Below, piece by piece: positions 1 through 64,000 of a DNA stretch of 64,000 nucleotides. The stretch lies in contig WGMJ01000009.1 in assembly GCA_016125135.1 (NCBI GenBank), positions 1 to 64,000 on the forward strand. The letters run 5' to 3'. The notes under the pieces were generated by a model, which was not told the origin of the DNA, searched no databases, and saw nothing but the letters and a program-made list of their open reading frames with translations. Both the position numbers and the translations under genes were made by a program. Origin of the DNA: Alphaproteobacteria bacterium. Lineage in GTDB: Bacteria > Pseudomonadota > Alphaproteobacteria > Micavibrionales > Micavibrionaceae. The first letter of the stretch is position 1, and each line of letters starts with the position of its first letter.

Positions 1-526
1 CAGCGCCGACATAGCCCAGAAAGTGTGCTGTCATCGGCCCCATTTCATAGTGGCGGATTTCCCCCATCTCGATCGCAACACCGGGAAGGGTCGGGATGTT
101 CACCTCTACAACCGAAACTTCATCCCAGCTCAGATTGTCCTTGATTATAATCGCGTTATAGCCGGGGTTCTTTTTTGCTTCCTTCAAAACGCGTTTTATA
201 TCCCGCTCGTCAACCGTTACGATTTTTTGAACCTTTTCAAGAACAGCCGTTAGCTTGTCTGTTTGTTCAGGTGTAACTGTAAGTCGGAAGTTGCGACGAC
301 TTCCTGCCAGTAATTCTCCGTTACGATCGTAGATATAACCACGGCGCGGGGCAATGATGCGCATATTAATGCGGTTATCTTCTGCCAGTGTTTTGTACTT
401 GACTGATTCAGCAATCTGCAACCATGCAAGCCGTCCAGCCAATACACTGAGCACAACAGCCTGCCCTGCCGCAATCATAAAGGCACGGCGGGAGAAATAG
501 TCGTTATTTTCGGATCGGCTTTCCAC
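1..526 (-). CDS. mrdA: Penicillin-binding protein 2 (N-terminal part, cut by window edge)
   Basis: This is the amino-terminal part of the peptidoglycan transpeptidase of the elongasome, which crosslinks lateral-wall peptidoglycan together with RodA. Reading the minus strand from a GTG at 526 gives a short basic cytoplasmic end (SRRAF), one membrane anchor, then NRINMRIIAPRRGYIYDRNG, the standard PBP2 sequence at the start of the pedestal domain. The frame stays open to base 1, so the catalytic SxxK domain lies outside the window. No other good start was found upstream; an ATG ten or so codons later (near 479) is the alternative. It sits 21 bases after mreD, as the last visible gene of the mreBCD-mrdA cluster. 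Family assignment is firm; the start is less certain. Confidence 0.9.
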   Translation of the reverse strand, partial: MESRSENNDYFSRRAFMIAAGQAVVLSVLAGRLAWLQIAESVKYKTLAEDNRINMRIIAPRRGYIYDRNGELLAGSRRNFRLTVTPEQTDKLTAVLEKVQKIVTVDERDIKRVLKEAKKNPGYNAIIIKDNLSWDEVSVVEVNIPTLPGVAIEMGEIRHYEMGPMTAHFLGYVGA

Positions 527-547
527 AATGCAAGAATAGAAAGATAT

Positions 548-1096
548 TTAGAGACGGGAAAGACTTTTCTGCGAAGGCAGCAATTTATGTGGCCAATAAA
601 ATACCAACACCATAACGGGGTAAAGCAGAATCGTTGAAAGCCCTTGCCAGACATACGGCATCAGGAAGCCCGAAGCGGGAATATCACCAGGTCTGATCAC
701 CCATGAAACACCGGCAAAAAGCGCCTCGCTCATAATCACGAGTAAAGTAAAAGCCACTAACAAAACGGGGAAGGACTGCGCAAAAAGAAAGCGTCGCTGC
801 CGCCGCACAGTCCAACCAGCAAGCACCAGCAAAAAAGCATGCAGGCCCAGCGGTGCCGCCAGCAAGGTGTCCAGCAGCAGGCCACATAAAAAGAGCGCCC
901 ATAAAGGTAGCAATGTGGGGCGATAGAGCATCCAGTAAAAAACTGCGATCAGAAACCAGAAAGGCCGTAGCACCATATGATGCGGCACCGGCAAATCAAC
1001 AATCGAGAGCATGATCATGAGCGCCAGAAGAATATAAACGAGCGAAAAACGCAGCAAACGCTCTGCAAGGCTCATCTGGGAAGCGGTGCGATACAT
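548..1096 (-). CDS. mreD: Rod shape-determining protein MreD
   Basis: MreD is an integral inner-membrane component of the rod complex that links cytoplasmic MreB and periplasmic MreC to the peptidoglycan synthases. The 182-residue product is almost wholly hydrophobic with about five membrane segments and basic loops, and its length is normal for the family. It begins immediately after the mreC stop codon, so translational coupling is likely, and mrdA follows. The sequence of MreD is poorly conserved, so the call rests on hydrophobicity, size and position between mreC and mrdA. Confidence 0.92.
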   Translation of the reverse strand: MYRTASQMSLAERLLRFSLVYILLALMIMLSIVDLPVPHHMVLRPFWFLIAVFYWMLYRPTLLPLWALFLCGLLLDTLLAAPLGLHAFLLVLAGWTVRRQRRFLFAQSFPVLLVAFTLLVIMSEALFAGVSWVIRPGDIPASGFLMPYVWQGLSTILLYPVMVLVFYWPHKLLPSQKSLSRL

Positions 1097-1981
1097 CTAG
1101 TTGGAAGAAGCAGGTGTTGCAATGGCAGCAGGTGCAGGCGCAATAACAGGCTGAAGCACTGTTACGTAGGCGGCTTGATCAGGATGCGCTGCTGTCTTGA
1201 CAATGTAATTATCACCCTGCTTATGCACTGTGCCGATGAGCAGGCCTTCGGGCAGCATACCGCCACGCCCTGAGGTCAATAGCCGTGCGCCTTCTTCGAT
1301 AACCGTATTGGTTGGAAGATGGGCAAGGCTCAGCGTTTCGCCATTTGTGCCTGCAGCAACAGCCTGTATTGTTGTGTCTTCTACAACGGCTGGAATTCTC
1401 GAACTGATATCAGAGAGCAGAATAATTTCGGAGTTATTGATGCCTGCATTCAAAATACGGCCCAAAAGACCCTCTTCACCCATAACAGCTTGCCCCGCTT
1501 GTATGTTTTTCTCAGCACCAGCATCAAGCATGAGCGCGCGAATATAAAGGCCGTTATTTTCAGCCATAACACGCGCTGTTAATTGCGTATGTTCTACAGC
1601 TGGCAAAACTTTTAGCAGACCTTCGAGATTTTTGTTCTTGGTCTGGAGCAACAATGCCTTTTCGTACCAAGCGCGGAGTTTTTTGTTTTCGGCAACAAGG
1701 CGGGCATTCTCTGCCTTCATATTCGCCAGCCCTGAAATATCATTGACCCAGTCGGAAACAACCTGCATGGGGCGCGATATGGCAAATGCCACGGGAGCGA
1801 CCATATTCATGATGCTGACCCGCATCGCAGAAGAGCTGACCGGCTTTTGAAGTGAAAAGAGCAAAAGAATGGCTGAAAAACCCAATAAAATAGCAGGAGA
1901 GAAGCGGCGCAAAGCAACGCTTACTGAATATCCTGCTAGTCTTCCCCGGCGGGCCATTCTTCCTCGTAATGTTTGATACAA
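1097..1981 (-). CDS. mreC: Rod shape-determining protein MreC
   Basis: MreC is the bitopic scaffold of the elongasome and activates PBP2. The 294-residue product has a basic cytoplasmic end (about residues 1-25), one membrane helix (about 30-48), a coiled-coil stretch rich in Ala, Glu, Lys and Leu (about 75-115), and then the two-barrel periplasmic domain with typical phrases such as GLLGRI and SGRGGMLPEGLLIGTV. The C-terminal tail is Ala- and Pro-rich. It lies 83 bases downstream of mreB and abuts mreD, the normal order, and is probably co-transcribed with them. Confidence 0.96.
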   Translation of the reverse strand: MYQTLRGRMARRGRLAGYSVSVALRRFSPAILLGFSAILLLFSLQKPVSSSAMRVSIMNMVAPVAFAISRPMQVVSDWVNDISGLANMKAENARLVAENKKLRAWYEKALLLQTKNKNLEGLLKVLPAVEHTQLTARVMAENNGLYIRALMLDAGAEKNIQAGQAVMGEEGLLGRILNAGINNSEIILLSDISSRIPAVVEDTTIQAVAAGTNGETLSLAHLPTNTVIEEGARLLTSGRGGMLPEGLLIGTVHKQGDNYIVKTAAHPDQAAYVTVLQPVIAPAPAAIATPASSN

Positions 1982-2064
1982 ACGGCGGATTAGCCATTTC
2001 TATCATTCTAAATTAAAAGTCTTAACAAAACCAATACGTTACCCTTGCAACGTATCCGGCAAAG

Positions 2065-3144
<1,080 letters not shown>

Positions 3145-3164
3145 CTACACGAGGAATTAAGACT

Positions 3165-3197
3165 AAAAAAGCGCCTAAATCAAGGGACTTAGGCGCT
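3165..3197 (-). terminator. Rho-independent terminator of rpmJ
   Basis: On the minus strand, AGCGCCTAA and TTAGGCGCT form a nine-pair stem with a ten-base loop, followed at once by a run of six T. It lies between rpmJ and mreB and separates the ribosomal protein gene from the cell-shape operon. Confidence 0.9.
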
Positions 3198-3225
3198 AAT
3201 TCTTTATAATTTCAAGAGGCTATTC

Positions 3226-3351
3226 TTAGCCTTGGCGGCACTTCATCCGCTTCTTGATCTTGTTCAAAACATAAACACGGCCTTTGCGGCGGACAACAAT
3301 GTTATTGCGGTCACGTGTTTTCAGGGTTTTTAGCGAATTCACTACTTTCAT
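3226..3351 (-). CDS. rpmJ: 50S ribosomal protein L36
   Basis: Smallest protein of the large ribosomal subunit, bound to 23S rRNA. The start is the ATG at 3351, giving 41 residues beginning [17 protein letters not shown] and ending [10 protein letters not shown] longer open frame upstream has no support. The product is of the longer, zinc-independent type: only one Cys is present, and the four-ligand Cys/His set is absent. The gene stands alone with a consensus-like promoter upstream and a strong terminator downstream, as in many alphaproteobacteria. Confidence 0.96.
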
Positions 3352-3392
3352 AATAGACCTCAAAATCCTCGGGAATCTTGTTTCAGGGGCCT

Positions 3393-3422
3393 GTTTTATC
3401 GGCAGAGGGCCTTTTTTGTCAA
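3393..3422 (-). promoter_or_regulatory. Predicted sigma-70 type promoter of rpmJ
   Basis: Minus strand TTGACA (3417-3422) and TAAAAC (3393-3398) are separated by 18 bases; ATAAAA one base earlier gives 17. The transcript would start some 35 bases before the rpmJ ATG. Confidence 0.6.
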
Positions 3423-3460
3423 GGGTTTTCACTATAATATAGGCTAGAAAGTCCTGATTC

Positions 3461-4687
3461 ATGCCCGAAAACAAGCGGTTATCGAAAGCAAAAGCCGGCG
3501 AGACCATCCTGAAACAGGGGGATCGCGGTGGATTTGCCTATATGATTGAATCCGGCTCTGTCGAGATTTCCCTGACCCTGCCCTCGGGCCAGCCCCACCA
3601 TGTCGGGGAACGTGGGGCCGGGTCAATTATCGGGGAAATGGCCTTAATTGACGATGCGCCCCGCACGGCCACTGTAACCGCCCTGACGGACTGCACCCTT
3701 GTTGAAATTACCCGTGATGATTTTACCCGCCGCCTGAACCATTCCGACCCGATCGTCCAGTTGATTATGCAGGTGATTACAACCCGCTACCGCGATATGG
3801 TTCACCGTGTGAAGGGGCTGGATGAAATTGGCGGCATGGCGCTACCCGATATTGTCAGCCGCGAGCAACAACACCCGCATGAGAATATTGTGCAGTCCAT
3901 TCGCCTTGAAAACGAATTGAAAGAAGCGCTGCATAACCGCGACCTTAAACTGCATTACCAGCCAATTATCGATTTTTCAACTGGTGCTGTCAGTGGTTTT
4001 GAAGCGCTGATGCGCTGGACGCACAAAGAACGTGGCTTTATTTCCCCCGCAATCTTTATTCCGATTGCCGAAGAAAGCGGCCTGATTGTTGATATAAACC
4101 ACTGGGCGCTGGAAGAAGCCTGTAGTGCTTTAAAGCGTTTAATGACGGCCACGGGGCACTCCTACATCATGAGTGTTAATTTCAGTAGTGAGGAGTTTGC
4201 GCAAGCCGATTTTGTATCTAAACTTGAAGAAACAATCCGACACGCCGGTGTACAGCCCCGCCATGTCCAGATTGAAATTACCGAGCGCCTTTTCATGGCG
4301 AATCCTGAAAAAGTCCGCGAACAGCTTGAGGCCTGCCAAAAGATGGGCTGCCTAATAGCGATTGACGATTTCGGGACTGGTTATTCATCCCTCAGCTACC
4401 TCCATTACTTCCCGATTGATGTGCTTAAAATCGATCAGGCTTTTATCCGCAATCTGCTTCAGGCCGGTAACCGCAAGATGGAGCTGATCAAGGGCGTTAT
4501 CAATCTGGGCAAATCCATGGGCATGAAGGTTGTGGCCGAGGGCGTTGAAACCGAGGACGAGGCCCGCACCCTGACCGGCATGGGCTGTGACTGTGCGCAG
4601 GGCTATTTTTACGCCAAGCCCCTCCCCGAGGCAGATACATTAAAAAATTTGAACGAATGGCAGCCAAAAGTTCTGAAAACGGCATAA
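3461..4687 (+). CDS. Cyclic-nucleotide-binding/EAL c-di-GMP phosphodiesterase
   Basis: The 408-residue soluble protein has an N-terminal cyclic-nucleotide-binding (CRP-like) domain at about residues 5-115, with the [19 protein letters not shown] phosphate-binding cassette. A linker of about 40 residues leads to a full EAL domain (about 155-400). The EAL catalytic set is present: E of FEALMRW (about residue 181), N of SVNFS, E of EITERLF, DD of [11 protein letters not shown] and D of LKIDQAF, E of VAEGVE and Q of QGYF. It should therefore hydrolyse c-di-GMP to pGpG under control of cAMP or cGMP; both points are inferred from motifs. It is divergent from rpmJ and precedes the FecR-RTX gene on the same strand. 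A TATAAT at 3433-3438 may serve as its -10, with no clear -35. Confidence 0.9.
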
Positions 4688-4764
4688 AATCAACGTTTTT
4701 TACCCCCCTAAACTATCTAAAATTCTAGGTAAAATTTAGGCTAAATCAACGGACTCACTGTTAT

Positions 4765-4770
4765 TATAAT
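4765..4770 (+). promoter_or_regulatory. Possible -10 element of the FecR-RTX gene
   Basis: A perfect TATAAT lies 47 bases before the start codon in an AT-rich gap (4688-4816). No convincing -35 is present at the expected distance, so the promoter may need an activator. A weak ribosome site (AAGGG) precedes the ATG. Confidence 0.35.
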
Positions 4771-4816
4771 ATCTGGGTAGGACTTTAATTCATTTAAAGG
4801 CAAGGGGCTTTAAGGG

Positions 4817-7342
4817 ATGACACAAGACACAGCACCAATCGGCGAAGTACAGGAAATTAAAGGCGCAGCAAGCGTGACGCGCGCTGATGGTAGCGAGGAA
4901 AAACTGGAATCCGGTAGCCCGATTTATCAGGGCGATATTGTCCATACAGATTCTGACGGCGCTGTAAATATTGCTTTTGTTGATGAAAGTACATTTGCCG
5001 TTTCAAAAGATGCCGACCTGAAGATTGATAATTTCGTTTACAACGCAGGCACAACCGACAGCAAAACAGAATTTTCTGTTTTGCGCGGTATTTTCGTTTA
5101 CCAGAGTGGTGAAGTAGGTCAGGCAGACCCTGATGACGTTTCGATTAATACACCGATCGGTTCGATTGGTATTCGCGGAACAACAATTGCCGGTGACATC
5201 AAGCCAGCTGGTGAAGAAAGTTCTATTTCGCTGGTAGACGGCGCTATTGTGGTGCGTAACGAGACTGGCGAAGTTGTGCTTGATCAACAATATGAAACAG
5301 TCCAGTTAAGTGACATGAATCAGCCCATCCAGAATATGGGGGTTGCACCACCACAAACACTGAACGACAACTATAATGTCCTTCGCTCTGTTGCACCTAA
5401 TTTCTTCTCGACGCTTGACCAATCCTCACGCAATGATGGTACAACTCAGGATAATTCTCCATCAGGTGAAGCAGTCCCTGAAGATGGTGCCGAAGGCGAG
5501 CAAGATGCAAATGCCGCACAAGCCGATGCTGATGAGGCACAAGGTGATCAGGCACAGGAACAGCGTGATATTGCACAAACAATTGAAGCAGACGAAACAT
5601 TGCGCCAAGTCGACACACAGAAGCAAGGCGGTACAACAACCGAAGCCGCACATGACGGTCTTGCTGTAGATGCAGGCGGGACTGTAGCAACAAGCGGCTT
5701 AGGACAAACCCAACCATTGGCGAGCCTACGCTCGTTTGACCCGTCAACCAATGTTTTGAAAGCCACGACAACAGATACCGTGACTACACGTATCACACCA
5801 CCACCTGCGGACTTCAAGTTCAAGCTTGATTTCAATTCATTCAACGAAAATACAGCGGGTGGGACTGTTATCGGCAAAGTCATTGCTGATGGCACGACAA
5901 ACATGAGCAATGTTACTTTTACGCTGGCCAATCACCCGATGTACGGAACCCTGCCGCTGACAATCGATAGCGCTGGTAATATTGTGGTTCAAACAAATAA
6001 CCTGTTTAACCATGAAACCCTTTCGCAAATCGGCCTCAGCATTACAGCTACGCGTGGAACAGAAACCTTTACATTCAACCCTCTTCTAGGCATTAATGAT
6101 ATAAACGATGCCCCTAAACTGACAGGTGATGGCAGCACAATAAACAAAGGTGCCGTTCAGGATGAAAGCCTGACAACGGTAAGCAATATATTCCAATACT
6201 TCCAGGACGAAGATACATCCGCCAACCTGAAGATTACGGGATATGATTTCGAGTTTTTCACAACACAGGGCATGACAGCAGGAACAAGCGCTGGCGGCCT
6301 TAACCCCGGGCAGTACTTCTTGAACACCACCACAGGTGACCTGACGATACGCTGGTATGATACAACGCTGAATGATGCAGAGAATATACAGCTTAATATC
6401 AAAGCGATTGATGGTGATGGGGCAAATGTTACACAGGCCTTTACATTCCAGTTGCAGAATACCGTTTACAGGGATTTTGCAGGCGGGAACACCTATGTCC
6501 TTGATACAGGCGTAACGCCAAACATCAAGAAAATCTATATGGGGGAGGGCAATGATCACGTTACCGTTAACGGTACGACAGGCATTGAAGTTGATGCCGG
6601 CACAGGTGATGACCAAGTTATCATCACTAACTATTCGTCAAACGCGATAGTTCATGGCGGTAGCGGTCAGGATAGCATCAATGTATCTATGAGCACAGGC
6701 GTTACTGTGAACAGCGGAGATGATACTGATACGATTACTTTATATTCCGGCTCTAATAATGCCACTGTAAATGCCGGAGAAGGTAATGATATCATACACA
6801 ATAATTATACAACCGGCGCTGTGATACGCGGCGAAGGTGGCAATGATTATATCAGGCTTGAAGGCTCCAGCGCCTTCCAGATATTCGGCGGGGCAGGCAA
6901 CGATAAAATCGAAATCGTTGGCACCGGCGGCGCTGCAGCGCTTCTTAATGGGGCAACACCAAACTCTTTACTGATTAACGGCGGAGACGGGTTTGATATT
7001 TTAAAGCTTGGAACAGGTGGCGGTAGCGTTCTCGATTTCACAAGCATAGATGACTCCCTTATAAAAGATATTGAACTGCTAGATCTAGGGGGACAAAGCA
7101 TTAAGCTCAGTATCAATGACATTGTAAAAATGACAGACACAAATAACGAGTTGTTTATAAGGGGGTCTGGCAGTGTAATAATAGACGGACTTAATCAAGG
7201 TGACCTTAGCAATTCCACAACAAGAATTCAAAATGTTGATGGTACAGACCAGACATTCCACGCATACACTTACGGCGACGTCACCCTTCTTATTCAAGAC
7301 GGGGCCGGACAGCCTACACTTCAGATTCCAGGCGGCGTGTAG
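4817..7342 (+). CDS. FecR-domain RTX-repeat protein, probable type I secretion substrate
   Basis: The 841-residue protein has no signal peptide. In order it shows a FecR-like beta domain (about residues 8-130, with GDIVHTDSDGAVNIAFVD and INTPIGSIGIRGTTIAG), an acidic Gln/Ala/Glu-rich linker (about 195-265), two cadherin-like beta segments (about 335-560), and about eight RTX nonapeptide-type repeats at 575-731 (GEGNDHV, GTGDDQV, GSGQDSI, GEGNDII, GGNDYI, GAGNDKI, GDGFDIL). A C-terminal region of about 110 residues lacks repeats and ends in hydrophobic residues, as in many type I secretion substrates. Absence of a Sec signal, calcium-binding repeats and the exporter operon next door all point to type I export. 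It may act as an adhesin or matrix protein; no enzymatic domain was recognised. FecR domains usually occur in anti-sigma factors, but here there is no membrane helix. Confidence 0.85.
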   Translation: MTQDTAPIGEVQEIKGAASVTRADGSEEKLESGSPIYQGDIVHTDSDGAVNIAFVDESTFAVSKDADLKIDNFVYNAGTTDSKTEFSVLRGIFVYQSGEVGQADPDDVSINTPIGSIGIRGTTIAGDIKPAGEESSISLVDGAIVVRNETGEVVLDQQYETVQLSDMNQPIQNMGVAPPQTLNDNYNVLRSVAPNFFSTLDQSSRNDGTTQDNSPSGEAVPEDGAEGEQDANAAQADADEAQGDQAQEQRDIAQTIEADETLRQVDTQKQGGTTTEAAHDGLAVDAGGTVATSGLGQTQPLASLRSFDPSTNVLKATTTDTVTTRITPPPADFKFKLDFNSFNENTAGGTVIGKVIADGTTNMSNVTFTLANHPMYGTLPLTIDSAGNIVVQTNNLFNHETLSQIGLSITATRGTETFTFNPLLGINDINDAPKLTGDGSTINKGAVQDESLTTVSNIFQYFQDEDTSANLKITGYDFEFFTTQGMTAGTSAGGLNPGQYFLNTTTGDLTIRWYDTTLNDAENIQLNIKAIDGDGANVTQAFTFQLQNTVYRDFAGGNTYVLDTGVTPNIKKIYMGEGNDHVTVNGTTGIEVDAGTGDDQVIITNYSSNAIVHGGSGQDSINVSMSTGVTVNSGDDTDTITLYSGSNNATVNAGEGNDIIHNNYTTGAVIRGEGGNDYIRLEGSSAFQIFGGAGNDKIEIVGTGGAAALLNGATPNSLLINGGDGFDILKLGTGGGSVLDFTSIDDSLIKDIELLDLGGQSIKLSINDIVKMTDTNNELFIRGSGSVIIDGLNQGDLSNSTTRIQNVDGTDQTFHAYTYGDVTLLIQDGAGQPTLQIPGGV

Positions 7343-7353
7343 ATTAAGTTTAG

Positions 7354-9573
7354 CTACTTCTCTGTAGCAATAAAAACACCGTCCCAGTTTTGGGGCGGGT
7401 TTTTTATAAGCGCTGAAATACGCTCCTGCATCATGTCATAATATTTCTTAAACGGGGCAAAATTTTTCAGCTCCTCGCAATAGATCTGCGCGCGGGTAAA
7501 GGCCCCCTCCCTGTATGATTTCAGGAATATATCGTGCTTTTCTTTCCATGCCTTATAGTCTGGCTGGGCAGCATCGCTCTCATCGCCCCAAAGGGTGAAA
7601 ACGCGGGCCGGTTTTTCCTTACCCTTCACCTGAATAATATCGATTTCAAGAATGGCAAAATCTGCCACCTTCTTTGCAGTCTCCTCACCGATCAGCAAAT
7701 CGAGCCCGTAGGCTTTTGTTTGTCCTTCTAACCTTGAGGCAAGGTTCACCGTGTCACCCAATGCCGAATAGGCAAAGCGCTGGCGCGAACCCATATTGCC
7801 GACAGAGGCGAGACCTGTGTTTACGCCAATACCAGCCTGTAATAATTTTTTGTGGCCTTTAGCCAGCAATCCTTCATTAATAGGTGCAAGCGCCTTATTC
7901 ATTTGCAAAGCGGCGCGGCAGGCATTTGCTGCATGGTCAGCGTCACTTAGCGGCGCATTCCAGAAAGCCATCATCGCGTCGCCCATATATTTGTCGATCG
8001 TGCCGCGGTTCTTCATAACCAGATCCGACATAGGCGTAAGAAAATCATTCATCAGCTGGATCAACTCGGAAGGCGTTAGCGCTTCCGATACACCGGTAAA
8101 GCCGCGTATATCGGTAAACATGACTGTAATTTCCCGCGTTTCACCACCCAGTTGCAGCTTGTCAGGATTTTTTGAAAGCTCGCTGAGGAGATCAGGTGCG
8201 ACATAAAGTCCAAAAGCCTGTTTCACCTGCCTGCGTTCGGCCTCGACACGGAAATAGCTGAAGGTCGCCGAGAGAAGAAACAGGATAAAGACCGAGAGCG
8301 CACCATAGACAGGGTCAAACAACACGCCTTTCGTCAGGAATAGTTGCCACGACACCATAATAACAAGCGCTATAGCAATAAAAGACACAGCACCTGTTGC
8401 CAGCGCCCCCATAAAAGGGGCCATAAGAATAACGGCAAAACCCACGATAAAAACAAATAGCCCTTCCATATAAGGCACGACATGCGGCCGCAGCAGGTAT
8501 TTACCCTGTAAAATCTGTTCGGCAATATTTACATGTACTTCAACACCGGGCACAAAAATATCAAGCGGCGTAGAACGAATATCGCGCAAGCCCTCGGCAC
8601 TTGTGCCCACAAAAACAATTTTATCCTGCAGGCTCGGGGCTGCGTTGTTTAATACAGCGGCAGCAGAAATATACTCGCTATTTTCGATTTTGCGAAAATA
8701 CGTCCATATTTTCCCGTCGGCATCTGTTGGTATATTTGCCTTGCTACCAATTAAACCGACTGAAAGTAAATAAGCGGGGTCAAAATCCCCCACCTTTTTC
8801 GGTTTTTGCCAGTATATGTTTTTACCCCAGCCTTGATAGCCACGCACTGCCTCCAGTGCCAGCGATGGATACATTGTATCTTTGTAGTTAATGATAAGGG
8901 GCACACGACGGATAATCCCGTCTTGATCAGGTGTGGCAATAAAGCTCCCTGTGCCTGCAGCGGCATCTGCCAGTGGTTGTAAGTTGAGCGCCAACCCTGG
9001 GGGCCGATACAGGCTCCACATAATATTCTTTTGCTCGGTGTCTTCAAAACCGCGGGCAAACAAAACATCCTTGCGAAGCACCGGCATGCGGTCGGCAGGC
9101 GGTTCATGCGCGGCCGTAAAGCCAGTAACCACGCGCGATGATGCCATTATACTGCGCGCAAAAACATCATCATGGTCTGGCATCTCCGCAAAAAGCGGGC
9201 TGAGCGCATCTGCCTCTTCAACGCCTGCAATCTTTTGCCAGTTCTGCGGAGAGGTTCTGTCTGGTTCAGCGAATACCACGTCGAAGGCAATAACTTTTGC
9301 GCCCTGCTCACTCAGTTTCTCTACAAGACGCGCCAGAATAGTGCGTGGCCACGGCCATTGGCCAATTTCTTTTAGCGAAGCTTCGTCAATATCAACAATC
9401 TTGATGGCGTCTGAAGCTGGTCGCGGTTTCCAACGATTATACTGGTCAAAAACAGCGACCTGCAAACGTTGCCGCACAGGGTTTTCGGTGACTGCACTAA
9501 AGGCAAGCCCTGCCAGAACAAGTAGCAATATAACAAAGTGAACTGATTTTTTTAGCAGGAAGCGGCCAAGCAT
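7354..9573 (-). CDS. CHASE2-domain class III adenylate cyclase
   Basis: The 739-residue membrane protein has an N-terminal membrane helix, a CHASE2 extracytoplasmic sensor domain (about residues 30-340), three closely spaced membrane helices (about 355-445), and a class III cyclase domain (about 475-680). Both metal-binding Asp are present, in VMFTDIRGF (about residue 486) and DKYMGDAMMAFW (about 531), as are the transition-state Asn and Arg of NLASR. The Lys of DKYMGD and the Asp of ALGDTVN are the residues associated with ATP rather than GTP, so cAMP is the expected product. It is the last gene of the type I exporter operon, six bases after the HlyD-like gene. The sensed signal is unknown. 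Its cAMP could feed the cNMP-binding EAL protein encoded at 3461-4687; this is inference. Confidence 0.92.
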   Translation of the reverse strand: MLGRFLLKKSVHFVILLLVLAGLAFSAVTENPVRQRLQVAVFDQYNRWKPRPASDAIKIVDIDEASLKEIGQWPWPRTILARLVEKLSEQGAKVIAFDVVFAEPDRTSPQNWQKIAGVEEADALSPLFAEMPDHDDVFARSIMASSRVVTGFTAAHEPPADRMPVLRKDVLFARGFEDTEQKNIMWSLYRPPGLALNLQPLADAAAGTGSFIATPDQDGIIRRVPLIINYKDTMYPSLALEAVRGYQGWGKNIYWQKPKKVGDFDPAYLLSVGLIGSKANIPTDADGKIWTYFRKIENSEYISAAAVLNNAAPSLQDKIVFVGTSAEGLRDIRSTPLDIFVPGVEVHVNIAEQILQGKYLLRPHVVPYMEGLFVFIVGFAVILMAPFMGALATGAVSFIAIALVIMVSWQLFLTKGVLFDPVYGALSVFILFLLSATFSYFRVEAERRQVKQAFGLYVAPDLLSELSKNPDKLQLGGETREITVMFTDIRGFTGVSEALTPSELIQLMNDFLTPMSDLVMKNRGTIDKYMGDAMMAFWNAPLSDADHAANACRAALQMNKALAPINEGLLAKGHKKLLQAGIGVNTGLASVGNMGSRQRFAYSALGDTVNLASRLEGQTKAYGLDLLIGEETAKKVADFAILEIDIIQVKGKEKPARVFTLWGDESDAAQPDYKAWKEKHDIFLKSYREGAFTRAQIYCEELKNFAPFKKYYDMMQERISALIKNPPQNWDGVFIATEK
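7379..7406 (+). terminator. Rho-independent terminator for the FecR-RTX gene, inside the cyclase reading frame
   Basis: CCGTCCC and GGGGCGG pair (one G-T wobble) around a six-base loop, followed by T7. The hairpin lies within the last codons of the convergent cyclase gene (residues near NPPQNWDG), so the same bases code protein on one strand and stop transcription on the other. On the minus strand it is also followed by T5, two bases away, and may act in both directions. Confidence 0.75.
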
Positions 9574-9579
9574 AGCGCC

Positions 9580-10872
9580 CTACCTCTCCCGCAGACCTTC
9601 AGAGAAGGCACGGTAAACAGGCTTGAGAAGATATTCGAGAATAGTTCGCTGGTCGGTAATAATATCAACCTGTGCAAGCATGCCCGGCGTAATAGGCAGA
9701 GGCTTCTCTGCTGTCCCCAAATGGTTTTTATCGGTTACAACATCAACTTCGAAATAAACGTTACCGCGATCATCCGATACCGTGCTGGAACCAACACGTG
9801 CAACCCTTCCCTGTAACGACCCGTATTTTTGAGCATCATAGGCTGTTACTTTTACCCGCACTGGTTGATCATTATGCAGAAAAGCAATTTCATTGGGTGA
9901 TACTTTTGCGCGAACCTTCAAATCGCCGCCAGAGGGGATAATTTCCATCAATGGCTTGGCAGGCTCTACAACACCGCCAATAGTTTTAACTGAAATGTGG
10001 TTGATAACACCATCAACAGGGGCGGTTAATGCAGCTCGCTCCACCTTGTCACCGATTGATGTCAGACTTTCCTTCATCGCACGGTAGCGGGTTTCTGTTT
10101 CGTTGAGCTCACCCAGCACCTGAGTACGGAATTTGTCGCGCTGGTCTTCCAGTTCTTTGCGCGATACACGTAGTTCGGCCTCAAGACTTGAAAGCTTCTC
10201 GCGACCGCCACTCAAAGAGCCCTGAACCTGATTAAGCTCTTTACGCACACGCAACTCTTCCATTTTGGGCATTGCCTTCTGGGCAACCATTTTTGTGGTT
10301 ATTTTCAATTCTTCCTGTAACAAGCCAAGATTTTGTGAATCACGCCCTATGCCTGCTCTTGTTTCTTCGATATTGGCTTGTACTTTGGCAATCTTGCTGT
10401 TCAATATTTCGAGGGCATTTGCCAGCTCTTTCTTACGCGATACAAAAAGCGCTTCTTCATTTGCCGAAATTTGCGGGATTTTTTCTTTCAGTTCCGCAGG
10501 AACAGAAAAATCCTTACCCTCCGCTTCTGCCTTCAAACGCAAGCGACGTAATTCCAGCCCCTGCACTTGCGCTTCCGTGCCGCGCTCTTCCGAGGCAAAC
10601 GCAATGTCACGTAAACGCAATAGAACCTGTCCCTTGGTTACGGCCTGTCCTTCGCTTACCAGAATTTCTTGCACAATCCCGCCTTCAAGGCTTTGCACAA
10701 TCTGGGCTTCTGAACTGGGGATCACCTCACCCTGCCCGCGCGTGACAACATCAATAGGCGCAAGCCCTGCCCACAACAAAAACAATACGCAAAACAATGC
10801 CAGCGAGAACAGCAACATATCTGCCGCACGTGAAGGCGTTAAAAATGCGACTTGTCCTTCTTGCTCCGTCAT
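9580..10872 (-). CDS. Type I secretion membrane-fusion protein, HlyD family
   Basis: Periplasmic adaptor connecting the inner-membrane ABC exporter to the outer-membrane channel. The 430-residue product has a short cytoplasmic end, one membrane helix (about 18-38), a lipoyl half-motif (GQGEVIPSSEAQIVQSLEGG), a long alpha-helical hairpin (about 110-285), then the returning lipoyl and beta-barrel domains (APVDGVINHISVKTIGGVV). The C-terminal phrase MLAQVDIITDQRTILEYLLKPV is typical of HlyD, PrtE and LapC adaptors. It overlaps the ABC gene by four bases and precedes the cyclase. Confidence 0.93.
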   Translation of the reverse strand: MTEQEGQVAFLTPSRAADMLLFSLALFCVLFLLWAGLAPIDVVTRGQGEVIPSSEAQIVQSLEGGIVQEILVSEGQAVTKGQVLLRLRDIAFASEERGTEAQVQGLELRRLRLKAEAEGKDFSVPAELKEKIPQISANEEALFVSRKKELANALEILNSKIAKVQANIEETRAGIGRDSQNLGLLQEELKITTKMVAQKAMPKMEELRVRKELNQVQGSLSGGREKLSSLEAELRVSRKELEDQRDKFRTQVLGELNETETRYRAMKESLTSIGDKVERAALTAPVDGVINHISVKTIGGVVEPAKPLMEIIPSGGDLKVRAKVSPNEIAFLHNDQPVRVKVTAYDAQKYGSLQGRVARVGSSTVSDDRGNVYFEVDVVTDKNHLGTAEKPLPITPGMLAQVDIITDQRTILEYLLKPVYRAFSEGLRER

Positions 10873-12587
10873 TGCGGCACCTCGACTTTTCCTTGTGCCA
10901 GTTCCTGCAATACGGCCTCTTTATTGCCATCACGTACCAAGCGGCCTTGGTCAATGAGCATAATGCGGTCAACAAGCGCGAGTGGCGATGTACGGTGTGT
11001 AATAACAATCAAGGTACGGCCTTTTACAATTTCTGCCATCTGCCGGATAAAAAACTCTTCAACCTGCGTATCCATAGAATTTGTAGGCTCGTCCAGTATC
11101 AGGATTTTCGGGTTCTTCACCAAAGCACGGGCCAGTGCTACTGTCTGGCGTTGGCCACCACTCAGGTAAGCGCCACCTTCACCTACCGGCGCATCAATAC
11201 CAAGCGGATGCGCACCGATAAAACCAGCAAGACCGGAAATATTGATCGCTTGTATAATCTGCTCATCGGTTGCCTCTGGTAGGCCTGCCAGAATATTATC
11301 TTTCACGCTACCATTGAGAAGTTTTGGCTCTTGCGGTAAATAGGCAATCTGTGATCTACGATCTACCGGATCAATTTGCGAGATATCCGTCCCGTCAATC
11401 TTGACCAGACCTTCCTGCGGGCTGTAAAGCCCTGCAATCAGTTTGGCAACTGTGCTTTTGCCAGATCCTATACGGCCAATCACGCCAATGCGTTCACCAG
11501 CATTGACTGTAAAATTAATGCGCTCCAGCGCCGGCTTTTTAGCATGTGGATAAGAAAATGTTGCGCGGTCAAACTGAATGGCCCCCTCAAGCTTGCGGCG
11601 CACATAGGTGCGCCCCGCAGCTTTATCGCCCTCTAGCGCCATGAATTTATCAAGCGTGGCAAGTGACATCTGCACTTGCTGGTAGCGCGTCAGTAAATTA
11701 GCAACCTGCGAAAATGGCGCCAGCGCACGGCCCGCCAGCATAACAGAGGCGATCAACGCCCCCATCGACATGGCGTTGTCTTTAATCATGTACATACCGG
11801 CAAGAATAATTACGACTGTGGAAAGCTGCTGCATTAAAACCGAGAAATTTACAGCAAGGCCCGAGTAGAATCTGGAATGCTGCCCGGTCGCTGCTGCTTT
11901 ACTTGTATAATGGTCATAGCGTTTTTTCAGCGTTTTATCGGCCTGCAATGTTTTGAGAACTTCTATGCTGGATATTGTTTCAACCAACAGGCCGTGCCGC
12001 GTTTCGGCAATTTTGTGTGCTGTAAGTGAATAATGCTTCAGAACCCGCATGATAATTATACTTACAAGCAGCATTAATATCATCAGGCCAAAAATAATCA
12101 TGACAACAGGGCCGGCTATCAGCGCAATTATAACAATAAAAAGAATAGCAAACGGCATATCGACAATTGTTGTAAGCGTTGCCGATGTAATAAAATCCCG
12201 CACATAGTCAAACTCGCGCAGCTGTGCTGCAAAAGAACCGCTCGAGGCAGGTTTGCCAGCAAGCTGAATATTGAGCAAATGGTCATAGATACGGGCTCCA
12301 ACAACACGGTCGATGCGTTGACCGGCGAGATCCACGAAATAGCTACGCAGACTCTTCATAATGAAATCAAACAGAAACACTGTTGCAATGCCGATTGAAA
12401 GCACCCAGCCTGTGACCAGAGCGTGGTTCGGAATTACCCGGTCATAAACATTCATCACAAAAAGCGGTGAGGCCAACGCAAAAATATTGATAAAGATAGA
12501 CGCTACCACCACACGGTTATATAAGTGCGTATTATCGCGGACGGCTTTGAAAAACCAGTGCGTTTCAAACGGGTGGGAATTCTTCAT
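10869..12587 (-). CDS. Type I secretion ABC exporter (permease and ATPase), no C39-type domain
   Basis: Inner-membrane ATPase that drives export of RTX-type proteins. The 572-residue chain has six membrane helices (about 20-310) fused to a nucleotide-binding domain with Walker A GRIGSGKST, Q-loop YLPQEPKLL, signature LSGGQRQ, Walker B ILILDEPTNSMD and H-loop THR. The start MKNSHPFETHW places the first membrane helix about 25 residues in, so the peptidase-like C39 domain found in HlyB and LapB is missing, as in PrtD-type exporters. The sequence (VMNVYDRVIPNHALVTGW) nevertheless resembles the LapB branch. It overlaps the tolC-like and HlyD genes, giving a tightly coupled operon. The FecR-RTX protein is the likely cargo. 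Confidence 0.93.
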   Translation of the reverse strand: MKNSHPFETHWFFKAVRDNTHLYNRVVVASIFINIFALASPLFVMNVYDRVIPNHALVTGWVLSIGIATVFLFDFIMKSLRSYFVDLAGQRIDRVVGARIYDHLLNIQLAGKPASSGSFAAQLREFDYVRDFITSATLTTIVDMPFAILFIVIIALIAGPVVMIIFGLMILMLLVSIIIMRVLKHYSLTAHKIAETRHGLLVETISSIEVLKTLQADKTLKKRYDHYTSKAAATGQHSRFYSGLAVNFSVLMQQLSTVVIILAGMYMIKDNAMSMGALIASVMLAGRALAPFSQVANLLTRYQQVQMSLATLDKFMALEGDKAAGRTYVRRKLEGAIQFDRATFSYPHAKKPALERINFTVNAGERIGVIGRIGSGKSTVAKLIAGLYSPQEGLVKIDGTDISQIDPVDRRSQIAYLPQEPKLLNGSVKDNILAGLPEATDEQIIQAINISGLAGFIGAHPLGIDAPVGEGGAYLSGGQRQTVALARALVKNPKILILDEPTNSMDTQVEEFFIRQMAEIVKGRTLIVITHRTSPLALVDRIMLIDQGRLVRDGNKEAVLQELAQGKVEVPQ

Positions 12588-13942
12588 TATTCTGTCTGCG
12601 CCGTCTGCGCCATTGCGAGTGACTGGGACAGCCTGCCCTGACTGGCTAGAATTGCATAGAGTGCGCCAAGCGAACGGTAATCAGTTGCAAGGTAATCAAC
12701 TTTTGTCTGCAGATACTGGTTTTCGGCTTGCATAATTTGTGGCAACTTCACTTTGCCGGCTTCAAACTGGTTGCGGTATGTCTCTAGCAGGCCTGCCGAA
12801 ATTTTAAGCTTCTCGGCCTTCAATTCTTTCTGGCGGGAAAGTGCGGAGGCTGTTGCATAACTGCTGCGCACTTGGGTTTCAATTGTTCTTATCAGTTCGT
12901 CTTTTTGCGCCTTTGCCTGGCCTGCTTCGGCAATACTCTTGCGCTTACGGGCAAATTCGGCACCACCCGTTGAAATATCCCACTTCATGCGGACAAGTGC
13001 GCGCGCATCAGCAACTTCACCACCAATTACATCGTTGACATCTTTCTGGTAGTAGGAAAGCTCCCCGTCAAAGCGAGGCAGCAAGGCCGCCGTCTCGGCA
13101 TCAATCTCTTCTGTTTCCGCATTTATTGTTGCCTGGGCAGCCATCACCTGCGGATGTTTTTCTTTCGCGTACAGAATGGCCGATTCAACTTCATCCTGAA
13201 TTGTGACGGGCATTGGCCTTACAAGCGGGCCACTTGGTAAATGCCCTGTTGTTTCGGCATAAGCCGCGTTGGCAGCTTGCATCTGCCCTTCGAAATCAGC
13301 GAGTAAACTACGTACATCGAGCATCACCTGTTTAGCCAGCTGGCTTTCTGACTCATCTGCAGCACCTTCAGCAACCATAGCCGTAATGCGCTCGTCATAA
13401 GAGGCAAGGCGCTTGTAATATTCATTCAGCGCTGTCAATGTTTCGCGTAGGCGCAGTACGTTTAAATAGTTCAACGTTGTATTCAGCATCAAATTTTCAC
13501 GCGCATCGGTGATTTGTATTTCGGCAACTTCTTCACGTGCCTCTGCGGCTGCAACGCGGTGTGGTGTTTGTTGGAAATCATAAATAAGCTGGTTGGCAGA
13601 AACGGACCCTTCACCCATATACGAATAACCTGCACCACGGGTGACGCTTAAACCACGGCTTGTTGCGTTATCGCCGTAAACGCGACCAAAAGCGGCATCA
13701 GTTGTAATGACTGGGAAGTAACCGGAGCGCTCTTCAATCACTTGTTCGACCGCCGCTTCTTTTGCGGCTTGCCCCGCCTGAATTGTCGGATGTGATGAAG
13801 CCGCAGCAGCCAATGCTTCTTCCAATGTTTCCGCAGAAGCTGATGCACCAAGGCTACAAGCAAAAGATAAAGCGACACCGGTGCATAAAAATAATTTATG
13901 CAAACGGGCAATCCTGAACTGTAATAAAGGCGTTAAAGACAT
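12587..13942 (-). CDS. TolC-family outer-membrane channel of the type I system
   Basis: Trimeric outer-membrane and periplasmic tunnel for the type I exporter. From the ATG at 13942 the product has 451 residues with a signal peptide (basic RIARLHK, hydrophobic FLCTGVALSFACSLG, ending near ASASA), then two long helical OEP repeats. A longer frame upstream to 14011 would put 23 unrelated residues before the signal peptide and is rejected. The C-terminal repeat contains the usual QNELKAEKL-like helix and DYLATDYRSLGALYAI. The stop overlaps the ABC start by one base. It is the first gene of the minus-strand operon, divergent from pntAA. Confidence 0.93.
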   Translation of the reverse strand: MSLTPLLQFRIARLHKLFLCTGVALSFACSLGASASAETLEEALAAAASSHPTIQAGQAAKEAAVEQVIEERSGYFPVITTDAAFGRVYGDNATSRGLSVTRGAGYSYMGEGSVSANQLIYDFQQTPHRVAAAEAREEVAEIQITDARENLMLNTTLNYLNVLRLRETLTALNEYYKRLASYDERITAMVAEGAADESESQLAKQVMLDVRSLLADFEGQMQAANAAYAETTGHLPSGPLVRPMPVTIQDEVESAILYAKEKHPQVMAAQATINAETEEIDAETAALLPRFDGELSYYQKDVNDVIGGEVADARALVRMKWDISTGGAEFARKRKSIAEAGQAKAQKDELIRTIETQVRSSYATASALSRQKELKAEKLKISAGLLETYRNQFEAGKVKLPQIMQAENQYLQTKVDYLATDYRSLGALYAILASQGRLSQSLAMAQTAQTE

Positions 13943-13972
13943 GAATTTTTGAGGAAAACTACAGCTTCCCCT

Positions 13973-14002
13973 ACTGTACACCCCCCACTCTAGACTGTAC
14001 AC
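13973..14002. promoter_or_regulatory. Direct repeat in the tolC/pntAA divergent control region
   Basis: ACTGTACAC occurs at 13973-13981 and again at 13994-14002. The 21-base spacing is two helical turns, so a dimeric regulator could bind one face of the DNA. The site lies 31-60 bases upstream of the tolC-like start and 54-83 bases upstream of pntAA. The regulator is unknown. Confidence 0.4.
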
Positions 14003-14003
14003 T

Positions 14004-14025
14004 ATTACCAATCATTTAAGGTAAT
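14004..14025. promoter_or_regulatory. Inverted repeat upstream of pntAA
   Basis: ATTACC and GGTAAT form arms around ten AT-rich bases, 30 bases before the pntAA start. It could be an operator or a weak hairpin. No known motif is claimed. Confidence 0.3.
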
Positions 14026-14055
14026 AGGTAAAACAAAAGCGGGGCCGGATAGCAC

Positions 14056-15189
14056 ATGACAATTATTGCCGCACTCAAAGAACATGCCGCCGATGAAAAT
14101 CGTGTCGCCATAACACCAGAAGTCGCCAAAAAGCTGAAAGGCCTTGGCTTCGCCGTTATTATAGAAACTGGCGCAGGACTCCCAGCGCTTTACCCTGATA
14201 CATTATATAAGGACGCGGGCGCAGAGATTGCCCTGAGCGCCGAAGATGCTGCCAAACGGGCCGATGTTATTGTAACCCTCCAACCTGCTGCCATTCCCGC
14301 TCTTGCACAGGCAAAATCAAGTGCGTTTGTCATCGGGCTTGTAAACCCGTACCAGAATAAAGATTTCCTACAAAAATCTGCCACGCAAGGCGTAACAGCT
14401 ATTGCCATGGAGCTCGTGCCACGCATTACCCGCGCGCAGGCGATGGATGTTCTTTCATCGCAAGCAAACCTTGCAGGCTATAAAGCCGTGCTAGAAGCCG
14501 CCGCACTTTACCAACGCGGCATGCCGATGATGATGACAGCAGCAGGCACAGTTGCCGCTGCGCGCGTATTTGTTATGGGGGCTGGTGTTGCTGGCTTGCA
14601 AGCAATTGCAACAGCCCGCCGTTTGGGCGCTATTGTATCAGCAACCGATGTACGCCTTGCCGCCAAAGAGCAAGTGCAATCATTAGGTGCCACCTTTGTA
14701 ATGGTAGAGGACGAAGAAACAAAAGCTGCTGAAACCTCTGGCGGCTATGCAAAAGAAATGTCTGACGCATATAAAACCAAGCAAGCCCAGCTCATTGCCG
14801 ACACAATTGCCAAGCAGGACATTGTCATTACAACTGCGCTTATACCGGGCCGCCCTGCGCCTAAACTTGTAACAGCGCAGATGATTGCCACCATGAAGCC
14901 CGGCTCTGTTATTGTTGATCTTGCAGCCGAGCAAGGTGGCAATTGTGAACTGACGGAACCCGGCAAAGTTGCCGAGAAAAACAACGTCACAATTGTGGGT
15001 CATCGCAATATGGCGGCCCGTATTGCCAGCGATGCCTCATCACTCTATGCCCGTAACGTTCTAAACCTGCTGCAATTGATGCAGAACAAGGAAACAAAAG
15101 AAGTTTCCTTGAACCTTGAGGACGAAATTATCAAAGCTGTTACGCTGACGCATAACGGCACAATCGTGAACGACAAATTCGCAAACTAG
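14056..15189 (+). CDS. pntAA: NAD(P) transhydrogenase subunit alpha part 1 (domain I)
   Basis: NAD(H)-binding domain I of the proton-translocating transhydrogenase, which drives hydride transfer from NADH to NADP with the proton-motive force. The 377-residue protein shows the two Rossmann-like lobes of the alanine dehydrogenase/PntA family: start MTIIAALKEHAADENRVAITPEV, the NAD fold VMGAGVAGLQAIATARRLGA (about residues 172-192), the mobile-loop region, and IPGRPAPKLVT. It is split from the membrane part (pntAB, 12 bases downstream), the arrangement known from Rhodospirillum rubrum. Length is normal. Confidence 0.97.
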   Translation: MTIIAALKEHAADENRVAITPEVAKKLKGLGFAVIIETGAGLPALYPDTLYKDAGAEIALSAEDAAKRADVIVTLQPAAIPALAQAKSSAFVIGLVNPYQNKDFLQKSATQGVTAIAMELVPRITRAQAMDVLSSQANLAGYKAVLEAAALYQRGMPMMMTAAGTVAAARVFVMGAGVAGLQAIATARRLGAIVSATDVRLAAKEQVQSLGATFVMVEDEETKAAETSGGYAKEMSDAYKTKQAQLIADTIAKQDIVITTALIPGRPAPKLVTAQMIATMKPGSVIVDLAAEQGGNCELTEPGKVAEKNNVTIVGHRNMAARIASDASSLYARNVLNLLQLMQNKETKEVSLNLEDEIIKAVTLTHNGTIVNDKFAN

Positions 15190-15201
15190 GAGTAGCACAA
15201 A

Positions 15202-15615
15202 ATGACTACAGACCCTTCCCGCCTTTCGCATGATGCCACCGCACTTTCAGAAACAGCCAAGGCCCTTGCTGATCAAGCTGACGCGCTTGCCAGCAATGTT
15301 ATGAACCTGACAACCACTATCTCTCATAGCGCAGGAAGTGATTTTCTTGTGACCGGCCTCACTGTTTTCGTGTTGGCCTGTTTTGTAGGTTATTATGTTG
15401 TCTGGCGCGTTACGCCTGCGCTGCACTCACCCCTGATGGCTGTGACCAACGCCATTTCATCTGTCATTATTGTCGGCGCGCTCATTGCCGCAGGACCCGC
15501 CCATTTCAACTTCTCGACCTTTATGGGCTTTCTTGCCGTCATTCTGGCTGGCATCAATATTTTCGGTGGCTTTATTGTATCGCGCCGTATGCTTCATATG
15601 TTTAAAAAGAAATAA
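15202..15615 (+). CDS. pntAB: NAD(P) transhydrogenase subunit alpha part 2 (membrane domain)
   Basis: The 137-residue protein supplies the N-terminal share of the membrane domain II of transhydrogenase. An amphipathic start of about 50 residues is followed by three to four membrane helices, with the typical phrases [18 protein letters not shown] and [19 protein letters not shown] good ribosome site (GGAG) precedes the ATG. The stop is followed after a single base by the start of a solute-binding protein gene, which separates pntAB from pntB; this insertion is unusual. Confidence 0.97.
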
Positions 15616-15616
15616 A

Positions 15617-16447
15617 ATGAAACATATAACTCTTCTAGTTATAGCTTTTTTTATGTTGGCGCCCCTAAGCGCGCAAGCAAAGGATAATGCTGCGTTTGAC
15701 CGCATCATGGCAAAGCGGGAATTGCGTTGCGGGTATGTAAACTACCCGCCACTCCTTGCCAAAGACCCGAATACAGGCGAGTTCAGCGGCATTGGCGTTG
15801 ATATCATGAAGCGCGTAGCCGAGACGCTTGATGTAAAAATTGTCTGGGCTGAAGAAGTTACATGGGCAACTTATATTGAAGGCCTCCGCAGCAACCGCTA
15901 TGATGCACTCTGTACACTGGATTTCTTCTTGCCGGCCTACGCAGGCAAGCTGGAGATAACAGACCCTGTATTCTATACAGGTATTGGCGTTTATAAACGC
16001 CCGAACGATAGCCGGTTTAAAGAAGGCTTCCGGAGCTTTAATAATAAAGACATTTCCATCTCGGCGATTGATGGCTCCCTTTCAATGATGATCAAAAACT
16101 CTGATTATCCAGAGGCCAAACTTGTTTCCATGCCCAATACGACCGATTATTCTTTTATCCTTTCAAACGTGGTTACAAAAAAAGCAGATGTAACTTTTGT
16201 AGAGCGTAGCGTTGGCAATGATTTCCTGAAGAAAAACCCGAGCGCGTTGATAAACATCGCCGAAAAAAAGCCCCTTCGTATTTACCCTTATTTTATTCCC
16301 ACTGCTATTGGTGAAACAAAATTAAAATCAACGTTCGATGGCATTGTGAGCCTTATGCTGAATAACGGCGAGATCGATGCCATTCTTGATAAATACGAAC
16401 AGGGTACACCGAGCTTTTATCGGGTAACCAAAGGATATCAACAATAG
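15617..16447 (+). CDS. Orphan family 3 solute-binding protein within the pnt operon
   Basis: The ATG at 15617 gives 276 residues with a clear signal peptide (LLVIAFFMLAPLSAQA) and a periplasmic binding fold of the amino-acid type (family 3): LRCGYVNYPPLLAKDPNTGEFSGIGVDIMKRVAETL. A longer frame starting near 15470 overlaps pntAB and is not used. No ABC permease or ATPase gene is adjacent. It starts one base after pntAB and ends 10 bases before pntB, so it must be made with the transhydrogenase. A paralogue with the same N-terminal pattern (CGV..P...DPNTKE..GF) is encoded at 53942-54766. Ligand and partner are unknown; it could be a free binding protein or a cofactor of something in the membrane. 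Confidence 0.85.
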   Translation: MKHITLLVIAFFMLAPLSAQAKDNAAFDRIMAKRELRCGYVNYPPLLAKDPNTGEFSGIGVDIMKRVAETLDVKIVWAEEVTWATYIEGLRSNRYDALCTLDFFLPAYAGKLEITDPVFYTGIGVYKRPNDSRFKEGFRSFNNKDISISAIDGSLSMMIKNSDYPEAKLVSMPNTTDYSFILSNVVTKKADVTFVERSVGNDFLKKNPSALINIAEKKPLRIYPYFIPTAIGETKLKSTFDGIVSLMLNNGEIDAILDKYEQGTPSFYRVTKGYQQ

Positions 16448-16457
16448 AGGTTAAAAA

Positions 16458-17852
16458 ATGCAAACCAGCCTGACTGCTTTTCTTTATCTTATTTCATCTA
16501 TCTGCTTCATTATGGCGTTACGCGACCTTTCAAGTCCTGTAACGGCACGGAGTGGTTTGCGCTACGGTATGGCAGGTATGGCGCTTGCCATTTTCACAAC
16601 ACTCTCGTTGCCGATTGTCGTTTCTTACACATGGATTGTACTTGGCTTGATTATCGGCGGTGTTATTGGTACGGCAATTGCTTTACGCATTCAAATGACG
16701 GCACTGCCGCAACTTGTGGCCGCCTTCCACTCGCTTGTTGGCCTGGCCGCTGTTTTTGTGGCCGCTGCAGCGTTTTATAACCCCGAAGCTTATGGCATTG
16801 GCGTGCGCGGAAACGTCCACCTTGCAAGTTTGATAGAAATGTCACTGGGCGTTGCCATTGGCGCCATTACATTTACAGGATCCGTTATTGCATGGGGCAA
16901 GTTACAAGGCGTAATCTCCGGTAAGCCTGTGCAGTTCAAGGGTCAGCATTTCCTGAATGCCGCACTGGGCGCGCTCCTTGTGCTGCTGATTTTCCTTCTG
17001 TGTGGCACGGAAAGTGATTTGATCTTCTGGGCGATTGTTTTGCTTTCGCTTGTTATCGGCATTCTTATTATTATCCCGATTGGCGGCGCGGATATGCCTG
17101 TTGTTGTTTCAATGTTGAATAGCTACTCGGGCTGGGCGGCAGCCGGTATTGGTTTTACGCTTCATAACAACCTGCTTATTGTCACCGGCGCACTTGTGGG
17201 TGCATCGGGTGCTATTCTTTCCTACATCATGTGTAAAGGTATGAACCGCTCCTTCTTCTCGGTGATCCTTGGTGGCTTTGGCGCTGAAGCGGGGGCTGCC
17301 AGCTCTTATTCTAGTGGCGATAAACAGGCCAAAATTGGCTCGGCTGAAGATGCTGCTTATATTATGAAGAATGCAAGCAAGGTTATTATCGTGCCCGGCT
17401 ACGGGATGGCGGTTGCGCAAGCGCAACACGTTCTCCGCGAAATGGGCGACATACTGAAACGCGAAGGCGTGGAAGTAAAATACGCTATTCACCCTGTAGC
17501 AGGCCGTATGCCGGGGCATATGAACGTGCTGTTGGCTGAAGCAAACGTGCCTTATGATGAGGTATTCGAACTTGAAGATATCAACCGTGACTTTGCCTCT
17601 GCCGATGTTGCCTTTGTGATTGGTGCGAATGATATCACAAACCCTGCCGCAAAATCAGACTCATCTTCGCCCATCTACGGTATGCCGGTACTGGATGTTG
17701 AAAAGGCAAAAACGGTGCTGTTTGTGAAGCGTTCGATGGGGTCAGGCTACGCCGGTATCGATAACCCGCTTTTCTATGCCGATAACACCATGATGCTTCT
17801 GGGTGACGCTAAAAAAGTGACCGAAGAAGTTGTAAAAGCTTTCGAGCATTAG
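16458..17852 (+). CDS. pntB: NAD(P) transhydrogenase subunit beta
   Basis: This subunit carries the remaining membrane helices (about residues 1-260) and the NADP(H)-binding domain III (about 285-464). Domain III shows VIIVPGYGMAVAQAQH, the inverted NADP-binding loop, then YAIHPVAGRMPGHMNVLLAEANVPYDEV, FVIGANDITNPAA and KRSMGSGYAGIDNPLFY, all hallmark segments. At 464 residues it matches the Rhodospirillum-type length. It lies downstream of the solute-binding gene in the same operon. The enzyme supplies NADPH, which may matter here because the isocitrate dehydrogenase in this window appears to be NAD-linked. Confidence 0.97.
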   Translation: MQTSLTAFLYLISSICFIMALRDLSSPVTARSGLRYGMAGMALAIFTTLSLPIVVSYTWIVLGLIIGGVIGTAIALRIQMTALPQLVAAFHSLVGLAAVFVAAAAFYNPEAYGIGVRGNVHLASLIEMSLGVAIGAITFTGSVIAWGKLQGVISGKPVQFKGQHFLNAALGALLVLLIFLLCGTESDLIFWAIVLLSLVIGILIIIPIGGADMPVVVSMLNSYSGWAAAGIGFTLHNNLLIVTGALVGASGAILSYIMCKGMNRSFFSVILGGFGAEAGAASSYSSGDKQAKIGSAEDAAYIMKNASKVIIVPGYGMAVAQAQHVLREMGDILKREGVEVKYAIHPVAGRMPGHMNVLLAEANVPYDEVFELEDINRDFASADVAFVIGANDITNPAAKSDSSSPIYGMPVLDVEKAKTVLFVKRSMGSGYAGIDNPLFYADNTMMLLGDAKKVTEEVVKAFEH

Positions 17853-17853
17853 A

Positions 17854-18360
17854 ATGAACAAAGATATTCATTTTATCCTGACTGGCGGAACAATAGATTC
17901 TGTGTTTGACCCTTCGGCAGATGCCGTTATCGTCAACAAAGCTTCTGTAATTTCAGAATTCATCGAGAATAAAATATTACCACATGCTGATTTTAGCTAT
18001 GAAGTATTAACCATGAAAGATAGCCGCGATATTACCGATCATATACGCGAGGAAATCATTAGAAGCATCACTAAATGTGAGAAGAAAAATATAGTTATTA
18101 CACATGGGACCTACACGATGGCTGAAACAGCATGCTATCTGGATGGAAAAACACCACCTGATAAAACGATCATACTTACGGGCTCCATGTTTCCATTGAA
18201 GGGGTTTTCTGATTCTGATGCGCCTTTTAATCTGGGCTTTGCTATTGCATCGGCAATGGCCCTTCCCTCGGGCATTTATATCGCCATGAACGGGACTGTT
18301 TTTAAGGCACAAGAAGCTCTTAAAGATCTTAAAAAAGCCCGCTTTACCTTCAAAAAATAG
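17854..18360 (+). CDS. Half-length asparaginase-domain protein
   Basis: The 168-residue product aligns with the N-terminal domain of type II L-asparaginases: TGGTIDS near the start, THGTYTMAETA, ILTGSM, DAPFNLGFAIASA and YIAMNGTVF. The entire C-terminal domain is missing. The second triad is incomplete: the Asp of the usual HGTDTM is Tyr, and the Lys in the following helix is not seen. The first Thr (TGGT) is kept. Short asparaginase-domain proteins of this size exist in other bacteria, so it is probably a real gene and not a fragment. It begins one base after pntB and should be co-transcribed. Activity cannot be inferred. Confidence 0.8.
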   Translation: MNKDIHFILTGGTIDSVFDPSADAVIVNKASVISEFIENKILPHADFSYEVLTMKDSRDITDHIREEIIRSITKCEKKNIVITHGTYTMAETACYLDGKTPPDKTIILTGSMFPLKGFSDSDAPFNLGFAIASAMALPSGIYIAMNGTVFKAQEALKDLKKARFTFKK

Positions 18361-18417
18361 CAGTTTTTCTTGCTTTTTGTTGTATATTATGTAAATATAT
18401 AACAAAAGATTAACAAA

Positions 18418-18432
18418 TTAAGCCGATTTTAA
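18418..18432. promoter_or_regulatory. CtrA-like binding site
   Basis: TTAA-N7-TTAA, the full CtrA consensus spacing, occupies 18418-18432, with a further TTAA at 18410-18413. It lies 53 bases before the first hydrolase gene in an AT-rich gap. This matches the site bound by the alphaproteobacterial cell-cycle regulator CtrA, but an AT-rich gap can contain it by chance. Confidence 0.5.
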
Positions 18433-18484
18433 CCCCTATCGCTTGTAATGCTCGTAATCACAAATAAAAAAACGAGAACGGGGA

Positions 18485-19594
18485 ATGGGCAGCTTACGGG
18501 AAAGCTACGAGCGCATTGCAAGCCTGAAAAGGCTTATTCTTGATGAACCTGAAAAAATGGAGCATCAATCATTTGCTATTGGTAATAGCTACATAAGAGC
18601 CGCCAAGATTCCACCAGCAGAAGGGAAACAAGAAAAAGGACAGGTCATCCTTGCGACAGGATTTAATGAAAGTTTCCATGACCATTATGAAAGAATAAAA
18701 TACTTCACCGACAGAGGTTACACCGTTTTCACGCCTGACTGGGCTGGCCAAGGTACCTCTGGACAAAAGTTAGGCCAGAAATTAGGCAAGCCGCGCACAG
18801 ATGGACATGACGATGATGTCAGAGATCTGGATATCCTGATACGCGATAAGTGGAAAATTGATTTCTCGAAACCAACTTTCGTTTTTGGTTATTCCACCGG
18901 CGCACACATTGTTGCCCTTTGGGAAGATCAAAACCCGGATCTAGCACAAAAGCTTGCAGGCAACATCTTTCCCGCTTTAATGGCCGATCTTAAAACACCA
19001 AAGAAATTAATGTCTAGCGATGCAATGTCACATGAAGAATCACATCAGCTTTCCCAGCAAGCTTGCGATATGGGGCTGGAAAATGTCGACCTGCCGAACA
19101 CACGCACAAAAGGCTTCGACCTGACCTATTTTTTCAAACACTCGGTCAAACAATCCGGCAATGCCTTGAAGAAGCTCAATGGGTCAGCACGTGACCATTT
19201 CGGCTCAGAAGCCCGCTTAAGCCGCAGCCCGTTCAAAATGCCGACCTTTGGCTGGGTTGCGGCAGCTTATCGTACACTTAAAAAAACTGCTTCACCTGAG
19301 CTTTGGAAAAATATCAACGTGCCAACCCTTATTCTGACCGGCACCAAAGACGAAGTCGTTGATATTGATGCCAACGTTGCAGCAGCAGCCAATATTCCCG
19401 ATAATAAAGGCCAGCATATTACCCTTGAAGGTGTAGACCACTCGCTTTGGTCAATGAATGACGAAGCCTATGATAAAATGTTCGGGTATATTGAGACTTT
19501 TATGGATGAGTGCGTTGATAAATTTCATCTTGGACAATATATGCCGAGCCCCGCCAACGACATAGGCCCTGTTATTACGCCTAAAGTTGCGTAA
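18485..19594 (+). CDS. Alpha/beta hydrolase, lysophospholipase-like
   Basis: The 369-residue soluble protein has the S33/PldB-type alpha/beta hydrolase fold. Visible are VILATGFNESFHDHYERIKYF (oxyanion region), DWAGQGTSGQ, the nucleophile elbow FGYSTGAH (Ser near residue 137), a lid insertion of about 100 residues, TGTKDEVVDI (acid Asp near 290) and VDHSLW (His near 319). The catalytic set is thus complete. The usual HG motif after the first strand is TGFNE, a difference from most lysophospholipases. Substrate is unknown. A related hydrolase follows after 26 bases, and the pair may form an operon with a CtrA-like site upstream. Confidence 0.85.
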   Translation: MGSLRESYERIASLKRLILDEPEKMEHQSFAIGNSYIRAAKIPPAEGKQEKGQVILATGFNESFHDHYERIKYFTDRGYTVFTPDWAGQGTSGQKLGQKLGKPRTDGHDDDVRDLDILIRDKWKIDFSKPTFVFGYSTGAHIVALWEDQNPDLAQKLAGNIFPALMADLKTPKKLMSSDAMSHEESHQLSQQACDMGLENVDLPNTRTKGFDLTYFFKHSVKQSGNALKKLNGSARDHFGSEARLSRSPFKMPTFGWVAAAYRTLKKTASPELWKNINVPTLILTGTKDEVVDIDANVAAAANIPDNKGQHITLEGVDHSLWSMNDEAYDKMFGYIETFMDECVDKFHLGQYMPSPANDIGPVITPKVA

Positions 19595-19620
19595 ACTGAA
19601 TTCTATGGCACAATAGACGC

Positions 19621-24210
<4,590 letters not shown>

Positions 24211-24250
24211 ACGGAAATATTAGCTAGTTTTGGGGGTGAAAGAAAGTGCC

Positions 24251-25066
24251 CTAGAGCAAGGAATCCATGGTTCTGCTCAACCATGATTTCTTGTCTTCCA
24301 GCTGTTCGCGCTGGTCAGGCTGGAGAAGCGCATAAGTATCCGCGTACCATTCCGAGCCGGGGTAGTTATGCCCCAGAACAGCGGCGATTCGGGTTGCTTC
24401 GTTCTTCAGACCCAGAATTGTGTAGCATTCAACAAGGCGATGAAGCGCCTCGGGGATATGGGTTGTTGTCTGGTATTGCGTAACAACATTCCGGAAACGG
24501 TTAATCGCAGCGTTAATATGTTTACGCTTAAGATAATAACGGCCGATTTCCATCTGCTGGCCCGCAAGGTGGTCCACTGTCAAATCGCGCTTCAGTTTGG
24601 CATCACGCGCATATTCGCTCTCGGGGAATCGCTCCACAACAACATTCAGTGACTGCAAGGCTTGCTGTGTCATATCCTGATCACGCCGCACATCGGAGAT
24701 CTGCTCGTAATAACAAAGCGCTTTCAGGTAGTGGGCATAACCCACCTCGGGATGGCCGGGGTGCAGCTCGATAAAACGGTCAAGTGCCACCAATGCGTCA
24801 TCATAACGCTGGCCATCATAATAGGATTTGGCGGCTTTTAATTGGGCCTTGGCTGCAAGATCAGAATAAGGGTGCTGGCGCTCGACCTCTTCGTAAAGCC
24901 TTGTCGCTTCGCTATATTCTCCCTCTTTCATCGCGGCTTCGGCTTTACCGTATAAAACATCAGCGGGCTGATCAGCCAGTTTGTCTTTTGCATCTTCCGT
25001 GCTGGAACATGCGACAATAAGAAGAACCGAAAGAAGGCTTAAAATGCGTAACATAAAAGGGAGCAT
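24251..25066 (-). CDS. bamD: Outer-membrane assembly lipoprotein BamD
   Basis: BamD is the essential lipoprotein partner of BamA in outer-membrane protein insertion. The 271-residue product has a lipoprotein signal ending LLIVAC, then tetratricopeptide-like repeats (LYGKAEAAMKEGEYSEATRLYEEVERQHPYS and following units), as in BamD/ComL. The start could be the ATG at 25066 or the one four codons later, which gives a more usual signal (MLRILSLLSV). It lies between lpxC and recN. Confidence 0.95.
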   Translation of the reverse strand: MLPFMLRILSLLSVLLIVACSSTEDAKDKLADQPADVLYGKAEAAMKEGEYSEATRLYEEVERQHPYSDLAAKAQLKAAKSYYDGQRYDDALVALDRFIELHPGHPEVGYAHYLKALCYYEQISDVRRDQDMTQQALQSLNVVVERFPESEYARDAKLKRDLTVDHLAGQQMEIGRYYLKRKHINAAINRFRNVVTQYQTTTHIPEALHRLVECYTILGLKNEATRIAAVLGHNYPGSEWYADTYALLQPDQREQLEDKKSWLSRTMDSLL

Positions 25067-25090
25067 AGACCTTTTGGAAATAGCTGTAAA

Positions 25091-25960
25091 CTAGACGATT
25101 GTATAAGCGTCTGGCGTATTCATCAGGTGGCGCACAGCGCGATTACTGAAGGCATGCCCGGGCTGCACAGCAATAATTTCAGCCTCGAAATGGGCATCCA
25201 CCATGCCCGATGTATCGCCGTGCAAATCCAGTAATTTGTGAGAAACCAACTCGTCATCGAAACGCAATTTGCCGCCGCCATAAAGGCCTGCACCATCAAT
25301 AACGATTGCGTTATCGGTAGACCCGCCGCGCGCCAAACCCTTGCTTTGTAGAAACTCTACATCTTTCAAAAAACAGAATGTACGTGCTGATGCAATGTTA
25401 TGTACGAAGTTTCCGTTAATCATTGTTTCGCGGCGCTTGCTTTTCTCGAAAGCAAAATGCCCTGCCGCACGCTCGCTAAAATCAATCGTTACATCCAGTA
25501 CAGGGAGTTCAGATGGTTTAAAAGTAATTTTCTTCGTGCCTTCGACAAAAGTAACTTCTTTCAAAACTTTCAAAACGCGACGCTTGGCACCTTGATCGAC
25601 GATGCCTGCATCCATAAAAGCATCGACAAAAAGTTGTGATGACCCGTCAAGGATGGGCATCTCGTCACCATCAACCTCAACGCTTAAATTATGAACCCCG
25701 CAGCCTACAGTCGCCGCCATAAAATGTTCGATCGTGCTCAGACTAACGCCGTCTTCGTTGGAAATAACCGTACAAAGCTCGGAAGGAACCACGCGATCCC
25801 ACAAGGCGGGGATAATGTTATTTTTATCCGCAACATCAGTGCGCTTGAAAACCACCCCATGGCCAGCAGGTGCAGGATACACTGTCACACGGGCGATGCG
25901 CCCCGAATGGACGCCAACCCCTTCAAATGTCACGGATTTTGCGATAGTGCCTTGATTCAT
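25091..25960 (-). CDS. lpxC: UDP-3-O-acyl-N-acetylglucosamine deacetylase
   Basis: Zinc enzyme for the committed step of lipid A synthesis. The ATG at 25960 gives 289 residues starting MNQGTIAKSVTFEGVGVHSG, the usual LpxC start; a frame extended to 25996 runs into the ftsZ terminator and is rejected. Zinc ligands are seen in TIEHFMAA and in LLDLHGDTSG (His and Asp), and the catalytic Glu/His region is present. It is preceded by a strong hairpin only 16 bases upstream, so its expression may rely on read-through or on processing of the ftsZ message. Confidence 0.97.
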   Translation of the reverse strand: MNQGTIAKSVTFEGVGVHSGRIARVTVYPAPAGHGVVFKRTDVADKNNIIPALWDRVVPSELCTVISNEDGVSLSTIEHFMAATVGCGVHNLSVEVDGDEMPILDGSSQLFVDAFMDAGIVDQGAKRRVLKVLKEVTFVEGTKKITFKPSELPVLDVTIDFSERAAGHFAFEKSKRRETMINGNFVHNIASARTFCFLKDVEFLQSKGLARGGSTDNAIVIDGAGLYGGGKLRFDDELVSHKLLDLHGDTSGMVDAHFEAEIIAVQPGHAFSNRAVRHLMNTPDAYTIV

Positions 25961-25975
25961 AAATATAATATAGAA

Positions 25976-26005
25976 AAAGCGTGAGGGCCGAACCACTCAC
26001 GCTTT
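25976..26005 (-). terminator. Rho-independent terminator between ftsZ and lpxC
   Basis: On the minus strand AAAGCGTGAG and CTCACGCTTT form a ten-pair stem with a ten-base loop, followed by a short T run. It follows the ftsZ stop by 27 bases and ends 15 bases before the lpxC start codon, so it can set the ratio between ftsZ and lpxC expression. Confidence 0.85.
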
Positions 26006-26032
26006 CTTACAAACTGTTACTTTTTGTAGTTC

Positions 26033-27853
26033 TTAGTTGGCCTGACGGCGAAGGAAGGCCGGAATATCCAGTTCGCTTTCACCTTGGGCAGCTGGCGCCT
26101 TGTAAGGACGGTCCATATTCAGACGCTCCTGTACAGGCTGGGCTTCTTGCCCGTATGTCTGTGCATAGTTCATTGGCGGCTGTTGCTGAGGACGCGCCTG
26201 GGGTGCCACTTCGCTCAAATCTTCCTCGTCACGGCTGAACAAGCTACCCGTTACGCGCTCGATAAAAGACATCGCCTTACGTGACAGAGGCTTCTTTGCC
26301 GCGGTTTGCTCAGGCTGAGCATAGGCCGCTTGACGCGCCGGGGCGGCCATAGGCTGCTGTGCATAATTTGCTTGCGGGGCTGTATAAGCCGGCGCTTGTA
26401 CAGGTTCGGCATACATCAAACGCTGCGGCTGCTGTGGCTGCACGTATTGTGGCGCCTGCTGCTGCACTGGTTGCCGCGCCAATGTTGGTTGAACCGCATC
26501 TTCCTGATTGTAAGTTGCTGCTTTCTGGGCGGCATCTGCTTCAACAGGCTCTGGCGGAATAAAAGATTCGCCGTAGCGTGTACCACGTTTTACATCAGCG
26601 GCTGTGCCATCGGTTTTCTGTTTGGCTGCGGCAGCCTGAAACAAATCGCCAGCATCAGCTGTCTCTTCTTGCTGTATAGCCGGTTGTGGCACTGTTGTAT
26701 CATAGATATTCAACGGACGCGGAACAGCCACCATACGTGTAGGCGTTGCAGGCTGCACTTCAACAGGCGCTGGCGCTTGCTGTTGGACAACTTGCGTTTG
26801 CTGCATATAGCTGCGCGGCGTTGTGCGGGTTACGAACCCCTGCCCACCCGATGTGGAAGTCGTAGTTGTTCTTTTGGTGTCTGCAGTAACATCAATACCT
26901 GCAGCAACAACAGAAACGCGCATAATGCCTTGTAGGCTTTCATCAAAGCGGCAGCCGAAGATGATGTTTGCATCAGGGTCAACTTCTTTTGTAATGCGCA
27001 AGCAAGCCTCATCAGCTTCGAACAATGTCATATCCTGACCGCCGGTGACGTTGATAATAACAGCGCGCGCACCTTTCAGAGAGACATCATCAAGCAGCGG
27101 ATTGTTGATTGCAGCTTCAGCAGCTTCAATTGCGCGGTTATCGCCTTCGGCTTCACCGGTGCCCATAACAGCTTTGCCCATTTCGCGCATAACTGCCTTC
27201 ACATCATTGAAATCAAGGTTCACGTTACCTTCTTTGACCATCAAATCTGTAACGCCACGCACTGCTGATTGCAGGACGCTATCGGCCATGCGGAAAGCTT
27301 CTGCGAAAGTTGTTTTCTCGTTCGCAACGCGGAATAAATTCTGGTTCGGAATAACGATGAGCGTATCAACATATTTTTGCATTTCTGCAATGCCAGCTTC
27401 CGCCATTTTCATACGCTTCGTGCCTTCAAAATGGAAAGGCTTCGTTACAACGCCAACAGTGAGAATACCGCGCTCACGGGCAATGCGTGCAATAACTGGT
27501 GCAGCACCTGTTCCTGTACCCCCACCCATACCGGCCGTGATGAAAACCATATTCGCGCCTTCAAGGTAAGCCGCGATTTCCTCTACAGACTCTTCCGCTG
27601 CAGACGCGCCAATATCAGGGTTTGCACCTGCGCCAAGGCCGCCCGTTACATCAACACCAAGCTGGATTTTGTATTCCGCTTGGTTGCGCGTTAGCGCTTG
27701 TGCGTCTGTATTGCAGATCAGGAATTTTGCGCCAGCTAGGCCACCCTCAATCATGTGATCGACTGCGTTACCACCTGCGCCACCGATACCGGCAACGATA
27801 ATTTCAGGGGCTAGTTTGCTTTTGTCTTTAGGAGACATTTTAAGATTCAACAT
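26033..27853 (-). CDS. ftsZ: Cell division GTPase FtsZ
   Basis: Tubulin-like GTPase forming the division ring. The 606-residue protein has the N-terminal GTP fold with [13 protein letters not shown], the tubulin signature [10 protein letters not shown] and the synergy-loop motif NLDFNDV, all within about residues 10-320. A long Gln/Pro/Ala-rich linker of about 270 residues follows, typical of Alphaproteobacteria, and the conserved C-terminal peptide ([11 protein letters not shown]) that binds FtsA is intact. The upstream gap holds a predicted promoter with a perfect DnaA box. Downstream is a strong terminator before lpxC. Confidence 0.98.
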
Positions 27854-27967
27854 GAGAGTAACGAAGCTCCAACGTGGTAAAAAGTTGATAATTTGAACGG
27901 GCGCGAATCACCCAAAGATTATTCTAGAAGAAGTGTGGAATCTGAAAAAGGATATTAAGAATAACCC

Positions 27968-28005
27968 TGTGGATAAGTATAGTATAAATCAGGGATGAAA
28001 TTCAA
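27968..28005 (-). promoter_or_regulatory. Predicted ftsZ promoter with overlapping DnaA box
   Basis: Minus strand TTGAAT (28000-28005) and TATACT (27976-27981) are spaced by 18 bases. The perfect DnaA box TTATCCACA covers 27968-27976 and shares its first base with the -10, so it spans the expected start point. DnaA control of ftsZ is known in Caulobacter; here it is inferred from position. A second TATACT at 27981-27986 is too close to the -35. Confidence 0.55.
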
Positions 28006-28034
28006 ATTTAAATGGTTAATTCTATTTTACTGAA

Positions 28035-29303
28035 CTACCAGTTTTCTTTTAACCAAACTTGCACACGCTCCCACACATTACGCGGTGCTGCCTGTTGCAT
28101 AATTGCGGCGGGCAACTCGTCTGCCCTCTCGCTCATATATTGTAGCAAACCGGCGGTCGTCGAAAACGCGGGGCCAGAAACAGCCTCGGCCAAGCCTTGA
28201 ATACGTGCAGGACGGCCCAAGCGCACCTGCTTATCAAGCAAACGTTGCGCCAGATCACGCAAGCCTGGCAACTGTGATGCACCACCGGTCAGAACAACAC
28301 GACGGCCAATGCGGTTCATCAAACCTGTGTCATGCATTTTCGCGCGCGCGATCTCGAGTATCTCTTCAAGGCGCGGCTGGATAATGCCAATTAGCAATGA
28401 ACGTGGAACGTGGTTTGGCTGGTAATGGTCTTCTTCGCCAAGCGGTGGGACATCAATCAGTTCAACATCGTCCGTTACTGTTGCAATGGCGCTACCGTAT
28501 AATGTTTTCAAACGCTCGGCATGGCCCCATGTTGTCATCAGTCCGCGCGCAATATCATTTGTTACATTCTGGCCGCCCAAAGGCACAGCATCGGTATAAA
28601 GCAATTGCCCGTCATAAAAGATACCAAGCGATGTAATGCCGCCGCCCATATCTATAACCGTTGCGCCCAGGTTCAATTCGTCTTCAACAAGGCATGAAAT
28701 GCCGGACGCATAAATAGACGAGCAGAGCGCAACAATATCAAGGTGCGAGCGCTCGGTTGTTGCGGCCAGATTTTTAAGCGCATTGTTTGCGCCTAACACC
28801 ATATGGATATCAACACCCAGATGCTGGCCTATAAGCCCTCGCGGTTCGCGGATCGCACCATACCCATCAAGGCCGTAACCAACAGGGATCGTGTGTAATA
28901 ATTCGTAATCCGGATGCGTGGCTTCGCTTTGTGCTTTTGCAAGCGCACGCTGCACATCATGATTTGTAACTTCCTGCCCTAACACCTGCACATCAACTTG
29001 TGCCAGTGTGGAAATAGAATGGACGCCCGGTATGTTGATAATAACTTCGCGTAACGGGTAGCCCTTGAGCGCTTCTGCCGCCATATTCTCGGCATGGTGC
29101 ACGGCTTGGCGCACAGATGCTTCTGCCGCGGCAAGGTCAACAACCATCCCCGCTTTGATACCTTTAGAAGCCTGATACCCGATGCCGACAACTTCCAGCC
29201 CACCGCGGTCATCCGTCACGCGGGCAATAAAACAGGCAATCTTGCTCGAACCGATATCGAGGGCTGCAATGAGGGAGTTTTTAACGAGGGCGTGTTTTTT
29301 CAT
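28035..29303 (-). CDS. ftsA: Cell division protein FtsA
   Basis: Actin-like ATPase that anchors FtsZ to the membrane and recruits late division proteins. The 422-residue product shows the actin-family phosphate motif ALDIGSSKIACFIAR, the FtsA-specific 1C subdomain (HSISTLAQVDVQVLGQEVTN), TVIDMGGGITSLGIF and VLTGGASQLPG. The C-terminal end (NVWERVQVWLKENW) is an amphipathic helix typical of the membrane-targeting sequence. Unlike many relatives, no ftsQ or ddl lies upstream; the next gene is divergent rsmE. Confidence 0.97.
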   Translation of the reverse strand: MKKHALVKNSLIAALDIGSSKIACFIARVTDDRGGLEVVGIGYQASKGIKAGMVVDLAAAEASVRQAVHHAENMAAEALKGYPLREVIINIPGVHSISTLAQVDVQVLGQEVTNHDVQRALAKAQSEATHPDYELLHTIPVGYGLDGYGAIREPRGLIGQHLGVDIHMVLGANNALKNLAATTERSHLDIVALCSSIYASGISCLVEDELNLGATVIDMGGGITSLGIFYDGQLLYTDAVPLGGQNVTNDIARGLMTTWGHAERLKTLYGSAIATVTDDVELIDVPPLGEEDHYQPNHVPRSLLIGIIQPRLEEILEIARAKMHDTGLMNRIGRRVVLTGGASQLPGLRDLAQRLLDKQVRLGRPARIQGLAEAVSGPAFSTTAGLLQYMSERADELPAAIMQQAAPRNVWERVQVWLKENW

Positions 29304-29436
29304 GTGTCTTAAGGGCGGGATTCTGCGTTATAGGCACCTGAATGACAATAGCCTCGCGCAGAATAAAGGTTAATTTCCCAGAATCTTATTTTTTCACGTT
29401 GCCACGGGCAAAGCTGAATTATAATCTCCCGTTAAA

Positions 29437-30150
29437 ATGACTGTGAAAAAAATCCATCAACTTCCACGTCTTTATATAAAAAACCTTCTCGCGGAAGGTA
29501 GTGCCATTACGCTCGGCGAAGGCCCTACACACCAGCTTGCCAATGTCCTGCGTCTGAATAATGACGATGAAATAAGGGTTTTTGACGAAGAGGCTGGCGA
29601 GTTTCTAGCATCGCTTGAGCTGCCCAAGAAGAAAAATGCAATTGTGCATTTGAAGCAACAATTACAAGAGTCCCCACCCGCATCAAAGCCGCTCTGGCTT
29701 TATTTTGCGCCGATTAAAAAAAGCCGCATGGATTTCCTGATTGAGAAAGCCGCCGAACTCGGTGTAACCGATATCCAGCCAGTCCTGACCGACCGCACGG
29801 AAGTCCGTGACTTGAATTACGAGCGGATCACCGCACAGCTTGTTGAAGCTATAGAACAATGCGAGGCTTTTCATGTCCCGCGACTACACAAGGCAATCCC
29901 ACTCAAAAATATAAACGCTTCCCATAAAATCTATGCGGCGCTCGAGCGACGCCACGCAACACCATTACAGCAGGCAATCACAGCCCATAAAGAAGATGCA
30001 GCAGGTTTATTGATTGGTCCCGAAGGTGGTTTTACAGAAAACGAGACCGAGTGGTTGGAAAAAACCCCTGGCTTCGTTTCCGTGAGCCTCGGTGACCGCA
30101 TTTTAAGGGCGGAAACGGCCGCTCTTTATGGCCTCAGCCTACTGATTTGA
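29437..30150 (+). CDS. rsmE: 16S rRNA m3U1498 methyltransferase
   Basis: RsmE methylates U1498 of 16S rRNA using S-adenosylmethionine. The 237-residue product has an N-terminal PUA-like domain (LPRLYIKNLL...HQLANVLRLNNDDEIRVFD) and a SPOUT knot domain with DFLIEKAAELGVTDIQPVLTDRTEV, LLIGPEGGFTENE and SLGDRILRAETAALYGLSL, all characteristic. It stands alone between divergent ftsA and the cox genes, with no clear ribosome site. Confidence 0.95.
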   Translation: MTVKKIHQLPRLYIKNLLAEGSAITLGEGPTHQLANVLRLNNDDEIRVFDEEAGEFLASLELPKKKNAIVHLKQQLQESPPASKPLWLYFAPIKKSRMDFLIEKAAELGVTDIQPVLTDRTEVRDLNYERITAQLVEAIEQCEAFHVPRLHKAIPLKNINASHKIYAALERRHATPLQQAITAHKEDAAGLLIGPEGGFTENETEWLEKTPGFVSVSLGDRILRAETAALYGLSLLI

Positions 30151-30190
30151 GAACCATTCACAGCTGGCGACCCCCTCTTTTAAAACATGC

Positions 30191-30220
30191 TTGAAACACC
30201 TATAGTAATGGCGCTAAATA
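30191..30220 (+). promoter_or_regulatory. Predicted promoter of coxB-coxA
   Basis: TTGAAA (30191-30196) and TAAATA (30215-30220) are separated by 18 bases. The -10 lies in an inverted repeat CGCTA-N6-TAGCG. A ribosome site AAAGGG precedes the coxB ATG. Confidence 0.5.
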
Positions 30221-30246
30221 CCTAGCGATTCTAAAGGGTTATCTTA

Positions 30247-32708
<2,462 letters not shown>

Positions 32709-32723
32709 GTTTCGGCACGCAGT

Positions 32724-32751
32724 AAAAAGCCCCCGAAAGGGGGCTTTTTTT
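32724..32751 (+). terminator. Rho-independent terminator after coxA
   Basis: AAAAAGCCCCC and GGGGGCTTTTT pair around GAAA, followed by further T. It lies 15 bases after the coxA stop, showing that coxB-coxA form a two-gene unit. Confidence 0.92.
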
Positions 32752-32758
32752 GTTTCTA

Positions 32759-32784
32759 TTGACTTACCAGTCATGAATTTTGTA
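32759..32784 (+). promoter_or_regulatory. Promoter-like element, copy 1 of TTGAC-N12-AATTTTGTA
   Basis: TTGAC and AATTTTGTA are separated by 12 bases, and the same pattern recurs at 35803-35828. TTGACT fits a -35 and TGTATA or GTATAT at 16-17 bases fits a -10. It is upstream of the 109-residue unknown gene. Confidence 0.45.
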
Positions 32785-32827
32785 TATGTAAAGAAAAATA
32801 TAAAACAGGGATAAAAGGGAAATCGCC

Positions 32828-33157
32828 ATGGGAGAAGTACACGCCCTAGCCAGGCTTTTTCGTGAATCAAAGTTGCTGGAACTACAGCAACAGATTGAAG
32901 CCACACGAAAAAACTTGCGGGAAAAATTTGGGCATGCTGCCGCTGCGGGACTGTCTGCCCTTGCTGCAGGTGTAACAATAGATGCTGTTTTTGACAGCTT
33001 GGAAAAGGCCGCGCCCGTAGAGGCTTACGCTTTGCCGCTTGCACTTTTAGCCACCGCCGCATGGCAAGGCTACAAGGGCATAACAGCTGTAGATGAATTA
33101 GCGGTGCTAAAAAAGAAGCACGCACGTGATGAATTGATAGTAAGATTTATGGATTGA
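32828..33157 (+). CDS. Unknown 109-residue protein with hydrophobic segments
   Basis: I do not recognise this protein. It starts with a helical region rich in Lys, Arg, Glu and Gln (about residues 5-35), followed by two Ala/Leu-rich hydrophobic stretches (about 37-52 and 66-82) and a charged C-terminal helix (about 88-109). This could be two short membrane helices with both ends in the cytoplasm. The next gene begins two bases after its stop, so the two are probably coupled. A promoter-like element lies 44 bases upstream. Confidence 0.6.
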   Translation: MGEVHALARLFRESKLLELQQQIEATRKNLREKFGHAAAAGLSALAAGVTIDAVFDSLEKAAPVEAYALPLALLATAAWQGYKGITAVDELAVLKKKHARDELIVRFMD

Positions 33158-33159
33158 AA

Positions 33160-33573
33160 ATGCCTCGTAAAGGTAAAAAAGTAACATTACAAGACGCACG
33201 CGCCAGACGGAGAAACCACCTGTTATTCGGCGTGGCCAACACTGCATGTGCCGCTGCTGCTTTTGCGGCGACCGCCTTCAGTGGCTTACATGCAGTAAAT
33301 CTTGCTCTGAACTTTGATCGAATTGTTGAAAGCCAGATGCAGGAAGCTGTGCCAACCTGCCTCTCCTATAAATTTACAAATCCCGACTATACAGCGCGCT
33401 GTGTTGACCTTACCAGAACCAACAACACTTTACTTGCTGGCTTCCTTCCCTTTGCCAGCCTTACGCTTGGCTGGCTCGGCCTCGTCTTTTCACGCTCTGC
33501 CCGCAGTCGTTTTGTAGAAGCAAGGGGCAATAACACAACCGTAGAACGTCTTCTGGCAGAACAAGCCCCCTGA
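33160..33573 (+). CDS. Unknown two-helix membrane protein with paired cysteines
   Basis: The 137-residue product begins at the ATG at 33160 (a TTG two codons earlier is possible). It has a basic cytoplasmic end (PRKGKKVTLQDARARRRN), a membrane helix (about 20-42), a loop of about 45 residues with two Cys (PTCLSY and ARCVDL), a second helix (about 90-110) and a charged tail. The two Cys would face the periplasm and could form a disulfide. The layout resembles the 196-residue protein at 39794, though similarity is weak. Function unknown. Confidence 0.6.
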   Translation: MPRKGKKVTLQDARARRRNHLLFGVANTACAAAAFAATAFSGLHAVNLALNFDRIVESQMQEAVPTCLSYKFTNPDYTARCVDLTRTNNTLLAGFLPFASLTLGWLGLVFSRSARSRFVEARGNNTTVERLLAEQAP

Positions 33574-33620
33574 TGCTTGATTTTCTTGCGTGGAACGGGT
33601 TTTAAGGCTAAAAAAGCTTC

Positions 33621-34259
33621 ATGAATAAAGACTTTGCACATAAAACCGCCCAGATACTAATTGAAACAAAATCCGTACTTTTTAATGCGGAGCAGCCTTT
33701 TATTTTCCGCTCGGGCCGCAAAAGCCCCGTCTATGTTGACTGTCGACGTCTGATTTCGTTTGCGGAGGAGCGCAGTATTTTAATGGACATGGCTGCAGAA
33801 ACATTGAAAGACCTGCCGGTTGATTGCTTCGCAGGCGGTGAAACAGCCGGTATTGCCTATGCAGCCCTGATAGCCGAGCGTTTGAACAAGCCGATGGTGT
33901 ATGTCCGCAAAGAGCCGAAAGGTTATGGCCGCCAGGCACAGATTGAAGGCGCGCTGACAGAAGATAAAAAACCACGCACCATTCTCGTTGAAGATTTGCA
34001 AACTGATGGCGGTAGCAAAAAAACCTTTATCGATGCATTGCGTAAAGCCGATTGTGTCGTTGACCACACGTTCGTTATTTTCCATTACGGCATTTACCCG
34101 CAATCACTCGAAACAATGAAATCCCTCGGCGTAAGTCTGAACGCACTTGCCGACTGGTGGGAAGTGCTGGAGACTGCCAAGAAGGGTAATTATTTCGACA
34201 CCAAAACATTGGGCGTTGTTGAAAATTATTTGAACGCACCGGAAAGCTGGGCCGCCTGA
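33621..34259 (+). CDS. pyrE: Orotate phosphoribosyltransferase
   Basis: PyrE joins orotate and PRPP to give orotidine 5'-phosphate in pyrimidine synthesis. The 212-residue protein has FIFRSGRKSPVYVDCRRL, GGETAGIAYAALIAERL, VRKEPKGYGRQAQIEG (the flexible loop Lys region) and the PRPP motif TILVEDLQTDGGSK. Its C-terminal extension (ADWWEVLETAKKGNYFD) is of the alphaproteobacterial type. It overlaps the NAD kinase gene by one base (TGATG), implying translational coupling. Confidence 0.95.
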   Translation: MNKDFAHKTAQILIETKSVLFNAEQPFIFRSGRKSPVYVDCRRLISFAEERSILMDMAAETLKDLPVDCFAGGETAGIAYAALIAERLNKPMVYVRKEPKGYGRQAQIEGALTEDKKPRTILVEDLQTDGGSKKTFIDALRKADCVVDHTFVIFHYGIYPQSLETMKSLGVSLNALADWWEVLETAKKGNYFDTKTLGVVENYLNAPESWAA

Positions 34260-35020
34260 TGAAACTTTATCTCTCCGTTTCGCCGCGCAAGGAAGCACAA
34301 GAATATGCTGAAACGCTGAAAAAGCATTTCAGCATTGTTGAAGCACAAGATGCTGATTATATCCTTGCCGTAGGGGGGGATGGCCGCCTTTTACATACAC
34401 TGCAGGAAACAATAGATATTGATAAGCCGGTTTTTGGGGTCGGCTTGGGTCATGTATGTTTTTTGATGAATAAGAATTACGGCATTGATACGCTGGCACA
34501 GACGCTCGAAAATGCCGAAGTAAAAAACGTTTACCCGCTGAGCATGGAAGCAACGATGCAGGACGGACAAAAACATACGGCGTTCGCCTTTAATGAAGTA
34601 TCTTTGCGGCGCGAAAAATCGCAACTTGCCCATATAAAGATTTCGGTTGATGATAAAGTCCGTATGGAATCTCTGGAGGGCGATGGTGTAATGGTTGCAA
34701 CACCCTTTGGCAGCACGGCCTATAATCTTTCTGCCCATGGCCCCATTATTCCGCTCGGACAATCCATACTTGCATTGACTCCCATCTGCGCGTTCCGTCC
34801 GCGCCGCTGGCAGGGAGCATTGCTACCCCACACCGCAACTATCCGTTTTGATATTCATGAACCGGAATTTCGTCCCGTTGTTGCATCTGCTGACAATCTG
34901 GAATTTCCGTCAGTCAGCTCTGTTCTGGTACAACAATCAGATATCTGCAAACGCGTTTTATTTGATTCAGCACATAGCTGGGATGAACGTATCTTGCGTG
35001 AGCAATTTGCGCCAAGTTAA
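34259..35020 (+). CDS. nadK: NAD kinase
   Basis: NadK phosphorylates NAD to NADP. The 253-residue product has the GGDG motif in ILAVGGDGRLLHTL, GLGHVCFLMN (the usual NxGxxGFL region, somewhat changed), FNEVSLRREKSQ and EGDGVMVATPFGSTAYNLSAHGPI. It is short but complete. Coupled to pyrE by a one-base overlap; its final four bases overlap the convergent gene at 35017. With pntAB-pntB it forms part of the NADP supply visible in this window. Confidence 0.94.
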   Translation: MKLYLSVSPRKEAQEYAETLKKHFSIVEAQDADYILAVGGDGRLLHTLQETIDIDKPVFGVGLGHVCFLMNKNYGIDTLAQTLENAEVKNVYPLSMEATMQDGQKHTAFAFNEVSLRREKSQLAHIKISVDDKVRMESLEGDGVMVATPFGSTAYNLSAHGPIIPLGQSILALTPICAFRPRRWQGALLPHTATIRFDIHEPEFRPVVASADNLEFPSVSSVLVQQSDICKRVLFDSAHSWDERILREQFAPS

Positions 35021-35715
35021 TGCGCAAACCGGCCATTCGGGCATTTGGCCTGCACACTTTCATATTCGTTGATGTTATCGACTTGCTGCTGGCGTAATTT
35101 ACGCTCGGCTTCCATACGCTGCACGAGCGCATTAAAGATATTCACCGATTCTGTATTGATGTGTTGCGCATAAGCATCTTTTTGTGCAGTCGGGAACGGC
35201 CCGTACAAAGGCTTTTGTTGTAAAAGACGGAAATATTCCTGCCCCATCAACTGTGCATAGGCATTTACAAGCTGGCGGTCAACTTCCACATGCTTGTTTT
35301 CGTGCTCCATAATAGCCTTATGCTCACATGTGCCACGCGGATATTCACTGGCGATATAAATAAGGGGGGATATTTTTATTCCTACTGAAATTTCAGAAAT
35401 CCACATACAAGTCTGATCTGTATTCGGGTTGGAAATGATTCCGTAGCTGGCGTTCTGTTTTGTTTCGATCCCGCCCTTCATCAATCCGCCCACATCGGTA
35501 ATCACATTGCTGCCGTAGGGGTTCTCGGTATCGATTTTAAATGTATCGAGTTGCTTTTTTGATTGCGCGAAATCGTAACGCACAGTTTCTGTTGTTGGCA
35601 CAACATTAATGCGTGGTGCCACATTGGCCCTGCACCATGAGCTATCCGCTGTTTGGGCAAAAGCCGCTGTGTGAAAAAAAATGGTTGTAAGAAAGAGAAA
35701 AAGGGCAGAGCGCAT
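35017..35715 (-). CDS. Exported protein with an HExxH motif, possible metallopeptidase
   Basis: The 232-residue product has a signal peptide (ALFLFLTTIFFHTAAFA) and a domain in which KAIMEHENKHVEVDRQLV carries an HExxH zinc-protease motif followed by an acidic residue. This looks like a small gluzincin-type domain. Three other Cys (SSWCRAN, QTCMWIS, RGTCEHK) could form disulfides in the periplasm, and a further Cys lies near the end. I do not recognise a named family with certainty. It is monocistronic, convergent with nadK by a four-base overlap. Confidence 0.65.
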   Translation of the reverse strand: MRSALFLFLTTIFFHTAAFAQTADSSWCRANVAPRINVVPTTETVRYDFAQSKKQLDTFKIDTENPYGSNVITDVGGLMKGGIETKQNASYGIISNPNTDQTCMWISEISVGIKISPLIYIASEYPRGTCEHKAIMEHENKHVEVDRQLVNAYAQLMGQEYFRLLQQKPLYGPFPTAQKDAYAQHINTESVNIFNALVQRMEAERKLRQQQVDNINEYESVQAKCPNGRFAH

Positions 35716-35802
35716 CTCCTCAGACTAGCGAAAAATGATTAAAGAAGAATAGCTTATTGTCCGTTTTAAATATGTAAATAGTAATAATTTTTCATATTTT
35801 GG

Positions 35803-35828
35803 TTGACCTCTGTAAACTCAATTTTGTA
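35803..35828 (+). promoter_or_regulatory. Promoter-like element, copy 2 of TTGAC-N12-AATTTTGTA
   Basis: Same pattern and spacing as at 32759-32784. TTGACC would be the -35 and TTGTAA or TGTAAC the -10. The start codon at 35841 is 12 bases after the element, so the transcript would have almost no leader. Confidence 0.45.
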
Positions 35829-35840
35829 ACGTGCCCCTAA

Positions 35841-36659
35841 ATGGCGCTAATAGAGACACAAATTCCCCCGCAGGGCCCTTTAAGATGCCTGGCGGATATG
35901 CAATTCCCCCCCGTAGGGGAAAGAACGGTTTCGTCTGGCAAAACTACACTGGCCGGAAAACTAAAAAATGCCTTTACCGCGGCTGCGCGGACAACAGGAC
36001 GATTACTGAATGCCGCCGCATGTGCCGGCGTGGTTGGCGGCGGCGGCTACCTTATGACTGAATTCGCAGGGCTGGATAATTTTATTTATTTTGCCGGTGC
36101 TGGCGCCTTCTTTTTTACATCGCATATTGTGGGCTTTGCCAAGGCTGCTGTCGGTGGATCGCTGAACCCCATCAAACATTCTCTCGAGTTTGCAAGCGAT
36201 AGTAACGTGCGACCAGCAACCGTTATTGCAGGCCTCTTTGCGACCATAGCACTTCTTACAACCGCCTCCCATGCAGAGAGGATTTCGACAGAACAAGCGG
36301 CACGTAATACCGCCCGTCAGGAAGCAATCATTAAAAACGAAGAAAGACTCATAGAGCTTACACAAAGCAACTCACAGGACCTTCCTCGGCAAGAAGAGGT
36401 AGCTTTGCTTGACGAACCCGCTGCGTTAGAAACGGCAGAATTAACTGCACAACCAACTCTACCGGTTGGAGTTGAAATTTCACCAAGAATCAGTCAACAA
36501 ACCGCCATCGTTACGCCTCAAACTGACTGGCAGCGCCCTATAATTTTATTCTCCGAAACGATCGAAGCGGCGCCGGAACCAGAAGAAATGCCCGAACCCT
36601 TCATCATTAACTGGCCACCGCTGGGCGCAGCCCCCCAACAATTGCACCCTGTACAATAA
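35841..36659 (+). CDS. Unknown membrane protein with long Pro/Glu-rich tail
   Basis: The 272-residue protein is not recognised. After a polar start of about 45 residues come a Gly-rich hydrophobic stretch and likely membrane helices (about 55-72, 80-100 and 128-142), then a charged helix (about 145-180, RISTEQAARNTARQEAIIKNEERLIEL) and a long acidic, Pro-rich tail with no clear structure. No motif for catalysis was seen. It stands alone between the HExxH gene (divergent) and yggT. Confidence 0.6.
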   Translation: MALIETQIPPQGPLRCLADMQFPPVGERTVSSGKTTLAGKLKNAFTAAARTTGRLLNAAACAGVVGGGGYLMTEFAGLDNFIYFAGAGAFFFTSHIVGFAKAAVGGSLNPIKHSLEFASDSNVRPATVIAGLFATIALLTTASHAERISTEQAARNTARQEAIIKNEERLIELTQSNSQDLPRQEEVALLDEPAALETAELTAQPTLPVGVEISPRISQQTAIVTPQTDWQRPIILFSETIEAAPEPEEMPEPFIINWPPLGAAPQQLHPVQ

Positions 36660-36716
36660 TCACTTGGCCCACCGCCCGCTTGGTGCTATTTTAAGGGCAG
36701 TTTTAAGGAGATCCCC

Positions 36717-36995
36717 ATGGGCTTTATTGCAGAACTTCTGGTCCTCGCCATCAACATCTACATGACTGTCATTATTTTACAGGTCATTGTGCATTGGCTT
36801 GTCGTTTTTGAAGTATTCAATGCCTCTTCACCACAGGCACAAAACCTGATTGGCCTACTGAACAGGCTAACCGACCCCGTTATGAAGCCCGTGCAAAAAT
36901 TCGTGCCACCGATTGCCGGCATCGATATTACGCCCATTGTGGTGATCATCGGCCTTGAGCTGCTGAAATATATTATTGTAGCAATTCTTGCCTGA
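36717..36995 (+). CDS. YggT family membrane protein
   Basis: The 92-residue protein has two membrane helices (about residues 5-28 and 68-90) and the YggT-type middle LIGLLNRLTDPVMKPVQKFVPPIAGIDITPIVVIIGLE. The family is linked to osmotic tolerance and to division-associated loci in other bacteria, but the molecular role is not established. A strong ribosome site (AAGGAG) precedes the ATG. folD follows 14 bases later, so the two are likely co-transcribed, a neighbourhood seen in other Alphaproteobacteria. Confidence 0.92.
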   Translation: MGFIAELLVLAINIYMTVIILQVIVHWLVVFEVFNASSPQAQNLIGLLNRLTDPVMKPVQKFVPPIAGIDITPIVVIIGLELLKYIIVAILA

Positions 36996-37009
36996 CCTCT
37001 GCTTGAAGG

Positions 37010-37849
37010 ATGTGTGCCGCAACGATTATTGACGGAAAATCTATTGCCAAAGAATTACGCGGTAAAATAAAAGAACGCGTTGCAGCGCTTGCTATCAAAC
37101 CCTGCCTTGCTGCTATTCTGGTGGGGGACGATCCCTCCTCCCATATATATGTCCGTAACAAGGTAAAGGCCTGCGAAGAAGCAGGGTTGCAAAGCGTTCT
37201 GAAGCTATTGCCCGCAGACACACAGCCCGCCGCACTTTCAACCCTTATTGATACGCTAAATGCCGACAAAAACGTGCACGGCATATTGTTACAGCTCCCT
37301 TTGCCTGCCCATTTAACCGCGAATGATTTTATCCAGCGTATACACCCCGCAAAAGACGTTGACGGGCTGAACTACACCAATATCGGCAAGCTGGTAGCGG
37401 GGCTGGATACAATGACGCCCTGTACGCCACAGGGCGTTCTAATGTTGCTTCAAAAAACACTTGGCGCGCTGGAAGGCAAGCATGCGGTTATTATTGGACG
37501 CTCTTTGCTGTTCGGCAAACCAATGGCGCAGTTGCTGCTGCAACAAAATTGCACTGTCACACATTGCCACTCGAAAACAAAAGACCTGCCCACTTTGTGC
37601 CGTGCAGCCGATATACTGATTGCCGCGACCGGCCAACCGAAAATGGTCGAGGCCAGCTGGATAAAACCGGACGCCTGCGTGATCGACGTTGGCATCACCC
37701 GCCTTGAAAACGGGGGCATTTCTGGGGATGTTGATTTTAATGCGGTACAGGCCGTTGCGAAATTTATTACGCCCGTCCCAGGGGGCGTTGGGCCCATGAC
37801 GATCGCCTGCCTGCTGGCCAATACGCTGAAAGCCGCGGAAAACTGCTAA
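37010..37849 (+). CDS. folD: Methylenetetrahydrofolate dehydrogenase/cyclohydrolase
   Basis: Bifunctional one-carbon enzyme converting methylene-THF to formyl-THF with NADP. The 279-residue product contains AAILVGDDPSSHIYVRNKVKAC (catalytic Lys and Tyr), GILLQLPLPAH, HPAKDVDGLN, the PCTPQG motif, VIIGRSLLFGKPMAQLL (cofactor site) and PVPGGVGPMTIACLL. All key motifs are intact and length is normal. It follows yggT. Confidence 0.97.
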   Translation: MCAATIIDGKSIAKELRGKIKERVAALAIKPCLAAILVGDDPSSHIYVRNKVKACEEAGLQSVLKLLPADTQPAALSTLIDTLNADKNVHGILLQLPLPAHLTANDFIQRIHPAKDVDGLNYTNIGKLVAGLDTMTPCTPQGVLMLLQKTLGALEGKHAVIIGRSLLFGKPMAQLLLQQNCTVTHCHSKTKDLPTLCRAADILIAATGQPKMVEASWIKPDACVIDVGITRLENGGISGDVDFNAVQAVAKFITPVPGGVGPMTIACLLANTLKAAENC

Positions 37850-38064
37850 ATTCTCTAACCGCTTGAAAAATATAATAAATATTCTCAATAGTTGCGAGAT
37901 ATCGATATATAAAATTACCTGTATTTTCCATAAAATATAAACCTCCTTCTGCGATATTAGTATGAACAAAAGGGCTGCGCTCGCGGGAACGGCGTATTCC
38001 TTCCAGGTAAAAATACCGGACAAACAAGTAATAGATGAACCAAGTGTGTGGGAAGTGATTGAGT

Positions 38065-38850
38065 ATGGGTGCGCAAGCATCATTTGAACAGGCGCGAAGA
38101 CCTGACATGAGTTTGATTACTCAGCAGGTCGAGCAATTTCTAAGCGGCTTTGGAGAAGGCGCTGACCGCTTCATGGCAGAAATCATGGGGATGATCGGCG
38201 TCGATATTTCCGCAGGCGGTGATTTCAGCCTTGCAAGCATGCAAAGAATTGCCGGCACCCTTCTCGAACGCCTGAGAATCGATGCGGGTGATAATAGCCC
38301 GTTTAGCCTTGGCCGCGCAGTGCGCGAAGAAGCCCGTCGCCGCGGCGAAGGGGACCTTGCGGACAATGCGCAAGAGGCCTTTCAAGATATTATTCAGAAG
38401 AATGTTAGTGATATTAGTGCCGCCACTCAGTTGTCAATAAATATTAACCGTGATGACCCTTACGAAGCTGCACGATGGTATGGGGTAGCCGATGACCTTC
38501 GCGATGATAATTTTGAAAGACGCTTTGCCGATGAGGCTGCCCATGCTCGCCACATAGAAGCTCGCCACGACTATGCCGACTTATTTACCCAGTTTTTACG
38601 AGGCGAAATCGATCAGGGCCAATTAAATGAGGGCGCTCGAGAAATCAATTCCCGTGGTCCGGAAGGTGAAGCAGCCACTCAGGATGTAAGGGCTCTAGCC
38701 ACAAGACATGGCATTGATATAGAAACCGCGTTTACAGAGGTACCTCTTGTTGCTGATGAGGAACCGCCAAGGACCCTGACTGCAGAAAACGGGGTTGCCG
38801 CCCCCCCTGTTGTCGGGACAGGAAATTACGATATGGCCAGCTTGGGATAG
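38065..38850 (+). CDS. Unknown soluble acidic protein, 261 residues
   Basis: The protein is not recognised. The ATG at 38065 is used, with GGAAG about nine bases before it; a TTG two codons earlier is possible. It is hydrophilic and largely helical, rich in Ala, Glu, Asp and Arg, with no signal peptide or membrane helix. A Gly-rich segment (FGEGADRFMAEIMGMIGVDISAGGDFSL) lies near the start, and the end is loosely structured. A 215-base AT-rich gap without further recognised features precedes it. Its convergent neighbour at 38860 is also unknown. Confidence 0.55.
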   Translation: MGAQASFEQARRPDMSLITQQVEQFLSGFGEGADRFMAEIMGMIGVDISAGGDFSLASMQRIAGTLLERLRIDAGDNSPFSLGRAVREEARRRGEGDLADNAQEAFQDIIQKNVSDISAATQLSININRDDPYEAARWYGVADDLRDDNFERRFADEAAHARHIEARHDYADLFTQFLRGEIDQGQLNEGAREINSRGPEGEAATQDVRALATRHGIDIETAFTEVPLVADEEPPRTLTAENGVAAPPVVGTGNYDMASLG

Positions 38851-38859
38851 CTAATTGCA

Positions 38860-39573
38860 CTAGAACGTTGACGGTGTCCGATCTAGAGCTGCAACAGTAA
38901 TCGGAACATTACGGCCATCAGCATAGTTAACTCCCGTTGTCATGGCGGTAGTTCTACCTGTGGCAATTTCAGTAACACCAATAAAATAAACATTAGATGC
39001 AGATCTGGCATCGTCTCCAATCATAGGTTTAACAGCAACCCATATTAATGAAGGACCACCCCCCAATGCACCGTCTTCAATACGACCCACATTGCGCATT
39101 CTATACCCATTTCTTTCAATCTCTGCGACAACTCTTGTCATACATGTAGCAGCTGATGGATCACGGCAAGAGTCTTCATATTGTATAATAGGTATCTGAA
39201 GCAAACTTGCTGGACTATCCATAAAGCTTCTTAAAGGCACAGCCGAGCTAATACGACTCGTTTGCGGATCAAAAATAACCAACTCAAGAGCCCCCGATTC
39301 GTTACACTGTATTGCCATGCCGCCAACTCTATCCGAAGCCACAGTATCCCGACCGATATCGCCTATCAACGCACCTGACTGGTCGACAAAAACCTGCCCC
39401 TGAAAAGCAACTTGATTTCTTTCAACGGGCCCTTGACGTCCTGCGGGGCTAAGGTAACAGCCGTTAAAATTATTGCTAACACTCGCAGGCTGAACGGTTA
39501 CTTCTTGTGAGCAAGCGGCGGTTGGGAAAGCTGCGGCGGCGGCCATGGCAGCAGAGACAAGAAAACGTTTCAT
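38860..39573 (-). CDS. Unknown exported protein, possible lipoprotein
   Basis: The ATG at 39573 gives 237 residues with a signal peptide of Ala-rich type ending TAACSQ, which could be a lipoprotein site although the -3 residue is not ideal. The mature part has beta-rich character with four or more Cys (GCYLSP, IQCNES, DSCRDP, ATCMTR) suited to disulfides. No enzyme motif was recognised. A CCGGAG ribosome site lies eight bases upstream, preceded by a well-spaced promoter. Confidence 0.6.
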   Translation of the reverse strand: MKRFLVSAAMAAAAAFPTAACSQEVTVQPASVSNNFNGCYLSPAGRQGPVERNQVAFQGQVFVDQSGALIGDIGRDTVASDRVGGMAIQCNESGALELVIFDPQTSRISSAVPLRSFMDSPASLLQIPIIQYEDSCRDPSAATCMTRVVAEIERNGYRMRNVGRIEDGALGGGPSLIWVAVKPMIGDDARSASNVYFIGVTEIATGRTTAMTTGVNYADGRNVPITVAALDRTPSTF

Positions 39574-39603
39574 AAAACACACTCCGGTTTTTTAACTGGT
39601 TGA

Positions 39604-39632
39604 AATATATAGAAAATAGACTGGGATTTCAA
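39604..39632 (-). promoter_or_regulatory. Predicted promoter of the exported protein gene
   Basis: Minus strand TTGAAA (39627-39632) and TATATT (39604-39609) with a 17-base spacer, close to the sigma-70 consensus, about 30 bases before the ATG at 39573. Confidence 0.6.
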
Positions 39633-39731
39633 CGCAGAATTGTATTCACAGGGTCAATTTATATGAAAAATACCAATGAAAGCAATAAAATTGCGCAAAA
39701 TGGTGCCGTATTAATAATTTTCATAAATATG

Positions 39732-39760
39732 TTGACGTATTTCACACCCTTCTTTAGGGT
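39732..39760 (+). promoter_or_regulatory. Predicted promoter of the 196-residue membrane protein gene
   Basis: TTGACG (39732-39737) and TAGGGT (39755-39760) with a 17-base spacer, 33 bases before the ATG at 39794. The -10 is weak. Confidence 0.4.
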
Positions 39761-39793
39761 TCCGCTGTAACCCGAAAACTATGGATTAGAAGA

Positions 39794-40384
39794 ATGAGCG
39801 AAACAATAGAAGCCCTGCAAGAAGATGTAAGAAAAGCGAAAAATGGCATTTTCAAAAACCGTCTCTCTTATATTGGCGGAGCGCTCGCACTTGTTTTCTG
39901 CGCCCACGTGTTCCCCGAATACGCGGTAGAGCGTGATGAAAGCCTAGCTTCACTGATTATCGAAGGTCAGGAGACAGCGGCACAAAATTTCGACCACCGC
40001 ATGCGTATTATCAGTGGTGAAGGCAGCCGAGACCTGCAACCGCATGATTTTTATATCACACATGATGCTCATATGCTTGATTGCGTGCGTCATTCAGCAC
40101 AGCTGACTTACGATGAGGGTAATTACCGTCTTTCAGGTGTACCATTGGATTTACAAGAAGTCCGCGCCTGCTATATAGAGGCGCGCGGCCAAGCTAATCT
40201 TGAAGACAACGAAGCTGTTGTACATGATATGTATACGCAGCATGTCGCGGCCAATATTGCAATGAGTTTACTTGCATTTGTCTTTTTCGCTGGCGGTATA
40301 GGCCTTGCACGCGGTGGCCGTCGCGAAGAAGTGCTCGCCCAAGAAAAACTGAAACAGGCACAAAAGCAACAACCCGCACCCTGA
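39794..40384 (+). CDS. Unknown two-helix membrane protein with paired cysteines
   Basis: The 196-residue product has a short charged start, a membrane helix (about residues 24-42), a periplasmic loop of about 110 residues with two Cys (DCVRHS and ACYIEARG), a second helix (about 152-172) and a Gln/Lys-rich tail. The topology matches the smaller protein at 33160. No family was recognised. Only two bases separate its stop from that of the convergent permease gene. Confidence 0.6.
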   Translation: MSETIEALQEDVRKAKNGIFKNRLSYIGGALALVFCAHVFPEYAVERDESLASLIIEGQETAAQNFDHRMRIISGEGSRDLQPHDFYITHDAHMLDCVRHSAQLTYDEGNYRLSGVPLDLQEVRACYIEARGQANLEDNEAVVHDMYTQHVAANIAMSLLAFVFFAGGIGLARGGRREEVLAQEKLKQAQKQQPAP

Positions 40385-40386
40385 TA

Positions 40387-41100
40387 TTATTTTAATAAAA
40401 ACACAACGCCGACCGACATAAGCCCTATTGTCATGGCGCGGCGGAACAGTGTTTCCGGCAGGCCCAAATGAATAAAATAGCCGGCTATAACGGCTGCGAT
40501 AATGGGTATGGCCGTCCACCAATACTCGATAATGGTTTTTACGGCCTCGCCACCTTGGAAAATCCCCTCCTGCGCGATGCGCCATATATTTGCCAGCACA
40601 AAAAATACAGCCATGGACGCGCGCAGTTCTGTCTTGCCGGCAAAATTTTCACGGTAGCCCATAAGCACAAATGGCCCGCCCGTTGTGAAGACTCCGTGAA
40701 TAAACCCGCCCATCATGACAAACGCCTTGCCAATAAAGTGGTGCAAAACAAGCTGTGGGAAAAAGATGCCCTGCACACCATAGAGAATAAGAAAAACAGC
40801 AAATACCTTTAAAAGCGTTCCGCTACCTAGTTGACCCATCATCAGCGTGCCTACAATAAGGCCCGGCAATGTGAGTAGCATAAGAATGCCAATATGTTTC
40901 CACGCAATATGCCGCCATGACTGAATAATAATTGTGAGGCTGGCGACCAGCGCCATATAAATAGAAATAACTATCAGGAATTTGAAATCAAAAAAGAAGC
41001 CGCCAGCACCTAAAAAAATGACTGTACCGCCAAAGCCGAAAATACTTTCAAGAAAGTAGGCAATAAAAGCAAGCGCATTCAATATAAAGAGAGCAGCCAT
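40387..41100 (-). CDS. TauE/SafE-family permease
   Basis: The 237-residue protein has about eight membrane helices and the pattern of the TauE/SafE family (sulfite or other organosulfonate/anion exporters): FGFGGTVIFLGAGGFFFDF near the start, LLTLPGLIVGTLMMGQLGSG in the middle, and the repeat half GAFVMMGGFIHGVFTTGGPFVLMG-like around residues 125-150. The substrate cannot be read from the sequence. It is followed on the same strand by nothing close; upstream lies the amidinotransferase-fold gene, 20 bases away. Confidence 0.85.
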   Translation of the reverse strand: MAALFILNALAFIAYFLESIFGFGGTVIFLGAGGFFFDFKFLIVISIYMALVASLTIIIQSWRHIAWKHIGILMLLTLPGLIVGTLMMGQLGSGTLLKVFAVFLILYGVQGIFFPQLVLHHFIGKAFVMMGGFIHGVFTTGGPFVLMGYRENFAGKTELRASMAVFFVLANIWRIAQEGIFQGGEAVKTIIEYWWTAIPIIAAVIAGYFIHLGLPETLFRRAMTIGLMSVGVVFLLK

Positions 41101-41120
41101 AGGCAGAGCTTACAGCAATA

Positions 41121-42077
41121 TCAGATTCTTTCCAGCGTTAAACAATGCGTACGACCCTTGCGCACTTCAAATGACGGCAGGCCATAGTGCGCAGCTGTTA
41201 TTGTTTGGTATCCACGTTCGACCAGTTCAGGCGTTTCGATATCGGCAACGATATTCCTGCCCGAAAAATTGAGGTTGGCCGCGCCGTTCAAAGCGTTGAC
41301 ACGGTCGATCTCGATAATGTTATCCCGTCCGATAATTTCCCTGATTGTATCAGCCGTTTTCTCGTCTGTAAGCGCGGGAGCAAATAGCAACTCTCCGCCC
41401 TCAAGCCGTTCTGAAAGCCCCATATCCATATGATAAATGGTCGGGATATCTATAGAGGAATTCTTAAGCGCTATTCTGTGGTCTTTGAGATAAACGGGAA
41501 CAATATTCCAGTCTATATCCTGCGTTTCTTTAATGAGCGGGAATGTATGTTCCTGCAGATTCTCAAGTTCCCATTCTTCGCTATCATACCCCCAGAAAAT
41601 AGTTTGCGTCTGCCGGTCAACTCTTACATTCCCTCCCTGCCACTGGGGTGAAAGCGTTTTAATAACATCATACCCTTCCCCCTCAAGAAAGGAATGAAAA
41701 GGCGCATAGCAACGCGGATGCGCGGATGCGCTGTGCGGTACATAGGCCTTATCTCCTAGAAGAATGGCGCGGTCCCGCGGGAATATCATTTGTTCTGTTG
41801 GTGTGCTGTCTTCGCTCTGCTCTATAATTGTTATCTCGGCTCCACAACGTTGAAGCGCATCATATACGGCAGTCCACTTCTGAAGCACACCTGCGGGATC
41901 ATAACGGGACGCACCGGGACGCAAATCCATAGCAGGGTTTGTCATGTAGACTTCGCGGGGCTTCGCACCATCTGTCAGGGGAATGGGCGTAAAAGGAATA
42001 GCAGGCCCGGCAAATGGCGGGAGGGCCACCTGCGTAAACAGGTCTTTTATAAGCGTACTGGATTGATTAACTGCCAT
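41121..42077 (-). CDS. Guanidino-modifying enzyme superfamily hydrolase (DDAH/arginine deiminase-like)
   Basis: The 318-residue protein shows the beta-propeller amidinotransferase/hydrolase pattern: IFPRDRAI (substrate-binding FxRD), WQGGNVRVD (the EGGD-like turn), YHMDMGL (catalytic His region) and GRTHCLTLERI with the catalytic Cys ten residues from the end. Relatives include dimethylarginine dimethylaminohydrolase, arginine deiminase and N-succinylarginine or arginine hydrolases; the exact substrate is open. A good promoter places the transcript start only a few bases before the ATG, so translation may be leaderless. It is downstream of icd on the same strand. Confidence 0.78.
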   Translation of the reverse strand: MAVNQSSTLIKDLFTQVALPPFAGPAIPFTPIPLTDGAKPREVYMTNPAMDLRPGASRYDPAGVLQKWTAVYDALQRCGAEITIIEQSEDSTPTEQMIFPRDRAILLGDKAYVPHSASAHPRCYAPFHSFLEGEGYDVIKTLSPQWQGGNVRVDRQTQTIFWGYDSEEWELENLQEHTFPLIKETQDIDWNIVPVYLKDHRIALKNSSIDIPTIYHMDMGLSERLEGGELLFAPALTDEKTADTIREIIGRDNIIEIDRVNALNGAANLNFSGRNIVADIETPELVERGYQTITAAHYGLPSFEVRKGRTHCLTLERI

Positions 42078-42087
42078 TTCGGGCTAG

Positions 42088-42116
42088 AAAATAGCAAAAT
42101 ATAATAATTATGTCAA
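42088..42116 (-). promoter_or_regulatory. Predicted promoter of the guanidino-enzyme gene
   Basis: Minus strand TTGACA (42111-42116) and TATTTT (42088-42093) with a 17-base spacer. The -35 sits in a 15-base sequence, AATTATGTCAATATA on the plus strand at 42106-42120, that is repeated exactly at 44200-44214. Confidence 0.6.
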
Positions 42117-42134
42117 TATATTATTGGGCTTTTA

Positions 42135-43370
42135 CTATGCTGCCTTTTTCAAAAGCATGCTTGAAAATGTGCCGCGCACGGCCGCGATAAATTGCTGACC
42201 GTTAATTGCCTTCGATTTATCCTTGGCAAGATCGCCCGTAAGTGCACCGGATTTGAGGCCCGCTTCAATTGTTTCAACAACAGCGAACTTCAGTTTCTTG
42301 GCAAGCTCTACGCCCTCTGTTTGACCATTTAGCTCCGCCTTGTGGCGGATGGCTTCGGCGTAAGCAAATATATGCGCGGCGGGGTTTGCCAGTAGTATTT
42401 TCTTTTCGTGCCACGCCGATTCCAGATCCGGCGCAGTACCATGCGGTGGGTCCGCCAGTAATGTACCATCAGCCGATACAAGCGTAGAATCCATTAACCC
42501 CAATGATTTATGTTCACCAGCCACCTGATCGGACACAACATCGCCGTCATAGTTTTTGAGTGCAATAATCATCCCGTTCATTTTGCCTTGTGGAATTTTA
42601 GATACAACCGCATCGATTAACTGCACCTTGTCACTAAAAGTGATATTTGCGGCCTTGAATTTCGATGCATATTCTTTTTGGAAAATCTCGTTAAACAATT
42701 CCATGAAACGGCCATCATAAGTCGGGTTTATTGTATCTTTACCGGCAAAAACAACCGATTTATGCATTGCAAGCGCTTGCTGGAACACAGCGCGCGCATA
42801 ATCGCGGATCGAAGAATCTGTTTCCGTGGTTAATAGCGCTACGCCGGAATCCACGCGGCGATTATCAACCAGCACCGTTTCGCTACCATTGTCATCAGTA
42901 TAAATAACTTTCAAATGCCCGCGGCCCGGAATCGACACGTTCGGCGCACCGTAAATTCCGCCTACCGCCTGACGCACAATCGTCACATCGCTCATAAGCG
43001 GCGCGAACTTATCAATACCTTCAATTTCTATCGTGTTGCGCAGAATGGCAGCGCCGTTAATTGCACGGCGAATAATTCCGTTGGGTGAATCCCATTTTTG
43101 GGACAGGCCGAATTTTTTTGCCTCTTCAATTGTCGGGGTAATCGTCGGGCCTTTTACAGCGGCCTTATGGGTTTTTAAATCTTCAATCGCCGCATTTAAA
43201 GCGCCGTCATTGGTTTTGTCACGCGCCTGCAGGGAAATATCATGCACTTTCCAGTCGACATCAAAAAAATGCGCTATCAACTGCTCGCGGATTTCTTGGG
43301 ACATGTGCGGCCAAACGCCATCGCCTGTCATATCAACAATCGAACCACTAATTTTATATGGAGCAGACAT
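42135..43370 (-). CDS. icd: Isocitrate dehydrogenase, type II fold, possibly NAD-linked
   Basis: TCA-cycle enzyme converting isocitrate to 2-oxoglutarate. The 411-residue chain follows the eukaryote-like homodimeric type II: KGPTITPTIEEAKKFGL, WDSPNGIIRRAING (Ser, Asn and Arg for isocitrate), ILRNTI, TIVRQAVGGIYG (Arg and Tyr), GKDTINPTYDGRF (catalytic Lys) and KNYDGDVVSD (metal Asp). In the cofactor site, however, the usual HGTVTRH is HGTAPDLE. The Arg-His pair that binds the 2'-phosphate of NADP is absent and an Asp is present, as in NAD-dependent relatives such as isopropylmalate dehydrogenase. NAD use is inferred, not shown. Not clearly in an operon: the next gene has its own promoter. 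Confidence 0.9.
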   Translation of the reverse strand: MSAPYKISGSIVDMTGDGVWPHMSQEIREQLIAHFFDVDWKVHDISLQARDKTNDGALNAAIEDLKTHKAAVKGPTITPTIEEAKKFGLSQKWDSPNGIIRRAINGAAILRNTIEIEGIDKFAPLMSDVTIVRQAVGGIYGAPNVSIPGRGHLKVIYTDDNGSETVLVDNRRVDSGVALLTTETDSSIRDYARAVFQQALAMHKSVVFAGKDTINPTYDGRFMELFNEIFQKEYASKFKAANITFSDKVQLIDAVVSKIPQGKMNGMIIALKNYDGDVVSDQVAGEHKSLGLMDSTLVSADGTLLADPPHGTAPDLESAWHEKKILLANPAAHIFAYAEAIRHKAELNGQTEGVELAKKLKFAVVETIEAGLKSGALTGDLAKDKSKAINGQQFIAAVRGTFSSMLLKKAA

Positions 43371-43450
43371 TAGGAGAGTCCTTGCGTAAGGGAGAGAAGG
43401 TATAATTTTCCCTTTACGCTACGGGAAATGCGTTAATTTTCTGTTAGTTT

Positions 43451-44155
43451 TTACTTTAGGTAAAGCCCCTGTGTGCGAGCCCCAATTTTTAAATGCGGGC
43501 CAAAAACAGGTTGCCCCTCATACCTGAATAATTCACGTATTTCATGCTCCATCGCCGCAACAGTCGCCTGAAGCGCTTTATTAACGATCTCGTTCTCCTG
43601 CATAAACGGACTCAGCCGCCACTTGGCGCAATATTGGCGCTGCATTGCCCCAGTATCGCTGCATGGCGCTTCAAACTGTACTTGTAAATAAGAAGTGGCA
43701 CCCTCTGTAACAACGTGGTATTCCCAGTCACGGAACTGTATATCACCAAGAATTTTTCTTACTTCACCAAACTGTTTCCTAGCCCCTTGTTGTCGTACTT
43801 CGTTTGCAGTTCCTTTACTCAATGCTTCAAATATAGCTTTAATATCACGGCCCGATTGAAATTCAGTAACACCACAATAAGAAAATTCATTAAAAACGCG
43901 ATGTCTTTCAAGCTCTATCAACGACTCCACACAAAGCTCTACCAGTGCGTTCTCGCTAATATCTGTTGAGATTACACGACACCTTAAAGCCTGTTCGTAT
44001 TGAGAATTAATAGTTGGCGAAAGCGCGACACCCAGAAATTTCAGAATATAAAAAGAACTGCTGTCATCAGTCATTCCGGCTTCTTCAACGCTAAACTCAA
44101 CATTTGGATAAGCGACCTTACCCAGTGTTTTTCTAATAGCTTCAATGCCACCCAT
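43451..44155 (-). CDS. Unknown protein with two tandem homologous domains
   Basis: The 234-residue soluble protein is not recognised but is clearly built of two similar halves. Residues about 5-105 and 126-222 share the pattern R-K-x-L-G at the start, an acidic beta strand, a central QYxxAxR-type segment, ExxIV or ExALVxL helix with ME/LE, and an end F-x-Y-x-G-x-x-x-F. Only the second half ends in the GQPVFGPHL form. Such a duplication suggests a ligand- or dimer-type fold. No signal peptide or catalytic motif is visible. It has its own consensus-like promoter. Confidence 0.65.
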   Translation of the reverse strand: MGGIEAIRKTLGKVAYPNVEFSVEEAGMTDDSSSFYILKFLGVALSPTINSQYEQALRCRVISTDISENALVELCVESLIELERHRVFNEFSYCGVTEFQSGRDIKAIFEALSKGTANEVRQQGARKQFGEVRKILGDIQFRDWEYHVVTEGATSYLQVQFEAPCSDTGAMQRQYCAKWRLSPFMQENEIVNKALQATVAAMEHEIRELFRYEGQPVFGPHLKIGARTQGLYLK

Positions 44156-44180
44156 CGCCAGTGCCTTTCCAAGAAGGCTT

Positions 44181-44210
44181 AATATAGCGCCAGCTACAAA
44201 ATTATGTCAA
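44181..44210 (-). promoter_or_regulatory. Predicted promoter of the duplicated-domain gene
   Basis: Minus strand TTGACA (44205-44210) and TATATT (44181-44186), 18-base spacer, about 26 bases before the ATG. Shares the exact 15-base sequence containing the -35 with the promoter at 42088-42116. Confidence 0.6.
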
Positions 44211-44220
44211 TATAAAACCT

Positions 44221-45054
44221 TTACTTGATGGCCTTCAACACCTTGTATCCACTCTTTTCCAATATAATCTCCAATGTTGCAAAGTACTTCTTCGCTGCTG
44301 CTTCGTATGGCAATTGCTGGTTTGCAACCGCCCATAATTCTCCGCCTGCCCGCAACACCCCTGCTGCACGCTCAAAAAATGAAAGCCCGAGCGCAATATC
44401 AGCCTGCTGGCTTGCGCGGTGGAAAGGCGGGTTCATGACAACAAAATCAAGCTCCGAAAATGGTAGTGCGTCTTTTTGAATGTCTAGGCAGAGTGCCTCA
44501 ACCTTTCCTTTTGCGTTTTTCTTGTAAGCTTCTATAGCACGCGCATCCTTGTCGACGGCATAGATATGCGTAATGCTCTGCGCTTGCGAAAGCGGAATTG
44601 AAAGCGCACCATAGCCGCAACCGAAATCAGCCCCGCACCCTTTTAGATCGGGCAGGTTTTCCAACAGCAATTTTGTTGCCTTGTCGATTTCATCCCAACT
44701 AAAAAGCCCCGGCTGCGACCAGTAGCCCGTAGCCGCTACCTGTTGAAGCGCACCAGCTTCCAGCCATTGCTCGATATTTTCTTTATTGAACGTGCCCGTA
44801 TTAACTGCAACAAGCTTATGATGCGCCTTACTGAAAACCTCATATGTCAGTCCCGCTTCGTCTGCAATTTTTGTAAGACGGCTGCCCCCCTCATCGTTCG
44901 GCGCATAAACAAGCAATATTTTTTTCGTTGGAGCACTTAGTATCTGCGCAATCTCGAACTTTCCTTCAAGGGTATTTTTAGGAAAGCGCAAAATGAGCAC
45001 GTCCTGCAATGAGGCACCGGTTTGTTCTTCCCAGTAACGGAATAATTCATTCAT
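44221..45054 (-). CDS. RsmC/RlmG-like RNA guanine-N2 methyltransferase
   Basis: The 277-residue protein has a degenerate N-terminal methylase-like domain (about residues 1-115) and a C-terminal Rossmann methyltransferase domain with motif I ADFGCGYGALSIPL, an acidic ribose-binding strand (IYAVDKDARAIEAYKKN) and motif IV VVMNPPFHRAS. The NPPFH form is typical of the 16S rRNA m2G1207 enzyme RsmC and the 23S enzyme RlmG. The first domain is shorter than in Escherichia coli RsmC. It is the last gene of a minus-strand run that also codes a sulfotransferase, six bases upstream. Confidence 0.85.
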   Translation of the reverse strand: MNELFRYWEEQTGASLQDVLILRFPKNTLEGKFEIAQILSAPTKKILLVYAPNDEGGSRLTKIADEAGLTYEVFSKAHHKLVAVNTGTFNKENIEQWLEAGALQQVAATGYWSQPGLFSWDEIDKATKLLLENLPDLKGCGADFGCGYGALSIPLSQAQSITHIYAVDKDARAIEAYKKNAKGKVEALCLDIQKDALPFSELDFVVMNPPFHRASQQADIALGLSFFERAAGVLRAGGELWAVANQQLPYEAAAKKYFATLEIILEKSGYKVLKAIK

Positions 45055-45060
45055 ATAAAG

Positions 45061-45912
45061 CTACCCAAGCCAGTCAGCACGTATGTGCGGGAATTTCTTC
45101 TGGAAGAGTTCTATTTCCTCCGAGAGCCTATCAAGAAGAAATGCTTCTTCTCCCACCGGAATGCTGAATTTACTCGCATCAGGGTTTTCTTCGCCGAAGA
45201 AAACCTTCTTCAGCCCGATCTCTTTTGCGAGATTAATAATCCAGTATTGCTTATACTTACGCAATAAATCGGCACCGCGCTGGCCAAGCGCAGCCAGCGC
45301 TCCACTTTTCGATGTTGTTGTTACATTGAATTTCTCACGGTCTTCATGCGTTGGCGGCATGAAGGGCAAGTCAAGCACATCACAAATACCCTGTACATAT
45401 TTGTCCTGATCCCGCTCGAGATCTTCTTGCATGAATATATTGATTTTTTCTTCCCCGAAAAATTCCGTCCAACGTTCCAAATGGCGTGTATAAAAACTAC
45501 TCTCTATAATATTGGGCTGCTCTTTAACCGCCGTGAAGAAATCACCCTGTACAATCCCGTAGCGTTTATAATGAAGATAAAGGGAATAGGCACGAATAAC
45601 AGGATTTCGCAAAGGGCATATTAATTTCACATCACTTCCAAAAATCGAGTGGAGGTTTTTGGGCGCGTCCACGCTATCAAAAGACGTTGTTGAGATCTCC
45701 ATAACAATTTTATGCTCAGGCTCAAGATGAAAATGCGATGCGTAATGCGTAAATCCCCGTTCGAAATCGCGATCAAAAAAGAAAACTTCTTTTACACCCG
45801 ATGGCAGGCAAACATCTTTACGCCCGCGCAAATAGCGGTCTAGCCAGCTAGTGCCGGCGCGTTGGGGCCCCATAGAAAAGGCAAATGGCCTATCGTAAAT
45901 CTTGGTTGGCAT
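45061..45912 (-). CDS. PAPS-dependent sulfotransferase
   Basis: Transfers sulfate from PAPS to a sugar or other hydroxyl. The 283-residue product shows the 5'-phosphosulfate loop GPQRAGTSWLDRYL (about residues 15-28), a KEVFFFDRDF strand like the KEPxFF segment of heparan-type sulfotransferases, and the 3'-phosphate site LRNPVIRAYSLYLHY (about residues 103-117). The key Arg and Ser of that site are present. No membrane helix is seen, so it acts in the cytoplasm. Its start overlaps the end of a GT4 glycosyltransferase gene by 23 bases, suggesting a joint role in making a sulfated glycan or glycolipid; this is inference. Confidence 0.85.
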   Translation of the reverse strand: MPTKIYDRPFAFSMGPQRAGTSWLDRYLRGRKDVCLPSGVKEVFFFDRDFERGFTHYASHFHLEPEHKIVMEISTTSFDSVDAPKNLHSIFGSDVKLICPLRNPVIRAYSLYLHYKRYGIVQGDFFTAVKEQPNIIESSFYTRHLERWTEFFGEEKINIFMQEDLERDQDKYVQGICDVLDLPFMPPTHEDREKFNVTTTSKSGALAALGQRGADLLRKYKQYWIINLAKEIGLKKVFFGEENPDASKFSIPVGEEAFLLDRLSEEIELFQKKFPHIRADWLG

Positions 45913-47101
45913 TTCTCTCTTCTACATATCTTGCAAACTGTGACCAGAAATTATTACGGACTGGCTCCAGTTTGTCGGCGGTATAGTCACGGGCTTTCAT
46001 ATAGTTCTGCGCCGCGTGCTTCTGCATCATCGCTTCACTATATAAAAGTGCCTTTAATGTTTGTGCTAGTTTGTCCACATCACCAGGCTTATGCAACCAT
46101 TCCAATGGCAATAATTCAGGTATGCCGCCTGTGGTTGATGCCAATACAGGGCAACCACGTGACATGGCCTCGATAACAGCACGCGGCAAACCCTCATGAA
46201 AACTGGGCTGCAAGTAAACATCGATCTGGTCGAGCCAGCGCTGCACCGGCTCACCACTAGGCAATAACCCCTCATGCACAACAAAGCCTTCGAGACCATT
46301 CTCTTGAATGTCCTGCATGATCTGGTCAATATGGCCCGGCCCTAGCAAATTCAAGCGGAATAACGTCCCCGTTTCTTTGTGCCACTGCGCCAACGCACGC
46401 AAGGCAATTTGAATACCCTTTAGTTTATTATGGAGTGCGCCGATAAGACCGATATTGATTGTCTTTTTATGCGCAAACATACTGGTAATGCGTGCTTTAC
46501 GCTTCTCCAGAATTTCAGTTGGCACCTCATGAATACGCACATTAGAAGCTGAAGCCAGAATACCTGCGGCAGGGTAACGTGATTGGAGAAATTCATTTGT
46601 TACATAAATCACCGCATCTGCATGGCCCGTTGCAAGGCGCGCACGGTGATAACGAAGCGGTGCATAAGCACGTGCAATTAACGAGCCATGATGCCACATA
46701 TTATCCCACGGGCAACCGGCCATCTCCATCGCGAAGGGCTTATTATATTTGCGCGCAGCCTGATACGCTAGCCAGCCAATCTCGCTCATTGTACGAATAA
46801 TAACAGCGTCGGCCCGCTGCACAGCTTCTTCAACACGCTTTTTCACGTACAAACTATTTTGCAACATACCAACAGGCGAATTCATGTTCGGCAAACCACT
46901 AATAGACACATGCGGTGCATCACTGCGGTTGAGACTTGCAGCATCTTCCGGCACGCCCTCTTTCTTGCGGCCCAGAACTTCAAGATCATCAAAATATTTT
47001 AGATATGTATCCCAGTATGAGGACGCAAACTGACCTGCTGCATAAACAGCACCACCGGCCGAGAAAATATATTCATTGTCATGGCAATAAACAACGCGCA
47101 T
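45890..47101 (-). CDS. GT4-family glycosyltransferase
   Basis: The 403-residue protein has the GT-B fold of family 4. The N-terminal lobe starts MRVVYCHDNEYIFSAGG, and the C-terminal lobe contains NIGLIGALHNKLKGIQIALRAL (nucleotide-sugar loop), HEGLLPSGEPVQRWLDQIDVYLQPSFHEGLPRAVIEAMSRGCPVLAS with the Ex7E motif (Glu of HEGLP and IEAM). No membrane helix is predicted. It overlaps the membrane-protein gene by one base upstream and the sulfotransferase downstream. Donor and acceptor are unknown. Confidence 0.9.
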   Translation of the reverse strand: MRVVYCHDNEYIFSAGGAVYAAGQFASSYWDTYLKYFDDLEVLGRKKEGVPEDAASLNRSDAPHVSISGLPNMNSPVGMLQNSLYVKKRVEEAVQRADAVIIRTMSEIGWLAYQAARKYNKPFAMEMAGCPWDNMWHHGSLIARAYAPLRYHRARLATGHADAVIYVTNEFLQSRYPAAGILASASNVRIHEVPTEILEKRKARITSMFAHKKTINIGLIGALHNKLKGIQIALRALAQWHKETGTLFRLNLLGPGHIDQIMQDIQENGLEGFVVHEGLLPSGEPVQRWLDQIDVYLQPSFHEGLPRAVIEAMSRGCPVLASTTGGIPELLPLEWLHKPGDVDKLAQTLKALLYSEAMMQKHAAQNYMKARDYTADKLEPVRNNFWSQFARYVEERNANQDLR

Positions 47102-47682
47102 CAGAAAGCCGGAATAAATTTGCGCCTTAGAACAATGATCAGAACAAGGCTTGTATCAAGAACAACAAGCAGGAGCGGATACATCAATGTAATCACGCTA
47201 TAATTCGAAATCGCAAGAATAGAAAGAAACCCACGCAATGCTGCAAGTGATTGCGAGAATGGCGGTTCGGTATAAGGGTTAACCCATGTTTTGCGGAATG
47301 TCGGCATAAACGCACAAATATCAATCAGTGAAACTATAATTACAGCCCAAAGCGGATTGTCGGTAAAATACCATGCCGGTATTGCTGCCAAGGCTGCGAT
47401 AAGATACATCCAGTCGGAACGCGTGATATTCTTCTCGCCCTTCCATATAGAAATAATTGCAACACTCAAACAGGCAAATCCGGCGAACACTGTTGCCCAG
47501 GCTCCCGCCCCTGCACCGTCCACATGCTGGGCATAACCCGCAACCAGCATCAGAATTGCCCAAATGAGCCATGAAAAAAGATGCGGGCGCGTCGTGCCCC
47601 TAAAAATACTCCAGAAATAAGTGCTGAAGCGGGTAAGTGCCAGCAAAACACTGAGAATGCCAAAAATCTCTTTTTCGATCAT
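47101..47682 (-). CDS. Unknown polytopic membrane protein
   Basis: The 193-residue protein has about six membrane helices with short loops (SWLIWAILMLVAGYAQ, WATVFAGFACLSVAIISIW, DWMYLIAALAAIPAWYF, AVIIVSLIDICAFMPTFRKTW, and a C-terminal pair). The pattern P...R.TW followed by SWLIW-type helices recalls small transporter-like or PQ-loop-like proteins, but no family is certain. It is the first gene of the run with the glycosyltransferase and sulfotransferase (one-base overlap), so a role in the same glycan pathway is possible. Confidence 0.7.
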   Translation of the reverse strand: MIEKEIFGILSVLLALTRFSTYFWSIFRGTTRPHLFSWLIWAILMLVAGYAQHVDGAGAGAWATVFAGFACLSVAIISIWKGEKNITRSDWMYLIAALAAIPAWYFTDNPLWAVIIVSLIDICAFMPTFRKTWVNPYTEPPFSQSLAALRGFLSILAISNYSVITLMYPLLLVVLDTSLVLIIVLRRKFIPAF

Positions 47683-47766
47683 TTCCCGATTCTGCCATGA
47701 AGAGCGGGTTTTTCATAGCTTTGATAATTGTCACAAGCCTTACAAAAGTATATGTTTTTCCGGAAT

Positions 47767-49116
47767 ATGAGTCAGAACCTCCGAAATCGAGATCTTACAC
47801 AAGGCGATATACGCCAGCATCTGGTCAGATTATCCGTGCCGATGATCTGGGGCATTATGGCGATTATCAGCTTCCAGCTGGCCGATACGTTTTTTATCGG
47901 GATGTTAGGTACGGAAAAGCTGGCAGCCATCAGCTTTACATTTCCAGTTACGATGACCTATTTCAGCATCAATCTGGGCTTCAGCATTGCCATGTCATCC
48001 GTTGCATCGCGCCTGATCGGGCAAGGCCAACCGGAAAATGTCCGCCGTGTTGTTACGCACGGTTTGTTGCTTGTGTTTCTACTCGGCATTATCATCGCGG
48101 GCGCTGGCATTTTATTTCATGACCCGCTTTTCAAAGCGCTTGGGGCAAAGCCCGAGATGCTACCACTGATTGATGATTTCATGGCCATCTGGTTTGCAGG
48201 CGCAGCCCTCACAGCGTTGCCGATGGTCGGCAATGCTGCCATGCGTGCAGGCGGTGAAACCATGACGCCAGCCAAAATCATGATGGGTGCCGCTTTGTTG
48301 AATTTTATTCTCGACCCCGTTTTGATTTTCGGCCTGTTCGGTTTTCCGCGCCTTGAGCTGCAAGGCGCCGCTATTACCACTGTTTTCTCCAGCGCGCTTG
48401 CTGCGTTTGCAGGACTTTATATACTTTATCGCCGCGATATGCTGCTAACACTTAAAAACATGCATTGGGCCGATTTTGGTAATTCCTGTAAGCGTCTACT
48501 TACAATTGCCCTGCCAGCAGGCATTGCCAACGCATTGCCCCCAATTACAAACGGCATTATTGTGGGCTTATTAGCACAGGCCGGGGCCGAAGCCGTGGCC
48601 GCTTACGGCGTAATTACCCGCGTTGAAGCTTTCGCCTTTGTTGTGCTGATGGCACTTGCTGTTGGCATGAGTCCGTTAATCGGGCAGAACTGGGGCGCAG
48701 GAAATTTTGCACGGGTGAAAACGACTATTAACACGGCACTTGTTTTTAGTATTATTTTTTCGCTTGTGACCGCAATTCTTCTTGGCGTTTTAGGGCAGCC
48801 TATTGCCAGCCTGTTTAGCGATGACAATATTGTGATTTATTATACAGCACTTTATTTTGTTATTGTGCCGGTAACATATGTGTTCGGCAATCTTGTCGCG
48901 GGCTGGGGGTCGGCTTTCAACTCCATCGGCAAACCACATCTCGCTTTTATGGTTATCTTTGTTAAAAGCATTTTACTGCAGGCCGTGTTTGCATTTATCG
49001 GCTTCCACTTTGGTGGCGTTAAAGGTATTTACTGTGGCATTGCTTCTGCCCTTGTTATCGCTGGCACTCTTACACATCTTGTCGGCATGAATGTGTTGAA
49101 AAAGGCTACCGCATGA
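47767..49116 (+). CDS. MATE-family multidrug/cation antiporter
   Basis: Twelve-helix exporter of the NorM/DinF type. The ATG at 47767 gives 449 residues starting MSQNLRNRDLTQGDIRQHLVRLSVPMIWG, the usual cytoplasmic lead; an ATG at 47752 or a TTG at 47728 would add a few unsupported residues. Two homologous halves are visible, with QLADTFFIGMLGTEKLAAIS in the first and GLLAQAGAEAVAAYGVITRVEAF in the second. The substrate is unknown. It overlaps the next gene by four bases and is divergent from the membrane-glycan operon. Confidence 0.93.
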   Translation: MSQNLRNRDLTQGDIRQHLVRLSVPMIWGIMAIISFQLADTFFIGMLGTEKLAAISFTFPVTMTYFSINLGFSIAMSSVASRLIGQGQPENVRRVVTHGLLLVFLLGIIIAGAGILFHDPLFKALGAKPEMLPLIDDFMAIWFAGAALTALPMVGNAAMRAGGETMTPAKIMMGAALLNFILDPVLIFGLFGFPRLELQGAAITTVFSSALAAFAGLYILYRRDMLLTLKNMHWADFGNSCKRLLTIALPAGIANALPPITNGIIVGLLAQAGAEAVAAYGVITRVEAFAFVVLMALAVGMSPLIGQNWGAGNFARVKTTINTALVFSIIFSLVTAILLGVLGQPIASLFSDDNIVIYYTALYFVIVPVTYVFGNLVAGWGSAFNSIGKPHLAFMVIFVKSILLQAVFAFIGFHFGGVKGIYCGIASALVIAGTLTHLVGMNVLKKATA

Positions 49117-49805
49117 CAAATTTTTTCATCGGGCTTGTAACAATTATCTGCGGGCTTGCTTTTATTCTGATCCCAGCCCTTTCGTTCCTCGGCGTTATAT
49201 CAGGGCACGAATTATTCCTTACCTTTCAGGAGTACGGCGCAGACCTACGAAGCTTCGGCGCAGAACATCCGCTGATACTGGTCCTTATTTACCTACTTGT
49301 CTTTACTGGTGCACTTGCGCTGATCCTGCCCATAATGACACTTGCTACAATTCTTGGCGGCTTCCTGTTTGGCCCGCTTTGGGGCAGCGTATTGGCTATG
49401 TTAGCCGTGATGAGCGGCTCAAGCATTGTATTCTTTATGGTGCAGTCCGGCATCGAGAAAAAACTCCAGCAAAAACATTTACCACTCTACGAAAAACTCG
49501 AAAAATTCCTCGACCACCATATGTGGGGCACAATGTTTTTCCTACGCGTTATTCCGGCGTTTCCATTTTCAATTATCAACCTGTCTCTTTCGCTTTTCTC
49601 TATTCCCTACTATGCCTATGCCGCTACTTTGTTTTTCGGCACATTGCCCGCCCTTATTATTTTCTGCATGATCGGAGAAAGGTTCCAGCATCTCACAAGC
49701 CTTGATAATCTGTTTTCGACCGAGATTATCATCGCGCTCACAGCATTGGGCGCTATTTCACTGGCTGGCGAATTTATGAAAGATCACTTTCTTAAGAAGA
49801 GATAA
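49113..49805 (+). CDS. VTT-domain (TVP38/DedA-like) membrane protein
   Basis: The 230-residue protein has five to six membrane helices and the VTT core: LILPIMTLATILGGFLFGPLWGSVLAMLAVMSGSSIVFFM with the re-entrant G-rich loop, and FFLRVIPAFPFSIINLSLSLFSIPYYAYAATLFFGTLPALI, the conserved R-x-x-P-x-F/P-x-x-x-x-N segment. Some family members flip or transport lipid carriers, but the role here is unknown. Four-base overlap with the MATE gene implies coupling. Its last 14 bases overlap the convergent NUDIX gene. Confidence 0.9.
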   Translation: MTNFFIGLVTIICGLAFILIPALSFLGVISGHELFLTFQEYGADLRSFGAEHPLILVLIYLLVFTGALALILPIMTLATILGGFLFGPLWGSVLAMLAVMSGSSIVFFMVQSGIEKKLQQKHLPLYEKLEKFLDHHMWGTMFFLRVIPAFPFSIINLSLSLFSIPYYAYAATLFFGTLPALIIFCMIGERFQHLTSLDNLFSTEIIIALTALGAISLAGEFMKDHFLKKR

Positions 49806-50268
49806 GTGCTTCGAACCCGTCCGATACAATATTGTAAATATAACGATCACCCGCAGGTCTGTTTTCAAGCAGAATATCCAGCTCTGCGTCTGTAATCCAC
49901 CGCGCCTCGCTCACCTTACCTTCTTCCAGTTGCGGCCGGTCAAGCCAGCCTTCGACAGTGGCCAGAAAAACAAATTCACGATATCTCCTCCCCTCAATAA
50001 CCGAATCATATGCACCAATAAAATCAAGCAGCTTATGGAGGCGCCAACCTGTTTCTTCTTGTGTTTCACGTGTTAGGGCTGCTTCAAGTGTTTCACCCGC
50101 CTCAATATGGCCGCCGATAATATCCCAGCAATTCGGAAAAAGCTTTCTTGTGCTGCTACGTTTCTGCACAAATATTTTTCCTTCATAGGCAGGCAGCACA
50201 GACGCAAGACAAACGACTCCCTCTGCCTGCGCACTTGAAACGATTTGCTGAAAATCAGAAAGCTTCAT
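49792..50268 (-). CDS. NUDIX hydrolase
   Basis: The 158-residue protein has the NUDIX box GGHIEAGETLEAALTRETQEETGW (the GX5EX7REUXEEXGU pattern, complete) and flanking strands (VCLASVLPAYEGKIFVQKRS). It should hydrolyse a nucleoside diphosphate linked to some group; the substrate cannot be deduced. It ends opposite the VTT gene and begins next to the oxidase gene's stop, which it follows without a gap. Confidence 0.92.
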   Translation of the reverse strand: MKLSDFQQIVSSAQAEGVVCLASVLPAYEGKIFVQKRSSTRKLFPNCWDIIGGHIEAGETLEAALTRETQEETGWRLHKLLDFIGAYDSVIEGRRYREFVFLATVEGWLDRPQLEEGKVSEARWITDAELDILLENRPAGDRYIYNIVSDGFEALISS

Positions 50269-51219
50269 TTATGCTTTTGCCCTTACCAGCTCCAGAACTT
50301 CCTGTGCGCAGCCCCATGAAAGTGTGGGGCCAGAGCCGCCATGCCCGTAATTATGGATGATGTACTTGTCACCGCCCAATGTCTCTGCCTCCAGCCTGAT
50401 TTCAGGCCGCATCGGGCGAAACCCGACTTTTACGCCCAGAATTTCGGCATTTTTTGTTTGCGGGCATAGTGCATGGCAACGCTTTATAATGCCGTCAATT
50501 TCTTCCTGCGTGGCTTCAGGCCGCGTGTCATGATCGTCATGCGTCCCACCCATAATCATAACATCACGCCGTGGAATAACATAAGCCATGTATGCAGGAT
50601 CTTGTGTATCACTCCAGTTTTCATTCATTGTCTTGCTAGCAATCAGAACAACACCACGGATCGGGTACATGCTTTTGTCATCTGCCAATAATTTGCTGCC
50701 CATACCTGTGCAATTAATAACAACCAACCCTTGCGCAAAACATTCATCAATATGTTTTATCTGTTGCAGCTCTATAGTGCCGCCGTCATCTATATATTGC
50801 TTTTGCAAATAGGGCAGATAATAACTCATGTCCGAAACAAATGTTTTAAACCTGTATAGGCCCAGAACATTGTCATTTTCGCTGCCCTCCTGTTTCAATA
50901 GCGTGCCATCTTCGACAACATCGTGCCAGAAAGGCTTTTCAAACGACTTTCTTAAAACATTGTGTGCCACGATAGGCAGAACGCCACTTTCAGGCCTCAT
51001 TACTTCCTGCTGGAACACACCATAGGCATGGCGCGCCCATTTTAAAACACGTTCGGGCGGGTTTGCTTCGTAGGGCTTCCATAAAGCCGCCGAGACACCC
51101 GAAGCGCTATTGATGCCATAGTCTTTTGTGATTATTTTTGTCTGATAGCCTGCACGTTGAAGCGTAAGCGCCGTCGTAAGCCCTGTAATTCCTGCGCCGA
51201 TAATAATTATTTCCGCCAT
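50269..51219 (-). CDS. D-amino-acid oxidase family flavoenzyme
   Basis: The ATG at 51219 gives 316 residues starting MAEIIIIGAGITGLTTALTLQRAGY, the FAD-binding Rossmann motif; a frame extended to 51258 adds 13 unsupported residues. The C-terminal part has VGFRPMRPEIRLE, whose Arg binds the substrate carboxylate in D-amino-acid oxidases, PIRGVV, and NYGHGGSGPTLSWGCAQEV, the family signature. It should oxidise a D-amino acid (possibly D-Asp or a neutral one) to the oxo acid with peroxide as by-product. It is divergent from the ABC exporter gene, with 40 bases between the starts. Confidence 0.9.
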   Translation of the reverse strand: MAEIIIIGAGITGLTTALTLQRAGYQTKIITKDYGINSASGVSAALWKPYEANPPERVLKWARHAYGVFQQEVMRPESGVLPIVAHNVLRKSFEKPFWHDVVEDGTLLKQEGSENDNVLGLYRFKTFVSDMSYYLPYLQKQYIDDGGTIELQQIKHIDECFAQGLVVINCTGMGSKLLADDKSMYPIRGVVLIASKTMNENWSDTQDPAYMAYVIPRRDVMIMGGTHDDHDTRPEATQEEIDGIIKRCHALCPQTKNAEILGVKVGFRPMRPEIRLEAETLGGDKYIIHNYGHGGSGPTLSWGCAQEVLELVRAKA

Positions 51220-51259
51220 TATATGGCAGATTATCGGCCTTTCTGGTAAATTTGGCAAA

Positions 51260-53092
51260 ATGTTTCTCGCACTCTTTAACCGTGAAAGGCTTTATCAGGA
51301 CTGGCTCCGCAAGAACCAGCCCGAAAATCTGCCCAATAGAGTTTTCCCGCTACTCGTACATTTCAGCAAAATCATGCCTGTAAAATTCTGGGGTATGGTT
51401 CTCATCAACTCGCTTGGCGTTCTGTGTATAGCTGCAATTCCTTATGAGTTAAAAACGATTACAAACAATATTATCTCTACTGGCGGGCAGATCCCCGCGG
51501 ATTTCTGGCACAGCGACCTTGGCAAAAGTTTTATCGAATTTTGTTTTATTGTGTGCGGGTCTTATATGTTCTTCTGGGTGGTGTGGCTTTTTTCATTCAC
51601 ACTGCGCAACCCTTTAATGGGGCGCATTTTGCAAGAAATTTACTCCTATGTTCTCAAGCATGACCCCACCTATTTCGACAACCAGCTCTCGGGGCGCGTA
51701 ATCCAGAAGTCGGTTGATCTTTGCAATCAATCCATGTGGATGTTCGAGCAATTCTGGTGGACCTACACAAATAATTTTATTTATTTCACAGCGGCGATTG
51801 CATTTTTAAGCTTCGCCAATCCTCTTCTGGGCATTGGCCTTGTTGCATGGCTTCTCGTTTACTTCTCCCTCGTTGGTTTCATGGGCTACAAAATTATTCC
51901 TTATTCCGCTGCAATGAGTGATGCCCGTGCCCTTGTTACAGGGCGTTACGCCGATGTAATTACGAATATCCGCAATATGTTCCTGTTTGCCTCCCGCACG
52001 CCCGAGGAAGGCCGCCTGGCTAATGCCATCAATAACCGCATTAATAAAGGCCAGACTGTTTATCTTGCAACCTTGAATGCTCGTGTGCCGATGCACGTAT
52101 TAAGCATACTCGGTTTTATCGGCTTTTATGGCGGCTGTATTCTTGCAATCAGCCACGGCCTCATCACGGTTGGTGACTTTGCGATGGTCGGCACACTCAC
52201 GGCTGTTATTATGACCCGTGCCAATGATGTGGCGAATAACCTGCCCGAACTTTTTGAAAATATTGGTAGTGCACAGGAAAGTATTGATATGCTTTTTACA
52301 CCGCACCGCCTGCAAGACCGTGAAGGCGCCATTCCTTTAGAAATTAAACAAGGCAGCATCAACTTCAAGAACGTCAATTTTGCCTATGATAACCGCATAC
52401 CTGTGTTTCATAATTTCAACCTGCACATAAAGCCGGGCGAGCGTATTGGCCTTGTTGGCCCTTCTGGTTCGGGCAAGTCAACACTCGTCTCGTTACTCCT
52501 AAGGCTTTATGACATCGAGAGCGGCGAAATTGCCGTTGACGGGCAAAATATCAGCCATGCATCACAAGAAAGTTTACGCCGGCAAATTTCCATGATCCCG
52601 CAAGAAAGTGTACTGTTTCACCGCTCGCTTGCAGATAATATCCGCTACGGGCGTGAAAGCGCATCGGATGAAGAAGTGATTGCAGCCGCCAAAGCTGCAG
52701 AGGCACATGAATTTATCGAGGCGTTACCACTTGATTATAAAACACTCGTTGGCGAGCGCGGTGTAAAACTCTCGGGCGGGCAACGGCAAAGAATTGCGAT
52801 AGCGCGCGCTTTATTAAAGAACGCCCCCATTCTGGTTCTCGACGAAGCCACAAGCGCCCTTGATAGCGAGAGCGAGGTTCATATCCAGCGCGCCATCCGT
52901 AATGCCATGGAAGGAAAAACAGTTATCGCAATTGCACACCGGCTTTCCACCATCGCCCATCTCGACCGGCTTATTGTTATGAGTAAGGGTAAAATTGTCG
53001 AAGATGGCTCGCATACCGAACTCCTTGAAAAAGGCGGGCTTTATGCGCAACTTTGGGCACATCAATCGGGTGGATTTTTACAAGAACATTGA
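51260..53092 (+). CDS. ABC exporter, fused permease and ATPase (MsbA/multidrug type)
   Basis: The 610-residue half-transporter has six membrane helices (about residues 40-330) and a nucleotide-binding domain with Walker A GPSGSGKST, Q-loop MIPQESVLFH, signature LSGGQRQRIAIARALL, Walker B ILVLDEATSALD and H-loop IAHRLST. A homodimer is expected. Many such proteins move lipids or drugs, but the cargo is not clear and no lpx gene is adjacent. A GCCAAG-N6-CTTGGC hairpin follows the stop (53099-53116). Confidence 0.92.
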   Translation: MFLALFNRERLYQDWLRKNQPENLPNRVFPLLVHFSKIMPVKFWGMVLINSLGVLCIAAIPYELKTITNNIISTGGQIPADFWHSDLGKSFIEFCFIVCGSYMFFWVVWLFSFTLRNPLMGRILQEIYSYVLKHDPTYFDNQLSGRVIQKSVDLCNQSMWMFEQFWWTYTNNFIYFTAAIAFLSFANPLLGIGLVAWLLVYFSLVGFMGYKIIPYSAAMSDARALVTGRYADVITNIRNMFLFASRTPEEGRLANAINNRINKGQTVYLATLNARVPMHVLSILGFIGFYGGCILAISHGLITVGDFAMVGTLTAVIMTRANDVANNLPELFENIGSAQESIDMLFTPHRLQDREGAIPLEIKQGSINFKNVNFAYDNRIPVFHNFNLHIKPGERIGLVGPSGSGKSTLVSLLLRLYDIESGEIAVDGQNISHASQESLRRQISMIPQESVLFHRSLADNIRYGRESASDEEVIAAAKAAEAHEFIEALPLDYKTLVGERGVKLSGGQRQRIAIARALLKNAPILVLDEATSALDSESEVHIQRAIRNAMEGKTVIAIAHRLSTIAHLDRLIVMSKGKIVEDGSHTELLEKGGLYAQLWAHQSGGFLQEH

Positions 53093-53246
53093 TTTTGGGC
53101 CAAGTTTTACCTTGGCAATTCCACACTTGCTGCGGTGAGTCATAGAAGTTTTGGTAATAAAAACAATTGAATCACTTAGACTCGTACATAAGGGTCAGGT
53201 TCTCTGGCCCATCAACCTTTCTTCATTTCTTGAAAAGGACATTTAC

Positions 53247-53840
53247 ATGATCAATATAAAACCTCTTATCGCTGAACTACTCGGAACATTCCTTCTGGCA
53301 CTTGTTGTCACATGTATGCTGGGGGGTGCATTTCCAGTGCCTGTCGCTGTCATGGCGGGTCTTGCTCTCGGGCTTGGTGTTTATATTTTTGGTGGCATAT
53401 CCGGCGCACATCTCAATCCGGCCATTACTTTAGGCTTGCTGGCTATTAAAAAAGTAACCATGAAAGACGCTGGTCTTTACATCGTTGCGCAACTTATTGG
53501 GGGCGCCCTCGCTATGATGGTTGTTGGTGAGCTTCTCACAGCGCCAACCCTCACTGTAGGCACTGACCACATGATCCTCCTCTGGGAAGGCCTCGGCGCT
53601 ATGGTTCTTGCACTTGGCGTTGCCGCGGTTGTGCATGGTAAAACATCACAAGGCTCTTCAGGTCTTGTTGTTGGTGGTGCCTTGATGCTTGGTATCGCGC
53701 TTGCTGTTATCGGTGGTACAAACGGTATGTTGAACCCGGCTGTCGCTATCGCAACAGGTTCCATCTCTTTGCATTATATCTTGGGGCCAATCATCGGCGC
53801 TGTTGTTGGTATGTTTGTTTATAAGCATATCGCTGAGTAA
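53247..53840 (+). CDS. Aquaporin/MIP-family channel
   Basis: The ATG at 53247 gives 197 residues beginning MINIKPLIAELLGTFLLAL, with an AAAGGA ribosome site; an extended frame from 53151 is rejected. Six membrane helices carry the two NPA motifs, HLNPAITLGL and MLNPAVAIA. The protein is shorter than many aquaporins. The aromatic/arginine position after the second NPA is Val in place of Arg (NPAVAIA rather than NPAR), so the selectivity may differ from water channels. The 154-base gap upstream may be a leader. A strong terminator follows. Confidence 0.9.
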   Translation: MINIKPLIAELLGTFLLALVVTCMLGGAFPVPVAVMAGLALGLGVYIFGGISGAHLNPAITLGLLAIKKVTMKDAGLYIVAQLIGGALAMMVVGELLTAPTLTVGTDHMILLWEGLGAMVLALGVAAVVHGKTSQGSSGLVVGGALMLGIALAVIGGTNGMLNPAVAIATGSISLHYILGPIIGAVVGMFVYKHIAE

Positions 53841-53864
53841 GTATTTTCTCCTGTAAAACACTTG

Positions 53865-53890
53865 AAAGCCGCCCCCGCCAGGGCGGCTTT
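53865..53890 (+). terminator. Rho-independent terminator after the aquaporin gene
   Basis: AAAGCCGCCC and GGGCGGCTTT pair around a six-base loop, followed by TATTTT. It separates the aquaporin gene from the solute-binding protein gene downstream. Confidence 0.9.
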
Positions 53891-53941
53891 TATTTTGTGC
53901 CGGTTTCAGCTAAAGTCCTACATAATCGGAGACTTAATTAT

Positions 53942-54766
53942 ATGAAACAGTTTTTATTTCTGCTTATCGTTCTTTTATCTGCATCTTCTTCTGCCCATGC
54001 CGCCGAGTCTACCTATGACCGCGTGATTGCAAAAAATGAAATTGTTTGCGGCGTTGCGCCATGGGCCCCCTATAAAGAATACGACCCCAATACAAAAGAA
54101 TGGAAAGGCTTTGCAATTGAAATATACAAACGCGCCTTTGCAACCCTTGATATAAAAGTAACTTTCAAGGAAGTCATTCTTGGTGCACAGGTACAGGATT
54201 TGAACAATGGTAATGTTGATGCCATTTGTGATGACGGGCCATGGACAATGTCATCCGGCAAATTTGTTGAATATTCCGATCCGCTTTACGCCAGCATTGT
54301 TTTTCCCTATGTCCGCAAGGGTGATGCGCGCTTTAAAACACGTGCCGACCTGAACAAAGCGGATATAAAATTCACCGGCATTGATGGTGACCTTTCAAGT
54401 GATCTGGTGCGCCGCCTGTTCCCGCAAGCACAGCTTGCCACAATGCCTGGCAATACCGATGTTTCACAACTTTATCTGAACGTCGCCACCAAAAAAGCCG
54501 ATATTGTGATTGCCGACCCCGGTTCTTTCTCGGCCTATAACGAAACCAACCCCGGCCAACTTGTACCACTTTTCAAAGACACGCCTTTGGGCCGTTATAA
54601 AACTGTCATTAGCGTTAAAAAGGGCGATGTAAAAATGCTAGGCCTTGTGAATCAGGCAGTTGATAACGCGCTTGCTTTCGGGATTGCTGATGAAATTCTT
54701 GACGGGTTTGATCCGACACATGACAAACTGGCCCGCGTCAGAAGCCGTTTCGTAACAGGTCAATAA
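53942..54766 (+). CDS. Orphan family 3 solute-binding protein
   Basis: The ATG at 53942 gives 274 residues with a signal peptide (FLFLLIVLLSASSSAHA) and a GGAG ribosome site. The mature protein is a two-lobed amino-acid-type binding protein (VCGVAPWAPYKEYDPNTKEWKGFAIEIYKRAFATLDIKV). It is clearly a paralogue of the protein at 15617-16447, sharing CGV-x-P-DPNTKE-GF-IxKR-LDIKV. As with that gene, no ABC permease or ATPase gene lies nearby, and the previous gene is a membrane channel with its own terminator. The ligand is unknown. Confidence 0.85.
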   Translation: MKQFLFLLIVLLSASSSAHAAESTYDRVIAKNEIVCGVAPWAPYKEYDPNTKEWKGFAIEIYKRAFATLDIKVTFKEVILGAQVQDLNNGNVDAICDDGPWTMSSGKFVEYSDPLYASIVFPYVRKGDARFKTRADLNKADIKFTGIDGDLSSDLVRRLFPQAQLATMPGNTDVSQLYLNVATKKADIVIADPGSFSAYNETNPGQLVPLFKDTPLGRYKTVISVKKGDVKMLGLVNQAVDNALAFGIADEILDGFDPTHDKLARVRSRFVTGQ

Positions 54767-55426
54767 TTACGCATACATCCTGCTGCTCATAACGAGTATC
54801 TGGTTATAAGCGGCCTCGTCATAGAAGGGCTGTATATGTGTTACAGCCTCACTCTTCTTCACAAATTCGAGTGCATCACCAGCGTAGCCTGCATCTTTCC
54901 AAGCGGTTTGCAGCCTGTCACCACGTGCCATAAGGGCTACGCCACACATTATTTTTGTCAGGAAAGATGACGGTAGTAATTTTGTTTCAGCCAGATTAAC
55001 CAATGAAACAGCATCAGGGCCTTTAGCCGCCGCTGCATGAACTCCCTTTAAATAGCCCGCGCCACAAAATAATAGCACTGTATGCGCAGGGCTGTTTTCA
55101 ACCTGTTGGCCAGCCAGTTTATAGAGAACTTCCCCGCGGGCGGATAACGCACCATCAGGAAATTCTACCGTTACCACTGGCAGGTCTCCGCGTGCGTGCG
55201 CTAAAGATTCAACAAAAGCAAGGGAATCATTCCGGCTACCCGCTTCGATGACAACAGGTGTGCCTGCGGCCGCATTCTTGATAACCCATTCCTGCACCGC
55301 ACGTTCATGCGCTGCGCCATCATGGCTTTCGCCTATGGCAATGATATTTGTATTGCTGCGGCAAGGGAAAACCTCGCCGCAAACCGTGGCAAGATTCTTA
55401 TGGTTTTGTGTAAGGGTAAAGCGCAT
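54767..55426 (-). CDS. ChaN/EreA-like protein of unknown function
   Basis: The 219-residue product has the pattern NIIAIGESHDGAAHERAVQEWVI near the start, followed by TPVVIEAG and later VVTVEFPDGALSARG, which resembles the GExH plus Glu arrangement of the ChaN/EreA/TIKI fold. The similarity is at motif level only. No signal peptide is present, which argues for a cytoplasmic role. Two Cys lie in VCGEVFPC and one in LLFCGAGY. Its stop codon lies directly against the end of the convergent binding-protein gene. Function not assigned. Confidence 0.6.
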   Translation of the reverse strand: MRFTLTQNHKNLATVCGEVFPCRSNTNIIAIGESHDGAAHERAVQEWVIKNAAAGTPVVIEAGSRNDSLAFVESLAHARGDLPVVTVEFPDGALSARGEVLYKLAGQQVENSPAHTVLLFCGAGYLKGVHAAAAKGPDAVSLVNLAETKLLPSSFLTKIMCGVALMARGDRLQTAWKDAGYAGDALEFVKKSEAVTHIQPFYDEAAYNQILVMSSRMYA

Positions 55427-55464
55427 GCCGCAACATATCCGATAGCTGGAAAATATGTCAACGC

Positions 55465-55728
55465 CTAATCCGCCTTATTATGACGGCGAAGCCAGGAAGC
55501 CGCGTAACCGCATATCGGTACAATATGGAGCCCTTCTTTTTCTGCCGTTTTTACCACTTGCTCCATCAGCCGGCCAGCCGCCCCTGTACCCCGCAATTCG
55601 GGCGGCGCCTCCACGTAATCGATATAAAGTGTGCCCGCTTCCTTGCGGTATTTGGCGTAGGCAAAAGCCCCTTCCGTATGAAGCTCATACTGGTGTTGCG
55701 CTATGTGGTCGGTAAATGTTTCTGTCAT
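55465..55728 (-). CDS. Small GNAT-like N-acetyltransferase (YjdJ/NATD1 type)
   Basis: The ATG at 55728 gives 87 residues, the usual length for the short GNAT family also found in eukaryotic NATD1. Visible are YELHTEGAFAYAKYRKEAGTLYIDYVEAPPELRGTGAAGRLMEQVV with the acetyl-CoA loop RGTGAA, and the family ending VPICGYAASWLRRH. A longer frame upstream runs through the tRNA region and is rejected. The substrate is unknown. Confidence 0.88.
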   Translation of the reverse strand: MTETFTDHIAQHQYELHTEGAFAYAKYRKEAGTLYIDYVEAPPELRGTGAAGRLMEQVVKTAEKEGLHIVPICGYAASWLRRHNKAD

Positions 55729-55780
55729 ATTATTGAGATACGCTGATTTATTGATCTGGCAAGAACCATCACGCGAAAAA

Positions 55781-55870
55781 TGGCGGAAAGGATGAGATTC
55801 GAACTCACGGTACGATTGCTCGTACACACGCTTTCCAAGCGTGCGCCTTCAACCACTCGGCCACCTTTCC
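55781..55870 (-). tRNA. tRNA-Ser (anticodon GGA)
   Basis: Ninety bases on the minus strand fold as a class II tRNA. The acceptor stem GGAAAGG pairs with CCTTTCC, followed by discriminator G and an encoded CCA at the 3' end. The D arm has GCCGAGTGGTTGAAGGC, the anticodon stem CACGC/GCGTG encloses TTGGAAA with GGA at 55834-55836, a long variable arm (GTACGAGCAATCGTAC) is present, and the T loop is GTTCGAATC. Confidence 0.97.
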
Positions 55871-56014
55871 GCACTTGAAAAAAGCATATTTAGCCGCAAA
55901 CGATAGGCAAGGCAAAGTTTTTCTCTGAAAACGGCAAAAACCTGCCATTTTCTACGGGAAAACACCGTTAAAACCCTTCCGGAAAACGCTATATTCAGCT
56001 AGTTTCCATACTCT

Positions 56015-57199
56015 ATGAGTAAACAGACAACCATTCTGCAGATCGTCCCCGAGATTGGCGTTGGCGGGGCCGAGCAGGCCGTGATTGATGTGGCCTATGC
56101 GCTGGTCAAACGGAATGTCCGCGCTATTGTGGTAGCAAATGGCGGCCACCGTCTGCCCGAGTTCTTGCGCACTGGTGCTGAACATATACAAATGGATGTC
56201 GACACGAAAAACCCTTTCAAGGTGTGGCAGAATTCACTCAGGCTCCGCGATATTATCAAGAAGCACAAAGTTGATATTGTCCATGCAAGAAGCCGTGCCC
56301 CTGCATGGAGCGCATGGCAGGCTGTAAAAAATACACGTACTGCCTTCATGACGACATGCCACGCGCCTTACAAAATTTCGAACGAAATGAAGCGCAAATA
56401 TAATGCCATCATGACCAAGGGGGAGCGCGTGATTGCGATTTCAGAATTCGTGGCCAATTACCTGCGCGAGAATTACGAGTTTTTACAGCAGAATATCCGC
56501 GTTGTGCCACGTGGTATTGCGCTCGAAAAATATCACCCCGCCGCCGTTACACCCGAGCGCCTCGCCAAGCTACAGCGCGAATGGCGTGTGCCCGATGGCC
56601 AGCGTATTATTCTTTGCCCCGGCCGCCTGACGAAATGGAAAGGCCAGGCCGTGATGCTGGAAGCTTTCTCGAAGCTGAAAGAGAAGGATATCTGGCTTGT
56701 GATGGTGGGCTCTGACCAAGGACGCAGCGAATACAGACAGGCGCTTGAAAGCCAGATAAACATGTTCGAATTACAAGAGCGCGTGCGCATTATCGACCAT
56801 TGCGATGACATGCCTGCAGCTTACGTGCTGGCAACTGCTGTTTGTGTACCCAGCATCGAGCCGGAAGGCTTTGGCCGCGTGGCCGTTGAAGCACAAGCCA
56901 TGGGCCGTATATGTATTGCGACGGGCCACGGCGCCGCTGTTGAAACCGTGATTGATAATAAAACGGGGTTTTTGGTGCCGCCCAATGATGGCGAAGCTCT
57001 GGCCAAGAAAATAGAGCATGTTTTAGCGCTTTCCCCTGAAAAACTGGATGCCATTGTATATGAAGGCATGAATAATGCCGTGCAGAAATTCGGCCGCGAA
57101 CAGATGCTGGAAAAAACAATTAATGTTTATAATGAACTTTTACCTGCCGAAAAGCATATTCCTATAGAGGAACAAGCACGTAAAACAAAAGCGGCATGA
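56015..57199 (+). CDS. GT4-family glycosyltransferase, probably LPS core
   Basis: The 394-residue protein has the GT-B fold: VPEIGVGGAEQAVIDVAYAL at the start, ILCPGRLTKWKGQAVMLEAFSKL (donor phosphate loop) and CVPSIEPEGFGRVAVEAQAMGRICIATGHGAAVETV with the Ex7E motif. Such proteins add hexoses to lipopolysaccharide core in Alphaproteobacteria. The next gene is an ADP-heptose-type GT9 transferase with a four-base overlap, which supports an LPS core role. Donor and acceptor are inferred from context only. Confidence 0.9.
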   Translation: MSKQTTILQIVPEIGVGGAEQAVIDVAYALVKRNVRAIVVANGGHRLPEFLRTGAEHIQMDVDTKNPFKVWQNSLRLRDIIKKHKVDIVHARSRAPAWSAWQAVKNTRTAFMTTCHAPYKISNEMKRKYNAIMTKGERVIAISEFVANYLRENYEFLQQNIRVVPRGIALEKYHPAAVTPERLAKLQREWRVPDGQRIILCPGRLTKWKGQAVMLEAFSKLKEKDIWLVMVGSDQGRSEYRQALESQINMFELQERVRIIDHCDDMPAAYVLATAVCVPSIEPEGFGRVAVEAQAMGRICIATGHGAAVETVIDNKTGFLVPPNDGEALAKKIEHVLALSPEKLDAIVYEGMNNAVQKFGREQMLEKTINVYNELLPAEKHIPIEEQARKTKAA

Positions 57200-58161
57200 T
57201 AAAAAACGAAAAAATTCTGGTTATCAAGCGCGGCGCATTGGGCGATTTTATTCAGGCCCTTGGTGCAATGAAGGCTATACGTGCACACCACCCTGAAGCT
57301 GACATTACCCTTCTGACAACCAAGCCTTTTGTCGCCATGGGCGAGAAATGCGGTTACTTCAATAATGTTTATATCGACACAAAAAGCCTGAAAAATCTTT
57401 TTGGCCTGTTTCGTGGCTATAAATTCGATACTGTTTATGACATGCAGAATAATGACCGCACAAGTTTCTACAGCCTCATCAACCGCATTGTAAACCCGCA
57501 AGGGCACTGGGTTGGCGCGTCTTTCTTCGCTACGCGCCGTAATGCTGCAAAAGCCCGTACAGCAAGCACATCACTTGAAGGACACAAACTAACACTATCT
57601 TTAGCTGGCATAGAAAATATTACATTTGATAAAATGGAATGGGCCGCTGGCCAGCTTTTCAACTTACCAATGCCTTATATTCTGCTTGTGCCGGGGGCAT
57701 CACCCACACATCCGGCAAAACGCTGGCCTGCTGAAAATTTTGCAACGCTTGCGGGTGAACTCAAGAAACGTGATATCACGCCCGTTCTTATTGGTGCGCA
57801 GAGCGAACAGGATATTTTGAAGGAAATCGAAGATAAATGCGAAGGCTTGATCAATTTGTGTGGCAAAACAGACTTGCTTGATATCCCAGCCCTTGCACGT
57901 AATGCTACAGGTGTTATTGGCAATGATACCGGCCCACTGCATCTTTCGGCCACGACAGGCGCGCATACGCTTGTTCTTTATAACCTTGCCGAAAGCAACC
58001 CGCAACGACACTTGCCTCCCGGTGAACATGTTTCTTATTTAACAGCTGAAAATGATCTGGCTGAAATTACAGTTGGTCAGGTAATGCAGGTTTTTGTGGT
58101 GTTTTTGCCAGAAAATGCGTCATTACACTCGAATGGATCATCCCCATCAACTGGGCAATAA
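57196..58161 (+). CDS. GT9-family heptosyltransferase-like glycosyltransferase
   Basis: The 321-residue protein resembles LPS heptosyltransferases: ILVIKRGALGDFIQALGAMKAIRAHHP at the start, the central LLVPGASPTHPAKRWPAENFATLA and IGNDTGPLHLSATTGAHTLVLY, a signature of the family. The last 31 codons lie over the end of the convergent SDR gene (95 bases), and the final 15 or so residues (ENASLHSNGSSPSTGQ) look like an extension beyond the usual fold end. It is coupled to the GT4 gene upstream by a four-base overlap. Confidence 0.9.
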   Translation: MIKNEKILVIKRGALGDFIQALGAMKAIRAHHPEADITLLTTKPFVAMGEKCGYFNNVYIDTKSLKNLFGLFRGYKFDTVYDMQNNDRTSFYSLINRIVNPQGHWVGASFFATRRNAAKARTASTSLEGHKLTLSLAGIENITFDKMEWAAGQLFNLPMPYILLVPGASPTHPAKRWPAENFATLAGELKKRDITPVLIGAQSEQDILKEIEDKCEGLINLCGKTDLLDIPALARNATGVIGNDTGPLHLSATTGAHTLVLYNLAESNPQRHLPPGEHVSYLTAENDLAEITVGQVMQVFVVFLPENASLHSNGSSPSTGQ

Positions 58162-58855
58162 AGGCTGTCAAAAACGGATATACAATCAGCCTTTTCTTTT
58201 TATCCAGCCCTGCTTTCATAAGCCGTGCAGCTTTTTCGGTGTCCATAAGCAGTGGCATGCGGTAAGGGTTACGGTCTGTCATCGGGGTACGCACAAAGCC
58301 GGGGCAAATGACACTGACATTAACACCGTGCGGCTTTAAAGTTTGCGCGAGTGCTTCACCGTAAAAACGCACCGCTGCTTTTGACGCAGCATAAGCCGGT
58401 GCACCTGGCCACGGCGAATAGGAAACAAGCGAACTCATCAGTACCGCATGACCGCGTCCACGTGCAATCATGCGTGGAATAATCGGGTCAATTGTATGCA
58501 ACACGCCAGTAAGGTTTGTTTCAAAAACCTCATAACCCTGCGCCATAATATCTTTTTCATCAATACCGCCCATACCGCCCGAAATACCGGCGTTTGCAAT
58601 AAGAATATCAAACGGGTAGCGGTGGTCCATTTGCGTTAGATATTGTTGCGTTAAATCACGCGCCCTGACATCCAGAACACTGGTATGCACTTCGGCACCT
58701 AATTGTTCACAGCGTTTTGCAACTGTCTGTAGGCGTTCTGCATCTCGGCCTGTAAGCACAAGCCGTGCCTTACCGCGCGCGTAAATTTCAGCAAGCGCTG
58801 CGCCCAGCCCGCTGCTGGCCCCTGTAATGCAAATGGTTTTACGCTGGTTTGTCAT
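58067..58855 (-). CDS. Short-chain dehydrogenase/reductase
   Basis: Oxidoreductase of the SDR fold, 262 residues: TGASSGLGAALAEIYARG (cofactor loop), DVRARD, NAGISGG, and the catalytic Ser and YxxxK in SSLVSYSPWPGAPAYAASKAAVRFYGEALA. The cofactor loop continues with TGRDAERL, whose Arg suggests NADP(H). Substrate unknown. The start overlaps the rsmA stop by 17 bases, and the end overlaps the GT9 gene by 95 bases, both unusual. Confidence 0.9.
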   Translation of the reverse strand: MTNQRKTICITGASSGLGAALAEIYARGKARLVLTGRDAERLQTVAKRCEQLGAEVHTSVLDVRARDLTQQYLTQMDHRYPFDILIANAGISGGMGGIDEKDIMAQGYEVFETNLTGVLHTIDPIIPRMIARGRGHAVLMSSLVSYSPWPGAPAYAASKAAVRFYGEALAQTLKPHGVNVSVICPGFVRTPMTDRNPYRMPLLMDTEKAARLMKAGLDKKKRLIVYPFLTAFIAQLMGMIHSSVMTHFLAKTPQKPALPDQL

Positions 58856-59678
58856 TTGAAACAGTCTCTGCCAATTTTAAATAGAGGTCAACGGGAATTG
58901 CCTCGGGCCGCAACTGCGCATCAATGCCCGCCACCTCGAAATATCCGACATGGTTTTTCAGGCCCGCCTTGATCATTTTACGCCGCTGGTTAAACGCATC
59001 GCGTGTAATATCTTCCACAAGCTTCAGGGGCGGATTATACGCACGTTCTTTACGCGGGATCAGCCTGAGAATTGCAGACGTTACCTTGGGCTGTGGGAAA
59101 AAAACCTCTTTAGGTACCTCGAACAGAATTTCGGCATGACAAAGCCATTGCGCCAATATGCTGGCGCGGCCATATTCCGGCGTGCGCGGTTGTGCTGTAA
59201 AACGTTCCGCCACTTCTTTTTGTAACATGACCGTGATTGAAGTCATAAAAGACGGGTCAGCATGGATTTTCTGGAGCCAGCCAATAACCAGATTTGTACC
59301 AACATTATAAGGCAGGTTTGCCACCACCGCGCGCGGTGCAGGGATGGCTGCCAGATCTGTTTTCATTGCGTCCTGCAAAACAGGGTGAAACCTGCTTTCT
59401 TTTTTTGCCATGTCTTCAAGCAGCGGAAATATATTCCGGTCAATCTCGAATGCTGTTACATCATAGCCGGCATCAAGCAGGCTCCGTGTAAGCGCCCCCG
59501 GCCCCGGCCCGACCTCGATAACATGCGTGCCAACTGGCACTGAGGCCGCCCGCACAATTTTGTCTGTAATATTGCGGTCAAAAAGGAAATTCTGCCCGAA
59601 TTTCTTTGAAGGGGTTATACCGTATTGCGCCAGCATATCCCTGACGGACGGCAATGTTTCCCATAGGCCCGCGCTCAT
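58839..59678 (-). CDS. rsmA: 16S rRNA dimethyladenosine transferase
   Basis: RsmA (KsgA) dimethylates A1518 and A1519 of 16S rRNA. The 279-residue product has GQNFLFDRNITDKIV, motif I VIEVGPGPGALTRSLLDAGY, the motif IV NLPYNVGTNLVI and VMLQKEVAERF, then FFPQPKVTSAILRL, all standard. Length is normal. It overlaps surA by four bases upstream. In many bacteria pdxA lies between surA and rsmA, but here it does not. Confidence 0.97.
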   Translation of the reverse strand: MSAGLWETLPSVRDMLAQYGITPSKKFGQNFLFDRNITDKIVRAASVPVGTHVIEVGPGPGALTRSLLDAGYDVTAFEIDRNIFPLLEDMAKKESRFHPVLQDAMKTDLAAIPAPRAVVANLPYNVGTNLVIGWLQKIHADPSFMTSITVMLQKEVAERFTAQPRTPEYGRASILAQWLCHAEILFEVPKEVFFPQPKVTSAILRLIPRKERAYNPPLKLVEDITRDAFNQRRKMIKAGLKNHVGYFEVAGIDAQLRPEAIPVDLYLKLAETVSNDKPA

Positions 59679-60619
59679 ATGCGGATATCAATGAAGGCTT
59701 GCGCTTTAAGATCCTGCATATAGCGACGTTGCAACAGGTCGATCCGCTGCATGCCGAGGCGTTGTGCAATCTCGTCTTCGGTTGGCAATGATTTCTCATC
59801 GACTGCACGCACATCACGCAGCTGCAAAATTGTATAGCCCGTGCCGGTTTTCAGCGCATTGCTGATCTGCCCCTTTTGCATGGTACCAATAACACCTGTA
59901 AAAGCTTCAGGTAACTGGTCTTCTGTAACCCAACCTACCAACCCGCCATTGCTTGCTGTGGCGCTTTGTGAAAACTCGCGTGCAATCTTGCCAAATGCAT
60001 CGGGCTTTTGTTGTAGCTGAACAGCCAAGCGGTTAGCGGCTTCAGAAACACGCGTTTCATCATTCCGCCCATCAACAGGCATATAAATCTCAGCCACTTC
60101 ATATTGCGCCTTGCCAATTTTGGCTTTGAGCTTGGCCAGTTCGGCCGCACGGTCATTATCGGTAATGTTAATGCGCGGGCGTAGCTCGCGTGCAATTACC
60201 TTACCCCAGCTTACTTGTGCGCGGATCTGCTCCTCAAGTGGCTTTGTTCCGCCCATGCTTTGCTTCAACATCTGGCGGAATTGTGCAGGCTCGAACTTAT
60301 TCTGCTTTGCAATCTCGTTCAGCGCGGTATCAATCTCCTCTTGTGTTACGTCGATCTTGAGACGTTTTGCTTCCTGCAAACGCAGCGCCTCATCAACCAG
60401 GCCACTGAGCACTTGCGGGCGCAACCGCGCACGGACGTCTTCCGTATTCGGCATGCCGGATGACGTCATGATAAGCCCCATGCGGGCATTTAAATCAGTG
60501 ATTGTAACAACTTCATTATTTACAACAGCCGCGATGCCGGCACCACTTGTCGCCGCGTAAGCTGCGCCAGAAAATACCACGAGCGCGATAACCAATAAAA
60601 TACGCAAAGAATTTTTCAT
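59675..60619 (-). CDS. surA: SurA-type periplasmic peptidyl-prolyl isomerase/chaperone
   Basis: Periplasmic chaperone for outer-membrane proteins. The 314-residue precursor has a signal peptide (ILLVIALVVFSGAAYA), the SurA N-terminal domain (GIAAVVNNEVVTITDLNARM, RPQVLSGLVDEALRLQEAKR), and a single PpiC parvulin domain (about residues 165-275; VAEIYMPVD...FSQSATASNGGLVGWVTEDQLPEAF). Escherichia coli SurA has two parvulin domains, while alphaproteobacterial forms often have one. Coupled to rsmA and to the NDUFA9-like gene by small overlaps. Confidence 0.9.
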   Translation of the reverse strand: MKNSLRILLVIALVVFSGAAYAATSGAGIAAVVNNEVVTITDLNARMGLIMTSSGMPNTEDVRARLRPQVLSGLVDEALRLQEAKRLKIDVTQEEIDTALNEIAKQNKFEPAQFRQMLKQSMGGTKPLEEQIRAQVSWGKVIARELRPRINITDNDRAAELAKLKAKIGKAQYEVAEIYMPVDGRNDETRVSEAANRLAVQLQQKPDAFGKIAREFSQSATASNGGLVGWVTEDQLPEAFTGVIGTMQKGQISNALKTGTGYTILQLRDVRAVDEKSLPTEDEIAQRLGMQRIDLLQRRYMQDLKAQAFIDIRI

Positions 60620-61578
60620 TATGCTGCTGCCTTTTTCTTGTCACCAAAACGGCCACCTGCACGAAAACGTGAAAGGTAAGCCGGCACAATCAAATCAACC
60701 GCTGTGGGAGATATACCAATATCGGTGAATGTTTTTTCTGCACCACTTGTCACATTGTCTGTTTTCAGGCTTTCCACCTGATCTGTTGTCAGCAATGGAT
60801 GGGGCAACATACCTAAAAACGCCGCCTTCATTTTAGCCAATGCCCACGGCGCTGTAAGTAGCGGGCGCGATTTGCCAACATAGGCAAAGATACGCTTATA
60901 AATCTCTTCAAAAGTCATTGTTTCAGGGCCTGCAAGCTCGTAAATGCCTTCCATATCATCTTCAATAACAGCGCGCGCTGCGGCTTGCGCAACGTCTTCT
61001 ACATAAACGGGCTGGAAACGTGTTTGCCCCCCGCCGATAAGTGGTAAAAACGGCATAAAGGATGTCATGCCAGCGAATTTATTAAAAAACTCATCTTCAC
61101 TACCAAAAATAACACTAGGGCGAAGAATAACAGCACCAGAAAACTCCCGTGCAACGGCTTCTTCACCAGAGTGCTTTGTTTGCGCATAGCGTGACTGGCC
61201 GCGCTCACACGCCAAAGCCGAAATATGAACAAATTTTTGCACGCCCTCTTTTACGGCGTGGCGGGCGATAAGCTCGGGCACATGATTATGAATGTCATTG
61301 AATTTCTGTTTTGACGTCTCGTAAAGAACGCCCAGGCAATTCACCACCGCATAAGCGCCGCGCAGCGCCTCGGCAAGGTCGGCTTCGTGCGTATAATCTG
61401 CCTCGAACGGCACCACTTGGCCAACCACACCATATGTGCGAAGGAAGTAGGCTTTTTCGGCATGGCGGGTCACAACCTTGATACGATAACCCGCGCGGGC
61501 CAGTGCTTGGACAATGTAGCGGCCCACAAAACCCGTACCGCCAAAAACACATATGATTTTGTCTGACAAAACAGCCAT
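60619..61578 (-). CDS. Complex I NDUFA9-like NAD(P)-binding protein
   Basis: Atypical SDR of 319 residues related to mitochondrial NDUFA9. It shows the cofactor motif CVFGGTGFVGRYIVQALARAGY, VVNCLGVLYE, VHISALACERGQSRYAQTKHSGEEAV (YxxxK kept), ILRPSVIFGSEDEFFNKFA and FQPVYVEDVAQAAARA. In Alphaproteobacteria it is considered an accessory or assembly component of complex I and is often encoded away from the nuo operon. It is the first gene of the minus-strand run with surA, rsmA and the SDR gene. Confidence 0.9.
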   Translation of the reverse strand: MAVLSDKIICVFGGTGFVGRYIVQALARAGYRIKVVTRHAEKAYFLRTYGVVGQVVPFEADYTHEADLAEALRGAYAVVNCLGVLYETSKQKFNDIHNHVPELIARHAVKEGVQKFVHISALACERGQSRYAQTKHSGEEAVAREFSGAVILRPSVIFGSEDEFFNKFAGMTSFMPFLPLIGGGQTRFQPVYVEDVAQAAARAVIEDDMEGIYELAGPETMTFEEIYKRIFAYVGKSRPLLTAPWALAKMKAAFLGMLPHPLLTTDQVESLKTDNVTSGAEKTFTDIGISPTAVDLIVPAYLSRFRAGGRFGDKKKAAA

Positions 61579-61746
61579 TTGATTCCTTTTTCTTTAGGGC
61601 CCCAAGATACACTTCGGGCCTTTATAAGACAACATATAGACTATTATTCCTATGATGTCAAGAAAAAAAGTAAGCTTTGCTAATTTAACAATAACTGCTT
61701 TTCATTCGCGTATTCCTGCAACACAATGGCTCTCATAATATAATAA

Positions 61747-64000
61747 ATGCCTATTCAAAAATACCTTCTCGACATAGAACAAAAGCTACGGAGTGGCGTT
61801 GCCCGTGAGCATGCCTACCGCCCTGCGCTGAAAATTCTACTGGAAGAAGCTATAACAGGCATTAGTGCCCTTAATGACCCCGCGCGCATATATGTAGGCA
61901 ATCTCGATTTTATTTTGCGGCGTGGCGAAATTGAAATCGGTTATCTTGAGGCAAAAGATATTAATGCCAACCTGAACAAGGTTGAAAAATCGGAGCAGAT
62001 GCAGCGCTACCTTGACCTGCCCAACCTCATTCTAACGGACTATCTTGAATTCCGCTTTTATAAAGAAGGGAAAAAAACCGACACGGTGAGAATTGCCGAT
62101 GTCATGATGGATAAACTGGTCCCGCGCCCAGAAAATTTTCAAAAACTGATCGACCTGCTTCATGATTTTGGCGTTTTCCAAAGCCAGACAATTAAATCGG
62201 CACAAAAACTGGCTGAAATGATGGCCCGTAAAGCGCGTCTGATGCGTGAGGTTTTTTACGAGGTTCTTACACGCCCCGAGCCAACGACACTGAAAGAGCA
62301 ATATGATGCATTTAAAACAATCCTGATGCATGATCTCGACAGGCTTGAGTTTGCCGATATTTATGCGCAAACAATTACCTATGGCCTGTTTACGGCCCGC
62401 CTGCATGACCCGACATTGGAGAACTTCTCGCGCGCAGAAGCCCAAGATCTTATACCGAAAAGCAACCCGTTTTTACGGCAATTATTCCATTATGTAACAG
62501 GCCCCGATCTTGATGCACGCACTGTAAAATATGTTGATGATTTGTGTCAGGTCTTTCTGGCAACAAATGTACGACAGATTTTTGAAAATTATGGCGCGAA
62601 TACAAAGCAGACTGACCCCATACTTCATTTTTATGAAACATTCCTCGGCGCGTATGACAAGAGTCTGCGCAAGGCACGCGGCGTATGGTATACGCCCGAA
62701 CCTGTTGTCCAGTTTATTGTCCGTGCGATTGACGATGTACTGAAAACACACTTCGACTTAAAGGATGGCATAGCTGACACCAGCACAACAGAAATTGATG
62801 TTGATACACAAACGCGTGACGACAGAAGCCCGACAGGCTACAAGCGTATTAAAAAGGAAATCCACAAAGTACAACTTCTGGATGTTGCAACGGGCACGGG
62901 AACCTTTCTGGCAGAAACCGTAAAGCGTATTTACGACCGCTACAAAGATTTGGGGGGCGCGTGGAGCGCCTATGTAGAAGATCATTTATTGCCGCGCATG
63001 CATGGGTTCGAACTACTGATGGCCAGCTATGCCATGTGCCATATGAAGCTTGATTTACTTCTCACTGAAATGGGTTATAAGCCACGCCAGCCCGAAAACC
63101 CGCCGCGTTTAAGTGTATACTTAACAAACTCGCTTGAGGAGCATCATCCTGATGCTGACACACTTTTTGCATCATGGCTTTCGCGTGAAGCCAATGAAGC
63201 CAGCCGTATAAAGCGTGACCGGCCAATTATGGTGGCTTTCGGTAACCCGCCCTATAGCGGCATTTCATCGAACATGAATAGCTGGATCGCCAAAACAAAA
63301 ATCGAGGATTATAAATATGTTGATGGTGTTCACTTTAACGAGCGCAAGCATTGGCTGAATGACGACTATGTTCAATTCATCCGCCTGGGTGAACATTATA
63401 TAGAGAAAAACGGCGAAGGGGTGCTCGCTTATATTACAAATCATTCCTACCTAGACAACCCGACTTTTCGTGGCATGCGCTGGCACCTACTGAATACATT
63501 TGATGAGATTTATGTTCTTGATCTGCATGGGAACGCGCTAAAGAAGGAAGTCTCTCCAGATGGCTCACCCGATATAAACGTGTTCGATATACAGCAAGGC
63601 GTTGCAATTATAATTGCGATTAAGAAAAAAACTGGGCAAAGAAACAACCTTGCAAAACTTTATCACCATGATTTTTATGGTGTCCGTTCCGAGAAGTACA
63701 AGCGACTAAGTGAGGAATCTATACAAACTATAAATTGGCAAGAAGTAAAGTTTCAAGATTCTTTCTTTAATTTTTTGCCGCGCCAAGAGAAGCACACTGA
63801 TGAATATCAGAATGGCTTTTATTTAAATACACTCTTTCCAACGGGGTCAACAGGGGTGCAAACCTCCCGCGACACCCTTGTGATTGATAGCCAAAAAGAT
63901 ATATTAAGAAGCCGGATAGAATACTTTGTGGATATTCAAAATTCTGATGAATCAGTTCGTCAGAGATTTTTTGGCAACAAAAAGGAAGGAAAATACCTCG
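61747..64000 (+). CDS. Type IIG/ISP-like restriction-modification enzyme (cut by window edge)
   Basis: The frame runs open from the ATG at 61747 to the right edge (751 residues visible). Residues about 10-60 form a PD-(D/E)XK-like region: NLDFILRRGEIEIGYLEAKD has the D...ExK spacing of a nuclease. From about residue 300 an N6-adenine methyltransferase follows: RGVWYTPEPVVQFIV, motif I LLDVATGTGTFLAE (about 377-390) and motif IV AFGNPPYSGI (about 497-506). The order is that of single-chain nuclease-methylase enzymes of type IIG and of the C-terminal half of type ISP enzymes, which also carry a helicase not seen here. A target-recognition domain would follow to the right. No ribosome site is present and a CATAAT lies 8 bases before the ATG, so leaderless translation is possible. 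Confidence 0.85.
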   Translation, partial: MPIQKYLLDIEQKLRSGVAREHAYRPALKILLEEAITGISALNDPARIYVGNLDFILRRGEIEIGYLEAKDINANLNKVEKSEQMQRYLDLPNLILTDYLEFRFYKEGKKTDTVRIADVMMDKLVPRPENFQKLIDLLHDFGVFQSQTIKSAQKLAEMMARKARLMREVFYEVLTRPEPTTLKEQYDAFKTILMHDLDRLEFADIYAQTITYGLFTARLHDPTLENFSRAEAQDLIPKSNPFLRQLFHYVTGPDLDARTVKYVDDLCQVFLATNVRQIFENYGANTKQTDPILHFYETFLGAYDKSLRKARGVWYTPEPVVQFIVRAIDDVLKTHFDLKDGIADTSTTEIDVDTQTRDDRSPTGYKRIKKEIHKVQLLDVATGTGTFLAETVKRIYDRYKDLGGAWSAYVEDHLLPRMHGFELLMASYAMCHMKLDLLLTEMGYKPRQPENPPRLSVYLTNSLEEHHPDADTLFASWLSREANEASRIKRDRPIMVAFGNPPYSGISSNMNSWIAKTKIEDYKYVDGVHFNERKHWLNDDYVQFIRLGEHYIEKNGEGVLAYITNHSYLDNPTFRGMRWHLLNTFDEIYVLDLHGNALKKEVSPDGSPDINVFDIQQGVAIIIAIKKKTGQRNNLAKLYHHDFYGVRSEKYKRLSEESIQTINWQEVKFQDSFFNFLPRQEKHTDEYQNGFYLNTLFPTGSTGVQTSRDTLVIDSQKDILRSRIEYFVDIQNSDESVRQRFFGNKKEGKYL

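Follow-up and report, generated by a model that had tools for sequence, protein, structure and literature searches.

Why should a gene for a solute-binding protein (SBP) stand between pntAB and pntB? The question is raised by the window, the 64,000-nucleotide stretch of alphaproteobacterial DNA analyzed here, in which five genes lie head to tail on the + strand (14056-18360):

14056-15189, + strand: pntAA, transhydrogenase alpha-1 (PF05222, PF01262)
15202-15615, + strand: pntAB, the 4TM membrane part (PF12769)
15617-16447, + strand: family-3 SBP of 276 aa, between pntAB and pntB (PF00497, E 9.7e-16)
16458-17852, + strand: pntB (PF02233, E 2.1e-195)
17854-18360, + strand: asparaginase N-terminal domain only, 168 aa, the final gene of the run (PF00710)

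The gene order and coordinates given in an earlier note on this DNA hold, with a single base between the pntAB stop and the SBP start. The gap between pntAB and pntB has a median of 38.5 bp over the 54 genomes that carry both genes on one contig (the window's own included) and is below 150 bp in 42 of them, which makes the insert unusual. The window's gene list contains no permease or ATPase gene adjoining this SBP, and a promoter and terminator scan of 13900-18500 returned 9 and 9 matches, against 6.8 and 6.1 expected. The half-length asparaginase gene that ends the run starts one base past the pntB stop.

The SBP gene is a real open reading frame, and its predicted structure is a confident SBP fold. 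By eye, the protein has a signal peptide without a lipobox cysteine. It matches PF00497 with 58.2 bits against a Pfam cut-off of 26.4 and is thus a member of SBP_bac_3; no other Pfam profile matches it at E up to 1e-3, so it does not belong to the TctC family. The AlphaFold2 model (mean pLDDT 93.4, pTM 0.87) has the two-lobe SBP fold, and a structure search with it returned SBPs and their relatives as top matches (Z about 24-27, matches within 1 in Z counting as tied). The best solved fold match is the ancestral cyclohexadienyl dehydratase 6wup (Z 26.8, rmsd 2.1, 232 aligned), followed by 5t0w_A, its amino-acid-binding precursor (Z 26.5, rmsd 2.2, 227 aligned). The closest profile match is also 5t0w (E 3.5e-37). 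Cyclohexadienyl dehydratases, ancestral and modern, are the nearest proteins by both profile and fold, at about 20% identity.

The pnt copy is one of many. The window's genome (2.2 Mb, 23 contigs) encodes a swarm of 22 such SBPs, the same number as its PF00497 matches, in genes that are dispersed and mostly single; one of them (contig 4, 48.2-49.0 kb) is broken over two frames. Many sit close to housekeeping genes and run in their direction; by eye, there are three behind gyrA and another three behind rplO. Another follows nuoD and is separated from nuoE by a 142-residue ORF without a Pfam match. A further copy is found in the window itself:

53193-53840, + strand: aquaporin-like gene (frame translated, true start possibly later; PF00230)
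about 53865-53893, + strand: terminator-like hairpin with a T-rich tail, between the aquaporin and SBP genes (by eye)
53942-54766, + strand: second swarm SBP, 32% identity to the pnt copy

The membrane channel gene that had been noticed beside this paralogue is confirmed as an aquaporin gene by PF00230, with the hairpin between the two. The closest three relatives of the second SBP (68-75% identity) neighbor alaS, scpA and serC (named by eye). A role as aquaporin partner was dropped because these relatives adjoin other genes and the hairpin separates the pair.

The same genome has four BPD-type permeases, which by NCBIfam are two Yej-type, one TauC/SaoP-like and one GlnP/EhuC-like. The sole PAAT permease is encoded on contig 4 (329-332 kb) with a swarm SBP on either side and an ArtP/GlnQ-like ATPase gene (NCBIfam) after the second SBP; the NCBIfam matches of SBP, permease and ATPase all fall far below the equivalog cut-offs. 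The earlier statement that no ABC transporter is near is right locally, but elsewhere the genome does have this permease and ATPase, with a paralogous SBP on each side of the permease.

The sequences of the swarm hint at what its members bind. We take one aligned Arg column of family-3 SBPs to bind the ligand carboxylate and one acid column to bind the amino group. The first holds Arg in 141 of 232 swarm members and Tyr in the window's pnt SBP, so the ligand of this protein may be something other than an ordinary alpha-amino acid. The second is Asp or Glu in 161 of the 232, and here the window's protein has Glu. Since both columns vary across the swarm, its members probably cover several ligands. 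Cysteine 38 (window SBP numbering) is conserved in 228 of the 232, and cysteine 99 in 230. This pair is missing from AncCDT-1 and perhaps forms a disulfide.

SBPs and the PAAT permease go together across genomes. Among 58 genomes, 18 have an SBP match (E up to 1e-3, window's genome included) and 14 have the permease, all of them among the 18; one of the 18, G013, has only a short match (E 2.1e-9) and was left out of the 17 genomes counted below as SBP-bearing. Order-wide, SBPs occur in 29 of 142 genomes (E up to 1e-40) and the permease in 25 (E up to 1e-20), again with every permease genome among the SBP genomes (Fisher 5e-24, kinship ignored). SBPs are found without such a permease in G032, with seven SBPs, and in G042, G045 (64% complete) and G094, with one each. 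In three genomes (loci L187, L191 and L206), the permease gene stands next to the ATPase gene and the pair has no SBP gene as neighbor, so the transporter, if working, must rely on SBPs from other loci. G074, to which L206 belongs, has 19 SBP matches and only three BPD-type permeases, the PAAT one included. The earlier note had named a specific ABC permease elsewhere in the genome as an outcome that would speak against its idea, and the single PAAT permease is probably such a partner.

On balance, we favor a lineage-specific swarm of family-3 SBPs that would share one common permease and whose genes would reside in always-on operons. The sharing is suggested by the co-occurrence together with the transporter loci that lack SBPs; the seven SBPs of G032 and the single ones of G042, G045 and G094 count against it. 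Within the periplasm, swarm SBPs would differ in the amino-acid-like solutes that they bind and would pass these to the single PAAT permease. Their genes would end up in operons with strong, constant transcription because SBPs are needed in large amounts, and in that case the pnt position would supply expression and not a partner.

Orphan SBPs could instead serve sensing, not transport, as periplasmic receptors for regulators or kinases. An XRE-like regulator gene neighbors 13 SBP clusters or genes (three in the first and ten in the second of the two genome sets compared below, all with one sequence pattern), one SBP copy lies 69 bp upstream of a gene that looks kinase-like by eye, and G032 keeps its SBPs without the permease. 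The association in 25 of 25 permease genomes, and in 25 of 29 SBP genomes, is against such a role, as is a pnt run with no regulator or kinase gene, and we regard it as improbable. The XRE-like regulators beside SBPs are of one sequence type and are mostly divergent (e.g. L274, L287, L300, L303).

The pnt junction itself accepts different cargo. The gap between pntAB and pntB is at least 300 bp in 12 of the 54 genomes, filled by SBPs in five (G000, G002, G008, G015 and G032, window's genome included) and by other sequence in seven (G004, G005, G012, G018, G021, G026 and G036). The five SBP cases span five genera of one family; two SBPs occupy the junction in G032, and G015 has an extra one between pntAA and pntAB. 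A further pnt case, with two SBPs, is found in G065, so the insertion is not confined to one strain; such confinement was the other outcome that the earlier note had named as speaking against its idea. At the junction in G018 (L112 5070-5721), a nucleotidyltransferase and a HepT-like ribonuclease form a pair resembling a toxin-antitoxin module.

The inserted SBPs appear to have more than one source. On a 36-row tree, whose rows are BLAST neighbors chosen by hand after a first AU test, the pnt SBPs of G002, G015 and G065 form one group (100/99), those of G008 and G032 a weak second one (86/48), and the window's SBP joins its own paralogue C3:25932 and one of G069 (92/95). This tree rejects a single pnt group (AU p 1.5e-5, six rows), which appears in 0 of 200 bootstrap trees, and also rejects joining the window's SBP to the G002/G015/G065 group (p 0.0013, four rows). 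A 113-row quick tree, with one of 114 SBPs (<200 aa) left out, does not reject a single pnt origin (AU p 0.187, five rows). On a fasttree of 232 rows (4 of 236 SBPs left out), the pnt label needs seven changes and 80 of 500 shuffles are as low, so that pnt SBPs are hardly clustered. Because the 36-row tree rejects a single origin and the 113-row tree does not, several origins of the pnt insertion are favored, though not proven.

These observations bear on the suggestion that the SBP is a periplasmic sensor or partner of the transhydrogenase. A subunit would be expected wherever pnt is, and of 54 genomes 5 have an SBP at the junction. Among the 58 genomes, 17 bear SBPs and just 5 of these have one there; the lineages at the site appear to differ, the junction takes other cargo in 7 of the 54 genomes, and the window's protein is one of 22 paralogues in its own genome. 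A partner role is unlikely, and a specific transhydrogenase partner was dropped as the leading idea on account of the paralogy, the several lineages at the site and the other cargo. The fallback of the earlier note, a ligand-binding protein merely co-expressed with the transhydrogenase, fits best. The pnt case is one instance of the swarm and gives no particular support for transhydrogenase control.

The interruptions extend to other respiratory operons, as SBPs break into pnt, nuo, sdh, pet, cco and atp operons. The first set comprises 70 SBP clusters that do not adjoin the permease or ATPase gene (17 genomes, 114 SBPs), and 13 of them have respiratory neighbors (pnt 6, nuo 3, sdh 2, atp 1, cco 1). 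The respiratory category was fixed in writing before a second set was examined, which was gathered via the permease and not via respiratory operons. From 18 genomes, G059 and G063 were dropped as duplicates of G018 and G017, with which they share contig numbers and places, and G071, G072, G073 and G075 (Obscuribacter, Moraniibacteriota) stayed outside the context count, leaving 12 genomes with 122 SBPs. G058, G062 and G070 have no orphan cluster, and the remaining nine genomes contribute 79, of which 12 touch a contig end. Respiratory neighbors recur in 15 of these 79 (nuo 8, sdh 5, pnt 1, pet 1), and in 12 of the 32 clusters with same-strand neighbors less than 100 bp away on both sides. In each case at least one respiratory neighbor was confirmed by a profile or protein search. 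G067 and G068, with respiratory cases in 0 of 5 and 0 of 11 clusters, count against the preferred reading of a swarm.

Could these placements be neutral, with junctions like that between pntAB and pntB simply tolerating insertions and SBPs landing there through sheer number? The seven junctions of at least 300 bp that hold no SBP and the three SBP lineages that reached the pnt site are what such tolerance would leave. Against this, respiratory operons were struck in both sets well above an assumed 3% share of junctions (binomial tails 9.5e-7 for the first set without the window's case and 1.3e-8 for the second, the share being an assumption and loci of common descent not being independent), and certain inserts have stayed at one site in several genomes. 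If the share is taken as 8%, the excess is modest (0.008 and 0.0014). We consider neutral cargo unlikely, although it is the strongest of the alternatives to a swarm with a common permease.

Common descent accounts for part of the respiratory count, since nuo and sdh labels are clustered on the 232-row SBP tree. One SBP is kept between nuoC and nuoD in G064, G065 and G074, another between nuoG and nuoH in G002 and G074 (70%), and the one between pntAB and pntB in G002, G015 and G065 (63-68% identity); several sdh SBPs also stay at one site across genomes. Such locus-specific conservation counts against the preferred reading. Together with the breadth of pnt, nuo, sdh, pet, cco and atp insertions, it is what one would expect of accessory or sensory subunits, in which the SBP would modulate the transhydrogenase on binding a metabolite, with its relatives acting likewise on other respiratory complexes. 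The window's SBP, however, does not belong to the pnt group that is conserved, and in both sets the majority of orphan clusters (57 of 70 and 64 of 79) have no respiratory gene next to them. Close relatives of the respiratory SBPs sit in other operons on the 232-row tree, and the pnt junction also takes unrelated cargo. Subunits of this kind thus seem very improbable to us. The same low standing applies to the broader notion that the swarm SBPs of respiratory operons could be attached physically to the complexes encoded with them (the transhydrogenase and complexes I to V), as a layer in the periplasm that would read or buffer solutes and adjust energy conversion to the amino acids being imported. 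In G002 (L127 5199-11243), four SBPs separate sdhD from sdhA, and 53 bp past sdhA comes the permease gene, so that transporter parts and complex II share one run.

Set against known systems, the swarm resembles PAAT importers (GlnHPQ, EhuABCD, HisJQMP) in its SBP family and its permease and ATPase types, by weak matches that are far below equivalog cut-offs, and differs in having one permease gene for many SBPs. A PAAT-type permease is present in the window's genome, as one of the four BPD permeases, and the pnt SBP has no adjoining permease or ATPase gene. MxaJ and XoxJ are SBP-like proteins in methanol dehydrogenase operons. They likewise are SBP-fold genes without transporter genes inside a redox-enzyme operon, whereas swarm SBPs occupy many operons. 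A MoxJ-like family for the window's SBP found no support, as no MoxJ-type model is among its NCBIfam matches at E up to 1e-3.

Expansions of TctC-type (Bug) SBPs are known in Bordetella and Rhodoplanes (PMC5994714). From the available excerpt of that paper, both these and the family-3 swarm consist of many paralogous orphan SBPs with tandem arrays and few cognate membrane components, as in the window's genome with 22 SBPs and one PAAT permease. They differ in belonging to TctC and not to family 3, and in genome size (8.2 Mb for Rhodoplanes, against 1.3-3.6 Mb for the swarm-bearing genomes, which have up to about 30 family-3 SBPs), and the excerpt does not mention insertion into respiratory operons (PMC5994714). 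The family-3 swarm occurs in an order related to Micavibrio, and each genome has a single candidate permease. In Pseudomonas aeruginosa, several SBPs, DppA1-A5, are reported to serve one ABC transporter, DppBCDF (PMC4206461). That case concerns five SBPs and a dipeptide transporter and is experimental, whereas the evidence on the swarm is genomic. Among titles and abstract starts of open-licence PMC literature, neither SBP genes in pnt or nuo operons nor SBPs in Micavibrio were found as a topic. The repeated entry of SBPs into respiratory operons, seen again in the second set, is a striking placement pattern that needs explaining whatever the mechanism.

The predator Micavibrio aeruginosavorus ARL-13 is reported to have no known amino-acid, peptide or amine transporters and to miss seven amino-acid pathways (PMC3189940). 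Relatives with one permease and many SBPs therefore make the question of how these bacteria feed directly testable. NCBI taxonomy places the genus Micavibrio under Bdellovibrionota. A permease scan of named genomes returned 28 loci, in Micavibrio MAGs (UBA7689, NAT141, UBA5572) and many other alphaproteobacterial MAGs, and further in an Acidobacteria-titled record (73%), Candidatus Obscuribacter and relatives (60-62%), Moraniibacteriota (49%), a Verrucomicrobium fragment and two distant Yersinia matches (24-25%). Genus g35 is patchy, as G082 and G084 have the permease and SBPs and at least eight other genomes have neither. The Obscuribacter and Moraniibacteriota loci (L203, L204, L205, L207) encode permease and ATPase with a single SBP, and transfer between phyla is possible.
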